The notes under the pieces: generated by a model | Seen by the model: only the letters and a program-made list of their open reading frames with translations | What the model was told of the DNA's origin: nothing | Databases searched by the model: none | Part shown: one piece after another, positions 1 through 39,498 of the stretch | Layout: each line of letters starts with the position of its first letter | Numbering within the stretch: the first letter of the stretch is position 1 | Made by a program: the position numbers and the translations under genes | NCBI GenBank assembly: GCA_902780505.1 | Contig: CACZFN010000016.1 | Span: 1 to 39,498, forward strand | Origin: an uncultured Ruminococcus sp. | GTDB lineage: Bacteria; Bacillota; Clostridia; Oscillospirales; Ruminococcaceae | Direction of reading: 5' to 3' | Length of the DNA stretch: 39,498 bases

Positions 1-129
1 TCTCTTTTCATGATATTTTTGTTTGTTAGCACTTAACATTATATCATATTGAGAGTTGTTTTTCTATTTTGGGTGTCTATGATCTATTGTAACATAACAG
101 GCTGCAAAGGGTAAATTTTAATCAAAGAC

Positions 130-158
130 TTGACAAAAATGTAAAATGCTTGTATAAT
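130..158 (+). promoter_or_regulatory. sigma-A promoter of secDF
   Basis: TTGACA at 130-135 and TATAAT at 153-158 are separated by exactly 17 bp, a consensus housekeeping promoter, about 60 bp before the secDF start. The upstream 1-129 is AT-rich. It also holds a weaker minus-strand pair (TATAAT read leftward at 38-43, TAGAAA-like -35 at 61-66) that could drive a divergent gene outside the window. I see no gene in 1-217. Confidence 0.85.
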
Positions 159-217
159 TTATAAGTGAATGTGTTTTTTTATGAATTCAATATCTTTAAT
201 GGGAGGATTGACTATAA

Positions 218-2581
218 GTGAAGCGAGTTAAAAAGCCCGTCTTTTTTATAGTTGTTCTTTGTATAGCGGCGTTTGCTTACCTGACATATGCGGGTATCAG
301 CACACAGTTTGGCGATATCAAGACAACATATATAAAAGGCGTAGACGAAATAAGGTGGGGTATAGATATCCAGGGCGGTGTCAATGCCACATTTGAGCCT
401 GCTGATGGTTATGATGCAAGTGAATCTGAGATAGATGCTGCAAAGGCTGTAATAGAGCAGCGTCTTGTATCACTCAACATCACCGACTCGGACGTTTATG
501 CAGATTATAATAAAAAGAGAGTCATGGTTTCCTTCCCGTGGCAGGCAGGCGAAGAAAGCTTTGATCCTGAAGAAGCTGTGTCAGAGCTTGGCGAAACTGC
601 TATACTCACGTTCAGGAAGGGCTCTGAGGAATCGGGCGAGGAGATACTTACAGGTACAAATGTCAAGGAAGCATCTGCCACACAGCAGCCTGACAGCAAC
701 GGCAATGCACAGTTTGTTGTAAGCCTTGAATTTGACAGCACAGGTGCTTCGGCTTTCTCGCAGGCGACATCTGAAATGATAGGTCAGCAGATATCTATAT
801 GGATGGACGATAAATGTATATCCGCACCGCGTGTAAATTCTGCGATAACGGACGGCAAGTGTGTTATCGAAGGCGATTTTTCATATGAATCGGCAAAGGC
901 TTTGGCTGATAAGATAAACGCGGGTTCACTGCCGTTCAAGCTTCAGACAACAAGTACGAATATCATATCCGCCACCCTCGGTGAGGGCGCAAGGACGGCT
1001 ATGATAATCGCAGGCGCCATAGCGTTTGTGATGATAGCTATATATATGATATTTATTTATAAGCTTCCCGGATTTGTGGCATCTATCGCACTGTTCGGGC
1101 AGGTCGTCGGCACTATCGCCTGCATTTCGGGCTTCTTCGGCAATATTGAGAGCTTTACGCTTACTATCCCGGGTATTGCGGGTATCATACTTGCGATAGG
1201 TATGGGCGTTGACGCAAATGTTATCACGGCTGAGCGTATAAAGGAAGAACTGCGTGCCGGGAAGACCTTAAACGGCGCTATCGAGCTTGGTTATAAGAGA
1301 GCATGGAGTGCTGTGTTCGACGGAAACATCACGGTTGTATTTGTGGCTGTTATCCTTATGGGTGCGTTCGGGCCTACTGACGGTTTGTTTGCAAAACTGC
1401 TTCACCCGATATTCTTCGCATTCGGTGCGGCTACTGCGGGTACGATATACTCGCTGGGCTACACACTTATGGTAGGTATCATACTTAACTTTGTGTTTGG
1501 TATATTCTGTTCAAGGCTTATGCTTTCATCACTTTCAAAGTTCAAGGCGTTCAAGAAAAGAACACTTTACGGCGGTTATGATGAAAACGATGAAAAGGCA
1601 AAGGAAAAATATCAGGCTTCAAAGGATAGGAAGTTAAACGTTGTAGGCAACAAGAAGAAGTTCTACTGCGCATCGATTGCCTTGTTTGCGGCATTTGCTA
1701 TCGTTACAGCGGTGTTTGGCCTGAGTGTTGCAATAGAATTCAAGGGCGGTACTATCATCAGCTACACCTATACAGGTGATATTGATACGTCTGCCGTTGA
1801 GCAGGTCGTAAATGATTCGATAAGTGAAAAGGCAATTGTTACAAAGGGTACTAACTTCTCAAGTGATGACACGACCATCAAGCTTTCGTTCTCGTCTGAC
1901 GAGGGTATCAGTGATGACAAGCAGTCAACACTTGCGGCAGCACTGAAGGAAAAGTTCCCTGACAACAATATCGAACTTCTTGAATCCTCTGACGTTTCGG
2001 CTTCAAACGGTCTTGAATTCTTCTTCAAGTGCCTTGTGGCAGTTGCGGCTGCGGCGGTCATAACGATAATCTATATCGCTTTCAGGTTCAGGAAGATAGG
2101 CGGTATTTCCGCAGGTGTGTTCTCAGTCGTGGCGCTTATCCATGATATGATAATGGTTTACGGCTGCTTTGCAATATGCCGCTTTGACATCAATGCAAAC
2201 TTTATGGCGGTACTGCTTACTATACTCGGCTACTCGATAAATGCGACTATCATCATTTATGACCGTATCCGTGAGAACAGAAGGCTTATCGGCAATAAGA
2301 TGGAGCTTGACGAGCTTGTGAACCTTTCGATAACACAGACTGTCGGCAGGTCGATAAATACAACTGTTACAACTGTTCTTGCAATGGCTGTTGTATGCAT
2401 TGTCTGCATGATCTACGGTGTAAGCTCGATAATCAGTTTTGCATTCCCGCTTATTATAGGTATGATCGCGGGTGTATATTCCTCAAACTGCATAGCACCT
2501 ACACTCTGGGTAGCATGGCAGGACCACAAGGCAAAAGCTGCAAAAGCGGCAGGGTATGCAGGCAAGGGTAAAAAGAAATAA
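218..2581 (+). CDS. secDF: SecDF fused protein translocase subunit
   Basis: Membrane protein that helps the Sec translocon pull exported proteins outward using the ion gradient. The 787 residues hold a SecD half (about 1-440) and a SecF half (about 475-787), each with a first membrane helix, an extracytoplasmic domain and a five-helix bundle, as in fused Bacillus-type SecDF. SecD signatures are GIDIQGGV near residue 49 and GMGVDANVI, with the conserved Asp at residue 332. The SecF signature is GYSINATIIIYDRIREN. There the usual Asp after SIN (E. coli SecF D213) is Ala676, encoded by GCG at 2243-2245, while the conserved TM11 Arg (R711) is kept. The start is GTG at 218 with GGGAGG at 201-206. 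The lysine-rich C-terminus ends just before a terminator, so the gene appears monocistronic. Family assignment is secure; the Ala substitution is read directly. Confidence 0.97.
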   Translation: MKRVKKPVFFIVVLCIAAFAYLTYAGISTQFGDIKTTYIKGVDEIRWGIDIQGGVNATFEPADGYDASESEIDAAKAVIEQRLVSLNITDSDVYADYNKKRVMVSFPWQAGEESFDPEEAVSELGETAILTFRKGSEESGEEILTGTNVKEASATQQPDSNGNAQFVVSLEFDSTGASAFSQATSEMIGQQISIWMDDKCISAPRVNSAITDGKCVIEGDFSYESAKALADKINAGSLPFKLQTTSTNIISATLGEGARTAMIIAGAIAFVMIAIYMIFIYKLPGFVASIALFGQVVGTIACISGFFGNIESFTLTIPGIAGIILAIGMGVDANVITAERIKEELRAGKTLNGAIELGYKRAWSAVFDGNITVVFVAVILMGAFGPTDGLFAKLLHPIFFAFGAATAGTIYSLGYTLMVGIILNFVFGIFCSRLMLSSLSKFKAFKKRTLYGGYDENDEKAKEKYQASKDRKLNVVGNKKKFYCASIALFAAFAIVTAVFGLSVAIEFKGGTIISYTYTGDIDTSAVEQVVNDSISEKAIVTKGTNFSSDDTTIKLSFSSDEGISDDKQSTLAAALKEKFPDNNIELLESSDVSASNGLEFFFKCLVAVAAAAVITIIYIAFRFRKIGGISAGVFSVVALIHDMIMVYGCFAICRFDINANFMAVLLTILGYSINATIIIYDRIRENRRLIGNKMELDELVNLSITQTVGRSINTTVTTVLAMAVVCIVCMIYGVSSIISFAFPLIIGMIAGVYSSNCIAPTLWVAWQDHKAKAAKAAGYAGKGKKK

Positions 2582-2597
2582 TAAACAATAACAAATC

Positions 2598-2633
2598 AAA
2601 AGACCTCTTTTCCGTGTGGGAAAGAGGTCTTTT
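2598..2633. terminator. bidirectional terminator between secDF and the rubredoxin gene
   Basis: A 16-bp stem (arms 2598-2613 and 2618-2633, one G-T pair) with a GTGT loop. Arms begin AAAAGACC and end GGTCTTTT, so both strands end in a T run. It lies between two convergent genes and can stop transcription from both sides. Confidence 0.9.
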
Positions 2634-2669
2634 TTACAGTAATAAGCAGTGTTGAATACAAATGGTAAA

Positions 2670-3449
2670 TCAGGTTACCTTTTCAAAGTTCGCTGCATCT
2701 ACGCCGCATATCGGACAGACGTAGTCATCAGGGAGGGTTTCGCCTTCATATTCATAGCCGCATACCGTACAGCGCCATATCACCTTGCCGTTTCCGCTTA
2801 CCCCTGCGGGGACGGCTTCGGCGGAAGGTGTGACCTTTTCAAAATCTGAAGCGGGGTGCTTGCATATCGGGCAGATATAATCCGCGGGGAGTTCTTCGCC
2901 GATATATTCATACCCGCAGATAATGCAGCGCCATATCGTTTTGCCGCTTGCTTCATCGGTGCCGACCGCTTTAGGCGCAGGCTTTATGTTTTCAAGGTAA
3001 TATGCATAATCTGCCGAACGTGCAGCATCAAGCATTGCCATTTCGCCGATATCGGCAATAAACATTGTATGTGTGCCTAAATCCACAGTCTGACACACTT
3101 CCCCGCAGATATAGGAATTTGTGCCGTTAGTTACTGCAAGTGTGCCGTTTGATACACGTTTTACATCTGCAAAGCCTGCAAACTTGTCTGTATCCCTTCC
3201 TGACTGGAAGCCGAAGCGTTTGAAAAGTTCAAAATCCGCTTTTTGGCTGATTATCGAAGCGGTAAAGCTGCCGCTTTGAGCTATCATATCATGGGTAAGG
3301 TTTGCCTTGTTTACTGTGAGTGAAATGCGGCCGGGTTCACTTGTTACCTGTGAAACTGTATTTGTGATACAGGCGTTGTCCCTGCCGCCGCAGTTTGCTG
3401 CAACTACAAAAAGTCCATATGTGAGTTTATATATCGGGTTATCTGCCAT
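2670..3449 (-). CDS. flavin reductase-rubredoxin fusion with two rubredoxin domains (high-molecular-weight rubredoxin type)
   Basis: The 259-residue protein starts with an FMN-binding split-barrel flavin reductase domain (about 1-150). Two rubredoxin domains follow, near 171-207 and 223-259. Each has the iron knuckles CxxCGYEY and CPIC with WRC before the first knuckle, so all eight iron-ligating cysteines are present. Known relatives (high-molecular-weight rubredoxin of acetogens and clostridia) carry electrons from NAD(P)H through FMN and rubredoxin to oxygen- or NO-detoxifying flavodiiron proteins. That partner is not in this window. Two tandem rubredoxin domains rather than one is somewhat unusual. 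It is the last gene of a minus-strand operon, 34 bp after the polyphosphate kinase gene. The ATG is preceded by AAGGAG. A cytoplasmic oxidative-stress electron carrier is the likely role, by inference. Confidence 0.9.
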
Positions 3450-3483
3450 AGCTTTTACTCCTTTCAGGTTTTTCCTTTATGAT

Positions 3484-4953
3484 CTAAATTTTTTCTTTTA
3501 TTCTTTCTATTATCGTTTCAAGCACTTTCAGCCTTGCGTATTTTTTGTCATTGCCTTCCACTATCGTCCATGGTGCGGCTAAGGTAGAGGTCTTTTGTAT
3601 CATTTCATCTATCGCCGCTTCGTAAAGATCCCATTTTTCGCGGTTGCGCCAGTCCTCGTCGGTTATCTTCCAGCGTTTTTCGGGAGTGTTCATACGGTCG
3701 GTAAAGCGTCTTAACTGCTCGTCCTTATCTATCTGCATCCAGAATTTTATGACTATCACGCCGCATTCGCAAAGTTCACGCTCAAACTCGTTTATTTCCC
3801 TGTAAGCCATAGCACAGCGTTCTTTCGGGGTAAAACCTTCAAGGCGCTCGACCATCACCCTTCCGTACCATGTGCGGTCAAATATAGTTATATGGCCGTC
3901 TTTCGGCAGCTTTGTCCAGAAACGCCAGAGGTAGTGGCGGTTTTTTTCTGCGGCAGCAGGTGCTGCTATCGGTACAGCTTCATACCCCCTCGGATCAAGT
4001 GCCGAGCCGACACGTTTTATTGCCCCGCCCTTTCCCGCGGCATCCCAGCCCTCAAAGGCGATAACAACGGGGATTTTCTTTTTGTAAAGCTTTCCGTGAA
4101 GCTTTGAAAGTTCCTTCTGAAGCGCTTTTAGCTTAGCGGGATAATCCTCCGGCGTGACCGTCTTGCCTTCAAGCACGACATCTTTGAGCAGGGGAGTTTT
4201 ATGCATATCAAACAGCTGTGTCACATCCTCCTCGGGAGGGTAAGCGGTTTTTGCATCAAGGGCGGCTTCAAGGCGCTTTGTAACTATATCAAACAGCATA
4301 AACCTTGCAAACTGCTTTTCCTCGGCATCTATAACATACCACGGCGCATATTCGGTGGAGGTGCGAAAGAGCATATCTTCATAGCCTTGCTTATAATCAT
4401 CATAGTGCTTGTTCTGCCTTTTATCCTTGTCTGTCACACGCCAGCTTGTACTGCCGTTTTCTTCAAGGCGTTCAAAGCGCTTTTTCTGTTCTGATTTTGA
4501 TATATCAAGAAATATCTTTATCACTGCATACCCGTCATCACACAGCTGCCTTTCAAATGTGTTTACGGATATTATCCTCCTGTCATACTCCTTTTTGGAT
4601 ATACCTTCCTCTATCCTTGCTGCGGCAAGTTCCCTGTACCAGCTTCTGTCCATGACTGAAAGCTTGCCGTATTCGGGTATATTTTCAAAGTAGCGTTTCA
4701 TAAGCGGGTAACGGCGTTCGGCATCAGTTGCTTCAACTGTGGATATGACCTTGAAGAAGCGGGGATCAAGAAGCTTTATCATATCTGAGATAAGCGTTCC
4801 CTTGCCTGATGCGCCCCAGCCTTCAAAAACGATAATGGCAGGCAATGAGTTTTCCTTCATTTTCAGCTGCAATTCTGAAAGCTTTTCGCGCAGGGCTTTC
4901 GCCTTTTCCTTGTAGTCGGTGTTTTCTTCGGGGGTGAGTGCATTTTTGAGCAT
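3484..4953 (-). CDS. pap: polyphosphate:AMP phosphotransferase (two-domain PPK2)
   Basis: Uses inorganic polyphosphate to phosphorylate AMP (and perhaps other nucleotides) in the cytoplasm. There are two tandem PPK2 P-loop kinase domains, about residues 10-235 and 255-489. The N-terminal Walker A is FEGWGASGKGT and the C-terminal one is FEGWDAAGKGG; the lid/Walker B motifs are MDRSWY and FDRTWYGRV. As in class II PPK2 enzymes, the N-terminal domain lacks the Asp in Walker A (Gly instead) and the C-terminal domain has it, so the C-terminal half is probably the active one. Length matches the family (about 475-500). I place the start at ATG 4953: GAGAGG lies 11 nt upstream. A TTG at 4962 that overlaps the upstream stop would leave only 2 nt after that site. 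It is the middle gene of DUF1653-pap-rubredoxin. Confidence 0.92.
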   Translation of the reverse strand: MLKNALTPEENTDYKEKAKALREKLSELQLKMKENSLPAIIVFEGWGASGKGTLISDMIKLLDPRFFKVISTVEATDAERRYPLMKRYFENIPEYGKLSVMDRSWYRELAAARIEEGISKKEYDRRIISVNTFERQLCDDGYAVIKIFLDISKSEQKKRFERLEENGSTSWRVTDKDKRQNKHYDDYKQGYEDMLFRTSTEYAPWYVIDAEEKQFARFMLFDIVTKRLEAALDAKTAYPPEEDVTQLFDMHKTPLLKDVVLEGKTVTPEDYPAKLKALQKELSKLHGKLYKKKIPVVIAFEGWDAAGKGGAIKRVGSALDPRGYEAVPIAAPAAAEKNRHYLWRFWTKLPKDGHITIFDRTWYGRVMVERLEGFTPKERCAMAYREINEFERELCECGVIVIKFWMQIDKDEQLRRFTDRMNTPEKRWKITDEDWRNREKWDLYEAAIDEMIQKTSTLAAPWTIVEGNDKKYARLKVLETIIERIKEKI

Positions 4954-4958
4954 AAAGA

Positions 4959-5195
4959 TCAAGTCCTCTCTATAAGTTCAAATCGTTTGCAGCCGTTCGG
5001 GGCGGGATCATTCCACATTCCGGCGGGGCGTACCCATATGCCGCCTTCGCCGTAGAGCGCTTTGTACACTACCATAGCTTCAAGCGTTTCGGAATGTGCT
5101 GCTATTGCTATTACTTCATATTCATTCCCTTTGAAATGTCGGTAACGCCCGGGGGGAATGGCTTTTTTTGCCTGTTCTGTTGTCATTGCTTTCAA
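4959..5195 (-). CDS. DUF1653 family small protein
   Basis: About 78 residues. The core reads PPGRYRHFKGNEYEVI, then an ETLE...VVYKALYG segment and IWVRP, the hallmark pattern of DUF1653. That is a compact beta-rich domain of unknown function, common as a stand-alone protein in Firmicutes. I place the start at TTG 5195, because AGGAG lies 8 nt before it. The ATG at 5213 would put that site inside the gene, and the next ATG (5186) is too far from it. It is the first gene of the operon with polyphosphate kinase and rubredoxin; the next start lies 5 bp after its stop. Family is fairly sure, function unknown. Confidence 0.82.
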   Translation of the reverse strand: MKAMTTEQAKKAIPPGRYRHFKGNEYEVIAIAAHSETLEAMVVYKALYGEGGIWVRPAGMWNDPAPNGCKRFELIERT

Positions 5196-5227
5196 GGTTA
5201 TAACTCCTCTCATAAGTGCTTTGGTCT

Positions 5228-5256
5228 ATTATAACATATTTTTTTAATCACTGCAA
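5228..5256 (-). promoter_or_regulatory. sigma-A promoter of the DUF1653-pap-rubredoxin operon
   Basis: On the minus strand TTGCAG (5251-5256) and TATAAT (5228-5233) are 17 bp apart, about 30 bp before the first gene. It is divergent from the promoter at 5362-5390; the stretch between holds nothing else I recognise. Confidence 0.8.
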
Positions 5257-5361
5257 CAATTTTTAGGAAATTCACACAAATTATTTTTGCGCCGTGTATG
5301 TTCCGCTGAAAAGCCCCCGGCGTGGAGAAATATTATTTTTGTGAAAAGTGTAAAAAACATC

Positions 5362-5390
5362 TTGAAATTGCTGAAGCATTATGGTATAAT
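5362..5390 (+). promoter_or_regulatory. sigma-A promoter of the DHH phosphoesterase gene
   Basis: TTGAAA at 5362-5367 and TATAAT at 5385-5390, 17-bp spacer, with a TGG extended -10. It lies about 40 bp before the gene. Confidence 0.85.
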
Positions 5391-5433
5391 ATTATATAAT
5401 AGGTAAAATATCATTTCAGGAGGATATATATTT

Positions 5434-6369
5434 ATGAAAAGACTTGTAACACGAAGCGATTTTGACGGGCTTGTATGCGCTATGCTGCTCAACGAGATCG
5501 GGATCATTGATGAAATAAAGTTTGTTCACCCGAAAGACGTACAGGACGGCAAGATAGAACTTACCGAAAACGACATTACCACGAACCTGCCGTTTGACAA
5601 GCGTGTAGGGCTTGCATTTGACCACCACGAGAGTGAACTTATAAGAAACAGCCTTGATGATTACCTTGGCAAGTATATTATTGACGGTACTGCAAAATCC
5701 GCGGCAAGGGTAGTTTATGATTATTACGGCGGTGAAATGGTTTTCACGAATGTTTCGCAGGAGATAATGGACGCTGTTGACAAGGGCGACAGTGCGGATT
5801 TCACGGTGGACGAGATACTCAACCCCACAGGCTGGGTGCTTATGAATTTCCTTATGGACGCAAGGACAGGTCTTGGCAGGTTCCATAATTTCAGGATATC
5901 CAACTATGACCTTATGATGCAGCTGATATCCTTCTGTGTTGATCATTCGATCGATGATGTATTAAAGCTGCCTGATGTAAAGGAAAGGGTAGACCTCTAC
6001 TTTGAACAGCAGGATCTTTTTAAGGAACAGTTAAGGCGCGTTACAAAGATACACGACAAGGTGGCGGTCATAGATCTGAGAAATGAAGAAACTATATATG
6101 CGGGCAACCGTTTTATGGTTTATGCTATGTGGCCTGAAACAGAGCTTTCTGTTCATGTTGCGTGGGGCTTCAGAAAGCAGAATACAGCTGTTATGATAGG
6201 CAAGTCGATAGTGAACCGCAATTCAAAATTTGACATAGGTGAGCTTTGCCTGACATACGGCGGCGGCGGGCATACCAATGCGGGCACCTGCCAGCTTGAC
6301 AATGACAAGATAGATGCAGAGCTGCCTATTATCATTGACAAGTTAAACGGCAAGATCCCTGTTAAATAA
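5434..6369 (+). CDS. DHH family phosphoesterase (exopolyphosphatase-related)
   Basis: 311-residue cytoplasmic protein with the DHH metal centre. The N-terminal RSDFDG motif gives Asp9 and Asp11, and the DHH motif itself is D63-H64-H65. A DHHA1-type C-terminal domain ends with GGGGHTNAG from Gly276. Members of the superfamily hydrolyse phosphodiester or phosphoanhydride bonds (pApA, short oligonucleotides, polyphosphate, pyrophosphate); the exact substrate cannot be told here. A divergent polyphosphate kinase gene next door makes a polyphosphate-related role attractive but unproven. ATG is preceded by AGGAGG at good distance, with its own promoter and a terminator after it. Confidence 0.88.
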   Translation: MKRLVTRSDFDGLVCAMLLNEIGIIDEIKFVHPKDVQDGKIELTENDITTNLPFDKRVGLAFDHHESELIRNSLDDYLGKYIIDGTAKSAARVVYDYYGGEMVFTNVSQEIMDAVDKGDSADFTVDEILNPTGWVLMNFLMDARTGLGRFHNFRISNYDLMMQLISFCVDHSIDDVLKLPDVKERVDLYFEQQDLFKEQLRRVTKIHDKVAVIDLRNEETIYAGNRFMVYAMWPETELSVHVAWGFRKQNTAVMIGKSIVNRNSKFDIGELCLTYGGGGHTNAGTCQLDNDKIDAELPIIIDKLNGKIPVK

Positions 6370-6382
6370 TCAAGGCAACACC

Positions 6383-6404
6383 AAAGGCGGGGCTTCCCGC
6401 CTTT
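6383..6404 (+). terminator. terminator after the DHH phosphoesterase gene
   Basis: Perfect 9-bp stem AAAGGCGGG/CCCGCCTTT (6383-6391, 6396-6404), GCTT loop, followed by TT. The nine bases just before it (GGCAACACC, 6373-6381) match the ends of the repeat at 13354-13498. Confidence 0.85.
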
Positions 6405-6442
6405 TTGTATTATAGGATCACTGACAGAATAAGAGGTGTAAA

Positions 6443-6811
6443 ATGGAAATCAAGTATATACATGAGCCTGATGATCTTCAGTGCGGGCAGGCAGTGCTTG
6501 CAATGGTGCTCGGTATGGAGGTGAGCGAGATAGTTGACCTTCTTGACAACGACAGGGAAACTACTTTAAAGGAAATGAAACAGACTTTTGAACGATTTGG
6601 CGTAAGTGTTGGCCGTGACAGGCGGCAGGCGGGCGATAAAGGTGAACTTCCTGCACTATGCCTTTTAAGCCTTGAAACGCCGCGCTGCTGGCACTGGTCT
6701 TTATATGCTGACGGCGTTTTTTACGATCCTGAACACGGCGTAATGGAGGATTTCCCTGAAAGCAGGCGCAGGTATTTCTGGGAACTGACACTGCCTGATC
6801 AAACGATCTGA
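6443..6811 (+). CDS. small papain-like/C39-like cysteine peptidase-fold protein
   Basis: 122 residues with no signal peptide or membrane helix. The N-terminal DDLQCGQAVLAM places a Cys (C14) at the start of a helix, as in C39/papain-like domains. RCWHWSLYADGVFYDPEHG then gives His84 and Asp95 in the expected order for a Cys-His-Asp triad (HW...G.FYDP). The domain is complete but minimal and is not fused to a transporter, so a bacteriocin-exporter role is unlikely. It starts at ATG 6443 after AAGAGGTG, 30 bp after the previous terminator. The 185 bp after it has no clear terminator or promoter. The fold call is moderately sure; activity and substrate are unknown. Confidence 0.68.
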   Translation: MEIKYIHEPDDLQCGQAVLAMVLGMEVSEIVDLLDNDRETTLKEMKQTFERFGVSVGRDRRQAGDKGELPALCLLSLETPRCWHWSLYADGVFYDPEHGVMEDFPESRRRYFWELTLPDQTI

Positions 6812-6996
6812 TGGTTTAAGACGAGTCCGGTAATGCTTGTTATCTGATCTGATTATGTTAAAACGCACAAAAAAACCGTGCTTAAATTGTAAGGTGTTAT
6901 AAAATCACTTTGATAAGACGATTAATTGATGACAAAAATCAGAATTTTTGGTAAAATAAATTAGGTATATTTTATGGTGTATGTTGAGGAAAGCCT

Positions 6997-9900
6997 ATGA
7001 TAAAAAGAGATTCGTTTTTTAAAAGAAAGCCTTTCATGGCTGTTGTTTGCTCACTGACGGCAGTGATAACTGCCGTTATAGTCGGCTGCTATGGCATAAA
7101 CAGTGTTTTTGCTGAGAAGACCGCCGGTGTGGCTGCTCACACTGTTGATCCTACAGGAAAGGGCGATGGTTATTCGGCGGTCTTATACGGCAACACGAAC
7201 GGCCTGCCTACTTCGGAGGCAAACGCTATTGCACAGACAGAGGAGGGCTTTATCTGGATAGGCAGCTACAGCGGCCTTATAAGATACGACGGCAATACCT
7301 TTGAAAGAATAGATTCCACAACAGGTATCACAAGTGTTGTAAGCCTGTTTGTGGATTCGGAAAACAGGCTGTGGGTAGGCACAAATGACAGCGGTGTCGC
7401 AGTGATCGATAAAGGCGATATAAAAATGTACGGCAAGGATGATGGCTTGCAGTCCTTGTCCATACGCTCGATAACTGAGGACGGTTCCGGGCGTGTATAT
7501 ATTGCCACTACTCACGGAATGGTGAGCGTGAACGACAAACTTGAAATGATACCGGTAGACGAACCGCAGATAAATGACGAGTATATAAGAAGTATTAAGC
7601 TCAGTTATGACGGAGTTGTTTACGGAATAACCACAGGCGGCAGTGTTTTTACTATAAGCGACGGCAAACTGACAGGTGTCTATGGCCCTGAAAAGCTCGG
7701 AATAGACAATGTGCGTTCTATTCTTCCCGATCCGGCTGAGAACGGTAAGATATACCTTGCGACCAATGACGGAAAGGTGTACCACGGTGAGCTTAAAAAC
7801 AGCTTTAAGAATGCAGCTTATACCGATACACAGCCGCTTGGTGTCATAAATTCAATGTGCATGGCCGATAACGATACACTCTGGGTATGTTCGGACAGCG
7901 GTATAGGGTTTATAAATGAAGGAAGGTTCATACTTATAAAAAATGTACCCATGAACACTTCTGTTGAGGATATGCTTACCGACTATCAGGGGAACCTCTG
8001 GTTTGCTTCCTCGCAGCAGGGCGTTATGAAGATAGTGCCTAACCAGTTCAGTGATGTTTTCGGAAAGTACGGGCTTGAGTCCGAAGTGGTGTATTCGACT
8101 TGCATGCTTGATGATATGCTGTTTGTTGGTACAAAAAGCCGCGGACTGATGATACTTTCAGACGGCAGTGTGCTTGACAGTTATCCGATAACGTCATCAA
8201 AGACAGCATCAGGTGAAAAGCTTGACGACACCGACCTGCTGAAAATGATGGATGGCTGCAAGATACGTTCGATAATAAGGGACAGTAAAAACAGGCTGTG
8301 GTTTTCTACGTTTGGTGATAATGGTCTTGTAAGGGTTGATGGCAGCGAGGCGGTAAAGTTCACATCGGCTGACGGTATGCCGTCTGACAGGGTGAGGACA
8401 GTCTATGAACGCTCTGACGGAACGATGATTGCGGCGTGCACAGGCGGCCTTGTTGTAATAGACGGCGATAAGATAAGCCAGGTATTTGGCGAAAGTTCCG
8501 GTATAAGCAATACCGAGGTGCTGACTGTAACTGAAGGATTTGGCGGTGAAATGGTCCTCGGTACTGACGGCGGGGGTATATTTGTCCTGAGTGACAACGG
8601 GGTTTTGCATCTGGGTATTGAATCAGGACTCAGATCCGACGTTGTCATGCGTATAAAGAAAGATATTTCAAGAGATATCTTATGGATAGTAACAAGCAAC
8701 TCTTTAGCTTATATGACAAGTGACTATAAGATAACCACTGTAAAGAAATTCCCCTATTCCAATAACTTTGACATTTACGAAAACACAAAGGGCGAAATGT
8801 GGGTGCTTAGCAGCAACGGTATCTATGTGACAGATGTCGCGCAGCTTATAAAAAACGAGGAGATAGAGCCTATATATTATGGAATGGACAATGGCCTTGG
8901 GTGTATAGCGACTTCAAATTCATACAGTGAACTGACAGCAGACGGCGACCTGTACATTGCAGGAAATACGGGTGTGGCAAAGGTGAATATCGAAAAGCCG
9001 TTTGAAAATGTAAGTCTTATAAAAATGTCGGTGCCGTATATAGAAGCTGACGGAGAGCAGATATATCCCGATAAATCGGGGGCTTTCCATATATCATCAG
9101 ATGTAAGGAAGCTGACTATTTATTCCTATGTGTTCAATTATTCGCTTATGAACCCTGATGTGACATACCGCCTTGACGGGTTTGAAAGCAACCCGACAAC
9201 ACTCAGAAGAAGCGAACTTGCGCCGATAAATTACACAAACCTCAAAGGCGGCGAGTACCGTTTTGTTATGGAAATAGCTGATCCCCAGGGGGGCGGCACA
9301 AAAAGCCTTAGTATCGTGATCATCAAGGAAAAGGCGATATACGAGCAGATATGGTTCCGCATTGTCGGTATAATAGGCATAGCGGCAGTGATAAGCGGGC
9401 TTGTATTGCTTTTTGTAAGGTACAGGACAAATAAGCTTATAAAGAAGGAAAAAGAGCAGAGATTGCTCGTGCGGGAGATAGTTGAGGCTTTTGCAAAGGT
9501 AATAGATATGAAGGATAAATACACAAACGGCCATTCCTCAAGGGTGGCAGAGTATACGACTATCCTTTGCAGAGAACTCGGGCTTGATGAAGAAACGATA
9601 GAAAAATACTATAATATAGCACTTCTTCATGATATAGGCAAGGTAGGTGTGCCGCCCGAGGTGCTCAATAAGCAGGGCAAGCTTTCGGATAAAGAATTTG
9701 CTATAATCAAATCACATTCGGCGCTTGGCTATAATACCTTAAAGGACATAAGCATAATGCCCGAACTTGCTATAGGTGCAGGTGCTCACCATGAACGCCC
9801 GGACGGCAAGGGCTATCCGAAAGGGCTGAAGGGCGACGAGATACCGCGTGTTGCACAGATAATAGCGGTTGCGGATACATTTGATGCTATGTATTCCGAC

Positions 9901-10116
9901 AGGCCTTACAGAAAGCGTATGAACTTTGAAAAAGCTGTTTCCATAATGAAGGAAGTCCGCGGGACACAGCTTGCGGCAGATGTTGTAGATGCATTTTTAA
10001 GGCTTGTCGATAAAGGTGAGTTCAGGGCGCCTGATGACCACGGCGGCGGAAGCACCGAGGACATAGATAATATCCACAGGAAATTCAATGGCAGCAAAAA
10101 CAAGGAGGAATCATAA
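6997..10116 (+). CDS. membrane sensor with beta-propeller, Y_Y_Y and HD-GYP domains (putative cyclic-di-GMP phosphodiesterase)
   Basis: 1039 residues. After a short basic start comes a membrane segment or signal anchor (about 12-39). About 600 residues of two-component-regulator propeller repeats follow, with recurrent GLPS/W.GT/I..D...RLWVGT patterns, then a Y_Y_Y beta domain (about 695-775), a second membrane helix (about 784-808) and a cytoplasmic HD-GYP domain (about 825-1010). The HD-GYP is intact: HSSRVAEYT, LLHDIGK with His878-Asp879, and HHERPDGKGYP with GYP at 939-941. HD-GYP proteins hydrolyse cyclic di-GMP. The outside propeller is the type used by hybrid histidine kinases to sense sugars or polymers, so this looks like a one-protein link from an extracellular signal to second-messenger breakdown. 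No kinase or receiver domain is present. ATG follows GAGGA. The next gene starts 2 nt after the stop, so they are co-transcribed. Confidence 0.9.
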   Translation: MIKRDSFFKRKPFMAVVCSLTAVITAVIVGCYGINSVFAEKTAGVAAHTVDPTGKGDGYSAVLYGNTNGLPTSEANAIAQTEEGFIWIGSYSGLIRYDGNTFERIDSTTGITSVVSLFVDSENRLWVGTNDSGVAVIDKGDIKMYGKDDGLQSLSIRSITEDGSGRVYIATTHGMVSVNDKLEMIPVDEPQINDEYIRSIKLSYDGVVYGITTGGSVFTISDGKLTGVYGPEKLGIDNVRSILPDPAENGKIYLATNDGKVYHGELKNSFKNAAYTDTQPLGVINSMCMADNDTLWVCSDSGIGFINEGRFILIKNVPMNTSVEDMLTDYQGNLWFASSQQGVMKIVPNQFSDVFGKYGLESEVVYSTCMLDDMLFVGTKSRGLMILSDGSVLDSYPITSSKTASGEKLDDTDLLKMMDGCKIRSIIRDSKNRLWFSTFGDNGLVRVDGSEAVKFTSADGMPSDRVRTVYERSDGTMIAACTGGLVVIDGDKISQVFGESSGISNTEVLTVTEGFGGEMVLGTDGGGIFVLSDNGVLHLGIESGLRSDVVMRIKKDISRDILWIVTSNSLAYMTSDYKITTVKKFPYSNNFDIYENTKGEMWVLSSNGIYVTDVAQLIKNEEIEPIYYGMDNGLGCIATSNSYSELTADGDLYIAGNTGVAKVNIEKPFENVSLIKMSVPYIEADGEQIYPDKSGAFHISSDVRKLTIYSYVFNYSLMNPDVTYRLDGFESNPTTLRRSELAPINYTNLKGGEYRFVMEIADPQGGGTKSLSIVIIKEKAIYEQIWFRIVGIIGIAAVISGLVLLFVRYRTNKLIKKEKEQRLLVREIVEAFAKVIDMKDKYTNGHSSRVAEYTTILCRELGLDEETIEKYYNIALLHDIGKVGVPPEVLNKQGKLSDKEFAIIKSHSALGYNTLKDISIMPELAIGAGAHHERPDGKGYPKGLKGDEIPRVAQIIAVADTFDAMYSDRPYRKRMNFEKAVSIMKEVRGTQLAADVVDAFLRLVDKGEFRAPDDHGGGSTEDIDNIHRKFNGSKNKEES

Positions 10117-10117
10117 G

Positions 10118-10687
10118 ATGAGAAAGAATTTAGGGGCACAGCCCGCACTTTTCCCAATGCCGGTAGTTATAGTTGCGGCATACGGGGCTGACGGAAGTAT
10201 ATGCGCTATGAACGCAGCATGGGCACAGATATGCAGTTCAGACAAGATAGCGCTCTTTATTTCCCCGGGGCATAAGACAACTAAGAACATTCTTGAAACA
10301 AAGGCGTTTACTGTAAATATCGCCGATGTAAAGAATATAGTTCCTGCCGATTTCTTTGGAATTGCAACAGGCAACAATATGCCTGATAAGTTTGAAAGAT
10401 CGGGCTGTACTGCTGTAAAGAGCGAGTTTGTGAATGCGCCTGTTATAACAGACTTCCCCGTAAGCATCGAATGTGAACTTGCAGAGGAGATAAATACCCC
10501 GAATGTGCACGCAATAATCGGTAAAATAATAAACGTAAACGCTGAGGAAGCTGTAGTAGGGGAGGGTGACAAGATCATTCCCGAAAAGGTAGATGCACTT
10601 ATATTTGACCAGTACCGTTCAGGCTACTATAAGGTAGGCGAAAAGGCAGGCCAGGCATGGAGTGAAGGCAAAGAGCTTATGAAATAA
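10118..10687 (+). CDS. flavin reductase-like, FMN-binding protein
   Basis: 189-residue protein with the split-barrel flavin reductase (DIM6/NTAB) pattern: PMPVVIVAAYGADG, MNAAWAQ, a long middle strand region and an HAIIGKI segment. Such proteins bind FMN and reduce it with NAD(P)H, or act as flavoproteins of unknown substrate. Start ATG 10118 is chosen because AAGGAGG ends 9 nt upstream; an in-frame ATG at 10088 lies inside the previous gene. It follows the HD-GYP gene by 1 nt (TAA, then ATG), so the two share a transcript, but no functional link is evident. Cytoplasmic. Confidence 0.88.
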   Translation: MRKNLGAQPALFPMPVVIVAAYGADGSICAMNAAWAQICSSDKIALFISPGHKTTKNILETKAFTVNIADVKNIVPADFFGIATGNNMPDKFERSGCTAVKSEFVNAPVITDFPVSIECELAEEINTPNVHAIIGKIINVNAEEAVVGEGDKIIPEKVDALIFDQYRSGYYKVGEKAGQAWSEGKELMK

Positions 10688-10696
10688 CAAAACCCG

Positions 10697-10735
10697 GAGG
10701 CACCTGCGCTTTGTGCGTATGCGCCTCTGTCTTTT
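10697..10735 (+). terminator. probable terminator after the flavin reductase gene
   Basis: GAGGC (10697-10701) pairs with GCCTC (10723-10727) around an imperfect inner GCGC/GTGC stem, followed by TCTTTTT. A second hairpin with arms AAAATGCA (10755-10762) and TGCATTTT (10781-10788) and a T run lies just downstream and may back it up. Confidence 0.5.
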
Positions 10736-10802
10736 TACTGAACCCAAAATCAAGAAAATGCAGTCTGCTAATACAAAAATTGCATTTTTTTGCTTTTGGG
10801 GC

Positions 10803-10831
10803 TTGCAATCTGCGGGAAAAAGTATTATAAT
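10803..10831 (+). promoter_or_regulatory. sigma-A promoter of ilvE
   Basis: TTGCAA at 10803-10808 and TATAAT at 10826-10831, 17-bp spacer, with an overlapping second TATAAT. The leader is only about 30 nt, too short for a T-box or other riboswitch. Confidence 0.8.
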
Positions 10832-10867
10832 ATAATCAGATCATTTTTTTGAAAGAAGGCTTTTACA

Positions 10868-11935
10868 ATGGAAATCAGATTTGAACCCACAAAAACCCCT
10901 AAGGCAAAGCCTCAGGACGAAACAAAGCTTGGCTTTGGTCATATTTTTACAGACCATATGTTTGCAATGAATTATGACGCAGGACAGGGCTGGCATGATG
11001 CAAGGATAGTTCCTTACGGTGAGATCTCACTTTCCCCTGCGGCTATGTGTCTGCACTACGGTCAGGAAATTTTTGAAGGCCTCAAGGCTTACAGAACAGC
11101 TGACGGCACAGTTCAGCTTTTCAGACCTGACGAAAACTATAAGAGAATGAACAACTCCGCTGAGCGTATGGTAATACCCAAGATCGACGAGAAATTTATG
11201 GTCGAAGCTACAAAGAAACTTGTAGAGATCGAAAAGGACTGGGTGCCGCATACTGACGGCGCATCACTTTATATAAGACCGTTCATTTTTGCAACTGATC
11301 CCTATGTAGGTGTTAAGCCTGCGGATCATTACCTGTTCCTTATAATCCTTTCACCCTCGGGCCCGTACTACTCGACAGGTCTTGATCCTGTTAAGATATA
11401 TGTTGAGCAGAAGTATGTAAGGGCAGTAAGGGGCGGTACAGGCTTTGCCAAGACAGCAGCTAACTATGCTATATCCCTTAAAGGGCAGGACGAGGCTCAC
11501 GAGCAGGATTACGAGCAGGTGCTCTGGCTTGACGGCGTTGAGCAGAAGTATATCGAGGAAGTCGGCTCAATGAACATATTCTTTGTTATTGACGGTGAGG
11601 TGATCACTCCTGAACTTACAGGCTCGGTACTTCCCGGCATCACAAGAAAGAGTGCACTTGAGGTCTGCAAGGCTAAGGGTATCAAGGCAACAGAAAGAAG
11701 AATAACTATTCAGGAAGTTGCAGATGCTTATGATGCAGGCAAGCTTGATGAAGTATTCGGTACTGGTACAGCGGCAGTAATCAGCCCTGTCGGCCACCTT
11801 AAATGGGGCGATAAGGTAATGACTATCAATGACAATAAGATAGGCAAGATATCCCAGATGCTTTATGATACTATGACAGGTATCCAGTGGGGTAAGATCG
11901 AGGACAAGTTCGGCTGGACAGTTAAGATCGGCTGA
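10868..11935 (+). CDS. ilvE: branched-chain amino acid aminotransferase
   Basis: Fold-type IV PLP enzyme that transfers the amino group between glutamate and the keto acids of leucine, isoleucine and valine; cytoplasmic. 355 residues matches the long BCAT II subfamily. Signatures: LHYGQEIFEGLKAYR, a YIRPF segment, GGTGFAKTAANYA with the PLP lysine K195, EVGSMNIFFV, and the phosphate-binding GTGTAAVISPVG. ATG 10868 has an AGAAGG site upstream. It is a single-gene unit with its own promoter. The stop codon is the first triplet of a 280-bp palindrome reaching to the convergent metallophosphoesterase gene. Confidence 0.96.
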   Translation: MEIRFEPTKTPKAKPQDETKLGFGHIFTDHMFAMNYDAGQGWHDARIVPYGEISLSPAAMCLHYGQEIFEGLKAYRTADGTVQLFRPDENYKRMNNSAERMVIPKIDEKFMVEATKKLVEIEKDWVPHTDGASLYIRPFIFATDPYVGVKPADHYLFLIILSPSGPYYSTGLDPVKIYVEQKYVRAVRGGTGFAKTAANYAISLKGQDEAHEQDYEQVLWLDGVEQKYIEEVGSMNIFFVIDGEVITPELTGSVLPGITRKSALEVCKAKGIKATERRITIQEVADAYDAGKLDEVFGTGTAAVISPVGHLKWGDKVMTINDNKIGKISQMLYDTMTGIQWGKIEDKFGWTVKIG

Positions 11936-12212
11936 TAATGATAATAAAAACCGCCTTTTTACTGGTGGCGGCTATAAGGAAACTTATGTATTTTATTGGG
12001 GGAAACCTTTCTGAAGAAAGGTTATCCCCCAAACCCCTTTCCAAAGACTTCTAATTTAATTTCCCCTAAAGGGCATATGCCCTTTAGGGGAAATTAGGTC
12101 AAAAGTTTTAGGAAGGGGGCCTGGGGGAGAACCCTTTTTCAAAAGGGTTTCCCCCAGTAGAACACGTAAGCCTCTTTATAGCCACCAGTAAAAGGGCGGT
12201 TTTTTATTATCA
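11933..12212. repeat. 280-bp near-perfect palindromic element filling a convergent intergenic gap
   Basis: The whole gap between two convergent stop codons reads almost the same on both strands, centred at 12076/12077. The core 12057-12096 is a perfect 40-bp palindrome (AATTTCCCCTAAAGGGCAT and its complement). Outside it each arm has its own hairpin, based on GGGGGAAACC...GGTT..CCCCC (11998-12030) and its mirror (12122-12155). The outer ends pair TGATAAT..AAAAACCGCC..TTTTACTGGTGG with the matching right end. The ends coincide with the stop codons of both genes, so the element supplies both stops and acts as a bidirectional terminator. The arms differ at scattered positions and small gaps. It has no open reading frame, which suggests a MITE-like or dispersed palindromic repeat; copy number cannot be tested here. 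Confidence 0.85.
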
Positions 12213-13334
12213 GTTCACGTTGATCTCAACATATTCGGAACGGCAGCCTGTCTTGAAAGCTATCGCCCAGTCGGATATTCCCGAGGTCACTATAAAATCG
12301 GTGTTTTCACGTTTTTCATAGCCGTAAGTCTTGTCATTTGCGCCTATCCATTCACCGACGGGGTTTATCGGCAAAAGCTGTCCGCCGTGGGTATGTCCCG
12401 AAAGAACAAGGTCAACACCCGCAGCTGCTTCGGCACTATAGTCATTGGGCTGGTGGTCTAAAACTATCATGTACTTGCTCTTGTCAAGGTCTTTGATAAG
12501 CTCGTCCATAGGTTTTCTTCCGCCGCCTCTGCCTACAAGTTCTTCTGACTTGTCAGCCCTGCCTATGATATAAAAGCTGTCATTTACAAGGACGCTTTCG
12601 TCCTCTAAAACCGTTACGCCGTTTTTCTCAAGCTCTGCCACAAGGTCATCAGTGGTGTAGCCGCGGTGATCGTCGCCGTAATATCCTTTATCGTGGTTGC
12701 CGAAGCAGTAGTAAACGCCGTATTTTGTTTTCAGTCTGCCGACAGCGGCGCAGGCGGCAAGCATATTTTTCCTGTCGGTATCGTCATCAACAAAATCACC
12801 TGTAATAACGACAATATCGGGATCTTTTTCGTTCATCATATCAATGTACTTGTTAAGCCCTTCACCGTCAAATGTCGTGCCGACGTGTGAATCGGCAAAC
12901 TGGATTATTTTAAGCCCCGAAACGGACTTTGAAGTGCTAAGCTTGTAATCCTTTTCCCAAACATTATTTGCAAGGTAGAAGCCTGCAAGCAGGTATGCCA
13001 CAGCAGAACCAAGCGCTATATAACCGCCGATAAAGCTTTCGGGCTTTTTTTCGCTTTTTCGTATTTTTCTTACTATAAGCGTTATGATATCCGCAATACC
13101 GAAGAAAATAAGCAGATGAATAAGGCATATTGCCATATTAACTGCACCCATAGTCAGAGTAAGCACACACACGATAGCCGCGGTAAAAACAAGACCTGCT
13201 ATACGTGCTTTCATTTTGCTCTGCCCCGCAAGCTTTCTTACAAAGCCGAAGCGGGAAAAGCAATTTATAGTATAAAGTGCACTTGCAATAAGCAAAACCA
13301 CCGCTATTACAAGTATCGCTATCCACATTCCCAT
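12210..13334 (-). CDS. membrane-anchored metallophosphoesterase (YkuE/YaeI-like)
   Basis: 374 residues. The first about 130 contain four likely membrane helices (about 4-22, 47-65, 66-88, 103-122). A calcineurin-like phosphoesterase domain follows with every metal motif present: FADSH, GDFVDDD, GNHD, DHQP and GHTHGGQ. Relatives such as YkuE and YaeI are metal-dependent phosphatases or lipid pyrophosphatases on the outer face of the membrane; the substrate here is unknown. ATG 13334 follows GGAGGTG. The 5' leader is a 145-bp palindromic element placed directly after the promoter, and the 3' end is the 280-bp palindrome, so the gene is bracketed by repeats. Confidence 0.9.
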   Translation of the reverse strand: MGMWIAILVIAVVLLIASALYTINCFSRFGFVRKLAGQSKMKARIAGLVFTAAIVCVLTLTMGAVNMAICLIHLLIFFGIADIITLIVRKIRKSEKKPESFIGGYIALGSAVAYLLAGFYLANNVWEKDYKLSTSKSVSGLKIIQFADSHVGTTFDGEGLNKYIDMMNEKDPDIVVITGDFVDDDTDRKNMLAACAAVGRLKTKYGVYYCFGNHDKGYYGDDHRGYTTDDLVAELEKNGVTVLEDESVLVNDSFYIIGRADKSEELVGRGGGRKPMDELIKDLDKSKYMIVLDHQPNDYSAEAAAGVDLVLSGHTHGGQLLPINPVGEWIGANDKTYGYEKRENTDFIVTSGISDWAIAFKTGCRSEYVEINVN

Positions 13335-13353
13335 TCAAAACACCTCCGATTTT

Positions 13354-13498
13354 TATAGGCAACACCACCGGGGCATTGTACGTCATATACGCAGTCAGAT
13401 TTTTCATATGATCGCCTGAATCCGGGTGATATGACGGAAAATCTTGTGGCAGATGGCGTGCAAAGGCGCGTGCCGGCGGCCCGTCGGTGTTGCCTATA
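13354..13498. repeat. 145-bp palindromic element with GGCAACACC/GGTGTTGCC ends
   Basis: The left end TATAGGCAACACC (13354-13366) is exactly repeated inverted at the right end (13486-13498). Inside, the arms continue to match imperfectly (GCATTGTACGTCATAT against a complement of GGCGTGCAAAGGC) and end in a hairpin of AGATTTT and AAAATCT arms. It has no coding capacity. The right end touches the -10 box of the minus-strand promoter at 13498-13526, so nearly the whole leader of the metallophosphoesterase mRNA is this hairpin. It could be a MITE with a TA-type target duplication or a conserved structured leader. Related ends occur at 35571 and 6373. Confidence 0.8.
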
Positions 13499-13526
13499 TT
13501 ATATCAGAGTATTGACACAATGTCAA
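13498..13526 (-). promoter_or_regulatory. sigma-A promoter of the metallophosphoesterase gene
   Basis: On the minus strand TTGACA (13521-13526) and TATAAT (13498-13503) with a 17-bp spacer, a full consensus match. The -35 is part of an inverted repeat TTGACATTGTGTCAA (13512-13526) that could be an operator. The start of transcription falls inside the end of the palindromic element. Confidence 0.82.
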
Positions 13527-13567
13527 ATAGAATATAATTATACACGCATAACTAAATGTTATAGCAA

Positions 13568-13596
13568 ATCCCGCCGCTGAAAGACAGTGACGGGAT
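13568..13596 (-). terminator. probable terminator of pyrG
   Basis: 8-bp stem (ATCCCGCC 13568-13575 with GACGGGAT 13589-13596, one G-T pair) and an inner CTG/CAG. Read on the minus strand it lies 7 nt after the pyrG stop, but its T tract is poor (TTTGCTAT). Confidence 0.5.
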
Positions 13597-13602
13597 AAAT
13601 GA

Positions 13603-15282
<1,680 letters not shown>

Positions 15283-15459
15283 GCCCTTTTGAGCAAAAAT
15301 AAAAAAATCGTCAAATTGACTATTTGTGCAAAAAAAATCAAACGGTTATTGACATTTAAAAGAAGACAGGGGAGATGTATCAGAGCACGGAAATCGGTTT
15401 TTACAAGGTCTGACCTCTGGAAATCAAAAATCATCTCCGTGGTATCAAAGATTTTTGTA

Positions 15460-15488
15460 TTGCAATTCCGGTCAGAATGTGATATAAT
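15460..15488 (+). promoter_or_regulatory. sigma-A promoter of the hypothetical protein-ppa pair
   Basis: TTGCAA at 15460-15465 and TATAAT at 15483-15488, 17-bp spacer, about 65 bp before the first start codon. Confidence 0.8.
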
Positions 15489-15553
15489 AAGTAAAATTCC
15501 TTTTTACACTCGTGTTGTTAATAGTATAAAGAACTCAGAATGGGAGTGATGTG

Positions 15554-16126
15554 ATGAAAGGCGGTTTCAGACTTACCGAGGGCGTGTGTGCAAAGGTGAA
15601 TGATAAATTGATCTCCGCATACTGTGAAACTGAAAACGGCTTTGATGCGCTTCTTTCGGCGGAGCTGATAGAGCCTTTTGTGACAAAGGCGATAGAGCTT
15701 CTTGACGAACCGGCGTTTTTCTTCCTTGAACTGCCAAAAAACGCTGATGAAGAAGATATCGAAAACTACGATATATACTACCTTGATAACTGCACCCTGC
15801 CTGTTATAAGGGCGATAATGAAGCGCTACGGCGAGCTTCTTGTTCAGGACGGGCTATCACGCTTCGGTTTCGGGGCACATGATTCGGGGGTAGAGATATA
15901 TCTGCAAAGCTATCAGCAGGTAAGCATCTATTACCCGGAGAAAACGAAGGCGGCTGATATCTTTGAGGAAATTGGTGCTGCAAAGACTGATAAGCTTGTG
16001 ACATTGTGGGATGATTTTTCACAGGAAGATCCCGGGATAAGCGTTAGGGTGGAACTTAACGGCGAAAGTGTTTTTGATATCCCCGAAAACCTGAAAAGCG
16101 CGGGGATGTATTTATATCAGGAATAG
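15554..16126 (+). CDS. hypothetical protein upstream of inorganic pyrophosphatase
   Basis: 190 residues, acidic, no signal peptide or membrane helix, so cytoplasmic. I do not recognise the family. Visible features: a helical N-terminal half with [15 protein letters not shown], a D/E-rich patch ([16 protein letters not shown]), a [22 protein letters not shown] segment that looks like consecutive beta strands, and a C-terminal [20 protein letters not shown] 15554 is preferred over the GTG at 15551 because GGGAG lies 7 nt before it. The pyrophosphatase gene starts 16 bp after its stop and shares its promoter, so the two are co-expressed. Confidence 0.8.
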
Positions 16127-16142
16127 AAAGGAAAGACGATTT

Positions 16143-16673
16143 ATGAACATATGGCATGATATCTCACCAAAGGCGATAACCAATAAGAAGTTCACGGCAG
16201 TTGTCGAAATACCGAAAGGTTCAAAGGTAAAGTATGAACTTGACAAGACTACAGGGCTTCTTAAAATGGACAGGATCCTGTATACCTCAACACATTACCC
16301 TGCAAATTACGGCTTTATACCACGTACATATGCAGAGGACGGCGATCCGCTCGATGTGCTCGTACTGTGCTCGGAAACGCTTGCACCGCTTTCTCTTGTG
16401 GACTGTTACCCGATCGGCGTTATATCAATGCTTGATAACGGAGCCGCCGATGAAAAGATAATCGCTATACCGCTCAACGATCCTACATATAATATGTACA
16501 CGGATATTTCTCAGCTGCCAAAGCATATATTTGAGGAGATGAGCCATTTCTTTGCGGTCTACAAACAGCTTGAAGGAAAAGATACCGTCATAGACGACGT
16601 AAAAGGCGAGCAGGAGGCTGTGAGCATTGTTCAGTCGTGTATGGACAGGTATATTGAATGCTATTGCAAATAG
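16143..16673 (+). CDS. ppa: inorganic pyrophosphatase, family I
   Basis: Hydrolyses pyrophosphate released by biosynthesis; soluble cytoplasmic. 176 residues, the usual size for bacterial family I. The signature is [10 protein letters not shown] with the metal-binding Asp66, Asp68 and Asp71; [13 protein letters not shown] at the N-terminus and [11 protein letters not shown] are also typical. Many clostridia use membrane or family II (DHH) enzymes instead, so the soluble family I enzyme is informative about this lineage. Second gene of a two-gene unit; ATG follows AAAGGAAAG. A terminator follows at once. Confidence 0.95.
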
Positions 16674-16680
16674 AACTGTT

Positions 16681-16708
16681 CCCGTGGGTGCTGCCTGCGG
16701 GGATTTTT
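16681..16708 (+). terminator. terminator after ppa
   Basis: Stem CCCGTGGG (16681-16688) with CCTGCGGG (16694-16701), two G-T pairs, then GATTTTTTT. Confidence 0.75.
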
Positions 16709-16864
16709 TTATGTCAGAATGCAGATTTGTAATAATTAATCCATTTAACATAAAAATGCGTAACCTTTTTGAAACAATTGCCCCCACAATATGTAGTGGA
16801 TGCCGAAATATTTGGTTAAAAAATAAAAAAATAGGCAAAATACGATAAAATGTTTTGAAACCTA

Positions 16865-16893
16865 TTGACGAATACAAGATATTGTGGTATAGT
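16865..16893 (+). promoter_or_regulatory. sigma-A promoter about 380 bp upstream of mraZ
   Basis: TTGACG at 16865-16870 and TATAGT at 16888-16893 with a 17-bp spacer and a TGG extended -10. It directs a transcript into the long gap before mraZ and is followed by a terminator about 100 nt later. Confidence 0.7.
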
Positions 16894-16899
16894 TATATA

Positions 16900-17008
16900 G
16901 TAATGTACGTGTATGTGTAACTGAATGTAAAATGCGGCGGATACAATATGTTGATTCTGGCGTAAACAAGGCAAAAGCCGGCTGCTGCTCGGCAGTCGGG
17001 GATTTTTG
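16900..17008 (+). ncRNA. candidate short transcript or attenuated leader upstream of mraZ
   Basis: The stretch from the predicted start of transcription to a terminator-like hairpin (CCGGCTGCT 16978-16986 with GGCAGTCGG 16991-16999, then GGATTTTTG) would give an RNA of about 105 nt. It contains no gene of useful length, only a five-codon frame ATG-TTG-ATT-CTG-GCG-TAA at 16950-16967. It matches no riboswitch class I know. Inferred from promoter and terminator only. The remaining 17009-17160 is AT-rich with no feature I can support beyond a weak AACTC/GAGTT hairpin near 17125. Confidence 0.35.
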
Positions 17009-17161
17009 TAAGAGCTTGAATTAATAAAAAGTTTACATATTACAGTTTGGTAACTATATATCGTACAATTATTACATAATCAGCCCATAAATACAGTGTT
17101 CTGACAATTAACAGCACCGAAAAACTCCCTCGTGCGAGTTAAAATTTTGTTAAAATAACTG

Positions 17162-17190
17162 TTGCAATTTCCTCTGATATAGTGTATAAT
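17162..17190 (+). promoter_or_regulatory. main promoter of the dcw operon (mraZ promoter)
   Basis: TTGCAA at 17162-17167 and TATAAT at 17185-17190, 17-bp spacer. The start of transcription should be near 17197, leaving a leader of about 75 nt before mraZ. Confidence 0.85.
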
Positions 17191-17207
17191 ATGTATAAAG
17201 GCGGTAA

Positions 17208-17223
17208 AAAGTGCAAAAAAGTG
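17208..17223 (+). promoter_or_regulatory. candidate MraZ-binding box repeats
   Basis: Two perfect AAAGTG hexamers, at 17208-17213 and 17218-17223, start exactly 10 bp (one helical turn) apart just downstream of the mraZ promoter. A degenerate third (AAGGCG) sits 10 bp upstream. Published work on mollicute MraZ describes AAAGTG[T/G] repeats at 10-bp spacing as its operator. The position, inside the first transcribed bases, fits autorepression of the operon. The match to the box is seen; binding is inferred. Confidence 0.6.
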
Positions 17224-17274
17224 GTAATCAGTCCCTGAATGCACAGCCTGCACTGTATGAAAGGGGTGAGTTTG

Positions 17275-17703
17275 TTGCAGACCGGTCTTATGGGAAATTT
17301 TTCTCAGACTATGGATACTAAGGGCAGAATGTCATTTCCTCAGAAGCTGAGGGATATCATAGGCGACAAATTCATCATAACTAATGGTATAGACGGCTGC
17401 CTTTTTGTATATTCGCTTGATGATTTTGAAAGGATAGCACGCAAGCTCGGCGAAGTGCCGATGTCGAAGGGCAGGGCTATACAAAGGCGTTTGATGTCAT
17501 GGGCAGTTGAGGTTGAAGCGGACAAGCAGGGGAGGATCCTGATACCTTCAAACCTGCGTGAACAGGCCGGGCTTGAAAAGGATATAATCGTCGCAGGCGT
17601 TGTTGACAGATGTGAGATATGGGACAGGCAGCGCTGGAATGATTTTAATGCAGCTGTTGATGACGAGGAACTGATGAAAGCCCTTGAGGGGACGGATTTC
17701 TGA
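17275..17703 (+). CDS. mraZ: transcriptional regulator MraZ
   Basis: 142-residue DNA-binding regulator made of two AbrB-like swapped-hairpin motifs. The first has MGNFSQTMDTKGRMSFP and the second VEADKQGRILIPSNLREQAGL, the paired DxKGR/DxQGR signatures of MraZ. It forms rings and controls its own dcw operon. I place the start at TTG 17275, 6 nt after AAGGGGTG (17261-17268). The ATG at 17290 has no site in range, and longer frames add non-homologous residues. First gene of the cluster; its TGA overlaps the rsmH ATG by one base, so translation is coupled. Confidence 0.93.
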   Translation: MQTGLMGNFSQTMDTKGRMSFPQKLRDIIGDKFIITNGIDGCLFVYSLDDFERIARKLGEVPMSKGRAIQRRLMSWAVEVEADKQGRILIPSNLREQAGLEKDIIVAGVVDRCEIWDRQRWNDFNAAVDDEELMKALEGTDF

Positions 17704-18638
17704 TGGAATTTAAGCATTTTTCTGTAATGCTTGATGAATGTATAGAAGGCCTTGATATAAAACCCGGTGGCATTTATGTTGACGGTACGGCGGGCGGCGC
17801 GGGGCATTCGCGTGAGATAGCAAAACGACTTGACGGCGGTTTGCTTGTGGCGATAGACCGTGATCCCGATGCGGTCGCAGCGGCTTCGCAAAGGCTTGAA
17901 GGGCTGCCTGCAAAAGTGGTGCAGGCAAACTATGACGAGATAAGACAGGTGCTCGATTCTCTCGGGATAGGCGATGCGGACGGCGTACTGCTCGACCTCG
18001 GCGTTTCTTCCTATCAGCTTGATAACGCGCAGAGGGGGTTCAGCTACCATAATGATGCACCGCTTGATATGCGTATGTCGTGTGAGGGACTGAGCGCTGA
18101 AGACGTTGTAAACGAATACAGCGAGCAGGCACTTGCGGATATCATATTCAGGTACGGCGAGGAAAAGTTTTCGAGAAGTATCGCCGCAGGGATAGTAAAG
18201 GCAAGGCAGCAGGGCAGGATAAAGACCACCCTTGAACTTGCGGAGATAATCAAGAATAACGTGCCGCAAAAGGCAAGGCGAGAGAAAAATCCGTGTAAAA
18301 AGACCTTCCAGGCGATAAGGATAGAGGTAAACGGCGAACTTGACCACCTTTCTTCGGCACTTGACAGTGCATTTGACTGCCTGAAAAACGGCGGGAGAAT
18401 GTGTGTGATAACCTTTCATTCGCTTGAGGACAGGCTTGTAAAGCAGAGATTTGCGGATTACTGCAAGGGGTGTGTGTGCCCGCCTGATTTCCCTGTATGC
18501 GTGTGCGGAAGGACGCCAAGCGGCAGACTTGTGACAAGAAAGCCCATAACACCGGGCGAAGCCGAACTTGAAGTGAATAAAAGATCACATTCAGCGAAAC
18601 TGAGGATAATAGAAAAAATCAAACAGAGAGAAAACTGA
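17703..18638 (+). CDS. rsmH: 16S rRNA (cytosine(1402)-N(4))-methyltransferase
   Basis: Methylates N4 of C1402 in the decoding centre of 16S rRNA using S-adenosylmethionine. 311 residues, normal length. Motifs: HFSVMLDECIEGL, YVDGTAGGAGHS (SAM loop), DRDPDA, LLDLGVSSYQLD, RGFSY with PLDMRM, ITFHSLEDRLVKQ and the C-terminal KPITPGEAELEVNKRSHSAKLRI. A cysteine cluster CKGCVCPPDFPVCVCG (from about 256), often present in Firmicutes RsmH, is intact. Overlaps mraZ by 1 nt (TGATG). Confidence 0.97.
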   Translation: MEFKHFSVMLDECIEGLDIKPGGIYVDGTAGGAGHSREIAKRLDGGLLVAIDRDPDAVAAASQRLEGLPAKVVQANYDEIRQVLDSLGIGDADGVLLDLGVSSYQLDNAQRGFSYHNDAPLDMRMSCEGLSAEDVVNEYSEQALADIIFRYGEEKFSRSIAAGIVKARQQGRIKTTLELAEIIKNNVPQKARREKNPCKKTFQAIRIEVNGELDHLSSALDSAFDCLKNGGRMCVITFHSLEDRLVKQRFADYCKGCVCPPDFPVCVCGRTPSGRLVTRKPITPGEAELEVNKRSHSAKLRIIEKIKQREN

Positions 18639-18679
18639 CTGACACGGCAATGGCATTGCCTGCCGAAAGGGTGATATAA

Positions 18680-19156
18680 ATGTCTAAACAGAATCTGGCA
18701 TACGAGTTTGACCTTGAAGAAATAAGGGAACACGAACAGTCGCAAAAGAAAAAGATATCCTATGTTCAGGGAACTAAGACTGTTGACAGGGCAGTGCTTA
18801 AAAGGCTTGCTTTGTTTGTTATGGTCGCGGCAATGTTCATGGCGGCGATGATGTATGGAAAGGTCGAGCTTTCAAGCCTTTATACGGAACAGGCAAGGCT
18901 TGAAGCTGAACTTGAAAAATATGATAACGAAAACAAGAGCCTTGAATCGGAACTTGCACAGAAAACGGGGCTCACAAAAGTTGAGGACTACGCCGAGAAC
19001 GAACTCGGGCTGCAAAAGCTGAACAAATCGCAGATAGAATATATCAGGGTGGATAAAGGAACTGTTTCACAGCCTGTTTCGCCTGATGATGACAATATGT
19101 TTATGAAGATAAAGAAATGGTGGAACGGCTTTTTGGAATATATCGGGGCTAAATAA
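18680..19156 (+). CDS. ftsL: FtsL/DivIC-like septum formation protein
   Basis: 158-residue bitopic protein. It has a basic cytoplasmic N-terminus, one membrane helix (about 45-62), then an extracytoplasmic leucine-heptad coiled coil (about 64-97, LEAELEKYDNENKSLESELAQ). The family-typical YAENELGLQKLNKSQIEYIRV motif follows. It would pair with DivIC/FtsB and FtsQ to activate the FtsW-PBP synthase. After the motif there is a short tail with KKWWNGFLEYIG. Position after rsmH and before the transpeptidase is the standard FtsL place, although the C-terminal motif is shared with DivIC, so the exact paralogue is inferred. ATG follows AAAGGGTGA. Confidence 0.85.
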   Translation: MSKQNLAYEFDLEEIREHEQSQKKKISYVQGTKTVDRAVLKRLALFVMVAAMFMAAMMYGKVELSSLYTEQARLEAELEKYDNENKSLESELAQKTGLTKVEDYAENELGLQKLNKSQIEYIRVDKGTVSQPVSPDDDNMFMKIKKWWNGFLEYIGAK

Positions 19157-19172
19157 AATAATAATGATTAAG

Positions 19173-19216
19173 GAAAGCTATGGACATTTTTGTGCTTAGC
19201 TTTCTTGTTCTATAAT
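19173..19216 (+). other. hairpin and possible internal promoter between ftsL and pbp
   Basis: An 8-bp perfect stem GAAAGCTA (19173-19180)/TAGCTTTC (19197-19204) is followed by TTGTTC and then TATAAT (19211-19216). No good -35 lies 17 bp upstream. It may be a partial terminator followed by a weak promoter that re-sets expression of the downstream wall genes. Confidence 0.35.
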
Positions 19217-19307
19217 ACAGCAGGTGATTTTTTGTAAGAAAGGGCAGAAATGTGGAAAATCGCTGACGATTTTAATGCATTTTGCACTGTGAAAGGACTA
19301 TTTTGAA

Positions 19308-21647
19308 ATGACTGACAGACCGACCTCAATAATGAAGCGAAGACTTAATATCGCACTGCTTGCGATCTTCGGTATCGTGATAATATACCTGATCTACAGT
19401 ATTTTCACCGTTACTGTGAGGGACGCCAGAAAGTGGCAGGAACTTGCAAATTCTCAGCAATTGCAGAGCACTATAGTCAAGGCTTCCCGCGGGGCGATAT
19501 ATGACTCGAAATCTCAGGTGCTTGCACAGAGTTCGACTGTGTATACCGTTTATGCCGATCCTGTTATGCTCGGATCATTCCTTGATAAGAAGGACGATAT
19601 AATCAAGGAGTATCAGGAAGCTATAGCGGAAGAAAAGGACGCAAAAAAGCGTGTTGAATACCAGGAAGCACTTGATAAATGCAAAACGGGTAAAGAGGTC
19701 TACGAGGAACTTGTGGCGCTTCTGGCTGACGAACTTATGGTGGAAACTTCGACTGTCCGTGAAAGATGTGAGAAAAAGGACAGTATGTATGAGATCATCA
19801 AGAAGGAGGTCGAAAAGACCACCTGCGATAAGATAAATAAATTCATGTCCGATAATGACCTTGACGGAGTAAGGTGTGAGCCTTCAACAAAGCGCTTTTA
19901 CCCGCAGAACGAGCTTGCGGGGGCAGTGCTCGGGTATATAAACCACGAGGGTGACGGCGTTTACGGGCTTGAAGCTTATTATGATGATTACCTTTCGGGT
20001 ATAGACGGCAGAACTGTTACGGCGAAGGACCGTGACGGCGAAGCGATCCCGTATAAGTATAAGCAAAGCTATGAAGCGCAGGACGGCGATTCGCTCTACC
20101 TCAATATCGACACGACTGTCCAGCTTTACCTTGAAAGCGCTTTGAGAAAGACGGTTGACCAGTTTAATCCGAAGGAGCGTGCCTGCGGTATCATAATGAA
20201 CCCCAAAAACGGCAAGGTATACGCTATGGCAACTGTAAAGGGCTGTGATCCTAACGAGCCCAATGAAGTATACGACGAAGCCTATGCCGCGATACTTGCG
20301 GGAATGGATCCGAATTCTGATGAATATGACAAGGCGCATATCGGATACCTTACAAAGCAGTGGACAAATAAGGCGATATCCGAACTTTACTACCCCGGAT
20401 CGGTATTCAAGGTAATAACAGGATCCTCCGCACTTGAAGAAAAGACTATATCGCTTGACGATACCTTTAACTGCGGACTGACCATGACGGTCGACGGTGT
20501 GCCGATAAACTGCTGGTCAGTAGAAAACGGCTATGACCACGGTTCACAGACGCTGGCTCAGGCGATAATCAATTCCTGTAACCCTGCTTTTATAAGGATT
20601 GGGCAGACGCTCGGCGTGCAGAAATTCTGCGATTACTTCAAGGCATACGGGCTTGCGGAAAAGACAGGCATTGACCTGCCGAATGAATCGGAAAGCTCTT
20701 ACTATACGGCAGACAGAATGTCAATGGTTGACCTTGCGGTGTCAAGCTTTGGTCAGGCTAATAAGATAACGCCTATACAGATGATAACAGCGTATTCGGC
20801 GGTTATTAACGGCGGGTACCTTGTTACACCGCAGATCGTTGACAAGATCGTTGACGAAAGCGGCAACATAGTAAAGGAATTTGAACCTGTTATAAGAAGA
20901 CAGGTAATATCCGAGGAAACCTCAAAGGATATGCGTGATGTGCTTGAAAACAATGTTTCGACATCACATACGGGCAACTGCTATATACAGGGGTATAGAA
21001 TAGGCGGTAAGTCGGGTACATCCCAGAAAATGGACGTTGATCCTACGGGCGGTACATACGTCGGTTCGTACTGTGCTTTTGCGCCCGCTGATGATCCGCA
21101 GGTGATAATACTTGTAATGGTTGACGATCCCACAGGCAGCAGCTACTACGGTTCACAGGTCGCAACACCTGTATGCGTTGAAACACTTACGCAGGTGCTT
21201 CCGTACCTCGGCTTCTTCCCTGAGTATACAGACGAGGAGATACAGAAGCTTCAGGTGTCGGTGCCAAACGAGCAGTATCAGCCTGTGAATGATGCAAAGA
21301 ATACGATTGAATCCTTGGGCCTTACCTGCAAGGTGGTGGGCAGCGGTGATACGGTGCTCAGACAGACTCCTTCAAGCGGCTCTGTTGTAAAGGGCGGTAC
21401 TGTACTGCTTTATACAGATGAAACACCTGAAGAAATGAAAACAGTGCCTTCGCTTATGGGGCTTACAAAAGATCAGGCCTTGAATACCATCGAAGAATAC
21501 GGCCTTAACCTTTCTATCAGGGGCAATGATGCAGACGTTGAAGGCGCGCTTGCTCAGGGCGATCAGAGCGAAGCGGCAGGCGCAAGCGTTCCTGAGGGGA
21601 CCGTTATAACCGTAACATTTGCATCAAATACAGTCAACTCGCAGTAA
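19308..21647 (+). CDS. division-type penicillin-binding protein 2 (FtsI/PBP2x-like transpeptidase) with two PASTA domains
   Basis: 779 residues: short cytoplasmic start, one membrane helix (about 15-36), a dimerisation/pedestal region, and a transpeptidase domain with all three penicillin-binding motifs: SVFK (Ser365-Lys368), SCN (423-425) and KSG (568-570). Two PASTA domains follow (about 635-702 and 704-775), rich in G.V..G and TV..Y/F strands. It cross-links septal peptidoglycan together with FtsW encoded downstream. PASTA-bearing class B enzymes here are PBP2x/PBP2b-like (division) or SpoVD (spore cortex). Only one such gene is in the cluster and ftsW is adjacent, so the division role is preferred, but SpoVD cannot be excluded. 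ATG has AAAGGA 10 nt before it. Confidence 0.92.
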   Translation: MTDRPTSIMKRRLNIALLAIFGIVIIYLIYSIFTVTVRDARKWQELANSQQLQSTIVKASRGAIYDSKSQVLAQSSTVYTVYADPVMLGSFLDKKDDIIKEYQEAIAEEKDAKKRVEYQEALDKCKTGKEVYEELVALLADELMVETSTVRERCEKKDSMYEIIKKEVEKTTCDKINKFMSDNDLDGVRCEPSTKRFYPQNELAGAVLGYINHEGDGVYGLEAYYDDYLSGIDGRTVTAKDRDGEAIPYKYKQSYEAQDGDSLYLNIDTTVQLYLESALRKTVDQFNPKERACGIIMNPKNGKVYAMATVKGCDPNEPNEVYDEAYAAILAGMDPNSDEYDKAHIGYLTKQWTNKAISELYYPGSVFKVITGSSALEEKTISLDDTFNCGLTMTVDGVPINCWSVENGYDHGSQTLAQAIINSCNPAFIRIGQTLGVQKFCDYFKAYGLAEKTGIDLPNESESSYYTADRMSMVDLAVSSFGQANKITPIQMITAYSAVINGGYLVTPQIVDKIVDESGNIVKEFEPVIRRQVISEETSKDMRDVLENNVSTSHTGNCYIQGYRIGGKSGTSQKMDVDPTGGTYVGSYCAFAPADDPQVIILVMVDDPTGSSYYGSQVATPVCVETLTQVLPYLGFFPEYTDEEIQKLQVSVPNEQYQPVNDAKNTIESLGLTCKVVGSGDTVLRQTPSSGSVVKGGTVLLYTDETPEEMKTVPSLMGLTKDQALNTIEEYGLNLSIRGNDADVEGALAQGDQSEAAGASVPEGTVITVTFASNTVNSQ

Positions 21648-21671
21648 GTAAAATTATAAGGAGATACAATA

Positions 21672-23105
21672 ATGAAGCTTTATGACCTTTTGCAGGGCGT
21701 GGCTGAGACCGCGCTTGAGAATATCGAGATAACAGATATCACAAGTGATACAAGAAAGGAACTTAGCGCAGGGTTTGCGTTTGTGTGTATAAAGGGCAAT
21801 ACCTTTGACGGGCATAACAGCGCTAAGCAAATGTGTGAGCGCGGTGCCGCTGTTATAATCTGTGAGCATGATCTGGGGCTTGACAATCAGGTCATAGTTG
21901 AGGATACAAGAAGTGCTTTCCCGAAGCTTTGTGCAAACTTTTTTGACAACCCGCAGAGGAAGCTGAAACTTATCGGCGTTACCGGCACAAACGGCAAGAC
22001 AACTATAACTACAGTTACAAAAAGGCTCTTTGATAAGCTTGGAATAAAAGCGGGGCTTATAGGGACTGTCAGCAACGAAATAAATGATACCGTTATCCAT
22101 ACCGAGCGTACAACGCCCGAACCCTATGACCTTTTTGAGCTTTTTGCAAAAATGGCTGAGGCGGGCTGCGAATACTGTGTTATGGAAGTTTCATCACAGG
22201 GGCTTGAACAGAGAAGGCTTGAAGGGTGTGAATTTGAAGTGGGGGCGTTTACCAACCTTACACAGGATCACCTTGATGTTCACGGTACAATGGAAAATTA
22301 CTACAACGCCAAGAAGATACTTTTTTCACAGAGCAAGAGGGCTATAATCAATATAGACGACGAGTACGGCAGGCGTTATTATGACGAGATAGATATCCCG
22401 AGGAGTACCCTTTCGGTAAAGGGGGCGGGGGATTTCAATGCTGAGAATATCCGCCTGACAGCACACGGGCTTGAATATGATTTCAATGACGGCAAGGTCA
22501 AACTCCCTGTTAAATTCAGAATGCCTGGAATGTTTAATGCATCAAATTCGCTGACGGTAATTGCGATCTTTGAGGCACTCGGCTTCGACGTCAGCAAAAT
22601 TGCCAGGATGATAGGCGATATTGAGGGAGTCCGCGGCAGGGTGGAGGTCATACCCACAGGACGCGACTTCACAGTGATATGTGATTATGCACATACGCCT
22701 GATGCACTTGTCAATGTGCTTTCCACCATAAAGGAATGTTCGGACGGTACACTTAAATGTCTGTTCGGCTGCGGCGGCAACAGGGACGCTAAAAAGCGCC
22801 CGCTTATGGCAAAGGCTGCGGCAGAGTATGCGGATTTTCTTATAGTGACATCAGATAACCCGCGAAACGAAGATCCTGAACTTATCATAAAGGATATACT
22901 TGTGGGACTCGAAGGCACAGATAAGCCGTATATCACGATAACCGACAGGCGTGAGGCGATACACTGGGCTGTTAAAAATGCAAAAAGCGGTGATATAATA
23001 GTCCTTGCGGGCAAGGGACACGAGGATTATCAGATACTTGCGGGAATGAAGAAGATACATTTTGACGAGCGTGAGGTAGTTGCCGAAGCACTTGCAGAGC
23101 TTTAA
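21672..23105 (+). CDS. murE: UDP-MurNAc-L-Ala-D-Glu:meso-diaminopimelate ligase
   Basis: Adds the third residue to the peptidoglycan stem peptide using ATP. 477 residues in three Mur-ligase domains: substrate-binding N-terminal part, central P-loop GTNGKTT (105-111), and C-terminal domain containing DNPRNEDP (395-398 for DNPR). DNPR is the known specificity motif for meso-diaminopimelate, so the wall should be DAP-type. ATG after AAGGAG. The gene begins 24 bp after pbp and is followed by murF within 50 bp, all in the same operon. Confidence 0.96.
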   Translation: MKLYDLLQGVAETALENIEITDITSDTRKELSAGFAFVCIKGNTFDGHNSAKQMCERGAAVIICEHDLGLDNQVIVEDTRSAFPKLCANFFDNPQRKLKLIGVTGTNGKTTITTVTKRLFDKLGIKAGLIGTVSNEINDTVIHTERTTPEPYDLFELFAKMAEAGCEYCVMEVSSQGLEQRRLEGCEFEVGAFTNLTQDHLDVHGTMENYYNAKKILFSQSKRAIINIDDEYGRRYYDEIDIPRSTLSVKGAGDFNAENIRLTAHGLEYDFNDGKVKLPVKFRMPGMFNASNSLTVIAIFEALGFDVSKIARMIGDIEGVRGRVEVIPTGRDFTVICDYAHTPDALVNVLSTIKECSDGTLKCLFGCGGNRDAKKRPLMAKAAAEYADFLIVTSDNPRNEDPELIIKDILVGLEGTDKPYITITDRREAIHWAVKNAKSGDIIVLAGKGHEDYQILAGMKKIHFDEREVVAEALAEL

Positions 23106-23153
23106 GGTATAAAACCCGCACATATATCATACAGAGAGGACGGAAGACCTATA

Positions 23154-24515
23154 ATGGTAAAGATGACATTAAAGGAAATAGTTGAGGTAGTTGACGGCAG
23201 CTTCGGGTTCCCGTCCGACACCGAAGTGACAAGCGTGTGTACAGATACCCGCGCAATAAAAGCGGGGTGTGTGTTCATAGCACTGAAAGGTGAAAACTTT
23301 GACGGGCATGATTTTGCTGCAAAAGCGACAGAACTCGGCGCTGAAGCGGTGATAACAGAGCGCCCGATAGAAAATGCAAAGTGCATTGTTGTGGATTCGA
23401 CAAGGCGAGCGCTTCTTACACTTGCTTCACATTACAGAAACAAATTCAGGATACCCCTTGTGGGCGTTACGGGAAGTGTCGGCAAGACTTCCACAAAGGA
23501 CATGATAGCAAGCGTGCTGTCACAGGGGTTTAAAACGCTTAAAACAGAGGGCAACCATAATAACGAGATAGGTCTGCCGCTTACCCTTTTCGGGATAGAG
23601 GAGGATACGCAGGCGGCAGTTATAGAAATGGGCATGAACCATTTCGGGGAGATATCCCGCCTGACACTTTGTGCCTGTCCGACGATTGCCGTAATAACAA
23701 ATATCGGTTTTTCGCATATTGAGAACTTAGGTTCGCAGGAGGGCATACTGAAAGCTAAAATGGAGATACTTGACGGCTGTTCGTATGAAGCGCCGCTTAT
23801 TATAAACGGCGACGACAAGCTGCTTGCAAATGTTACCCCCCGCGGCGGCAGGAGGACTGTCAGCTATTCCTATTCAAAGAAAAGCTGTGACGTTTATGCA
23901 TCTGATATAAAAGCGGGCGGCGGGATGATAAGCTTCACTATAAACAGTAAGCTTGGCAAAACGCCTGTAACGCTTAACTGCTACGGCGAGCATAATGTTA
24001 TGAACGCACTTGCGGCGTTTGCAGTAGGTATGGAACTTGGCATGGAAGCGGATATGATGGCGGCGGGCATTGCTGCGTTCCGCCCTGACGGTATGCGACA
24101 GAATATAGTTGAAAGAAACGGCCATACACTTATTATAGACTGCTATAACGCCGCACCTGATTCCATGAGATCGGGCGTGACAGTGCTTACACAGATAGAT
24201 ATCCCCGAGGGGGCAAAAAGGGTGGCTGTAGTTGCAGATATGTTGGAACTTGGCAAAATGGCGCCGAAGCTCCACAGGTCTGTCGGTGAAACGCTTGGCG
24301 CGGCAGGAGTAGACCTTATCTGCTGCTATGGAGAAAATTCAAAGTATTATATAGAGGGCGCTGTTAAAAAAGGCTTTGACAGGGAAAAGTGCTTTCACTT
24401 TGACACCCATCAGCAGATGACGGATTTCCTTAAAGAAAACCTGAGTGCAGGTGATGCCGTGTGGTTCAAGGGCAGCCGCGGTATGAGGCTTGAAACTGTG
24501 GCAAATGAATTATAA
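23154..24515 (+). CDS. murF: UDP-MurNAc-tripeptide:D-alanyl-D-alanine ligase
   Basis: Adds D-Ala-D-Ala to complete the UDP-MurNAc-pentapeptide, ATP-dependent, cytoplasmic. 453 residues. N-terminal domain with DTRAIKAGCVFIALKGENFDGH, then the P-loop VTGSVGKTST (Lys111), then EMGMNHFGEISRL and a C-terminal ligase domain with YNAAPDSM and ADMLELG. The ribosome site is weak (GAGG far upstream), and ATG 23163 is an alternative start four codons in. The 3' end runs into the frame of the MraY-like gene. Confidence 0.95.
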   Translation: MVKMTLKEIVEVVDGSFGFPSDTEVTSVCTDTRAIKAGCVFIALKGENFDGHDFAAKATELGAEAVITERPIENAKCIVVDSTRRALLTLASHYRNKFRIPLVGVTGSVGKTSTKDMIASVLSQGFKTLKTEGNHNNEIGLPLTLFGIEEDTQAAVIEMGMNHFGEISRLTLCACPTIAVITNIGFSHIENLGSQEGILKAKMEILDGCSYEAPLIINGDDKLLANVTPRGGRRTVSYSYSKKSCDVYASDIKAGGGMISFTINSKLGKTPVTLNCYGEHNVMNALAAFAVGMELGMEADMMAAGIAAFRPDGMRQNIVERNGHTLIIDCYNAAPDSMRSGVTVLTQIDIPEGAKRVAVVADMLELGKMAPKLHRSVGETLGAAGVDLICCYGENSKYYIEGAVKKGFDREKCFHFDTHQQMTDFLKENLSAGDAVWFKGSRGMRLETVANEL

Positions 24516-24543
24516 CACGCTGACACCCCTCGGAGGGGCAGTG

Positions 24544-25518
24544 ATGTTCATAGCCTTTTTGACGAGTGCTGTGTCGGGAAGATGGCTGATACCGATATTC
24601 CGCTTTTTTAAAACGGGAATGTTTGAAGCGCGTATTGGCAGCAGAATGGTTTCCGACGGGACTTCACCGCGCTTTGGAGGGGCAGTTGCTCTTACAGGGC
24701 TGCTCGCGGGGGCGGCTGTTTATTCCGTTTTCCCGGTTGTCGGGGGGACGTATTCTCTCGGGTGGGCGGTACTTGCGTATATATTGCTTGTGTTCCTTAT
24801 CGGCTTTTTGCAGGATTATATAAAGCAGAAGCTCAGGCGGCCTGCGGGTATCAAACTTATGCACGAGGTATTATATGTGTGGGGTGTGTCTTTCTGCTTT
24901 CTTTTACTGCTTGAAGCAAATGGCGCTGTAACGACATCGGTGCTGCTGCCTTTTCGGTGGGGATTCCTTGAAATGGGGCTTTTTTACTGTCCTGTCATAT
25001 CGTTTGTGATGACGTTTGTTATCTGCACATTCTGTGTGCACGACAGCTTCGGCGGTGAGGAGGAATACTCGACAGGCGGGCTTACGACAGTCAGCGTTTT
25101 GCTTATATCGCTGTTTTTTGCGGTATTGGGCGAGGGCGCTTCAATGCTTGGCTATATTCTTGCAGGTGCGGCGGCAGGGCTGCTTATATGGGAACTTTCA
25201 CCACCAAAGATATACCTCGGCCAAAGCGGGCAGATGCTTTTCGGGGCCGGCTTTTGTGCAATGGCAATAATTTCTTTAAGAGAAATGCTATTGATTATTC
25301 TGCCGGTTTCTGCTATAATGGAATTTACGGCAGCTTTTATAAGATATTTTTATTATGTAAAAACAAAAAAGGTGCTGCTTTCAGGCGGCAGTATACATTC
25401 GCATTTGAAGAAAAAGGGATATGGGGATATGTTTATAATACTGCTCTTTATCCCGCTTGATGCTGTGGGAATAATAACAGGCATTATGTTTATGCTGTAC
25501 AGCTTTAAGCTGATGTAA
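24544..25518 (+). CDS. MraY-like membrane protein lacking key catalytic residues
   Basis: About 324 residues with some ten membrane helices, in the usual mraY slot between murF and ftsW. The MraY fold can be followed end to end: GTSPRFGG for GTPTMGG, FLQDYIKQKLR for FVDDYRKV, CVHDSFGGEEEY for NLTDGLDGLA, YLGQSGQMLFGAG for FMGDVGSLALGG, and SIHSHLKKKG for IHHHYELKG. The first Asp of the DD pair is Gln90 (Asp91 kept), the catalytic Asp of the MGD loop is Gln227, a DGLD Asp is Gly170, and HHH is H-S-H. MraY makes lipid I; with these changes I infer a pseudoenzyme, scaffold or flippase-like role rather than normal transferase activity. Start: ATG 24544 after GGAGGGG; ATG 24505, overlapping murF, is an alternative without a site. 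The degeneracy is seen; the loss of activity is inferred. Confidence 0.82.
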   Translation: MFIAFLTSAVSGRWLIPIFRFFKTGMFEARIGSRMVSDGTSPRFGGAVALTGLLAGAAVYSVFPVVGGTYSLGWAVLAYILLVFLIGFLQDYIKQKLRRPAGIKLMHEVLYVWGVSFCFLLLLEANGAVTTSVLLPFRWGFLEMGLFYCPVISFVMTFVICTFCVHDSFGGEEEYSTGGLTTVSVLLISLFFAVLGEGASMLGYILAGAAAGLLIWELSPPKIYLGQSGQMLFGAGFCAMAIISLREMLLIILPVSAIMEFTAAFIRYFYYVKTKKVLLSGGSIHSHLKKKGYGDMFIILLFIPLDAVGIITGIMFMLYSFKLM

Positions 25519-25537
25519 GGATTCTGGGGGTTTGATT

Positions 25538-26803
25538 TTGGCATACAAGGGTATAAAACGTGAGCGTGACGGCAGTATTGTCTACGAACGCAAGGGCTTT
25601 TCCGTAAAAAAGCATACTGAAGTCGAGCTCGGCAGCAGTGAGGGCATTGCGACAGAGCGTAAGGTCTTTAGCATAAAGCCCGTGTTTTCAAGAATTGACA
25701 GGCCTTTTCTTATACTTGTGCTTGTTCTGCTCGGTTTCGGGCTTATGATGATGTTTTCGGCTTCGTATGCATGGGGGCTTGAACAGGGTGACGGGTATTT
25801 CTACATAAAAAAGCAGGCAATATTTGCGGTTATCGGCATTATCGCAATGGGTGTGACTTCTATTGTCGATTACCATAATTATCTTAATACCTATGTGGCA
25901 TTCGGGTTTTTCCTGCTTATGCTTGCACTTACATTTTACACGGCTATTGCCGGCACCTCCACGGCTGACGCTTCAAGGTGGATAGTTATAGGTTCATTCC
26001 GCTTTCAGCCGTCTGAGCTGTTAAAGATATCGCTTATCATTATCTTTGCATATACGGGTGCTGTAAACTTCCCGAAATACAGCAGCTGGAAGTATTCCAC
26101 TATTCCCTATATAGTATATCTTGGCCTTGCGGTGCTGGGGCTTGTGCTTCAGCGTCACCTTTCTGCGGTCATGCTTGTAAGTGTGCTCGGCCTGTCGCTT
26201 ATGTTTGTAAGCGGCGTGCCGTTAAAAACATTTGTGAAGTTTATGATAGTCCTTGCGGTGCTTGGCATTATTGCGGCGCTGTTTCTGTATTTTGTGACAG
26301 GTGGGTTTTCATATATCGAAGAACGTATTATAAGCTGGCGTGATCCCATGTCAGATGTGCAGGGCAAGACGCACCAGACATATAATGCACTTTTAGCGAT
26401 AGGTTCGGGCGGTATATTCGGTCTGGGCTTCGGTGAATCAAGACAGAAGTACCTCTACCTTTCCGAATCACAGAACGATTTCGTTTTCGCTATAGTATGT
26501 GAGGAATTCGGCCTTATCGGAGCGATAGTCGTGATACTTCTGTTCTCGCTTCTGATAGTACACGGCTTCTATATCGCTACAAGGGCAAAGGACAGGTTCG
26601 GTATGCTGCTTGCGGCGGGTATAACTATTCAGATAGGCTCACAGGCTTTGCTTAATATGATGGTCGCCTGCAACGCCTTCCCGAATACAGGTATCTCACT
26701 GCCGTTTTTCAGCTACGGCGGCACGGCACTTACGCTTCAGCTTGCTGAAATGGGCATGATACTGAACGTATCACGTCAGGCAAGGGTAAAAAAGAAAAGA
26801 TAG
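25538..26803 (+). CDS. ftsW: septal peptidoglycan glycosyltransferase FtsW
   Basis: SEDS-family polymerase that joins lipid II into glycan strands with the partner class B PBP at the division site. About 421 residues with roughly ten membrane helices after a polar 50-residue cytoplasmic start. Conserved features are intact: FSASYAWGLEQGDGYFYIKKQ, WIVIGSFRFQPSELLK, YLSESQNDFVFAIVCEEFGLIG with the essential Asp, and NTGISLPFFSYGGTAL. I place the start at TTG 25538, since GGGGG lies about 7 nt upstream; a TTG at 25532 is too close to it. The adjacent pbp gene supports the FtsW rather than RodA/SpoVE assignment. Confidence 0.92.
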   Translation: MAYKGIKRERDGSIVYERKGFSVKKHTEVELGSSEGIATERKVFSIKPVFSRIDRPFLILVLVLLGFGLMMMFSASYAWGLEQGDGYFYIKKQAIFAVIGIIAMGVTSIVDYHNYLNTYVAFGFFLLMLALTFYTAIAGTSTADASRWIVIGSFRFQPSELLKISLIIIFAYTGAVNFPKYSSWKYSTIPYIVYLGLAVLGLVLQRHLSAVMLVSVLGLSLMFVSGVPLKTFVKFMIVLAVLGIIAALFLYFVTGGFSYIEERIISWRDPMSDVQGKTHQTYNALLAIGSGGIFGLGFGESRQKYLYLSESQNDFVFAIVCEEFGLIGAIVVILLFSLLIVHGFYIATRAKDRFGMLLAAGITIQIGSQALLNMMVACNAFPNTGISLPFFSYGGTALTLQLAEMGMILNVSRQARVKKKR

Positions 26804-26825
26804 CATTTCAAGAGGTGACATATAA

Positions 26826-27956
26826 ATGTTGAAGGTATTACTCGCAGGCGGAGGAACAGCAGGACATATAAACCCGGCGCTCGCCATAGCGGAGATAATA
26901 AAGGAGCATATCCCTGATGCGGAGTTTGCATTTGTCGGCAACCCCAAAAAGCTTGAGGCGACTATTATCCCAAAGGCAGGGTATCGCTTTGAGCCGATAA
27001 ATGTCGAGGGCTTTCAGAGAAGCTTTACACCGCAGAATATAAAGCGCAATATACACGCTATGAACTGCCTTATGAAAACAGGCGCTCGTTCAAAGGAGAT
27101 AATAAAGGACTTTAAGCCTGACCTTGTTATAGGTACGGGCGGGTATGTTTCTGGGCCTGTGGTAAGAAAGGCCGCACAGATGGGCATACCTACGGCGATC
27201 CACGAGGCTAATGCTTTTGCGGGTGTAACGACAAAGCTGCTTTCCAAAAAGGTGAACGCCATTATGCTTACAGTAAAGGAAACCAAGAACCTTGATGCTG
27301 CTGTTATGGGGAAGGTGACTGTTACAGGACTCCCCGTGAGAAAGGCGTTTGACGCTATGTCAAAGGATCAGGCGAAGGAAAAGCTCGGCTTTGCAAAGGA
27401 CGAGGTGTGTGTGCTTTCCTGCGGCGGAAGCTTAGGTTCGATGACGATAAATGACAGCGTTTTAAAGCTTCTTAAATGGTATAAGGATAACGGTATTACC
27501 GTAAACCATATACATTCCTACGGTACATATGCGGGGTATAAGGATTACCCGCAGAAGTTGAAAGAGCTCGGCCTTGATTTTGAAAATGACCGGCACAGGC
27601 TTGTGAGCGATTATATTAATATGCCGGTATGTATGGCAGCTGCTGACCTTGTTATAACAAGGTGCGGCGCATCCACACTTGTTGAACTTGAAGCTATAGG
27701 CAGGGGGGCTGTTCTGATACCATCTCCTCACGTTGCTGAAAACCACCAGTACCATAACGGTATGGTGCTTGAACGTGCAGGCGCAGGCAAGGTGATCGAG
27801 GAAAAAGACCTGACTGATGAACTGTTTATTGATACGGTAAGCTCACTTATAAAGGATAAGGATAAGCTTGATGAACTTGGCAGGAAATGCGCATCACTTT
27901 ATATAAAGGATACAAACGAAAGGATCTGGGGGGTACTTGAGCCCCTTATAAAATAG
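26826..27956 (+). CDS. murG: lipid I GlcNAc transferase MurG
   Basis: Transfers GlcNAc from UDP-GlcNAc to lipid I on the inner membrane face, producing lipid II. 376 residues, GT28/GT-B fold: N-terminal GGGTAGHINPA glycine loop, IGTGGYVSGPV, the C-terminal SCGGSLGS loop, and a donor-binding VITRCGASTLVELEAIGR followed by PSPHVAENHQYHN. All typical motifs are present, so lipid II can be made if lipid I is supplied from a MraY elsewhere. ATG after AGAGGTGA, 23 bp after ftsW. Confidence 0.96.
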   Translation: MLKVLLAGGGTAGHINPALAIAEIIKEHIPDAEFAFVGNPKKLEATIIPKAGYRFEPINVEGFQRSFTPQNIKRNIHAMNCLMKTGARSKEIIKDFKPDLVIGTGGYVSGPVVRKAAQMGIPTAIHEANAFAGVTTKLLSKKVNAIMLTVKETKNLDAAVMGKVTVTGLPVRKAFDAMSKDQAKEKLGFAKDEVCVLSCGGSLGSMTINDSVLKLLKWYKDNGITVNHIHSYGTYAGYKDYPQKLKELGLDFENDRHRLVSDYINMPVCMAAADLVITRCGASTLVELEAIGRGAVLIPSPHVAENHQYHNGMVLERAGAGKVIEEKDLTDELFIDTVSSLIKDKDKLDELGRKCASLYIKDTNERIWGVLEPLIK

Positions 27957-27981
27957 TAAGACTGTAAGGAGTTTTAAAATA

Positions 27982-28881
27982 ATGGCAAAGCACAACCCGT
28001 CAATGAAAGGGCTTGAAATGCCCGATGAAATGAATATAAACGAGGAACTGCATTCTCAGCTTATCGGTGAGAGCTTCGGCAAATCGTCGGGGCAGATGTC
28101 AAATCAGATAAATATGCTTGCGGAAAGCAACTTTGCAGCTGCTTCAAAGAACTACGAAGGCATTGAGAAGATAGATGACCTTTCAAAAGCGAGGGCAAAG
28201 CAGCAGAGGGACAAGGAACAGAATTTCCTGAGCGGCGCCTATAAGCCCGACGTTTACCGCAACAAGAGGAAGGCTGAGGACGATTCGGGCATAAAGATAG
28301 GCAGGAAAAGCTATGGCGTTAAGACGATAGTGAGAAATGTTATTATCGTGATTGCTGTGCTCACGTTGTTTACACTGTTTATACCGCCTGTGTTTACTAC
28401 ATCTGTTGAGGATTGCCAGAGCAAAATGACTAATATCTTTGAGGAAAAGGGTATAAACGATGTCCGTGTTCAGTACGGAAATGACTATACTATGGTAAAT
28501 GATGATGCACTCAGTTCTGAAAAGTATGAAAATTACAGAGAGCTTTATTTTACTTTCAGGGTGCTTAATCTCTCGCCTTTGCAGACAAAGGTGCCGCAGT
28601 ACAGCCTTGCAAGGGAACAGTCACAGCTTGCTGACAAGATAGTTTATGTCGGGAACGACAATACAAGGAATGATGATATAATACAGCCGTTCTCGTCGTC
28701 AAAGATAGTTATAAAGGTGCTTGTGAATGTTGAGGGTATGGAACAGAGCGAGTTTTCAAAGCTTGTGCGCGGAATGATATTTGAAACGGTCGAAATGGAA
28801 AGAAAGGTCACAAAAACTGCACTTTGTCCGACACTTCCCGCATTTTTATTCGTGTCTGATTCGGTTTCGCTTTCACTTTAA
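27982..28881 (+). CDS. unrecognised single-pass membrane protein inside the dcw cluster
   Basis: 299 residues, no family I recognise. The first 114 are polar, charged and probably unstructured (Met/Asn/Gln/Lys-rich, with ELHSQLIGESFG and KARAKQQRDKEQN). One membrane helix follows (about 115-138, VIIVIAVLTLFTLFIPPVF). The 160-residue extracytoplasmic part looks like mixed alpha/beta (DVRVQYGNDYTMV, YRELYFTFRVLNLS, KIVIKVLVNVEG). Topology resembles bitopic divisome proteins (FtsQ, FtsL), and the gene is placed between murG and murA, 25 bp after murG with AAGGAG. A wall- or division-related role is a context inference only. Confidence 0.85.
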   Translation: MAKHNPSMKGLEMPDEMNINEELHSQLIGESFGKSSGQMSNQINMLAESNFAAASKNYEGIEKIDDLSKARAKQQRDKEQNFLSGAYKPDVYRNKRKAEDDSGIKIGRKSYGVKTIVRNVIIVIAVLTLFTLFIPPVFTTSVEDCQSKMTNIFEEKGINDVRVQYGNDYTMVNDDALSSEKYENYRELYFTFRVLNLSPLQTKVPQYSLAREQSQLADKIVYVGNDNTRNDDIIQPFSSSKIVIKVLVNVEGMEQSEFSKLVRGMIFETVEMERKVTKTALCPTLPAFLFVSDSVSLSL

Positions 28882-28946
28882 TTAACAAAAGAAAAAAACT
28901 GTGCATATTATGTTTCGTAATCTTGTTTGCGAAAGAAGGAGATAAT

Positions 28947-30206
28947 ATGCAGGGGTTTGTGATTGAAGGCGGAAAAAGGCTTTCGGGTGAGGTAAGCGTT
29001 TGCGGTGCTAAGAATGCGGCACTGCCGATACTTGCGGCTTGCGTGCTGACACGCAGCGAGGTAAGGCTTAAAAACTGCCCGCAGCTGAGTGATGTGTTTT
29101 CAGCTTTCAAGATACTTTCATGCCTTGGCTGCAAGTGCAGCTTCAGTGATGGGGAAGCCCGTATCGATTCGGGTGTTATAGAAAGTGAATACATACCTGA
29201 TAAGCTTATGCGGCTTATGCGGTCGTCTGCTCTGTATCTGGGCGCCTGCCTTGGAAGAACAGGCAGATGTACACTTTCATATCCCGGCGGGTGTGAGCTG
29301 GGGCCGAGGCCTATCGACCTTCACCTGCTTGCACTTGAAAAAATGGGCGCTGATATAAGCGAAGAACACGGCGTGATAGAATGTTCCTGCCCTGCGGGAC
29401 TTCACGGCGCGGGAATAAGTCTTTCGTTCCCGTCAGTCGGGGCGACTGAGAATATAATGCTTGCGGCTGTATGTGCTGCCGGTGAAACAGTGATATACAA
29501 CAGCGCAAGAGAGCCTGAAATAGTTGACCTTGCAAGGTTTTTGCGCAAGTGCGGGGCGGATATATCGGGCGAGGGAAGCTCGGTGATACGGATAAAGGGC
29601 GTAAAAGAACTTCATGGCTGTACCTATGAGATAATGCCCGACAGGATAGTTGCGGCAACATACCTGTGCGCTGCGGCACTTACGGGCGGTGAGCTTACTG
29701 TCAGAAACACCCGCCCAGAGGATAACCGCGCTGTTACAGATGTGCTTATTGAAACGGGACTTGATATATTCAGCTTTGATGATAAAACCTATATAAATGC
29801 AGCCCGCCCGCTTAAAAGTGTGGGCAGGATAAGAACAATGCCGTACCCCGGCTTCCCGACGGACGCTCAGCCGCTTGTGTCGGCGGTGCTCACAAGGGCA
29901 AAGGGTACGAGTATTATTGTGGAGAATATATTTGAAAACAGGTATAAGCATAACCCCGAACTTGTGCGAATGGGCGCGAATATCAAGACGGAGGGCAAAG
30001 TGGCTGTCATAGAGGGTGTGCCAATGCTTTTCGGCACAAGGATAATGGCAGGTGACCTTCGTGCGGGGGCAGCACTGCTGATAGCTGCACTTAGTGCAGA
30101 GGGGATAAGCGAACTTGGCAATATCGAATATATAGACAGGGGCTATGAAAGCATAGAAAAGGTGTTTTCAAAGCTTGGTGCAAATATAAAAAGAACAGTT
30201 ATCTGA
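28947..30206 (+). CDS. murA: UDP-N-acetylglucosamine 1-carboxyvinyltransferase
   Basis: First committed step of peptidoglycan synthesis: adds enolpyruvate from PEP to UDP-GlcNAc; cytoplasmic. 419 residues, inside-out alpha/beta barrel with CGAKNAALPIL (Lys/Asn active-site pair), catalytic Cys116 in PGGCELGPRPIDLH (fosfomycin-target position), MPYPGFPTDAQ with the conserved Asp, and DLRAGAALL. Cys rather than Asp at 116 predicts fosfomycin sensitivity at the enzyme level. ATG 28947 with AAGGAG 5 nt upstream is preferred over an in-frame start at 28923. Same operon, followed by ftsQ within 13 bp. Confidence 0.95.
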   Translation: MQGFVIEGGKRLSGEVSVCGAKNAALPILAACVLTRSEVRLKNCPQLSDVFSAFKILSCLGCKCSFSDGEARIDSGVIESEYIPDKLMRLMRSSALYLGACLGRTGRCTLSYPGGCELGPRPIDLHLLALEKMGADISEEHGVIECSCPAGLHGAGISLSFPSVGATENIMLAAVCAAGETVIYNSAREPEIVDLARFLRKCGADISGEGSSVIRIKGVKELHGCTYEIMPDRIVAATYLCAAALTGGELTVRNTRPEDNRAVTDVLIETGLDIFSFDDKTYINAARPLKSVGRIRTMPYPGFPTDAQPLVSAVLTRAKGTSIIVENIFENRYKHNPELVRMGANIKTEGKVAVIEGVPMLFGTRIMAGDLRAGAALLIAALSAEGISELGNIEYIDRGYESIEKVFSKLGANIKRTVI

Positions 30207-30218
30207 GGAAATGATGGA

Positions 30219-31319
30219 ATGGAAAACAATCAGGATATGAAAAAGCGCCCCGCTGATGCAAAAGCATCACAGGGTGTGAGAAAAAAGCATAAAAAGCGAA
30301 AGCGTATAAAGCTTGATATCCCTTCGGGCGTCGTTATGTCGCTGGGTATAACTTCGGCTTTGGTGGTGGTGGTGCTTCTTGCCTTCACGATGTTTTTTAA
30401 TGTAAGGGCTGCCGATATCACCGGGAGTGAGCTTTATACCTATGACCAGATACTTCTGATAAGCGGTGTCAATGACAATACAAACCTGCTCAGAATGAAT
30501 ACGGATGTTATCGAAAAGCGCCTTGTGAACGGGCTGCCGTATGTGGAGGAGGCAAAGGTCACAAAGAAGTTCCCTGATACAGTAAAGATAGAAATTAAAG
30601 AGGCTGATGTATGCGCAAGCCTTCAGACTGATGACGGTTATATGCTTATATCACGAGCAGGTGTGGTGCTTGAAACACAAAGCAGTGCCCCTGTAAGCGG
30701 AAAACCCGTGATAAAGGGCTTTGAAGCGCAGAAAAATCTTGAAGCAGGCGGTGCTGTCGAGTCTAAGGACAGCCTTAAAGCAAAGATAGTCACAACTCTG
30801 CTTGACTGTATGGAAAAGCTTGAATTTGATAAGGTGTATGATATTGATATAAGCGACAGGACAAATATCATACTTAGATATGATGACAGGATAGATATTT
30901 ATATAGGATCGTCTTATGATATGGAATATAAGCTTGAATCAATAAAGCTTGTTATAGATCAGGGCGTTACCGATTCATTCAGGGGAATGCTGAGATATAA
31001 CGGCCCGGAAAGCGGTATTACTGAGCTTTCGGAGGATGCGATAAACAGAATGAAGACAAGGACCGCAAAAAAACAGACAAAGCCTGCCGAAGAACAGGAC
31101 GGACAGACCGGCCAGACAACCACGGCACAGCAGCAGGAACCTGACACGCAGCCTGATGACGGACAGGGATATGTACCTGAAGCCGAGCCTGTTTATGAAC
31201 CTGAACAGCAGGCTGAGCCTGAGGACGGAAATGGCGGTGATAACGAAACGCCTGCCGTTACTGCGGCACCGCCTGAAACTGAGCTTCCGCCTGAAACGAC
31301 TACATGGAACGGCTGGTAA
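30219..31319 (+). CDS. ftsQ: FtsQ/DivIB-like cell division protein with long acidic tail
   Basis: 366 residues, bitopic. Very basic cytoplasmic N-terminus (KKHKKRKRIKLD), one membrane helix (about 42-62), a POTRA domain (about 66-135, ITGSELYTYDQILLISGV and a VTKKFPDTVKIEIKE strand pair), then the beta domain (about 140-275). A low-complexity tail of about 90 residues rich in Gln, Glu, Pro and Thr (EPVYEPEQQAEPEDG, PPETELPPETTTW) extends the protein beyond the usual end. It recruits FtsL/DivIC and regulates FtsW-PBP. ATG 30219 follows GAGGA; last gene before ftsZ, which has its own promoter. Confidence 0.88.
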   Translation: MENNQDMKKRPADAKASQGVRKKHKKRKRIKLDIPSGVVMSLGITSALVVVVLLAFTMFFNVRAADITGSELYTYDQILLISGVNDNTNLLRMNTDVIEKRLVNGLPYVEEAKVTKKFPDTVKIEIKEADVCASLQTDDGYMLISRAGVVLETQSSAPVSGKPVIKGFEAQKNLEAGGAVESKDSLKAKIVTTLLDCMEKLEFDKVYDIDISDRTNIILRYDDRIDIYIGSSYDMEYKLESIKLVIDQGVTDSFRGMLRYNGPESGITELSEDAINRMKTRTAKKQTKPAEEQDGQTGQTTTAQQQEPDTQPDDGQGYVPEAEPVYEPEQQAEPEDGNGGDNETPAVTAAPPETELPPETTTWNGW

Positions 31320-31416
31320 ATAGAACCGGTGTTCGTGAATATATACAAATTTGTACGAAATTAAGGATAGTTAATTGTTATTTAATAAAAAGTTTATTAA
31401 AATGATAAATAATCAC

Positions 31417-31445
31417 TTGAAAGTTCGGACATTTTGTGTTATTAT
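31417..31445 (+). promoter_or_regulatory. sigma-A promoter of ftsZ
   Basis: TTGAAA at 31417-31422 and TATTAT at 31440-31445, 17-bp spacer. Upstream, 31320-31416 holds the palindrome TACAAATTTGTA (31344-31355) and TTAATAAAAAGTTTA (31382-31396), a 15-mer also found before the mraZ promoter (17021-17035). Confidence 0.78.
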
Positions 31446-31474
31446 ATATAGTGTATCATTTTATGTAAAAAAAC

Positions 31475-31502
31475 GCCGTTTTAACTGAATGTCAGAAACG
31501 GC
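31475..31502 (+). promoter_or_regulatory. hairpin in the ftsZ leader
   Basis: 7-bp stem GCCGTTT (31475-31481)/AAACGGC (31496-31502) shortly before the ribosome site CGGAGGAT. It has no T tract, so it may affect mRNA stability or translation rather than termination. Confidence 0.4.
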
Positions 31503-31522
31503 TGAAACGGAGGATGTAGAAT

Positions 31523-32668
31523 ATGTCATACGAGTATGTAGAAGCTCCTGTTGAGGGCGCAAGGATCAAGGTAATAGGTGTCGGCGGCGGCGGCGGCAAT
31601 GCCCTTAACTGTATCGCAGGTGAGGGTATCGTTGGAAACGTTGAATACATAGCTATCAATACCGACGTACAGGCACTCAAGGCATCAAAGGCTACTGAAA
31701 AGATCGCTATCGGTCAGAAGCTTACACATGGTCTCGGTGCAGGTGCAAAGCCTGAGATAGGTGAAGCTTCCGCGCAGGAAAGCAAGGAAGAAATATCAAA
31801 GGTGATAGAGGACGCTGATATGGTCTTTATCACAGCAGGTATGGGCGGCGGAACAGGTACAGGTGCAGCCCCTGTAGTTGCACAGATAGCTCAGGAACTC
31901 GGCAAGCTTACAGTAGCCGTAGTTACAAAGCCCTTCAAGTTTGAAGGACCTAAGAAAATGGAAAAGGCTGAGCAGGGTATAGCTAACCTTTTAGAGCACG
32001 TTGATGCGCTTATCGTTATACCTAACCAGAACCTTCTTACAGGCGCACAGAAGCTTACAATGCGTGAATCCTATGCACTTGCTGATAATGTGCTCAAGAC
32101 GGATGTTATTTCTATCGCTGAGATAATCACAAGACATGATGATATAAATGTTGACTTTGCCGACGTTACAACTATAATCAAGAATGCAGGCTATGCACAT
32201 ATGGCTATCGGCCACGGCGAAGGCAAGGATAAGGTGCAGGAGGCTGTTTCACAGGTAATATCGAGCGAGCTTCTTGAAACATCTATCGCAGGCGCTAAGA
32301 GACTTCTTGTAAACATCACAATGAGTGAGGATATCGTAACAGACGAGATCGACGAACTTACAGATGCACTTACAAAGGCTGCTGACGAAAATGCAGAGAT
32401 AATCTTCGGCAACGGCTATGATCCTGATGCCAAGGACGAGATATTTGTTACAGTTATCGCAGCTGACTTTGACGGCGCTGCTGCAAAGAGAGCTGCTTCA
32501 ATGAAGTCTGCACCTGACGCTGCAAAGAGAGCAGGGTTCTCCTCAAATTTCAAGCAGTCGGCACAGGACGTTAAGGCTGATGCTGATGCAAGGTTCAAGG
32601 CAGGCGTAAAGGCTGCTGACAATACCGATTACTATAACGATATTTTCAATATTTTCAAGAATAAGTAA
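31523..32668 (+). CDS. ftsZ: cell division GTPase FtsZ
   Basis: Tubulin-like GTPase that forms the division ring. 381 residues: [15 protein letters not shown] at the N-terminus, tubulin signature GGGTGTG at 108-114, a T7 loop region with [11 protein letters not shown], and C-terminal subdomain to about 320. An Ala/Lys/Asp-rich linker (321-367) follows, then the last residues [12 protein letters not shown], a divergent form of the usual DIPxFLRR-type tail that binds FtsA, SepF or other anchors. No ftsA or sepF gene is in the window. Own promoter and CGGAGGAT site. Confidence 0.97.
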
Positions 32669-32686
32669 TCAGAATACGAAATATTT

Positions 32687-32731
32687 CGGACGAGTGCGGT
32701 ATTGCCTTAAATAACGCATATCGTCCGTTTA
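32687..32731 (+). terminator. probable terminator after ftsZ
   Basis: CGGACGA (32687-32693) pairs with TCGTCCG (32721-32727), with an inner GCG..TATT / AATA..CGC stem, followed by TTTATAT. The T tract is weak. Confidence 0.5.
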
Positions 32732-32745
32732 TATCCATATGGAAT

Positions 32746-32761
32746 ACTTAAACGTTTAAGT
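32746..32761. promoter_or_regulatory. perfect 16-bp palindrome upstream of the DivIVA-like gene
   Basis: ACTTAAACGTTTAAGT is a perfect inverted repeat about 85 bp before the -35 box at 32845. It could be a binding site for a dimeric regulator; no factor is identified. Confidence 0.4.
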
Positions 32762-32844
32762 GATTTCTGTGTGGTTAATGTGTATAAAAATCGACTGAAA
32801 TTTTTGTGAAATGGGCTAAATATCTCCTGTAAGGCTAAAACCAC

Positions 32845-32873
32845 TTGAAAAAAACGGAGAAATATAGTATAAT
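32845..32873 (+). promoter_or_regulatory. sigma-A promoter of the DivIVA-like gene
   Basis: TTGAAA at 32845-32850 and TATAAT at 32868-32873, 17-bp spacer, 40 bp before the start codon. Confidence 0.85.
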
Positions 32874-32916
32874 ATATGTATTAAATTTTGTATAAAAATC
32901 AAGGGAGGAAAGTTCA

Positions 32917-33861
32917 ATGTCAAGCAACGGTTACTTAAAGACTGTAAGAATGGGCGGCTTTGATAAGCAGGACGTTCTGGCTTATGTGGATGAGCTTAAT
33001 ACTAAGATCTATAACCTTGAAGCACAGGTAAAGGATCTGACAGAAACAAACGAAAGGCTTGAAAACGAAGCGGGCGGCGCTGCTCACGCTGAGTTTGAGG
33101 AAAAGGCTGAGTACGAAAAGAAGATAGAGGACAGCAAGGCAAAGATCGCAGAGCTTCAGTCTTCGGCTGACACAATGAAGCTCCAGATCGCTGATTATGA
33201 ACAGCAGATACAGGAAAAAGATGCTGAAATAGAAAGAATGAAGGGCGAAGCTGAGGAACTTCAGGAAAAGCTTGAGCAGGCTGAACAGAATGCAGCAAAC
33301 AATACTGCTACAGTCGCACCGCAGTTTGACCTCGGTTCTGTATTTATTGAAGCGCAGAATACAGCAAATAAGATAGTTGCTGAGGCTAAGAAGGCTGCTA
33401 AGCAGGCAGAGGAGGAAGCACAGGCACTTGCTGTACAGATAATCGACGACGCCAATGCACAGGCTGAAAAGACTGTTGCTGATGCACAGGCAGAGGCTGA
33501 AAACTCTCTCCAGACAGCTAAGGCTTCTTCAGATGCTATGGTATCTACAGCTAAGGCTGAGGCTGATGCTATGACAGCTCAGGCAAGGGGCGAGGCTGAC
33601 AGAACAGTAGGCGAGGCTAAAGTTAAGGCAGAGCAGATGATAAGTGACGCTCAGACTCAGGTAGTCGATATCAGAGAAAGATCTGCAAGCCTTAGAAATT
33701 CTGTTAAGGAAGAATATACAAAGCTTTCAGAAAACGTTCAGCAGCTTATCACTACACTTAATGACCTTTACGGCTCAAGCATCGGTTCTGTAAATCAGGC
33801 AAGGGATCTTATCGACGAAGGACTTGAACTGGTTGAAGGCAATCAGGGTATGGCTGAATAA
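32917..33861 (+). CDS. DivIVA-like coiled-coil protein
   Basis: 314 residues, almost entirely helical. The N-terminal YLKTVRMGGFDKQDVLAYVDELN resembles the DivIVA membrane-binding/lipid-contact motif (F..GY...EVD.FLD). A long coiled coil (about 25-130), a short hinge with a PQFDLGSVF segment, and a second Ala/Glu/Lys-rich coiled coil (about 150-250) with repeats such as AEAEADAMT follow. DivIVA-type proteins bind negatively curved membrane at poles and septa and recruit partners. The neighbouring ftsZ supports a division or polarity role. The Ala-rich C-terminal repeats also look like apolipoprotein or ATP synthase b-type helices in general searches. ATG follows GGGAGGAAAG. Confidence 0.82.
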   Translation: MSSNGYLKTVRMGGFDKQDVLAYVDELNTKIYNLEAQVKDLTETNERLENEAGGAAHAEFEEKAEYEKKIEDSKAKIAELQSSADTMKLQIADYEQQIQEKDAEIERMKGEAEELQEKLEQAEQNAANNTATVAPQFDLGSVFIEAQNTANKIVAEAKKAAKQAEEEAQALAVQIIDDANAQAEKTVADAQAEAENSLQTAKASSDAMVSTAKAEADAMTAQARGEADRTVGEAKVKAEQMISDAQTQVVDIRERSASLRNSVKEEYTKLSENVQQLITTLNDLYGSSIGSVNQARDLIDEGLELVEGNQGMAE

Positions 33862-33863
33862 TA

Positions 33864-34424
33864 ATGGCTGACTTGTTGAAACTCAGCGCACAGGAGTTAA
33901 AGAGCAAAAGCCATATGCTCCGCTGCGGTGACAAGATACTGCTTTCAGGTGTCGTTTATACATCAAGAGATGCGGCGCATAAGCGCTTTATGAAGATACT
34001 TGATGAAGGCGGAAAGATGCCGTTTGATATTGAAAATGCAGTGATATATTACGCAGGCCCTACACCTGCGCCAGAGGGCAGACCGATAGGTTCCTGCGGG
34101 CCGACAACTTCGGGGCGAATGGATAGGTTTGCACCAAGACTTCTTGATCTGGGGCTCGGCGGAATGATAGGCAAGGGCGAGAGATCAAAGGAAGTAAGGG
34201 ATGCTATAGTCAGGAATAAGGCTGTATACCTTTGCGCCATAGGCGGCGCGGGGGCGCTTGCCTGTAACTGTATAAAAAGCGTGGAAGTAATTGCGTTTGA
34301 GGATCTTGGCTGTGAGTCGGTAAAACGGCTTGTGATCGAGGATTTTCCCCTTGTGGTTGCAAATGATATGTACGGCGGCGATATTTTCTCAAGCGGCAGA
34401 GCGCAGTATGCTAAGAATATATAA
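33864..34424 (+). CDS. class I fumarase (or L(+)-tartrate dehydratase), beta subunit
   Basis: 186 residues matching the C-terminal 'swivel' subunit of Fe-S hydro-lyases: LLSGVVYTSRDAAHKR, VIYYAGPTPAPEGRPIGSCGPTTSGRMD, GKGER, and a final FEDLGCESVKRLVIEDFPLVV. It works only with an alpha subunit that holds the [4Fe-4S] cluster. No alpha gene is adjacent, so it must be elsewhere or missing. The start (ATG 33864) follows the DivIVA-like stop by 2 nt with only a weak site, so translation is coupled to that gene. The pairing of a metabolic subunit with a division gene is unusual. Confidence 0.9.
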   Translation: MADLLKLSAQELKSKSHMLRCGDKILLSGVVYTSRDAAHKRFMKILDEGGKMPFDIENAVIYYAGPTPAPEGRPIGSCGPTTSGRMDRFAPRLLDLGLGGMIGKGERSKEVRDAIVRNKAVYLCAIGGAGALACNCIKSVEVIAFEDLGCESVKRLVIEDFPLVVANDMYGGDIFSSGRAQYAKNI

Positions 34425-34431
34425 TAATATT

Positions 34432-34468
34432 AAGTCCGTGATATTTCGGTATTGCGGACTTTATTGTT
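34432..34468 (+). terminator. terminator after the fumarase beta gene
   Basis: 7-bp stem AAGTCCG (34432-34438)/CGGACTT (34455-34461) followed by TATTGTTG. 34469-34549 is very AT-rich with nothing else recognised. Confidence 0.6.
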
Positions 34469-34549
34469 GTAAAAAATCACAAGAAAAATGTGTTAAAGTT
34501 GTGATAACCTACAAATATTAATTTTTTATTTTCAAATTTTAAAAAATGC

Positions 34550-34578
34550 TTGACAATTTTGTTTTTTGATGATATTAT
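34550..34578 (+). promoter_or_regulatory. sigma-A promoter of the sigma factor gene
   Basis: TTGACA at 34550-34555 and TATTAT at 34573-34578 with a 17-bp spacer and a TGA extended -10. The leader is about 80 nt and mostly GC-richer than the promoter. Confidence 0.85.
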
Positions 34579-34665
34579 ATATTTGTGCATATGAATATTT
34601 TAAAGTGTGACCTGTCGGCAGATCGCTGGCGGGCGTGTTTGTGTATTTGGTAAGTCGGTGGTGTT

Positions 34666-35217
34666 TTGACAGTGGAACGTAGTGATGAAGAACTTGCGGC
34701 ACTCGCTAAAACTGATAAAGCTGCACTGGCCGAGCTTGTATCACGGTATAGCTTTGTGGCATCAGCTAAAGCAAGGGCTATAAGCCCTGAATTCTATGAA
34801 GACCTTTATCAGGAAGGGCTGATAGGCGTTGTAGCTGCGGCAAGGGGCTATGAAGCCGGCAAGGGGGCGTCTTTTGCAACGTTTGCCAACAGGTGTATCA
34901 AAAACCGTATGATAAACGCTGTAAGAAAGCTCGACGGCGAAATAACACAGGCACTTGATGATGACTTTGAAAATGAATGCGCAGATAAGAGCGAGATAAT
35001 ACCCGATAACATCATAGAACAGCGTGAACGCCTTGATGAAATGAACAAAACAATGGCCAGCGTGCTTTCTGATAAGGAATGGCGGGTGTTTATGCTGTTT
35101 TCAATGGGGCTTGGCTATGAAGAAATAGGCAGGAACCTTGGAATGACCGAAAAACAAGTGAACAATGCTATGCAGCGGGCGAGAAAGAAGCTTCGCGCAG
35201 AGCTTGGTAATATTTAA
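34666..35217 (+). CDS. sigma-70 family RNA polymerase sigma factor (SigH-like)
   Basis: 183 residues: region 2 with YEDLYQEGLIGVVAAARGYEAGKGASFATFANRCIKNRMINAVRK (-10 recognition), a short linker, and region 4 (about 125-180) with LSDKEWRVFMLFSMGLGYEEIGRNLGMTEKQVNNAMQRARKKLR as the helix-turn-helix. No region 1.1. It resembles Spo0H/SigH and other sporulation-type factors; region 2 similarity to SigH is the strongest, but the regulon cannot be told. Start TTG 34666 after GGTGG; GTG 34672 is an alternative. It is followed within 20 bp by a zinc-ribbon gene. Confidence 0.85.
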   Translation: MTVERSDEELAALAKTDKAALAELVSRYSFVASAKARAISPEFYEDLYQEGLIGVVAAARGYEAGKGASFATFANRCIKNRMINAVRKLDGEITQALDDDFENECADKSEIIPDNIIEQRERLDEMNKTMASVLSDKEWRVFMLFSMGLGYEEIGRNLGMTEKQVNNAMQRARKKLRAELGNI

Positions 35218-35234
35218 AAGCGAGGTAAATTGAA

Positions 35235-35510
35235 ATGTACGAAGACAAAATTTTGGTTTGCAAGGATTGTGGAAATGAATTTGTTTTCACAGCAGGCGAG
35301 CAGGAATTCTATGCAGAGAAAGGCTTTGAGAACGAGCCGCAGAGATGCAAGAGTTGCCGTGATGCACGTAAGGGCGCAAGAAGTGAGAGAACTCTCTACA
35401 CAGCAGTATGCGCAGCTTGCGGCGGTGAGGCTAAGGTGCCCTTCCAGCCTAAAGAGGACAGGCCTGTATATTGCAGCGAATGTTTTGCAAAGATGAAGGA
35501 AAACGCATAA
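35235..35510 (+). CDS. small zinc-ribbon protein (CxxC-CxxC type)
   Basis: 91 residues with two zinc ribbons: CKDCGNEF...CKSCRDARK (first) and CAACGGEAKVPFQPKEDRPVYCSECFAK (second). This is the CxxC-x-CxxC zinc-binding domain (probable zinc-ribbon) plus the VPFxP...RPVYC module common in Firmicutes. Function unknown; likely binds RNA, protein or DNA. ATG after GAGG, 17 bp after the sigma factor gene. Confidence 0.87.
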   Translation: MYEDKILVCKDCGNEFVFTAGEQEFYAEKGFENEPQRCKSCRDARKGARSERTLYTAVCAACGGEAKVPFQPKEDRPVYCSECFAKMKENA

Positions 35511-35531
35511 ATTTATATATACGTATCCTAT

Positions 35532-35562
35532 GCCGAGGGGGTATCGCCTCTCGGCTTCTTTG
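35532..35562 (+). terminator. terminator after the zinc-ribbon gene
   Basis: Nine-bp stem GCCGAGGGG (35532-35540)/CCTCTCGGC (35547-35555) with one G-T pair, then TTCTTT. Confidence 0.75.
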
Positions 35563-35570
35563 CGTATTAA

Positions 35571-35592
35571 GGCAACACCGCCGGGGCGTTGC
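35571..35592. repeat. isolated end of the GGCAACACC repeat family
   Basis: GGCAACACCGCCGGGGCGTTG matches 18-19 of 21 bases of the left end at 13358-13378 (GGCAACACCACCGGGGCATTG). The rest of that element is absent, and the short segment folds on itself with GCAAC/GTTGC arms. It is likely a truncated or single-ended copy. Confidence 0.55.
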
Positions 35593-35602
35593 TTTAATTC
35601 TT

Positions 35603-35634
35603 ACTAAAGTTTACTAAAATAGTAAACTTTTAGT
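35603..35634. promoter_or_regulatory. inverted repeat before the DUF1858 promoter
   Basis: ACTAAAGTTTACT (35603-35615) is mirrored by AGTAAACTTTTAGT (35621-35634, one extra T) around AAAAT, ending 7 bp before the -35 box. It could be an operator or the remnant of a terminator; no factor identified. Confidence 0.4.
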
Positions 35635-35641
35635 TATCATC

Positions 35642-35670
35642 TTGATTTTTGATGTAAATAGGGTTATAAT
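35642..35670 (+). promoter_or_regulatory. sigma-A promoter of the DUF1858 gene
   Basis: TTGATT at 35642-35647 and TATAAT at 35665-35670, 17-bp spacer, 34 bp before the GTG start. Confidence 0.8.
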
Positions 35671-35704
35671 ATAATAAGCCTATTACAGACGGGAGGTTTA
35701 AAAA

Positions 35705-35908
35705 GTGAGCTTTGAAGTAACAAAAGAAACTATTATCGGTGATATACTTGATATGGACGCTGATACCGAGCCCTATTTCCTTGAAATGGGTATGCACTGC
35801 CTTTTCTGCCCTTCATCAAGGGGAGAAAGCATTGAGGAGGCCTGTATGGTACACGGCGTTGATCCCGAGGAGCTTGTAAGCAAGTTAAATGCGCATTTTG
35901 CAGGCTGA
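35705..35908 (+). CDS. DUF1858 redox-disulfide (hybrid-cluster-protein-associated) domain protein
   Basis: 67 residues: VTKETIIGDILDMDADTEPYFLEMGMHCLFCPSSRGESIEEACMVHG. This is the DUF1858 pattern with a C-x-x-C pair (HCLFC) and a third Cys, associated with hybrid cluster (prismane) proteins and redox regulation. No hybrid cluster gene is present. GTG 35705 follows GGGAGG. Function unknown beyond a probable thiol/disulfide or metal site. Confidence 0.85.
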   Translation: MSFEVTKETIIGDILDMDADTEPYFLEMGMHCLFCPSSRGESIEEACMVHGVDPEELVSKLNAHFAG

Positions 35909-35933
35909 TACGGTAAAGCAGCATATAATGACA

Positions 35934-35969
35934 GGCGGTCATTGCATTAAAGCAGTGACCGCCATTTTT
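35934..35969 (+). terminator. terminator after the DUF1858 gene
   Basis: GGCGGTCA (35934-35941) pairs with TGACCGCC (35956-35963), with an inner TTGC/GCAG stem, followed by ATTTTTC. It lies between convergent genes; the minus-strand side lacks a clear T tract. Confidence 0.8.
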
Positions 35970-35971
35970 CA

Positions 35972-36709
35972 TTATCTCACATCATAGTAGAACTTGTCTG
36001 CCGCCTGCCTGTCATGCCCTGTAAAGATGGATTTGGTAAGCTTTCGGTTCTTTATCAGGTACCAGTCGCCGAATTCGTCAAATTTGCGGCTTGATGTGGT
36101 GATGTAGGAGCGTTTCAGCGTGCCGTATTTTTTGCCCAGGGCTTTGCCGCGGCGTTTTAGCCTTACAGCAAAATCCATGTCCTCAAGGCTGACAAGGCTT
36201 TCGTCAAAACCGCCTATTGCATCAAAATCACGCTTGTAGAGCCAGAACATGGCACCGCTCAGATAACCGCTGTTTTTTATCATTATCGGCAGAAGATTGA
36301 ATGCAACATAAAGCGCCGAGCACGCTATGCCTAAAGACATCCTGTCAAACTTAGGATCTGTTCCGCCGCCAATGTATCTGCCGCTTGAAAGAAGTTCGCG
36401 TATCTCTAAAAGTGAATATTTTGTCATAAGGCTGTCAGCATCAATCGTGACGATTATCTCGCCGTTCGCGGCACGTGCACCCGCATTTCTGACAGCGGCT
36501 ATGCATTTATCATTATTTTCAATAACCTTTGCGCCAAGCTGTTTTGATATTTCGGCTGTTGCATCAGTGCAGCGGTTTGCGGCCACTATCATCTCAACAG
36601 TATCAGGGTATATGTATTTTGCTGCACTTTTAATTGCACGCAGGCATTTGCCTATGTATTTTTCTTCATTGTGTGCGGGGATAATTATGCTGAATAACGG
36701 CTTACACAT
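35972..36709 (-). CDS. family 2 glycosyltransferase
   Basis: 245 residues, soluble GT-A fold. FSIIIPAHNEEKYIGKCLRAI at the start, VIENNDKCIAAVRNAGARAANGEIIVTIDADS (DxD metal motif), GALFWLYKRDFDAIGGFDE region and LEDMDFAVRLKRRGK. It transfers a sugar from a nucleotide donor to an unknown acceptor. I place the start at ATG 36709, which overlaps the TAA of the upstream nitroreductase gene (ATGTGTAA); GTG 36718 and TTG 36730 are alternatives further upstream. It is coupled to that gene. Confidence 0.88.
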   Translation of the reverse strand: MCKPLFSIIIPAHNEEKYIGKCLRAIKSAAKYIYPDTVEMIVAANRCTDATAEISKQLGAKVIENNDKCIAAVRNAGARAANGEIIVTIDADSLMTKYSLLEIRELLSSGRYIGGGTDPKFDRMSLGIACSALYVAFNLLPIMIKNSGYLSGAMFWLYKRDFDAIGGFDESLVSLEDMDFAVRLKRRGKALGKKYGTLKRSYITTSSRKFDEFGDWYLIKNRKLTKSIFTGHDRQAADKFYYDVR

Positions 36710-37196
36710 AATGTACACGTCCTTCCTCAAACCTGTCCTGCTGCACCCTGTTTTCAGCAGGGTAGCCTACGGGTATCACCGCAAATGCTTTAAGCCCTTT
36801 CGGGTTTCCTATAGCGTCCTGTGCTTTTTCCATTCTGTCTTCAAGCGGTGCAGCACAAAGCCACACGCCGCCAAGACCTTGTGCGGTTATTTCCAAAAGC
36901 ATATTTTCAGTGGCACAGGAAAGGTCGATAAGTACAGTTTCAGGCCACCGCTGCCCCTGAGTTCTGTAGCATGGGACTATCACCATTGGCGCACCCTCGG
37001 CACAGGCGGCATAGGGGCTTATCTTTGAAAGTTCTTTTATCTTTTGCCTGTCTGTTACTACAAAAAACTCCCACGGCTGTTGATTGCCTGCCGAGGGGGC
37101 AGCCATAGCGGCTTTGAGTATTATTTCGGTCTTTTCTTTTTCAACAGGTCTGTCTTCAAATTTTCTGATGCTTACACGTTCAAATATTTCTTTCAT
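36702..37196 (-). CDS. nitroreductase family FMN protein
   Basis: 164 residues: MKEIFERVSIRKFEDRPV, then ILKAAMAAPSAGNQQPWEFFVVTD (FMN phosphate binding), VLIDLSCATENMLLEITAQGLGGVWLCAAP and a C-terminal AVIPVGYPAE. This is the short nitroreductase fold, an NAD(P)H-dependent FMN oxidoreductase for quinones, nitro or other substrates. AGGAGG precedes ATG 37196. First gene of a two-gene minus-strand unit with the glycosyltransferase. Confidence 0.92.
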   Translation of the reverse strand: MKEIFERVSIRKFEDRPVEKEKTEIILKAAMAAPSAGNQQPWEFFVVTDRQKIKELSKISPYAACAEGAPMVIVPCYRTQGQRWPETVLIDLSCATENMLLEITAQGLGGVWLCAAPLEDRMEKAQDAIGNPKGLKAFAVIPVGYPAENRVQQDRFEEGRVHYV

Positions 37197-37246
37197 ATTA
37201 AAGCCCTCCTGACTGAAAATCTTGTTTATGTCTTTTGCTACAACTT

Positions 37247-37275
37247 ATTATATCATATCAGTATGCTTTTTTCAA
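37247..37275 (-). promoter_or_regulatory. sigma-A promoter of nitroreductase and glycosyltransferase
   Basis: Minus strand TTGAAA (37270-37275) and TATAAT (37247-37252) with a 17-bp spacer. 37276-37380 towards the GH127 promoter has no gene. Confidence 0.82.
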
Positions 37276-37383
37276 CCTGTCGTCCTGAAAAGACCACCCT
37301 TGTACCCGCAGGCGACACAGCCTGCACAACCGAAAATTCAAAACTGTCAAAAGTGATATGGTGAATTATTCATAAATATGTGA

Positions 37384-37389
37384 TATAAT
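37384..37389 (+). promoter_or_regulatory. extended -10 promoter of the GH127 gene
   Basis: TATAAT at 37384-37389 preceded by TGA (extended -10) with a poor -35 (GTGAAT at 37361-37366). It would give a long leader of about 165 nt before the GH127 gene. Confidence 0.55.
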
Positions 37390-37441
37390 AGTATTTATCA
37401 GTTGATTTGTATTAAGGATAGAACAGGAGAGGAAATAGGTT

Positions 37442-37489
37442 TTGGCTGCACTTATTGTCTTTTCCGTCGTTGCAGGTATACTTATCTGA
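37442..37489 (+). other. 15-codon hydrophobic reading frame in the GH127 leader
   Basis: TTG at 37442 is preceded by AGGAGAGG (37424-37431) and encodes (L/M)AALIVFSVVAGILI, a membrane-helix-like peptide, ending TGA at 37487. Shifting frame here continues as YLRKIRAALMGKVKSSCYY, so the region may be a small membrane protein broken by a frameshift, or a leader peptide. Only the frame and ribosome site are seen. Confidence 0.3.
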
Positions 37490-37561
37490 GGAAGATTCGG
37501 GCGGCTCTGATGGGAAAAGTTAAGAGCAGCTGCTATTACACTACTATAAGGAGGAACAGCT

Positions 37562-39376
37562 ATGCCAATGCCGTTAAACAAAACAGATGTCCGTGTTACA
37601 GGCGGTGTATTCCGTGAAAGAATGAATACAGACCGGGATTATTTGCTTGAACTTGACAGCCGGTGTTTATTGCAGAGTTTTTATCTTGAAGCGGGGATCA
37701 TCATGCCCGGGCTTCAGGTGGTGCCTGATCCGAATGAAGCTAAGCTTCACTGGGGCTGGGAATCACCTACCTGTCAGCTGAGGGGGCATTTCCTCGGGCA
37801 CTGGCTTTCGGCTGCTGCTGCCTTTGTGGCAAGCGATAATGACTTTGAACTTAAAACAAAGCTTGACAGGATAGTTGCAGAACTTGCCCGCTGCCAGAAA
37901 TTGAACGGCGGCGAATGGGTAGGCTCTATCCCCGAAAAGTATATGGACAGGCTTTCGGGGAGTGAGTATATATGGTCACCCCAGTATACTATGCATAAGA
38001 CATTAATGGGGCTTGTTGATGCATACCGATATGCGGGCAGCGATCAGGCACTTGAGATAGCCGATCACCTTGCCGACTGGTATATAAAGTGGATAGAGCG
38101 CGCATCAGCTGTTGATCCCGACATAGCTTATAAGGGCGAACAGGGCGGAATGCTCGAACAGTGGGCCGAACTTTATAATATCACAAAAAACGAAAAGTAC
38201 CTTACCCTTATAGATGCATATAAGAACAATTATATGTTCACCGAGCTTGAAAACGGAAGTGATGTGCTTTCGGACAACCATGCAAATGCAAGCATACCTA
38301 TATCACATGGCTCAGCAAGGCTTTATGAAGTGTTTGGTGATAAGCATTACCGTGAGCTTACCGAGCGTTTCTGGGAAGATGCTGTAACAAAGCGCGGAAT
38401 GTTTGCAACGACAGGCGCAAACGCAGGTGAATTCTGGATACCGCCGCATAAAATGGCACAGTATATCGGGGATAATGATCAGGAGTTCTGTACAGTTTAC
38501 AATATGGTAAGAACTGCCGAATACCTTTACCGCTGGACGGGTGATACACGTTATGCGGATTATATTGAACGTGCAGTATATAACGGATTTCTGGCACAGC
38601 AGAACAAGCACACGGGTATGCCGACATATTTTCTGCCGCTTCGTGCGGGGGCGGAGAAAAAGTGGGGCACAAAGCGAAATGACTTCTGGTGCTGCCACGG
38701 CACAATGGTGCAAAGTCCGACTCTTTACCCGGGCATTATTTATTATACTGATAAAGACAGTATATCAGTTGCACAGTATATACCGTCAGATGCGGCTGTA
38801 TGCATGAATGGAAAGAAAGTGAAGATATCCCAGACTACTGATATGCTGAGCTACAACAATCAGGTGTTCTTTGATGAACATTCAGGCGGGGAAAAATCCC
38901 GCTGGTCAGTGAGGTTTGAACTGAACTGTGAGGAAAGCGCAGAATTTACTCTCAAGCTGCGTGTTCCATGTTGGTGCGCGGGAACGCCTAAGCTTATAAT
39001 TGATTCACAAGCTGCCGCACCGCAGATCAGCGACGGGTATATCCTTCTTTCCCGTGTATGGACGGGCATCACAGTTATAAACCTTGTGTTTGAATCAAAG
39101 GTGGTATTGGAGCCGCTTGATGACCAGAGTGATCTGTGTGCCCTTGTTGACGGACCGATAGTCCTTGCAGGGCTGACAGACAAGGACAGCGGTATAAGAT
39201 ATGACGGGGATATTGAAAATGCCCTGTATCAGCGCACCGAGCACACCTATGCCACATATGTATGGAAGCAGAACTGCTATGTGACAAAGGGGCAGCGTGA
39301 AAATTTTGAACTGATGCCGCTTTATGATGTGACAGACGAGAAGTATACCGTTTATTTTACTGTGGATAAAAACTGA
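37562..39376 (+). CDS. GH127 beta-L-arabinofuranosidase
   Basis: 604 residues of the DUF1680/GH127 family, cytoplasmic (no signal peptide). It has an (alpha/alpha)6 catalytic barrel, with WGWESPTCQLRGHFLGHWLSA, the zinc/nucleophile motifs E308-F-C310 (QEFCTVYNM) and W-Cys377-Cys378-HGT, plus C-terminal beta domains. In the characterised enzyme HypBA1 the second Cys pair supplies the thiol nucleophile and zinc ligands, and these residues are all present here. A Glu in AGEFW about 18 residues before E308 is a likely acid/base. It releases L-arabinofuranose from arabino-oligosaccharides or hydroxyproline-linked sugars, fitting a gut fibre degrader. ATG 37562 follows AGGAGG; single gene. Confidence 0.9.
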   Translation: MPMPLNKTDVRVTGGVFRERMNTDRDYLLELDSRCLLQSFYLEAGIIMPGLQVVPDPNEAKLHWGWESPTCQLRGHFLGHWLSAAAAFVASDNDFELKTKLDRIVAELARCQKLNGGEWVGSIPEKYMDRLSGSEYIWSPQYTMHKTLMGLVDAYRYAGSDQALEIADHLADWYIKWIERASAVDPDIAYKGEQGGMLEQWAELYNITKNEKYLTLIDAYKNNYMFTELENGSDVLSDNHANASIPISHGSARLYEVFGDKHYRELTERFWEDAVTKRGMFATTGANAGEFWIPPHKMAQYIGDNDQEFCTVYNMVRTAEYLYRWTGDTRYADYIERAVYNGFLAQQNKHTGMPTYFLPLRAGAEKKWGTKRNDFWCCHGTMVQSPTLYPGIIYYTDKDSISVAQYIPSDAAVCMNGKKVKISQTTDMLSYNNQVFFDEHSGGEKSRWSVRFELNCEESAEFTLKLRVPCWCAGTPKLIIDSQAAAPQISDGYILLSRVWTGITVINLVFESKVVLEPLDDQSDLCALVDGPIVLAGLTDKDSGIRYDGDIENALYQRTEHTYATYVWKQNCYVTKGQRENFELMPLYDVTDEKYTVYFTVDKN

Positions 39377-39406
39377 ATGTAAAAAACAGAGGTGCCGCGC
39401 ATAAGC

Positions 39407-39458
39407 GCAGCAGCGATATAGAAGTTTTTTTAGATTCACGCTTTGTGTTCGCTGCTGC
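39407..39458. other. long-loop hairpin after the GH127 gene
   Basis: GCAGCAGCGA (39407-39416) is the exact inverted complement of TCGCTGCTGC (39449-39458) around a 32-nt AT-rich loop. No T tract on the plus strand; on the minus strand it is followed by a T/C-rich stretch, so it may end a minus-strand gene outside the window. 39459-39498 is A-rich. Confidence 0.4.
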
Positions 39459-39498
39459 TAAAAGAATAAATAATAAAGAAGAAAGAATAAAGAATAAT

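Follow-up and report, generated by a model that had tools for sequence, protein, structure and literature searches.

A degenerate MraY homologue in the dcw cluster of an uncultured Ruminococcus and a second MraY-like protein with intact aspartate motifs in the same genome

The window analysed here is a whole contig, C16, with a length of 39,498 bases; it belongs to a draft genome (G000) of 2.82 Mb that is 98.6% complete. Its dcw cluster contains genes for a SpoVD/FtsI-type penicillin-binding protein (19308..21647, +) and MurE (21672..23105, +), both named by sequence and used as references for the loci of relatives, followed by murF (23154..24515, +; 421.9 bits against TIGR01143), the gene in the mraY slot (24505..25518, +; 337 aa), an ftsW/spoVE-type SEDS gene (25532..26803, +; 306.2 and 285.6 bits against TIGR02614 and TIGR02615, both below the cut-offs) and murG (26826..27956, +), which served as the anchor for finding the cluster in relatives. 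The gene in the mraY slot has an open reading frame, and its start at 24505 lies inside the end of murF, which stops at 24515, giving an 11-base overlap. We refer to it as pseudo-mraY based on homology, motif tables and dN/dS in relatives. Between murG and murA, the window encodes a 299-aa protein (27982-28881, +) in which a single membrane segment is apparent by eye and which matches nothing in Pfam or NCBIfam. Further away are genes for a 1039-aa protein with two-component-regulator propeller repeats and an HD_5 domain (6997-10116, +) and for a GH127 beta-L-arabinofuranosidase family protein (37562-39376, +).

The first-pass annotation had reported murD as missing from the cluster and suggested that the real gene may lie elsewhere, and murD was indeed located on another contig (G000:C5:75114-76451; 353.6 bits, cut-off 211.95). 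The tie that it implied between the missing murD and the change in mraY did not hold up, because murD is outside the cluster in every family locus examined. Specifically, murD was beside mraY at none of 31 family loci and none of 20 canonical control loci, some of these loci being incomplete, while the same MurD reference protein did find murD beside mraY in two Lachnospiraceae. Since the canonical control loci equally lack murD, we rejected a link between its absence and mraY degeneration; the location of murD outside the cluster is a family-wide trait unrelated to the mraY change. Other variations in cluster layout were also seen. In genera g82 and g19 (L098, L099, L117 and L118), the cluster lacks murE and murF directly follows spoVD. 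At four other loci (L100 in G118, L248 in G136, L251 in G124 and L254 in G092), one long MurE-matching ORF, 966 aa in G118, occupies the place of murE and murF next to mraY, which suggests a MurE-MurF fusion.

By sequence, the window protein is a real MraY homologue: it scores 37.7 bits against PF00953 (cut-off 27) and 57 bits (E 2.1e-15) against TIGR00445, where it does not reach the cut-off of 192, and the best PDB chain in a sequence search is 5jnq, an MraY (E=4.5e-16). With residues counted from the ATG at 24505 and equivalents given in E. coli MraY numbering, the position of the DD pair (D115-D116; 24811..24816, +) is occupied by Q103-D104, i.e. Gln replaces the first Asp and the second is kept. 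The loop equivalent to NxxNxxDGLDGL (residues 178-193; 25036..25083, +) reads CVHDSFGGEEEYSTGGL and has an 8-residue insertion; the second Asp of DGxD is replaced by Gly. The MGD motif reads L238-G239-Q240, with Q240 (25222..25224, +) at the position of D267, and at the HHH position is H298-S299-H300 (25396..25404, +), in which the first and third His are kept. In other words, the catalytic Asp residues of an active MraY (D115, D116 and D267) correspond to Q103, D104 and Q240, and the HHH motif is broken. Compared to known MraY (TIGR00445/PF00953; 5JNQ, 4J72, 8G01), the window protein thus lacks the equivalents of D115 and D267, the second DGxD Asp and the middle His, carries the insertion, and is far below the TIGR00445 cut-off. 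D115, D116, N187, D190, D193, D267 and HHH are kept in 16/16 canonical MraYs aligned beside the window protein, and we therefore rejected chance substitution. The loss of catalytic Asp and His residues from the protein in the mraY slot had been proposed from the first reading of the DNA, and the motif tables against canonical MraYs bear it out; the residues named were right and the positions given (Q90, Q227 and G170) were wrong, e.g. Q103 and Q240 by the ATG count.

The substitutions are shared by relatives. Q103-D104 is identical in 7/7 genomes of the window's genus, in which the D267 position is Glu in six and Gln in one, the window genome; the MGD Asp is also lost in 20/20 copies fetched from the genus of G158 (R. 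albus KH2T6). The window is a draft contig, and an assembly chimera or sequencing error could in principle have produced the changes. However, because Q103-D104 is common to relatives, we reject sequencing error, the circumstance that the first-pass annotation had named as speaking against its own reading, and regard the likelihood of an artefact as negligible. From the residues lost, we infer that the dcw copy is probably catalytically dead.

The window genome encodes a second MraY-like protein, P2, on contig C42. In P2, the DD, DGID and MGD motifs are intact and HDH replaces HHH. Thus, the expectation that an intact MraY-type protein would be found elsewhere in the genome was correct for the Asp motifs, with HDH in place of HHH. 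Beyond the window genome, DD, DGxD and MGD are invariant in 36/36 aligned P2 proteins, all of which have HDH; P2 of G074 in the family sample reads HDQ at this position. P2 scores 82.7 bits against TIGR00445 (cut-off 192) and weakly matches the wecA model (45 bits, cut-off 326); PF00953 covers P2, and we found no family of its own for it. Like the window protein, P2, an HDH-type MraY of Lachnospiraceae and Ruminococcus, is a PF00953 member with an MraY fold and is encoded in the same genome; by contrast, it keeps DD, DGxD and MGD, has HDH and a short loop after DD, and in the window genome is encoded outside dcw. In alignment A2, which comprises 23 P2 proteins, their identity to the window protein is 15-20%. 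A gene for a VanY-type carboxypeptidase adjoins the P2 gene on the opposite strand (L119, G000:C42, 3662-8268), and SpoIIP and LPG_synthase_TM genes are nearby.

Relatives of P2 are present in at least 565 stretches of named genomes, and the best 80 of these, which were kept, are mainly from Ruminococcus, Lachnospiraceae genera and uncultured Clostridia. Among 30 genomes searched that were drawn from these best 80 of at least 565 stretches, 17 have a single PF00953 match, and this sole match is P2 in 5/5 genomes checked by coordinates (L. pectinoschiza, [C.] fimetarium, Eubacterium AF22-9, Butyrivibrio XPD2002 and Lachnospiraceae RGIG7929). Bacteria such as these have a peptidoglycan wall and, therefore, P2 should be their MraY. 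P2 very probably makes lipid I, and its intact Asp motifs together with the sole-match genomes suggest the same activity in the window organism. At the murG loci of nine P2-only Lachnospiraceae or P2-bearing kin (L265-L273), no other dcw genes were seen, and MurG of these nine Lachnospiraceae-type genomes is only ~30-34% identical to the window MurG. Three genomes (G219, G220 and G226) have a canonical dcw MraY plus P2, and murD adjoins mraY in two of the three. Clades of Lachnospiraceae and of the window's family alternate in the P2 tree; g82, for example, groups with Butyrivibrio XPD2002 at a support of 97. This pattern suggests that P2 was transferred several times, but the deep order of the tree is weak (deep supports 32-75).

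In a family sample of 197 genomes from 125 genera, P2 is clearly separate, with matches of at least 255 bits in 28 genomes and the next match at 62 bits. The dcw MraY of these 28 genomes is degenerate in 19, deleted in four, and canonical in five, including one in which MGD has become MGN. In the four deleted cases (g64 and g75), the slot is empty and murF is next to ftsW. Among the 169 genomes without P2, the dcw MraY is intact by score in 156, degenerate in three, partial in two (G121 and G123) and without match in eight, seven of which are less than 90% complete. Here, intact means a PF00953 match at 1.1e-31 or better; motifs were read in 21 of the 156, of which 12 were read again in later motif tables, and the remainder were assigned by score alone. 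The three degenerate copies without a P2 match are in G065 (99% complete), G103 (88%) and G168 (85%). P2 and dcw degeneracy are associated in a Fisher test with p <= 1e-21, excluding the 10 partial or unmatched genomes; because the genomes are related, the test overstates the significance. The PF00953 search can miss very degenerate dcw copies, as it did that of G030. Of 29 genomes in the genus of G158, 26 encode two PF00953 proteins; the dcw copy is the only one in two genomes, and P2 in one. Altogether, the dcw copy is deleted and P2 is the sole PF00953 match in six genomes, four of the family sample (G063, G156, G074 and G164) and two further (G206 and G208); thus, the dcw copy is dispensable in some lineages. 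We also noted two unusual genomes. The dcw mraY of the P2 genome G042 (L114, G042:C68) looks canonical except that MGD has become MGN and the first Asn of NAVNLTD has become Asp, possibly a first step of the same degeneration. G098 (genus g99, 95% complete) has neither a PF00953 nor a MurG match, perhaps because its wall pathway is reduced or missing, or because of a gap.

Degeneration has occurred repeatedly. In a midpoint-rooted species tree of SpoVD, MurF, FtsW and MurG from 49 genomes, comprising P2-bearing and odd genomes together with canonical controls (20 fetched, two dropped for missing genes), degenerate or empty states are on seven separate branches, i.e. g80, g82, g110, g31, g29, g118 and a Ruminococcus group consisting of g50, g75, g104, g64, g72, g66, g36 and g1. 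Grouping with canonical neighbours has support of 100 for g118, for g82 with g19, and for the Ruminococcus group with G040 (the group itself 90), and of 91 for g31 with canonical g70; for the remaining branches, it is 62-81. Four of the seven degenerate branches are, thus, well supported.

The 45 degenerate copies, three of which are from genomes without a P2 match, have lost D267, N187 and the middle His without exception (two gaps at the latter). D115 is lost in 37/45, while D116 is kept in 42, H324 in 35 and H326 in 31. Counting D115, D116, D193, D267 and H324, three copies have lost one residue (D267 in each case; G171, G237 and G257), 25 two, 13 three and four four; in the most divergent copies, alignment placement is uncertain. 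Different copies have E, Q, S, R, K or H at the D267 position, and Glu or Gln, which are frequent at the D115 and D267 positions, might retain some metal binding. Within the Ruminococcus group, S241 and G294, which are Thr and Met in 12/12 canonical proteins, are invariant in 32/32 copies, as are R33, R47, D51, K117 and Y332 at positions that vary in canonical proteins; D46 is present in 30/32 copies (Ser in the window protein) and is Pro in canonical proteins. A search for residues shared by the independent degenerations gave no common set, with only scattered matches in g29, g31, g80, g82, g110 and g118. The predicted structure of the window protein is of low confidence (mean pLDDT 68.5), because its alignment contained P2 proteins only and no close relatives, and was used for approximate topology alone. 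On this topology, mean conservation within the genus is 0.81-0.91 in the cytoplasmic loops and 0.86-0.89 in TM7, the N-terminus and one outer loop.

The degenerate copies are nevertheless under purifying selection. In genus g66, for pairs in which dS of FtsW or pseudo-MraY is under 1, dN/dS of pseudo-MraY is 0.05-0.24 (20 pairs), compared to 0.03-0.13 for FtsW and 0.03-0.15 for P2. In the window's genus, it is ~0.13-0.32 (21 pairs), a less precise estimate at dS 0.85-1.85 and dN 0.13-0.46. In the g118 lineage, it is 0.23 (FtsW 0.11), and in g36 0.15 and 0.26; the g29 and g19 pairs are saturated and lie outside the set. Canonical MraY has dN/dS of 0.035-0.076 in three other genera, and in a g43 pair with canonical MraY plus P2, MraY has 0.20. 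The degenerate copy is less conserved than every neighbouring gene compared in 11/11 pairs (51-55% versus 74-88% between the window genome and two congeners), while canonical MraY exceeds FtsW in conservation in four of five pairs and is about equal to it in the fifth (97.3 versus 98.5%). This low conservation and the dN/dS of up to ~0.32 in the window's genus indicate relaxed constraint. We rejected a simple pseudogene, because the frames are open and dN/dS, at about 0.05-0.32, is well under 1. Two marks of a pseudoenzyme, catalytic loss conserved among orthologues and purifying selection, were both found. As for the question of whether the substitutions are conserved in the clade, which the first-pass annotation had raised, they are conserved in the genus, and its suggestion of a retained pseudo-transferase is well backed by this conservation, the purifying selection and the presence of P2. 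The functions it had offered for such a protein, i.e. scaffolding, regulation or lipid handling, would be candidate roles.

Based on these data, we consider it likely that P2 took over lipid I synthesis, and that the ancestral dcw MraY lost catalysis and was kept as a pseudoenzyme with a non-catalytic role. The presence of a second copy, the missing catalytic residues, the co-occurrence of the two, the repeated events and the purifying selection were computed directly, and from them we infer that the dcw copy acts non-catalytically. In this model, P2, a type also found in Lachnospiraceae, would have arrived, probably by horizontal transfer, and lipid I synthesis would have passed to it. The ancestral MraY encoded in the dcw operon would then have lost its catalytic Asp residues. 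In the window genome, the dcw copy has not been deleted and would persist as a membrane-bound pseudoenzyme whose gene sits with murF, ftsW and murG. Its likeliest role would be to bind lipid-linked or UDP-linked precursors and/or to dock MurF, MurG or FtsW at the membrane, and it might perhaps serve the active MraY as a sensor or partner. According to the accessible parts of the respective reports, a cavity at the outer dimer interface of MraY is likely to bind lipid II and to restrict activity (PMC10914600), active-site mutants of B. subtilis MraY lose activity and still bind the nucleotide substrate (PMC5039524), and E. coli MurG, MreB and MraY were cross-linked in one complex (PMC2170320). 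By analogy to these findings, a catalytically dead MraY might remain able to bind precursors or lipid II and to position MurF, MurG or FtsW. More tentatively, we see it as possible rather than probable that binding of lipid II or UDP-MurNAc-pentapeptide and holding of MurF, MurG or FtsW is an ancient non-catalytic job of MraY in the dcw-encoded wall machinery that was split from catalysis several times; each split would have occurred by import of a second MraY, after which the original protein, no longer catalytic, would have been kept solely for sensing or scaffolding.

The data can also be read differently. The first-pass annotation had considered a divergent enzyme with different chemistry as the alternative to a retained pseudo-transferase, and we find the former less likely. 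Such a neofunctionalised transferase, acting by another chemistry or on another substrate, could use D104, H298 and H300 together with newly conserved residues; retention of Asp at the D116 position and of the first and third His in most degenerate copies, the polar R33, R47, D51 and K117 in all Ruminococcus-group copies and the purifying selection fit this idea. However, the MGD Asp is lost from all degenerate copies with varied replacements, and the new invariants are not common as a set to the other six branches, making a new chemistry unlikely. Simple decay of the dcw copy, or its retention solely for translational coupling of the downstream ftsW and murG, would account for its low conservation, for the overlap of its start with murF in the window and for its deletion in six genomes, yet is hard to reconcile with open frames, low dN/dS and clade-specific invariant residues. 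Moreover, murF and ftsW are directly together after deletion, so the operon can do without the dcw mraY. We therefore regard decay or coupling as a rather improbable explanation.

Alternatively, the dcw protein could still be the lipid I synthase and P2 another polyprenyl-phosphate transferase, e.g. for a wall polysaccharide, as the TIGR00445 score of P2 below the cut-off and its weak wecA match would allow. In five genomes of the family, P2 coexists with a dcw MraY that is canonical or almost so. B. subtilis MraY D98N, altered at the D115 position, stays active to some extent with a shifted pH optimum according to the accessible part of the report (PMC5039524), and losing D115 by itself is therefore not necessarily fatal. 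By contrast, the catalytic Asp residues lost from the dcw copies, the 17 of 30 genomes with one PF00953 match and the six genomes in which P2 is the sole match, with the proviso that very degenerate copies can escape the search, argue against a dcw-encoded synthase, and we judge it very improbable.

Pseudoenzymes are dead relatives of enzymes kept as regulators or scaffolds. The dcw MraY resembles them in that catalytic residues are lost while homology and purifying selection are kept, and in that the genome encodes a relative with intact motifs. It differs from pseudoenzymes in general in that the dead copy is ancestral and operon-encoded, while the intact enzyme is the newcomer, and in that the events are repeated within one family. 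The feedback model for P. aeruginosa MraY (PMC10914600) also involves a ligand site apart from the active site, for lipid II at the outer dimer interface, and such a site would be a possible reason for keeping a dead MraY; however, the sensor in that model is the active enzyme itself, and the accessible part of the paper describes no pseudo-MraY. In the titles and abstracts covered, which included few subscription papers, we found no report that MraY has an inactive paralogue, that Lachnospiraceae or Ruminococcus carry a second MraY, or that MraY has been displaced.

MraY, an essential target of antibiotics, is usually equated with the enzyme that the dcw cluster encodes. The dcw slot of Ruminococcus, R. 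albus included, and of several further genera appears not to encode the enzyme and, thus, annotation, essentiality predictions and inhibitor work could target the wrong protein. Repeated catalytic loss with retention of the gene would also make a structural or sensing function of MraY beyond catalysis a testable question. Finally, the HHH motif is contacted by nucleoside inhibitors (H324 or H325) according to the accessible part of the report (PMC9495235), and P2 carries Asp at the middle His of this motif.
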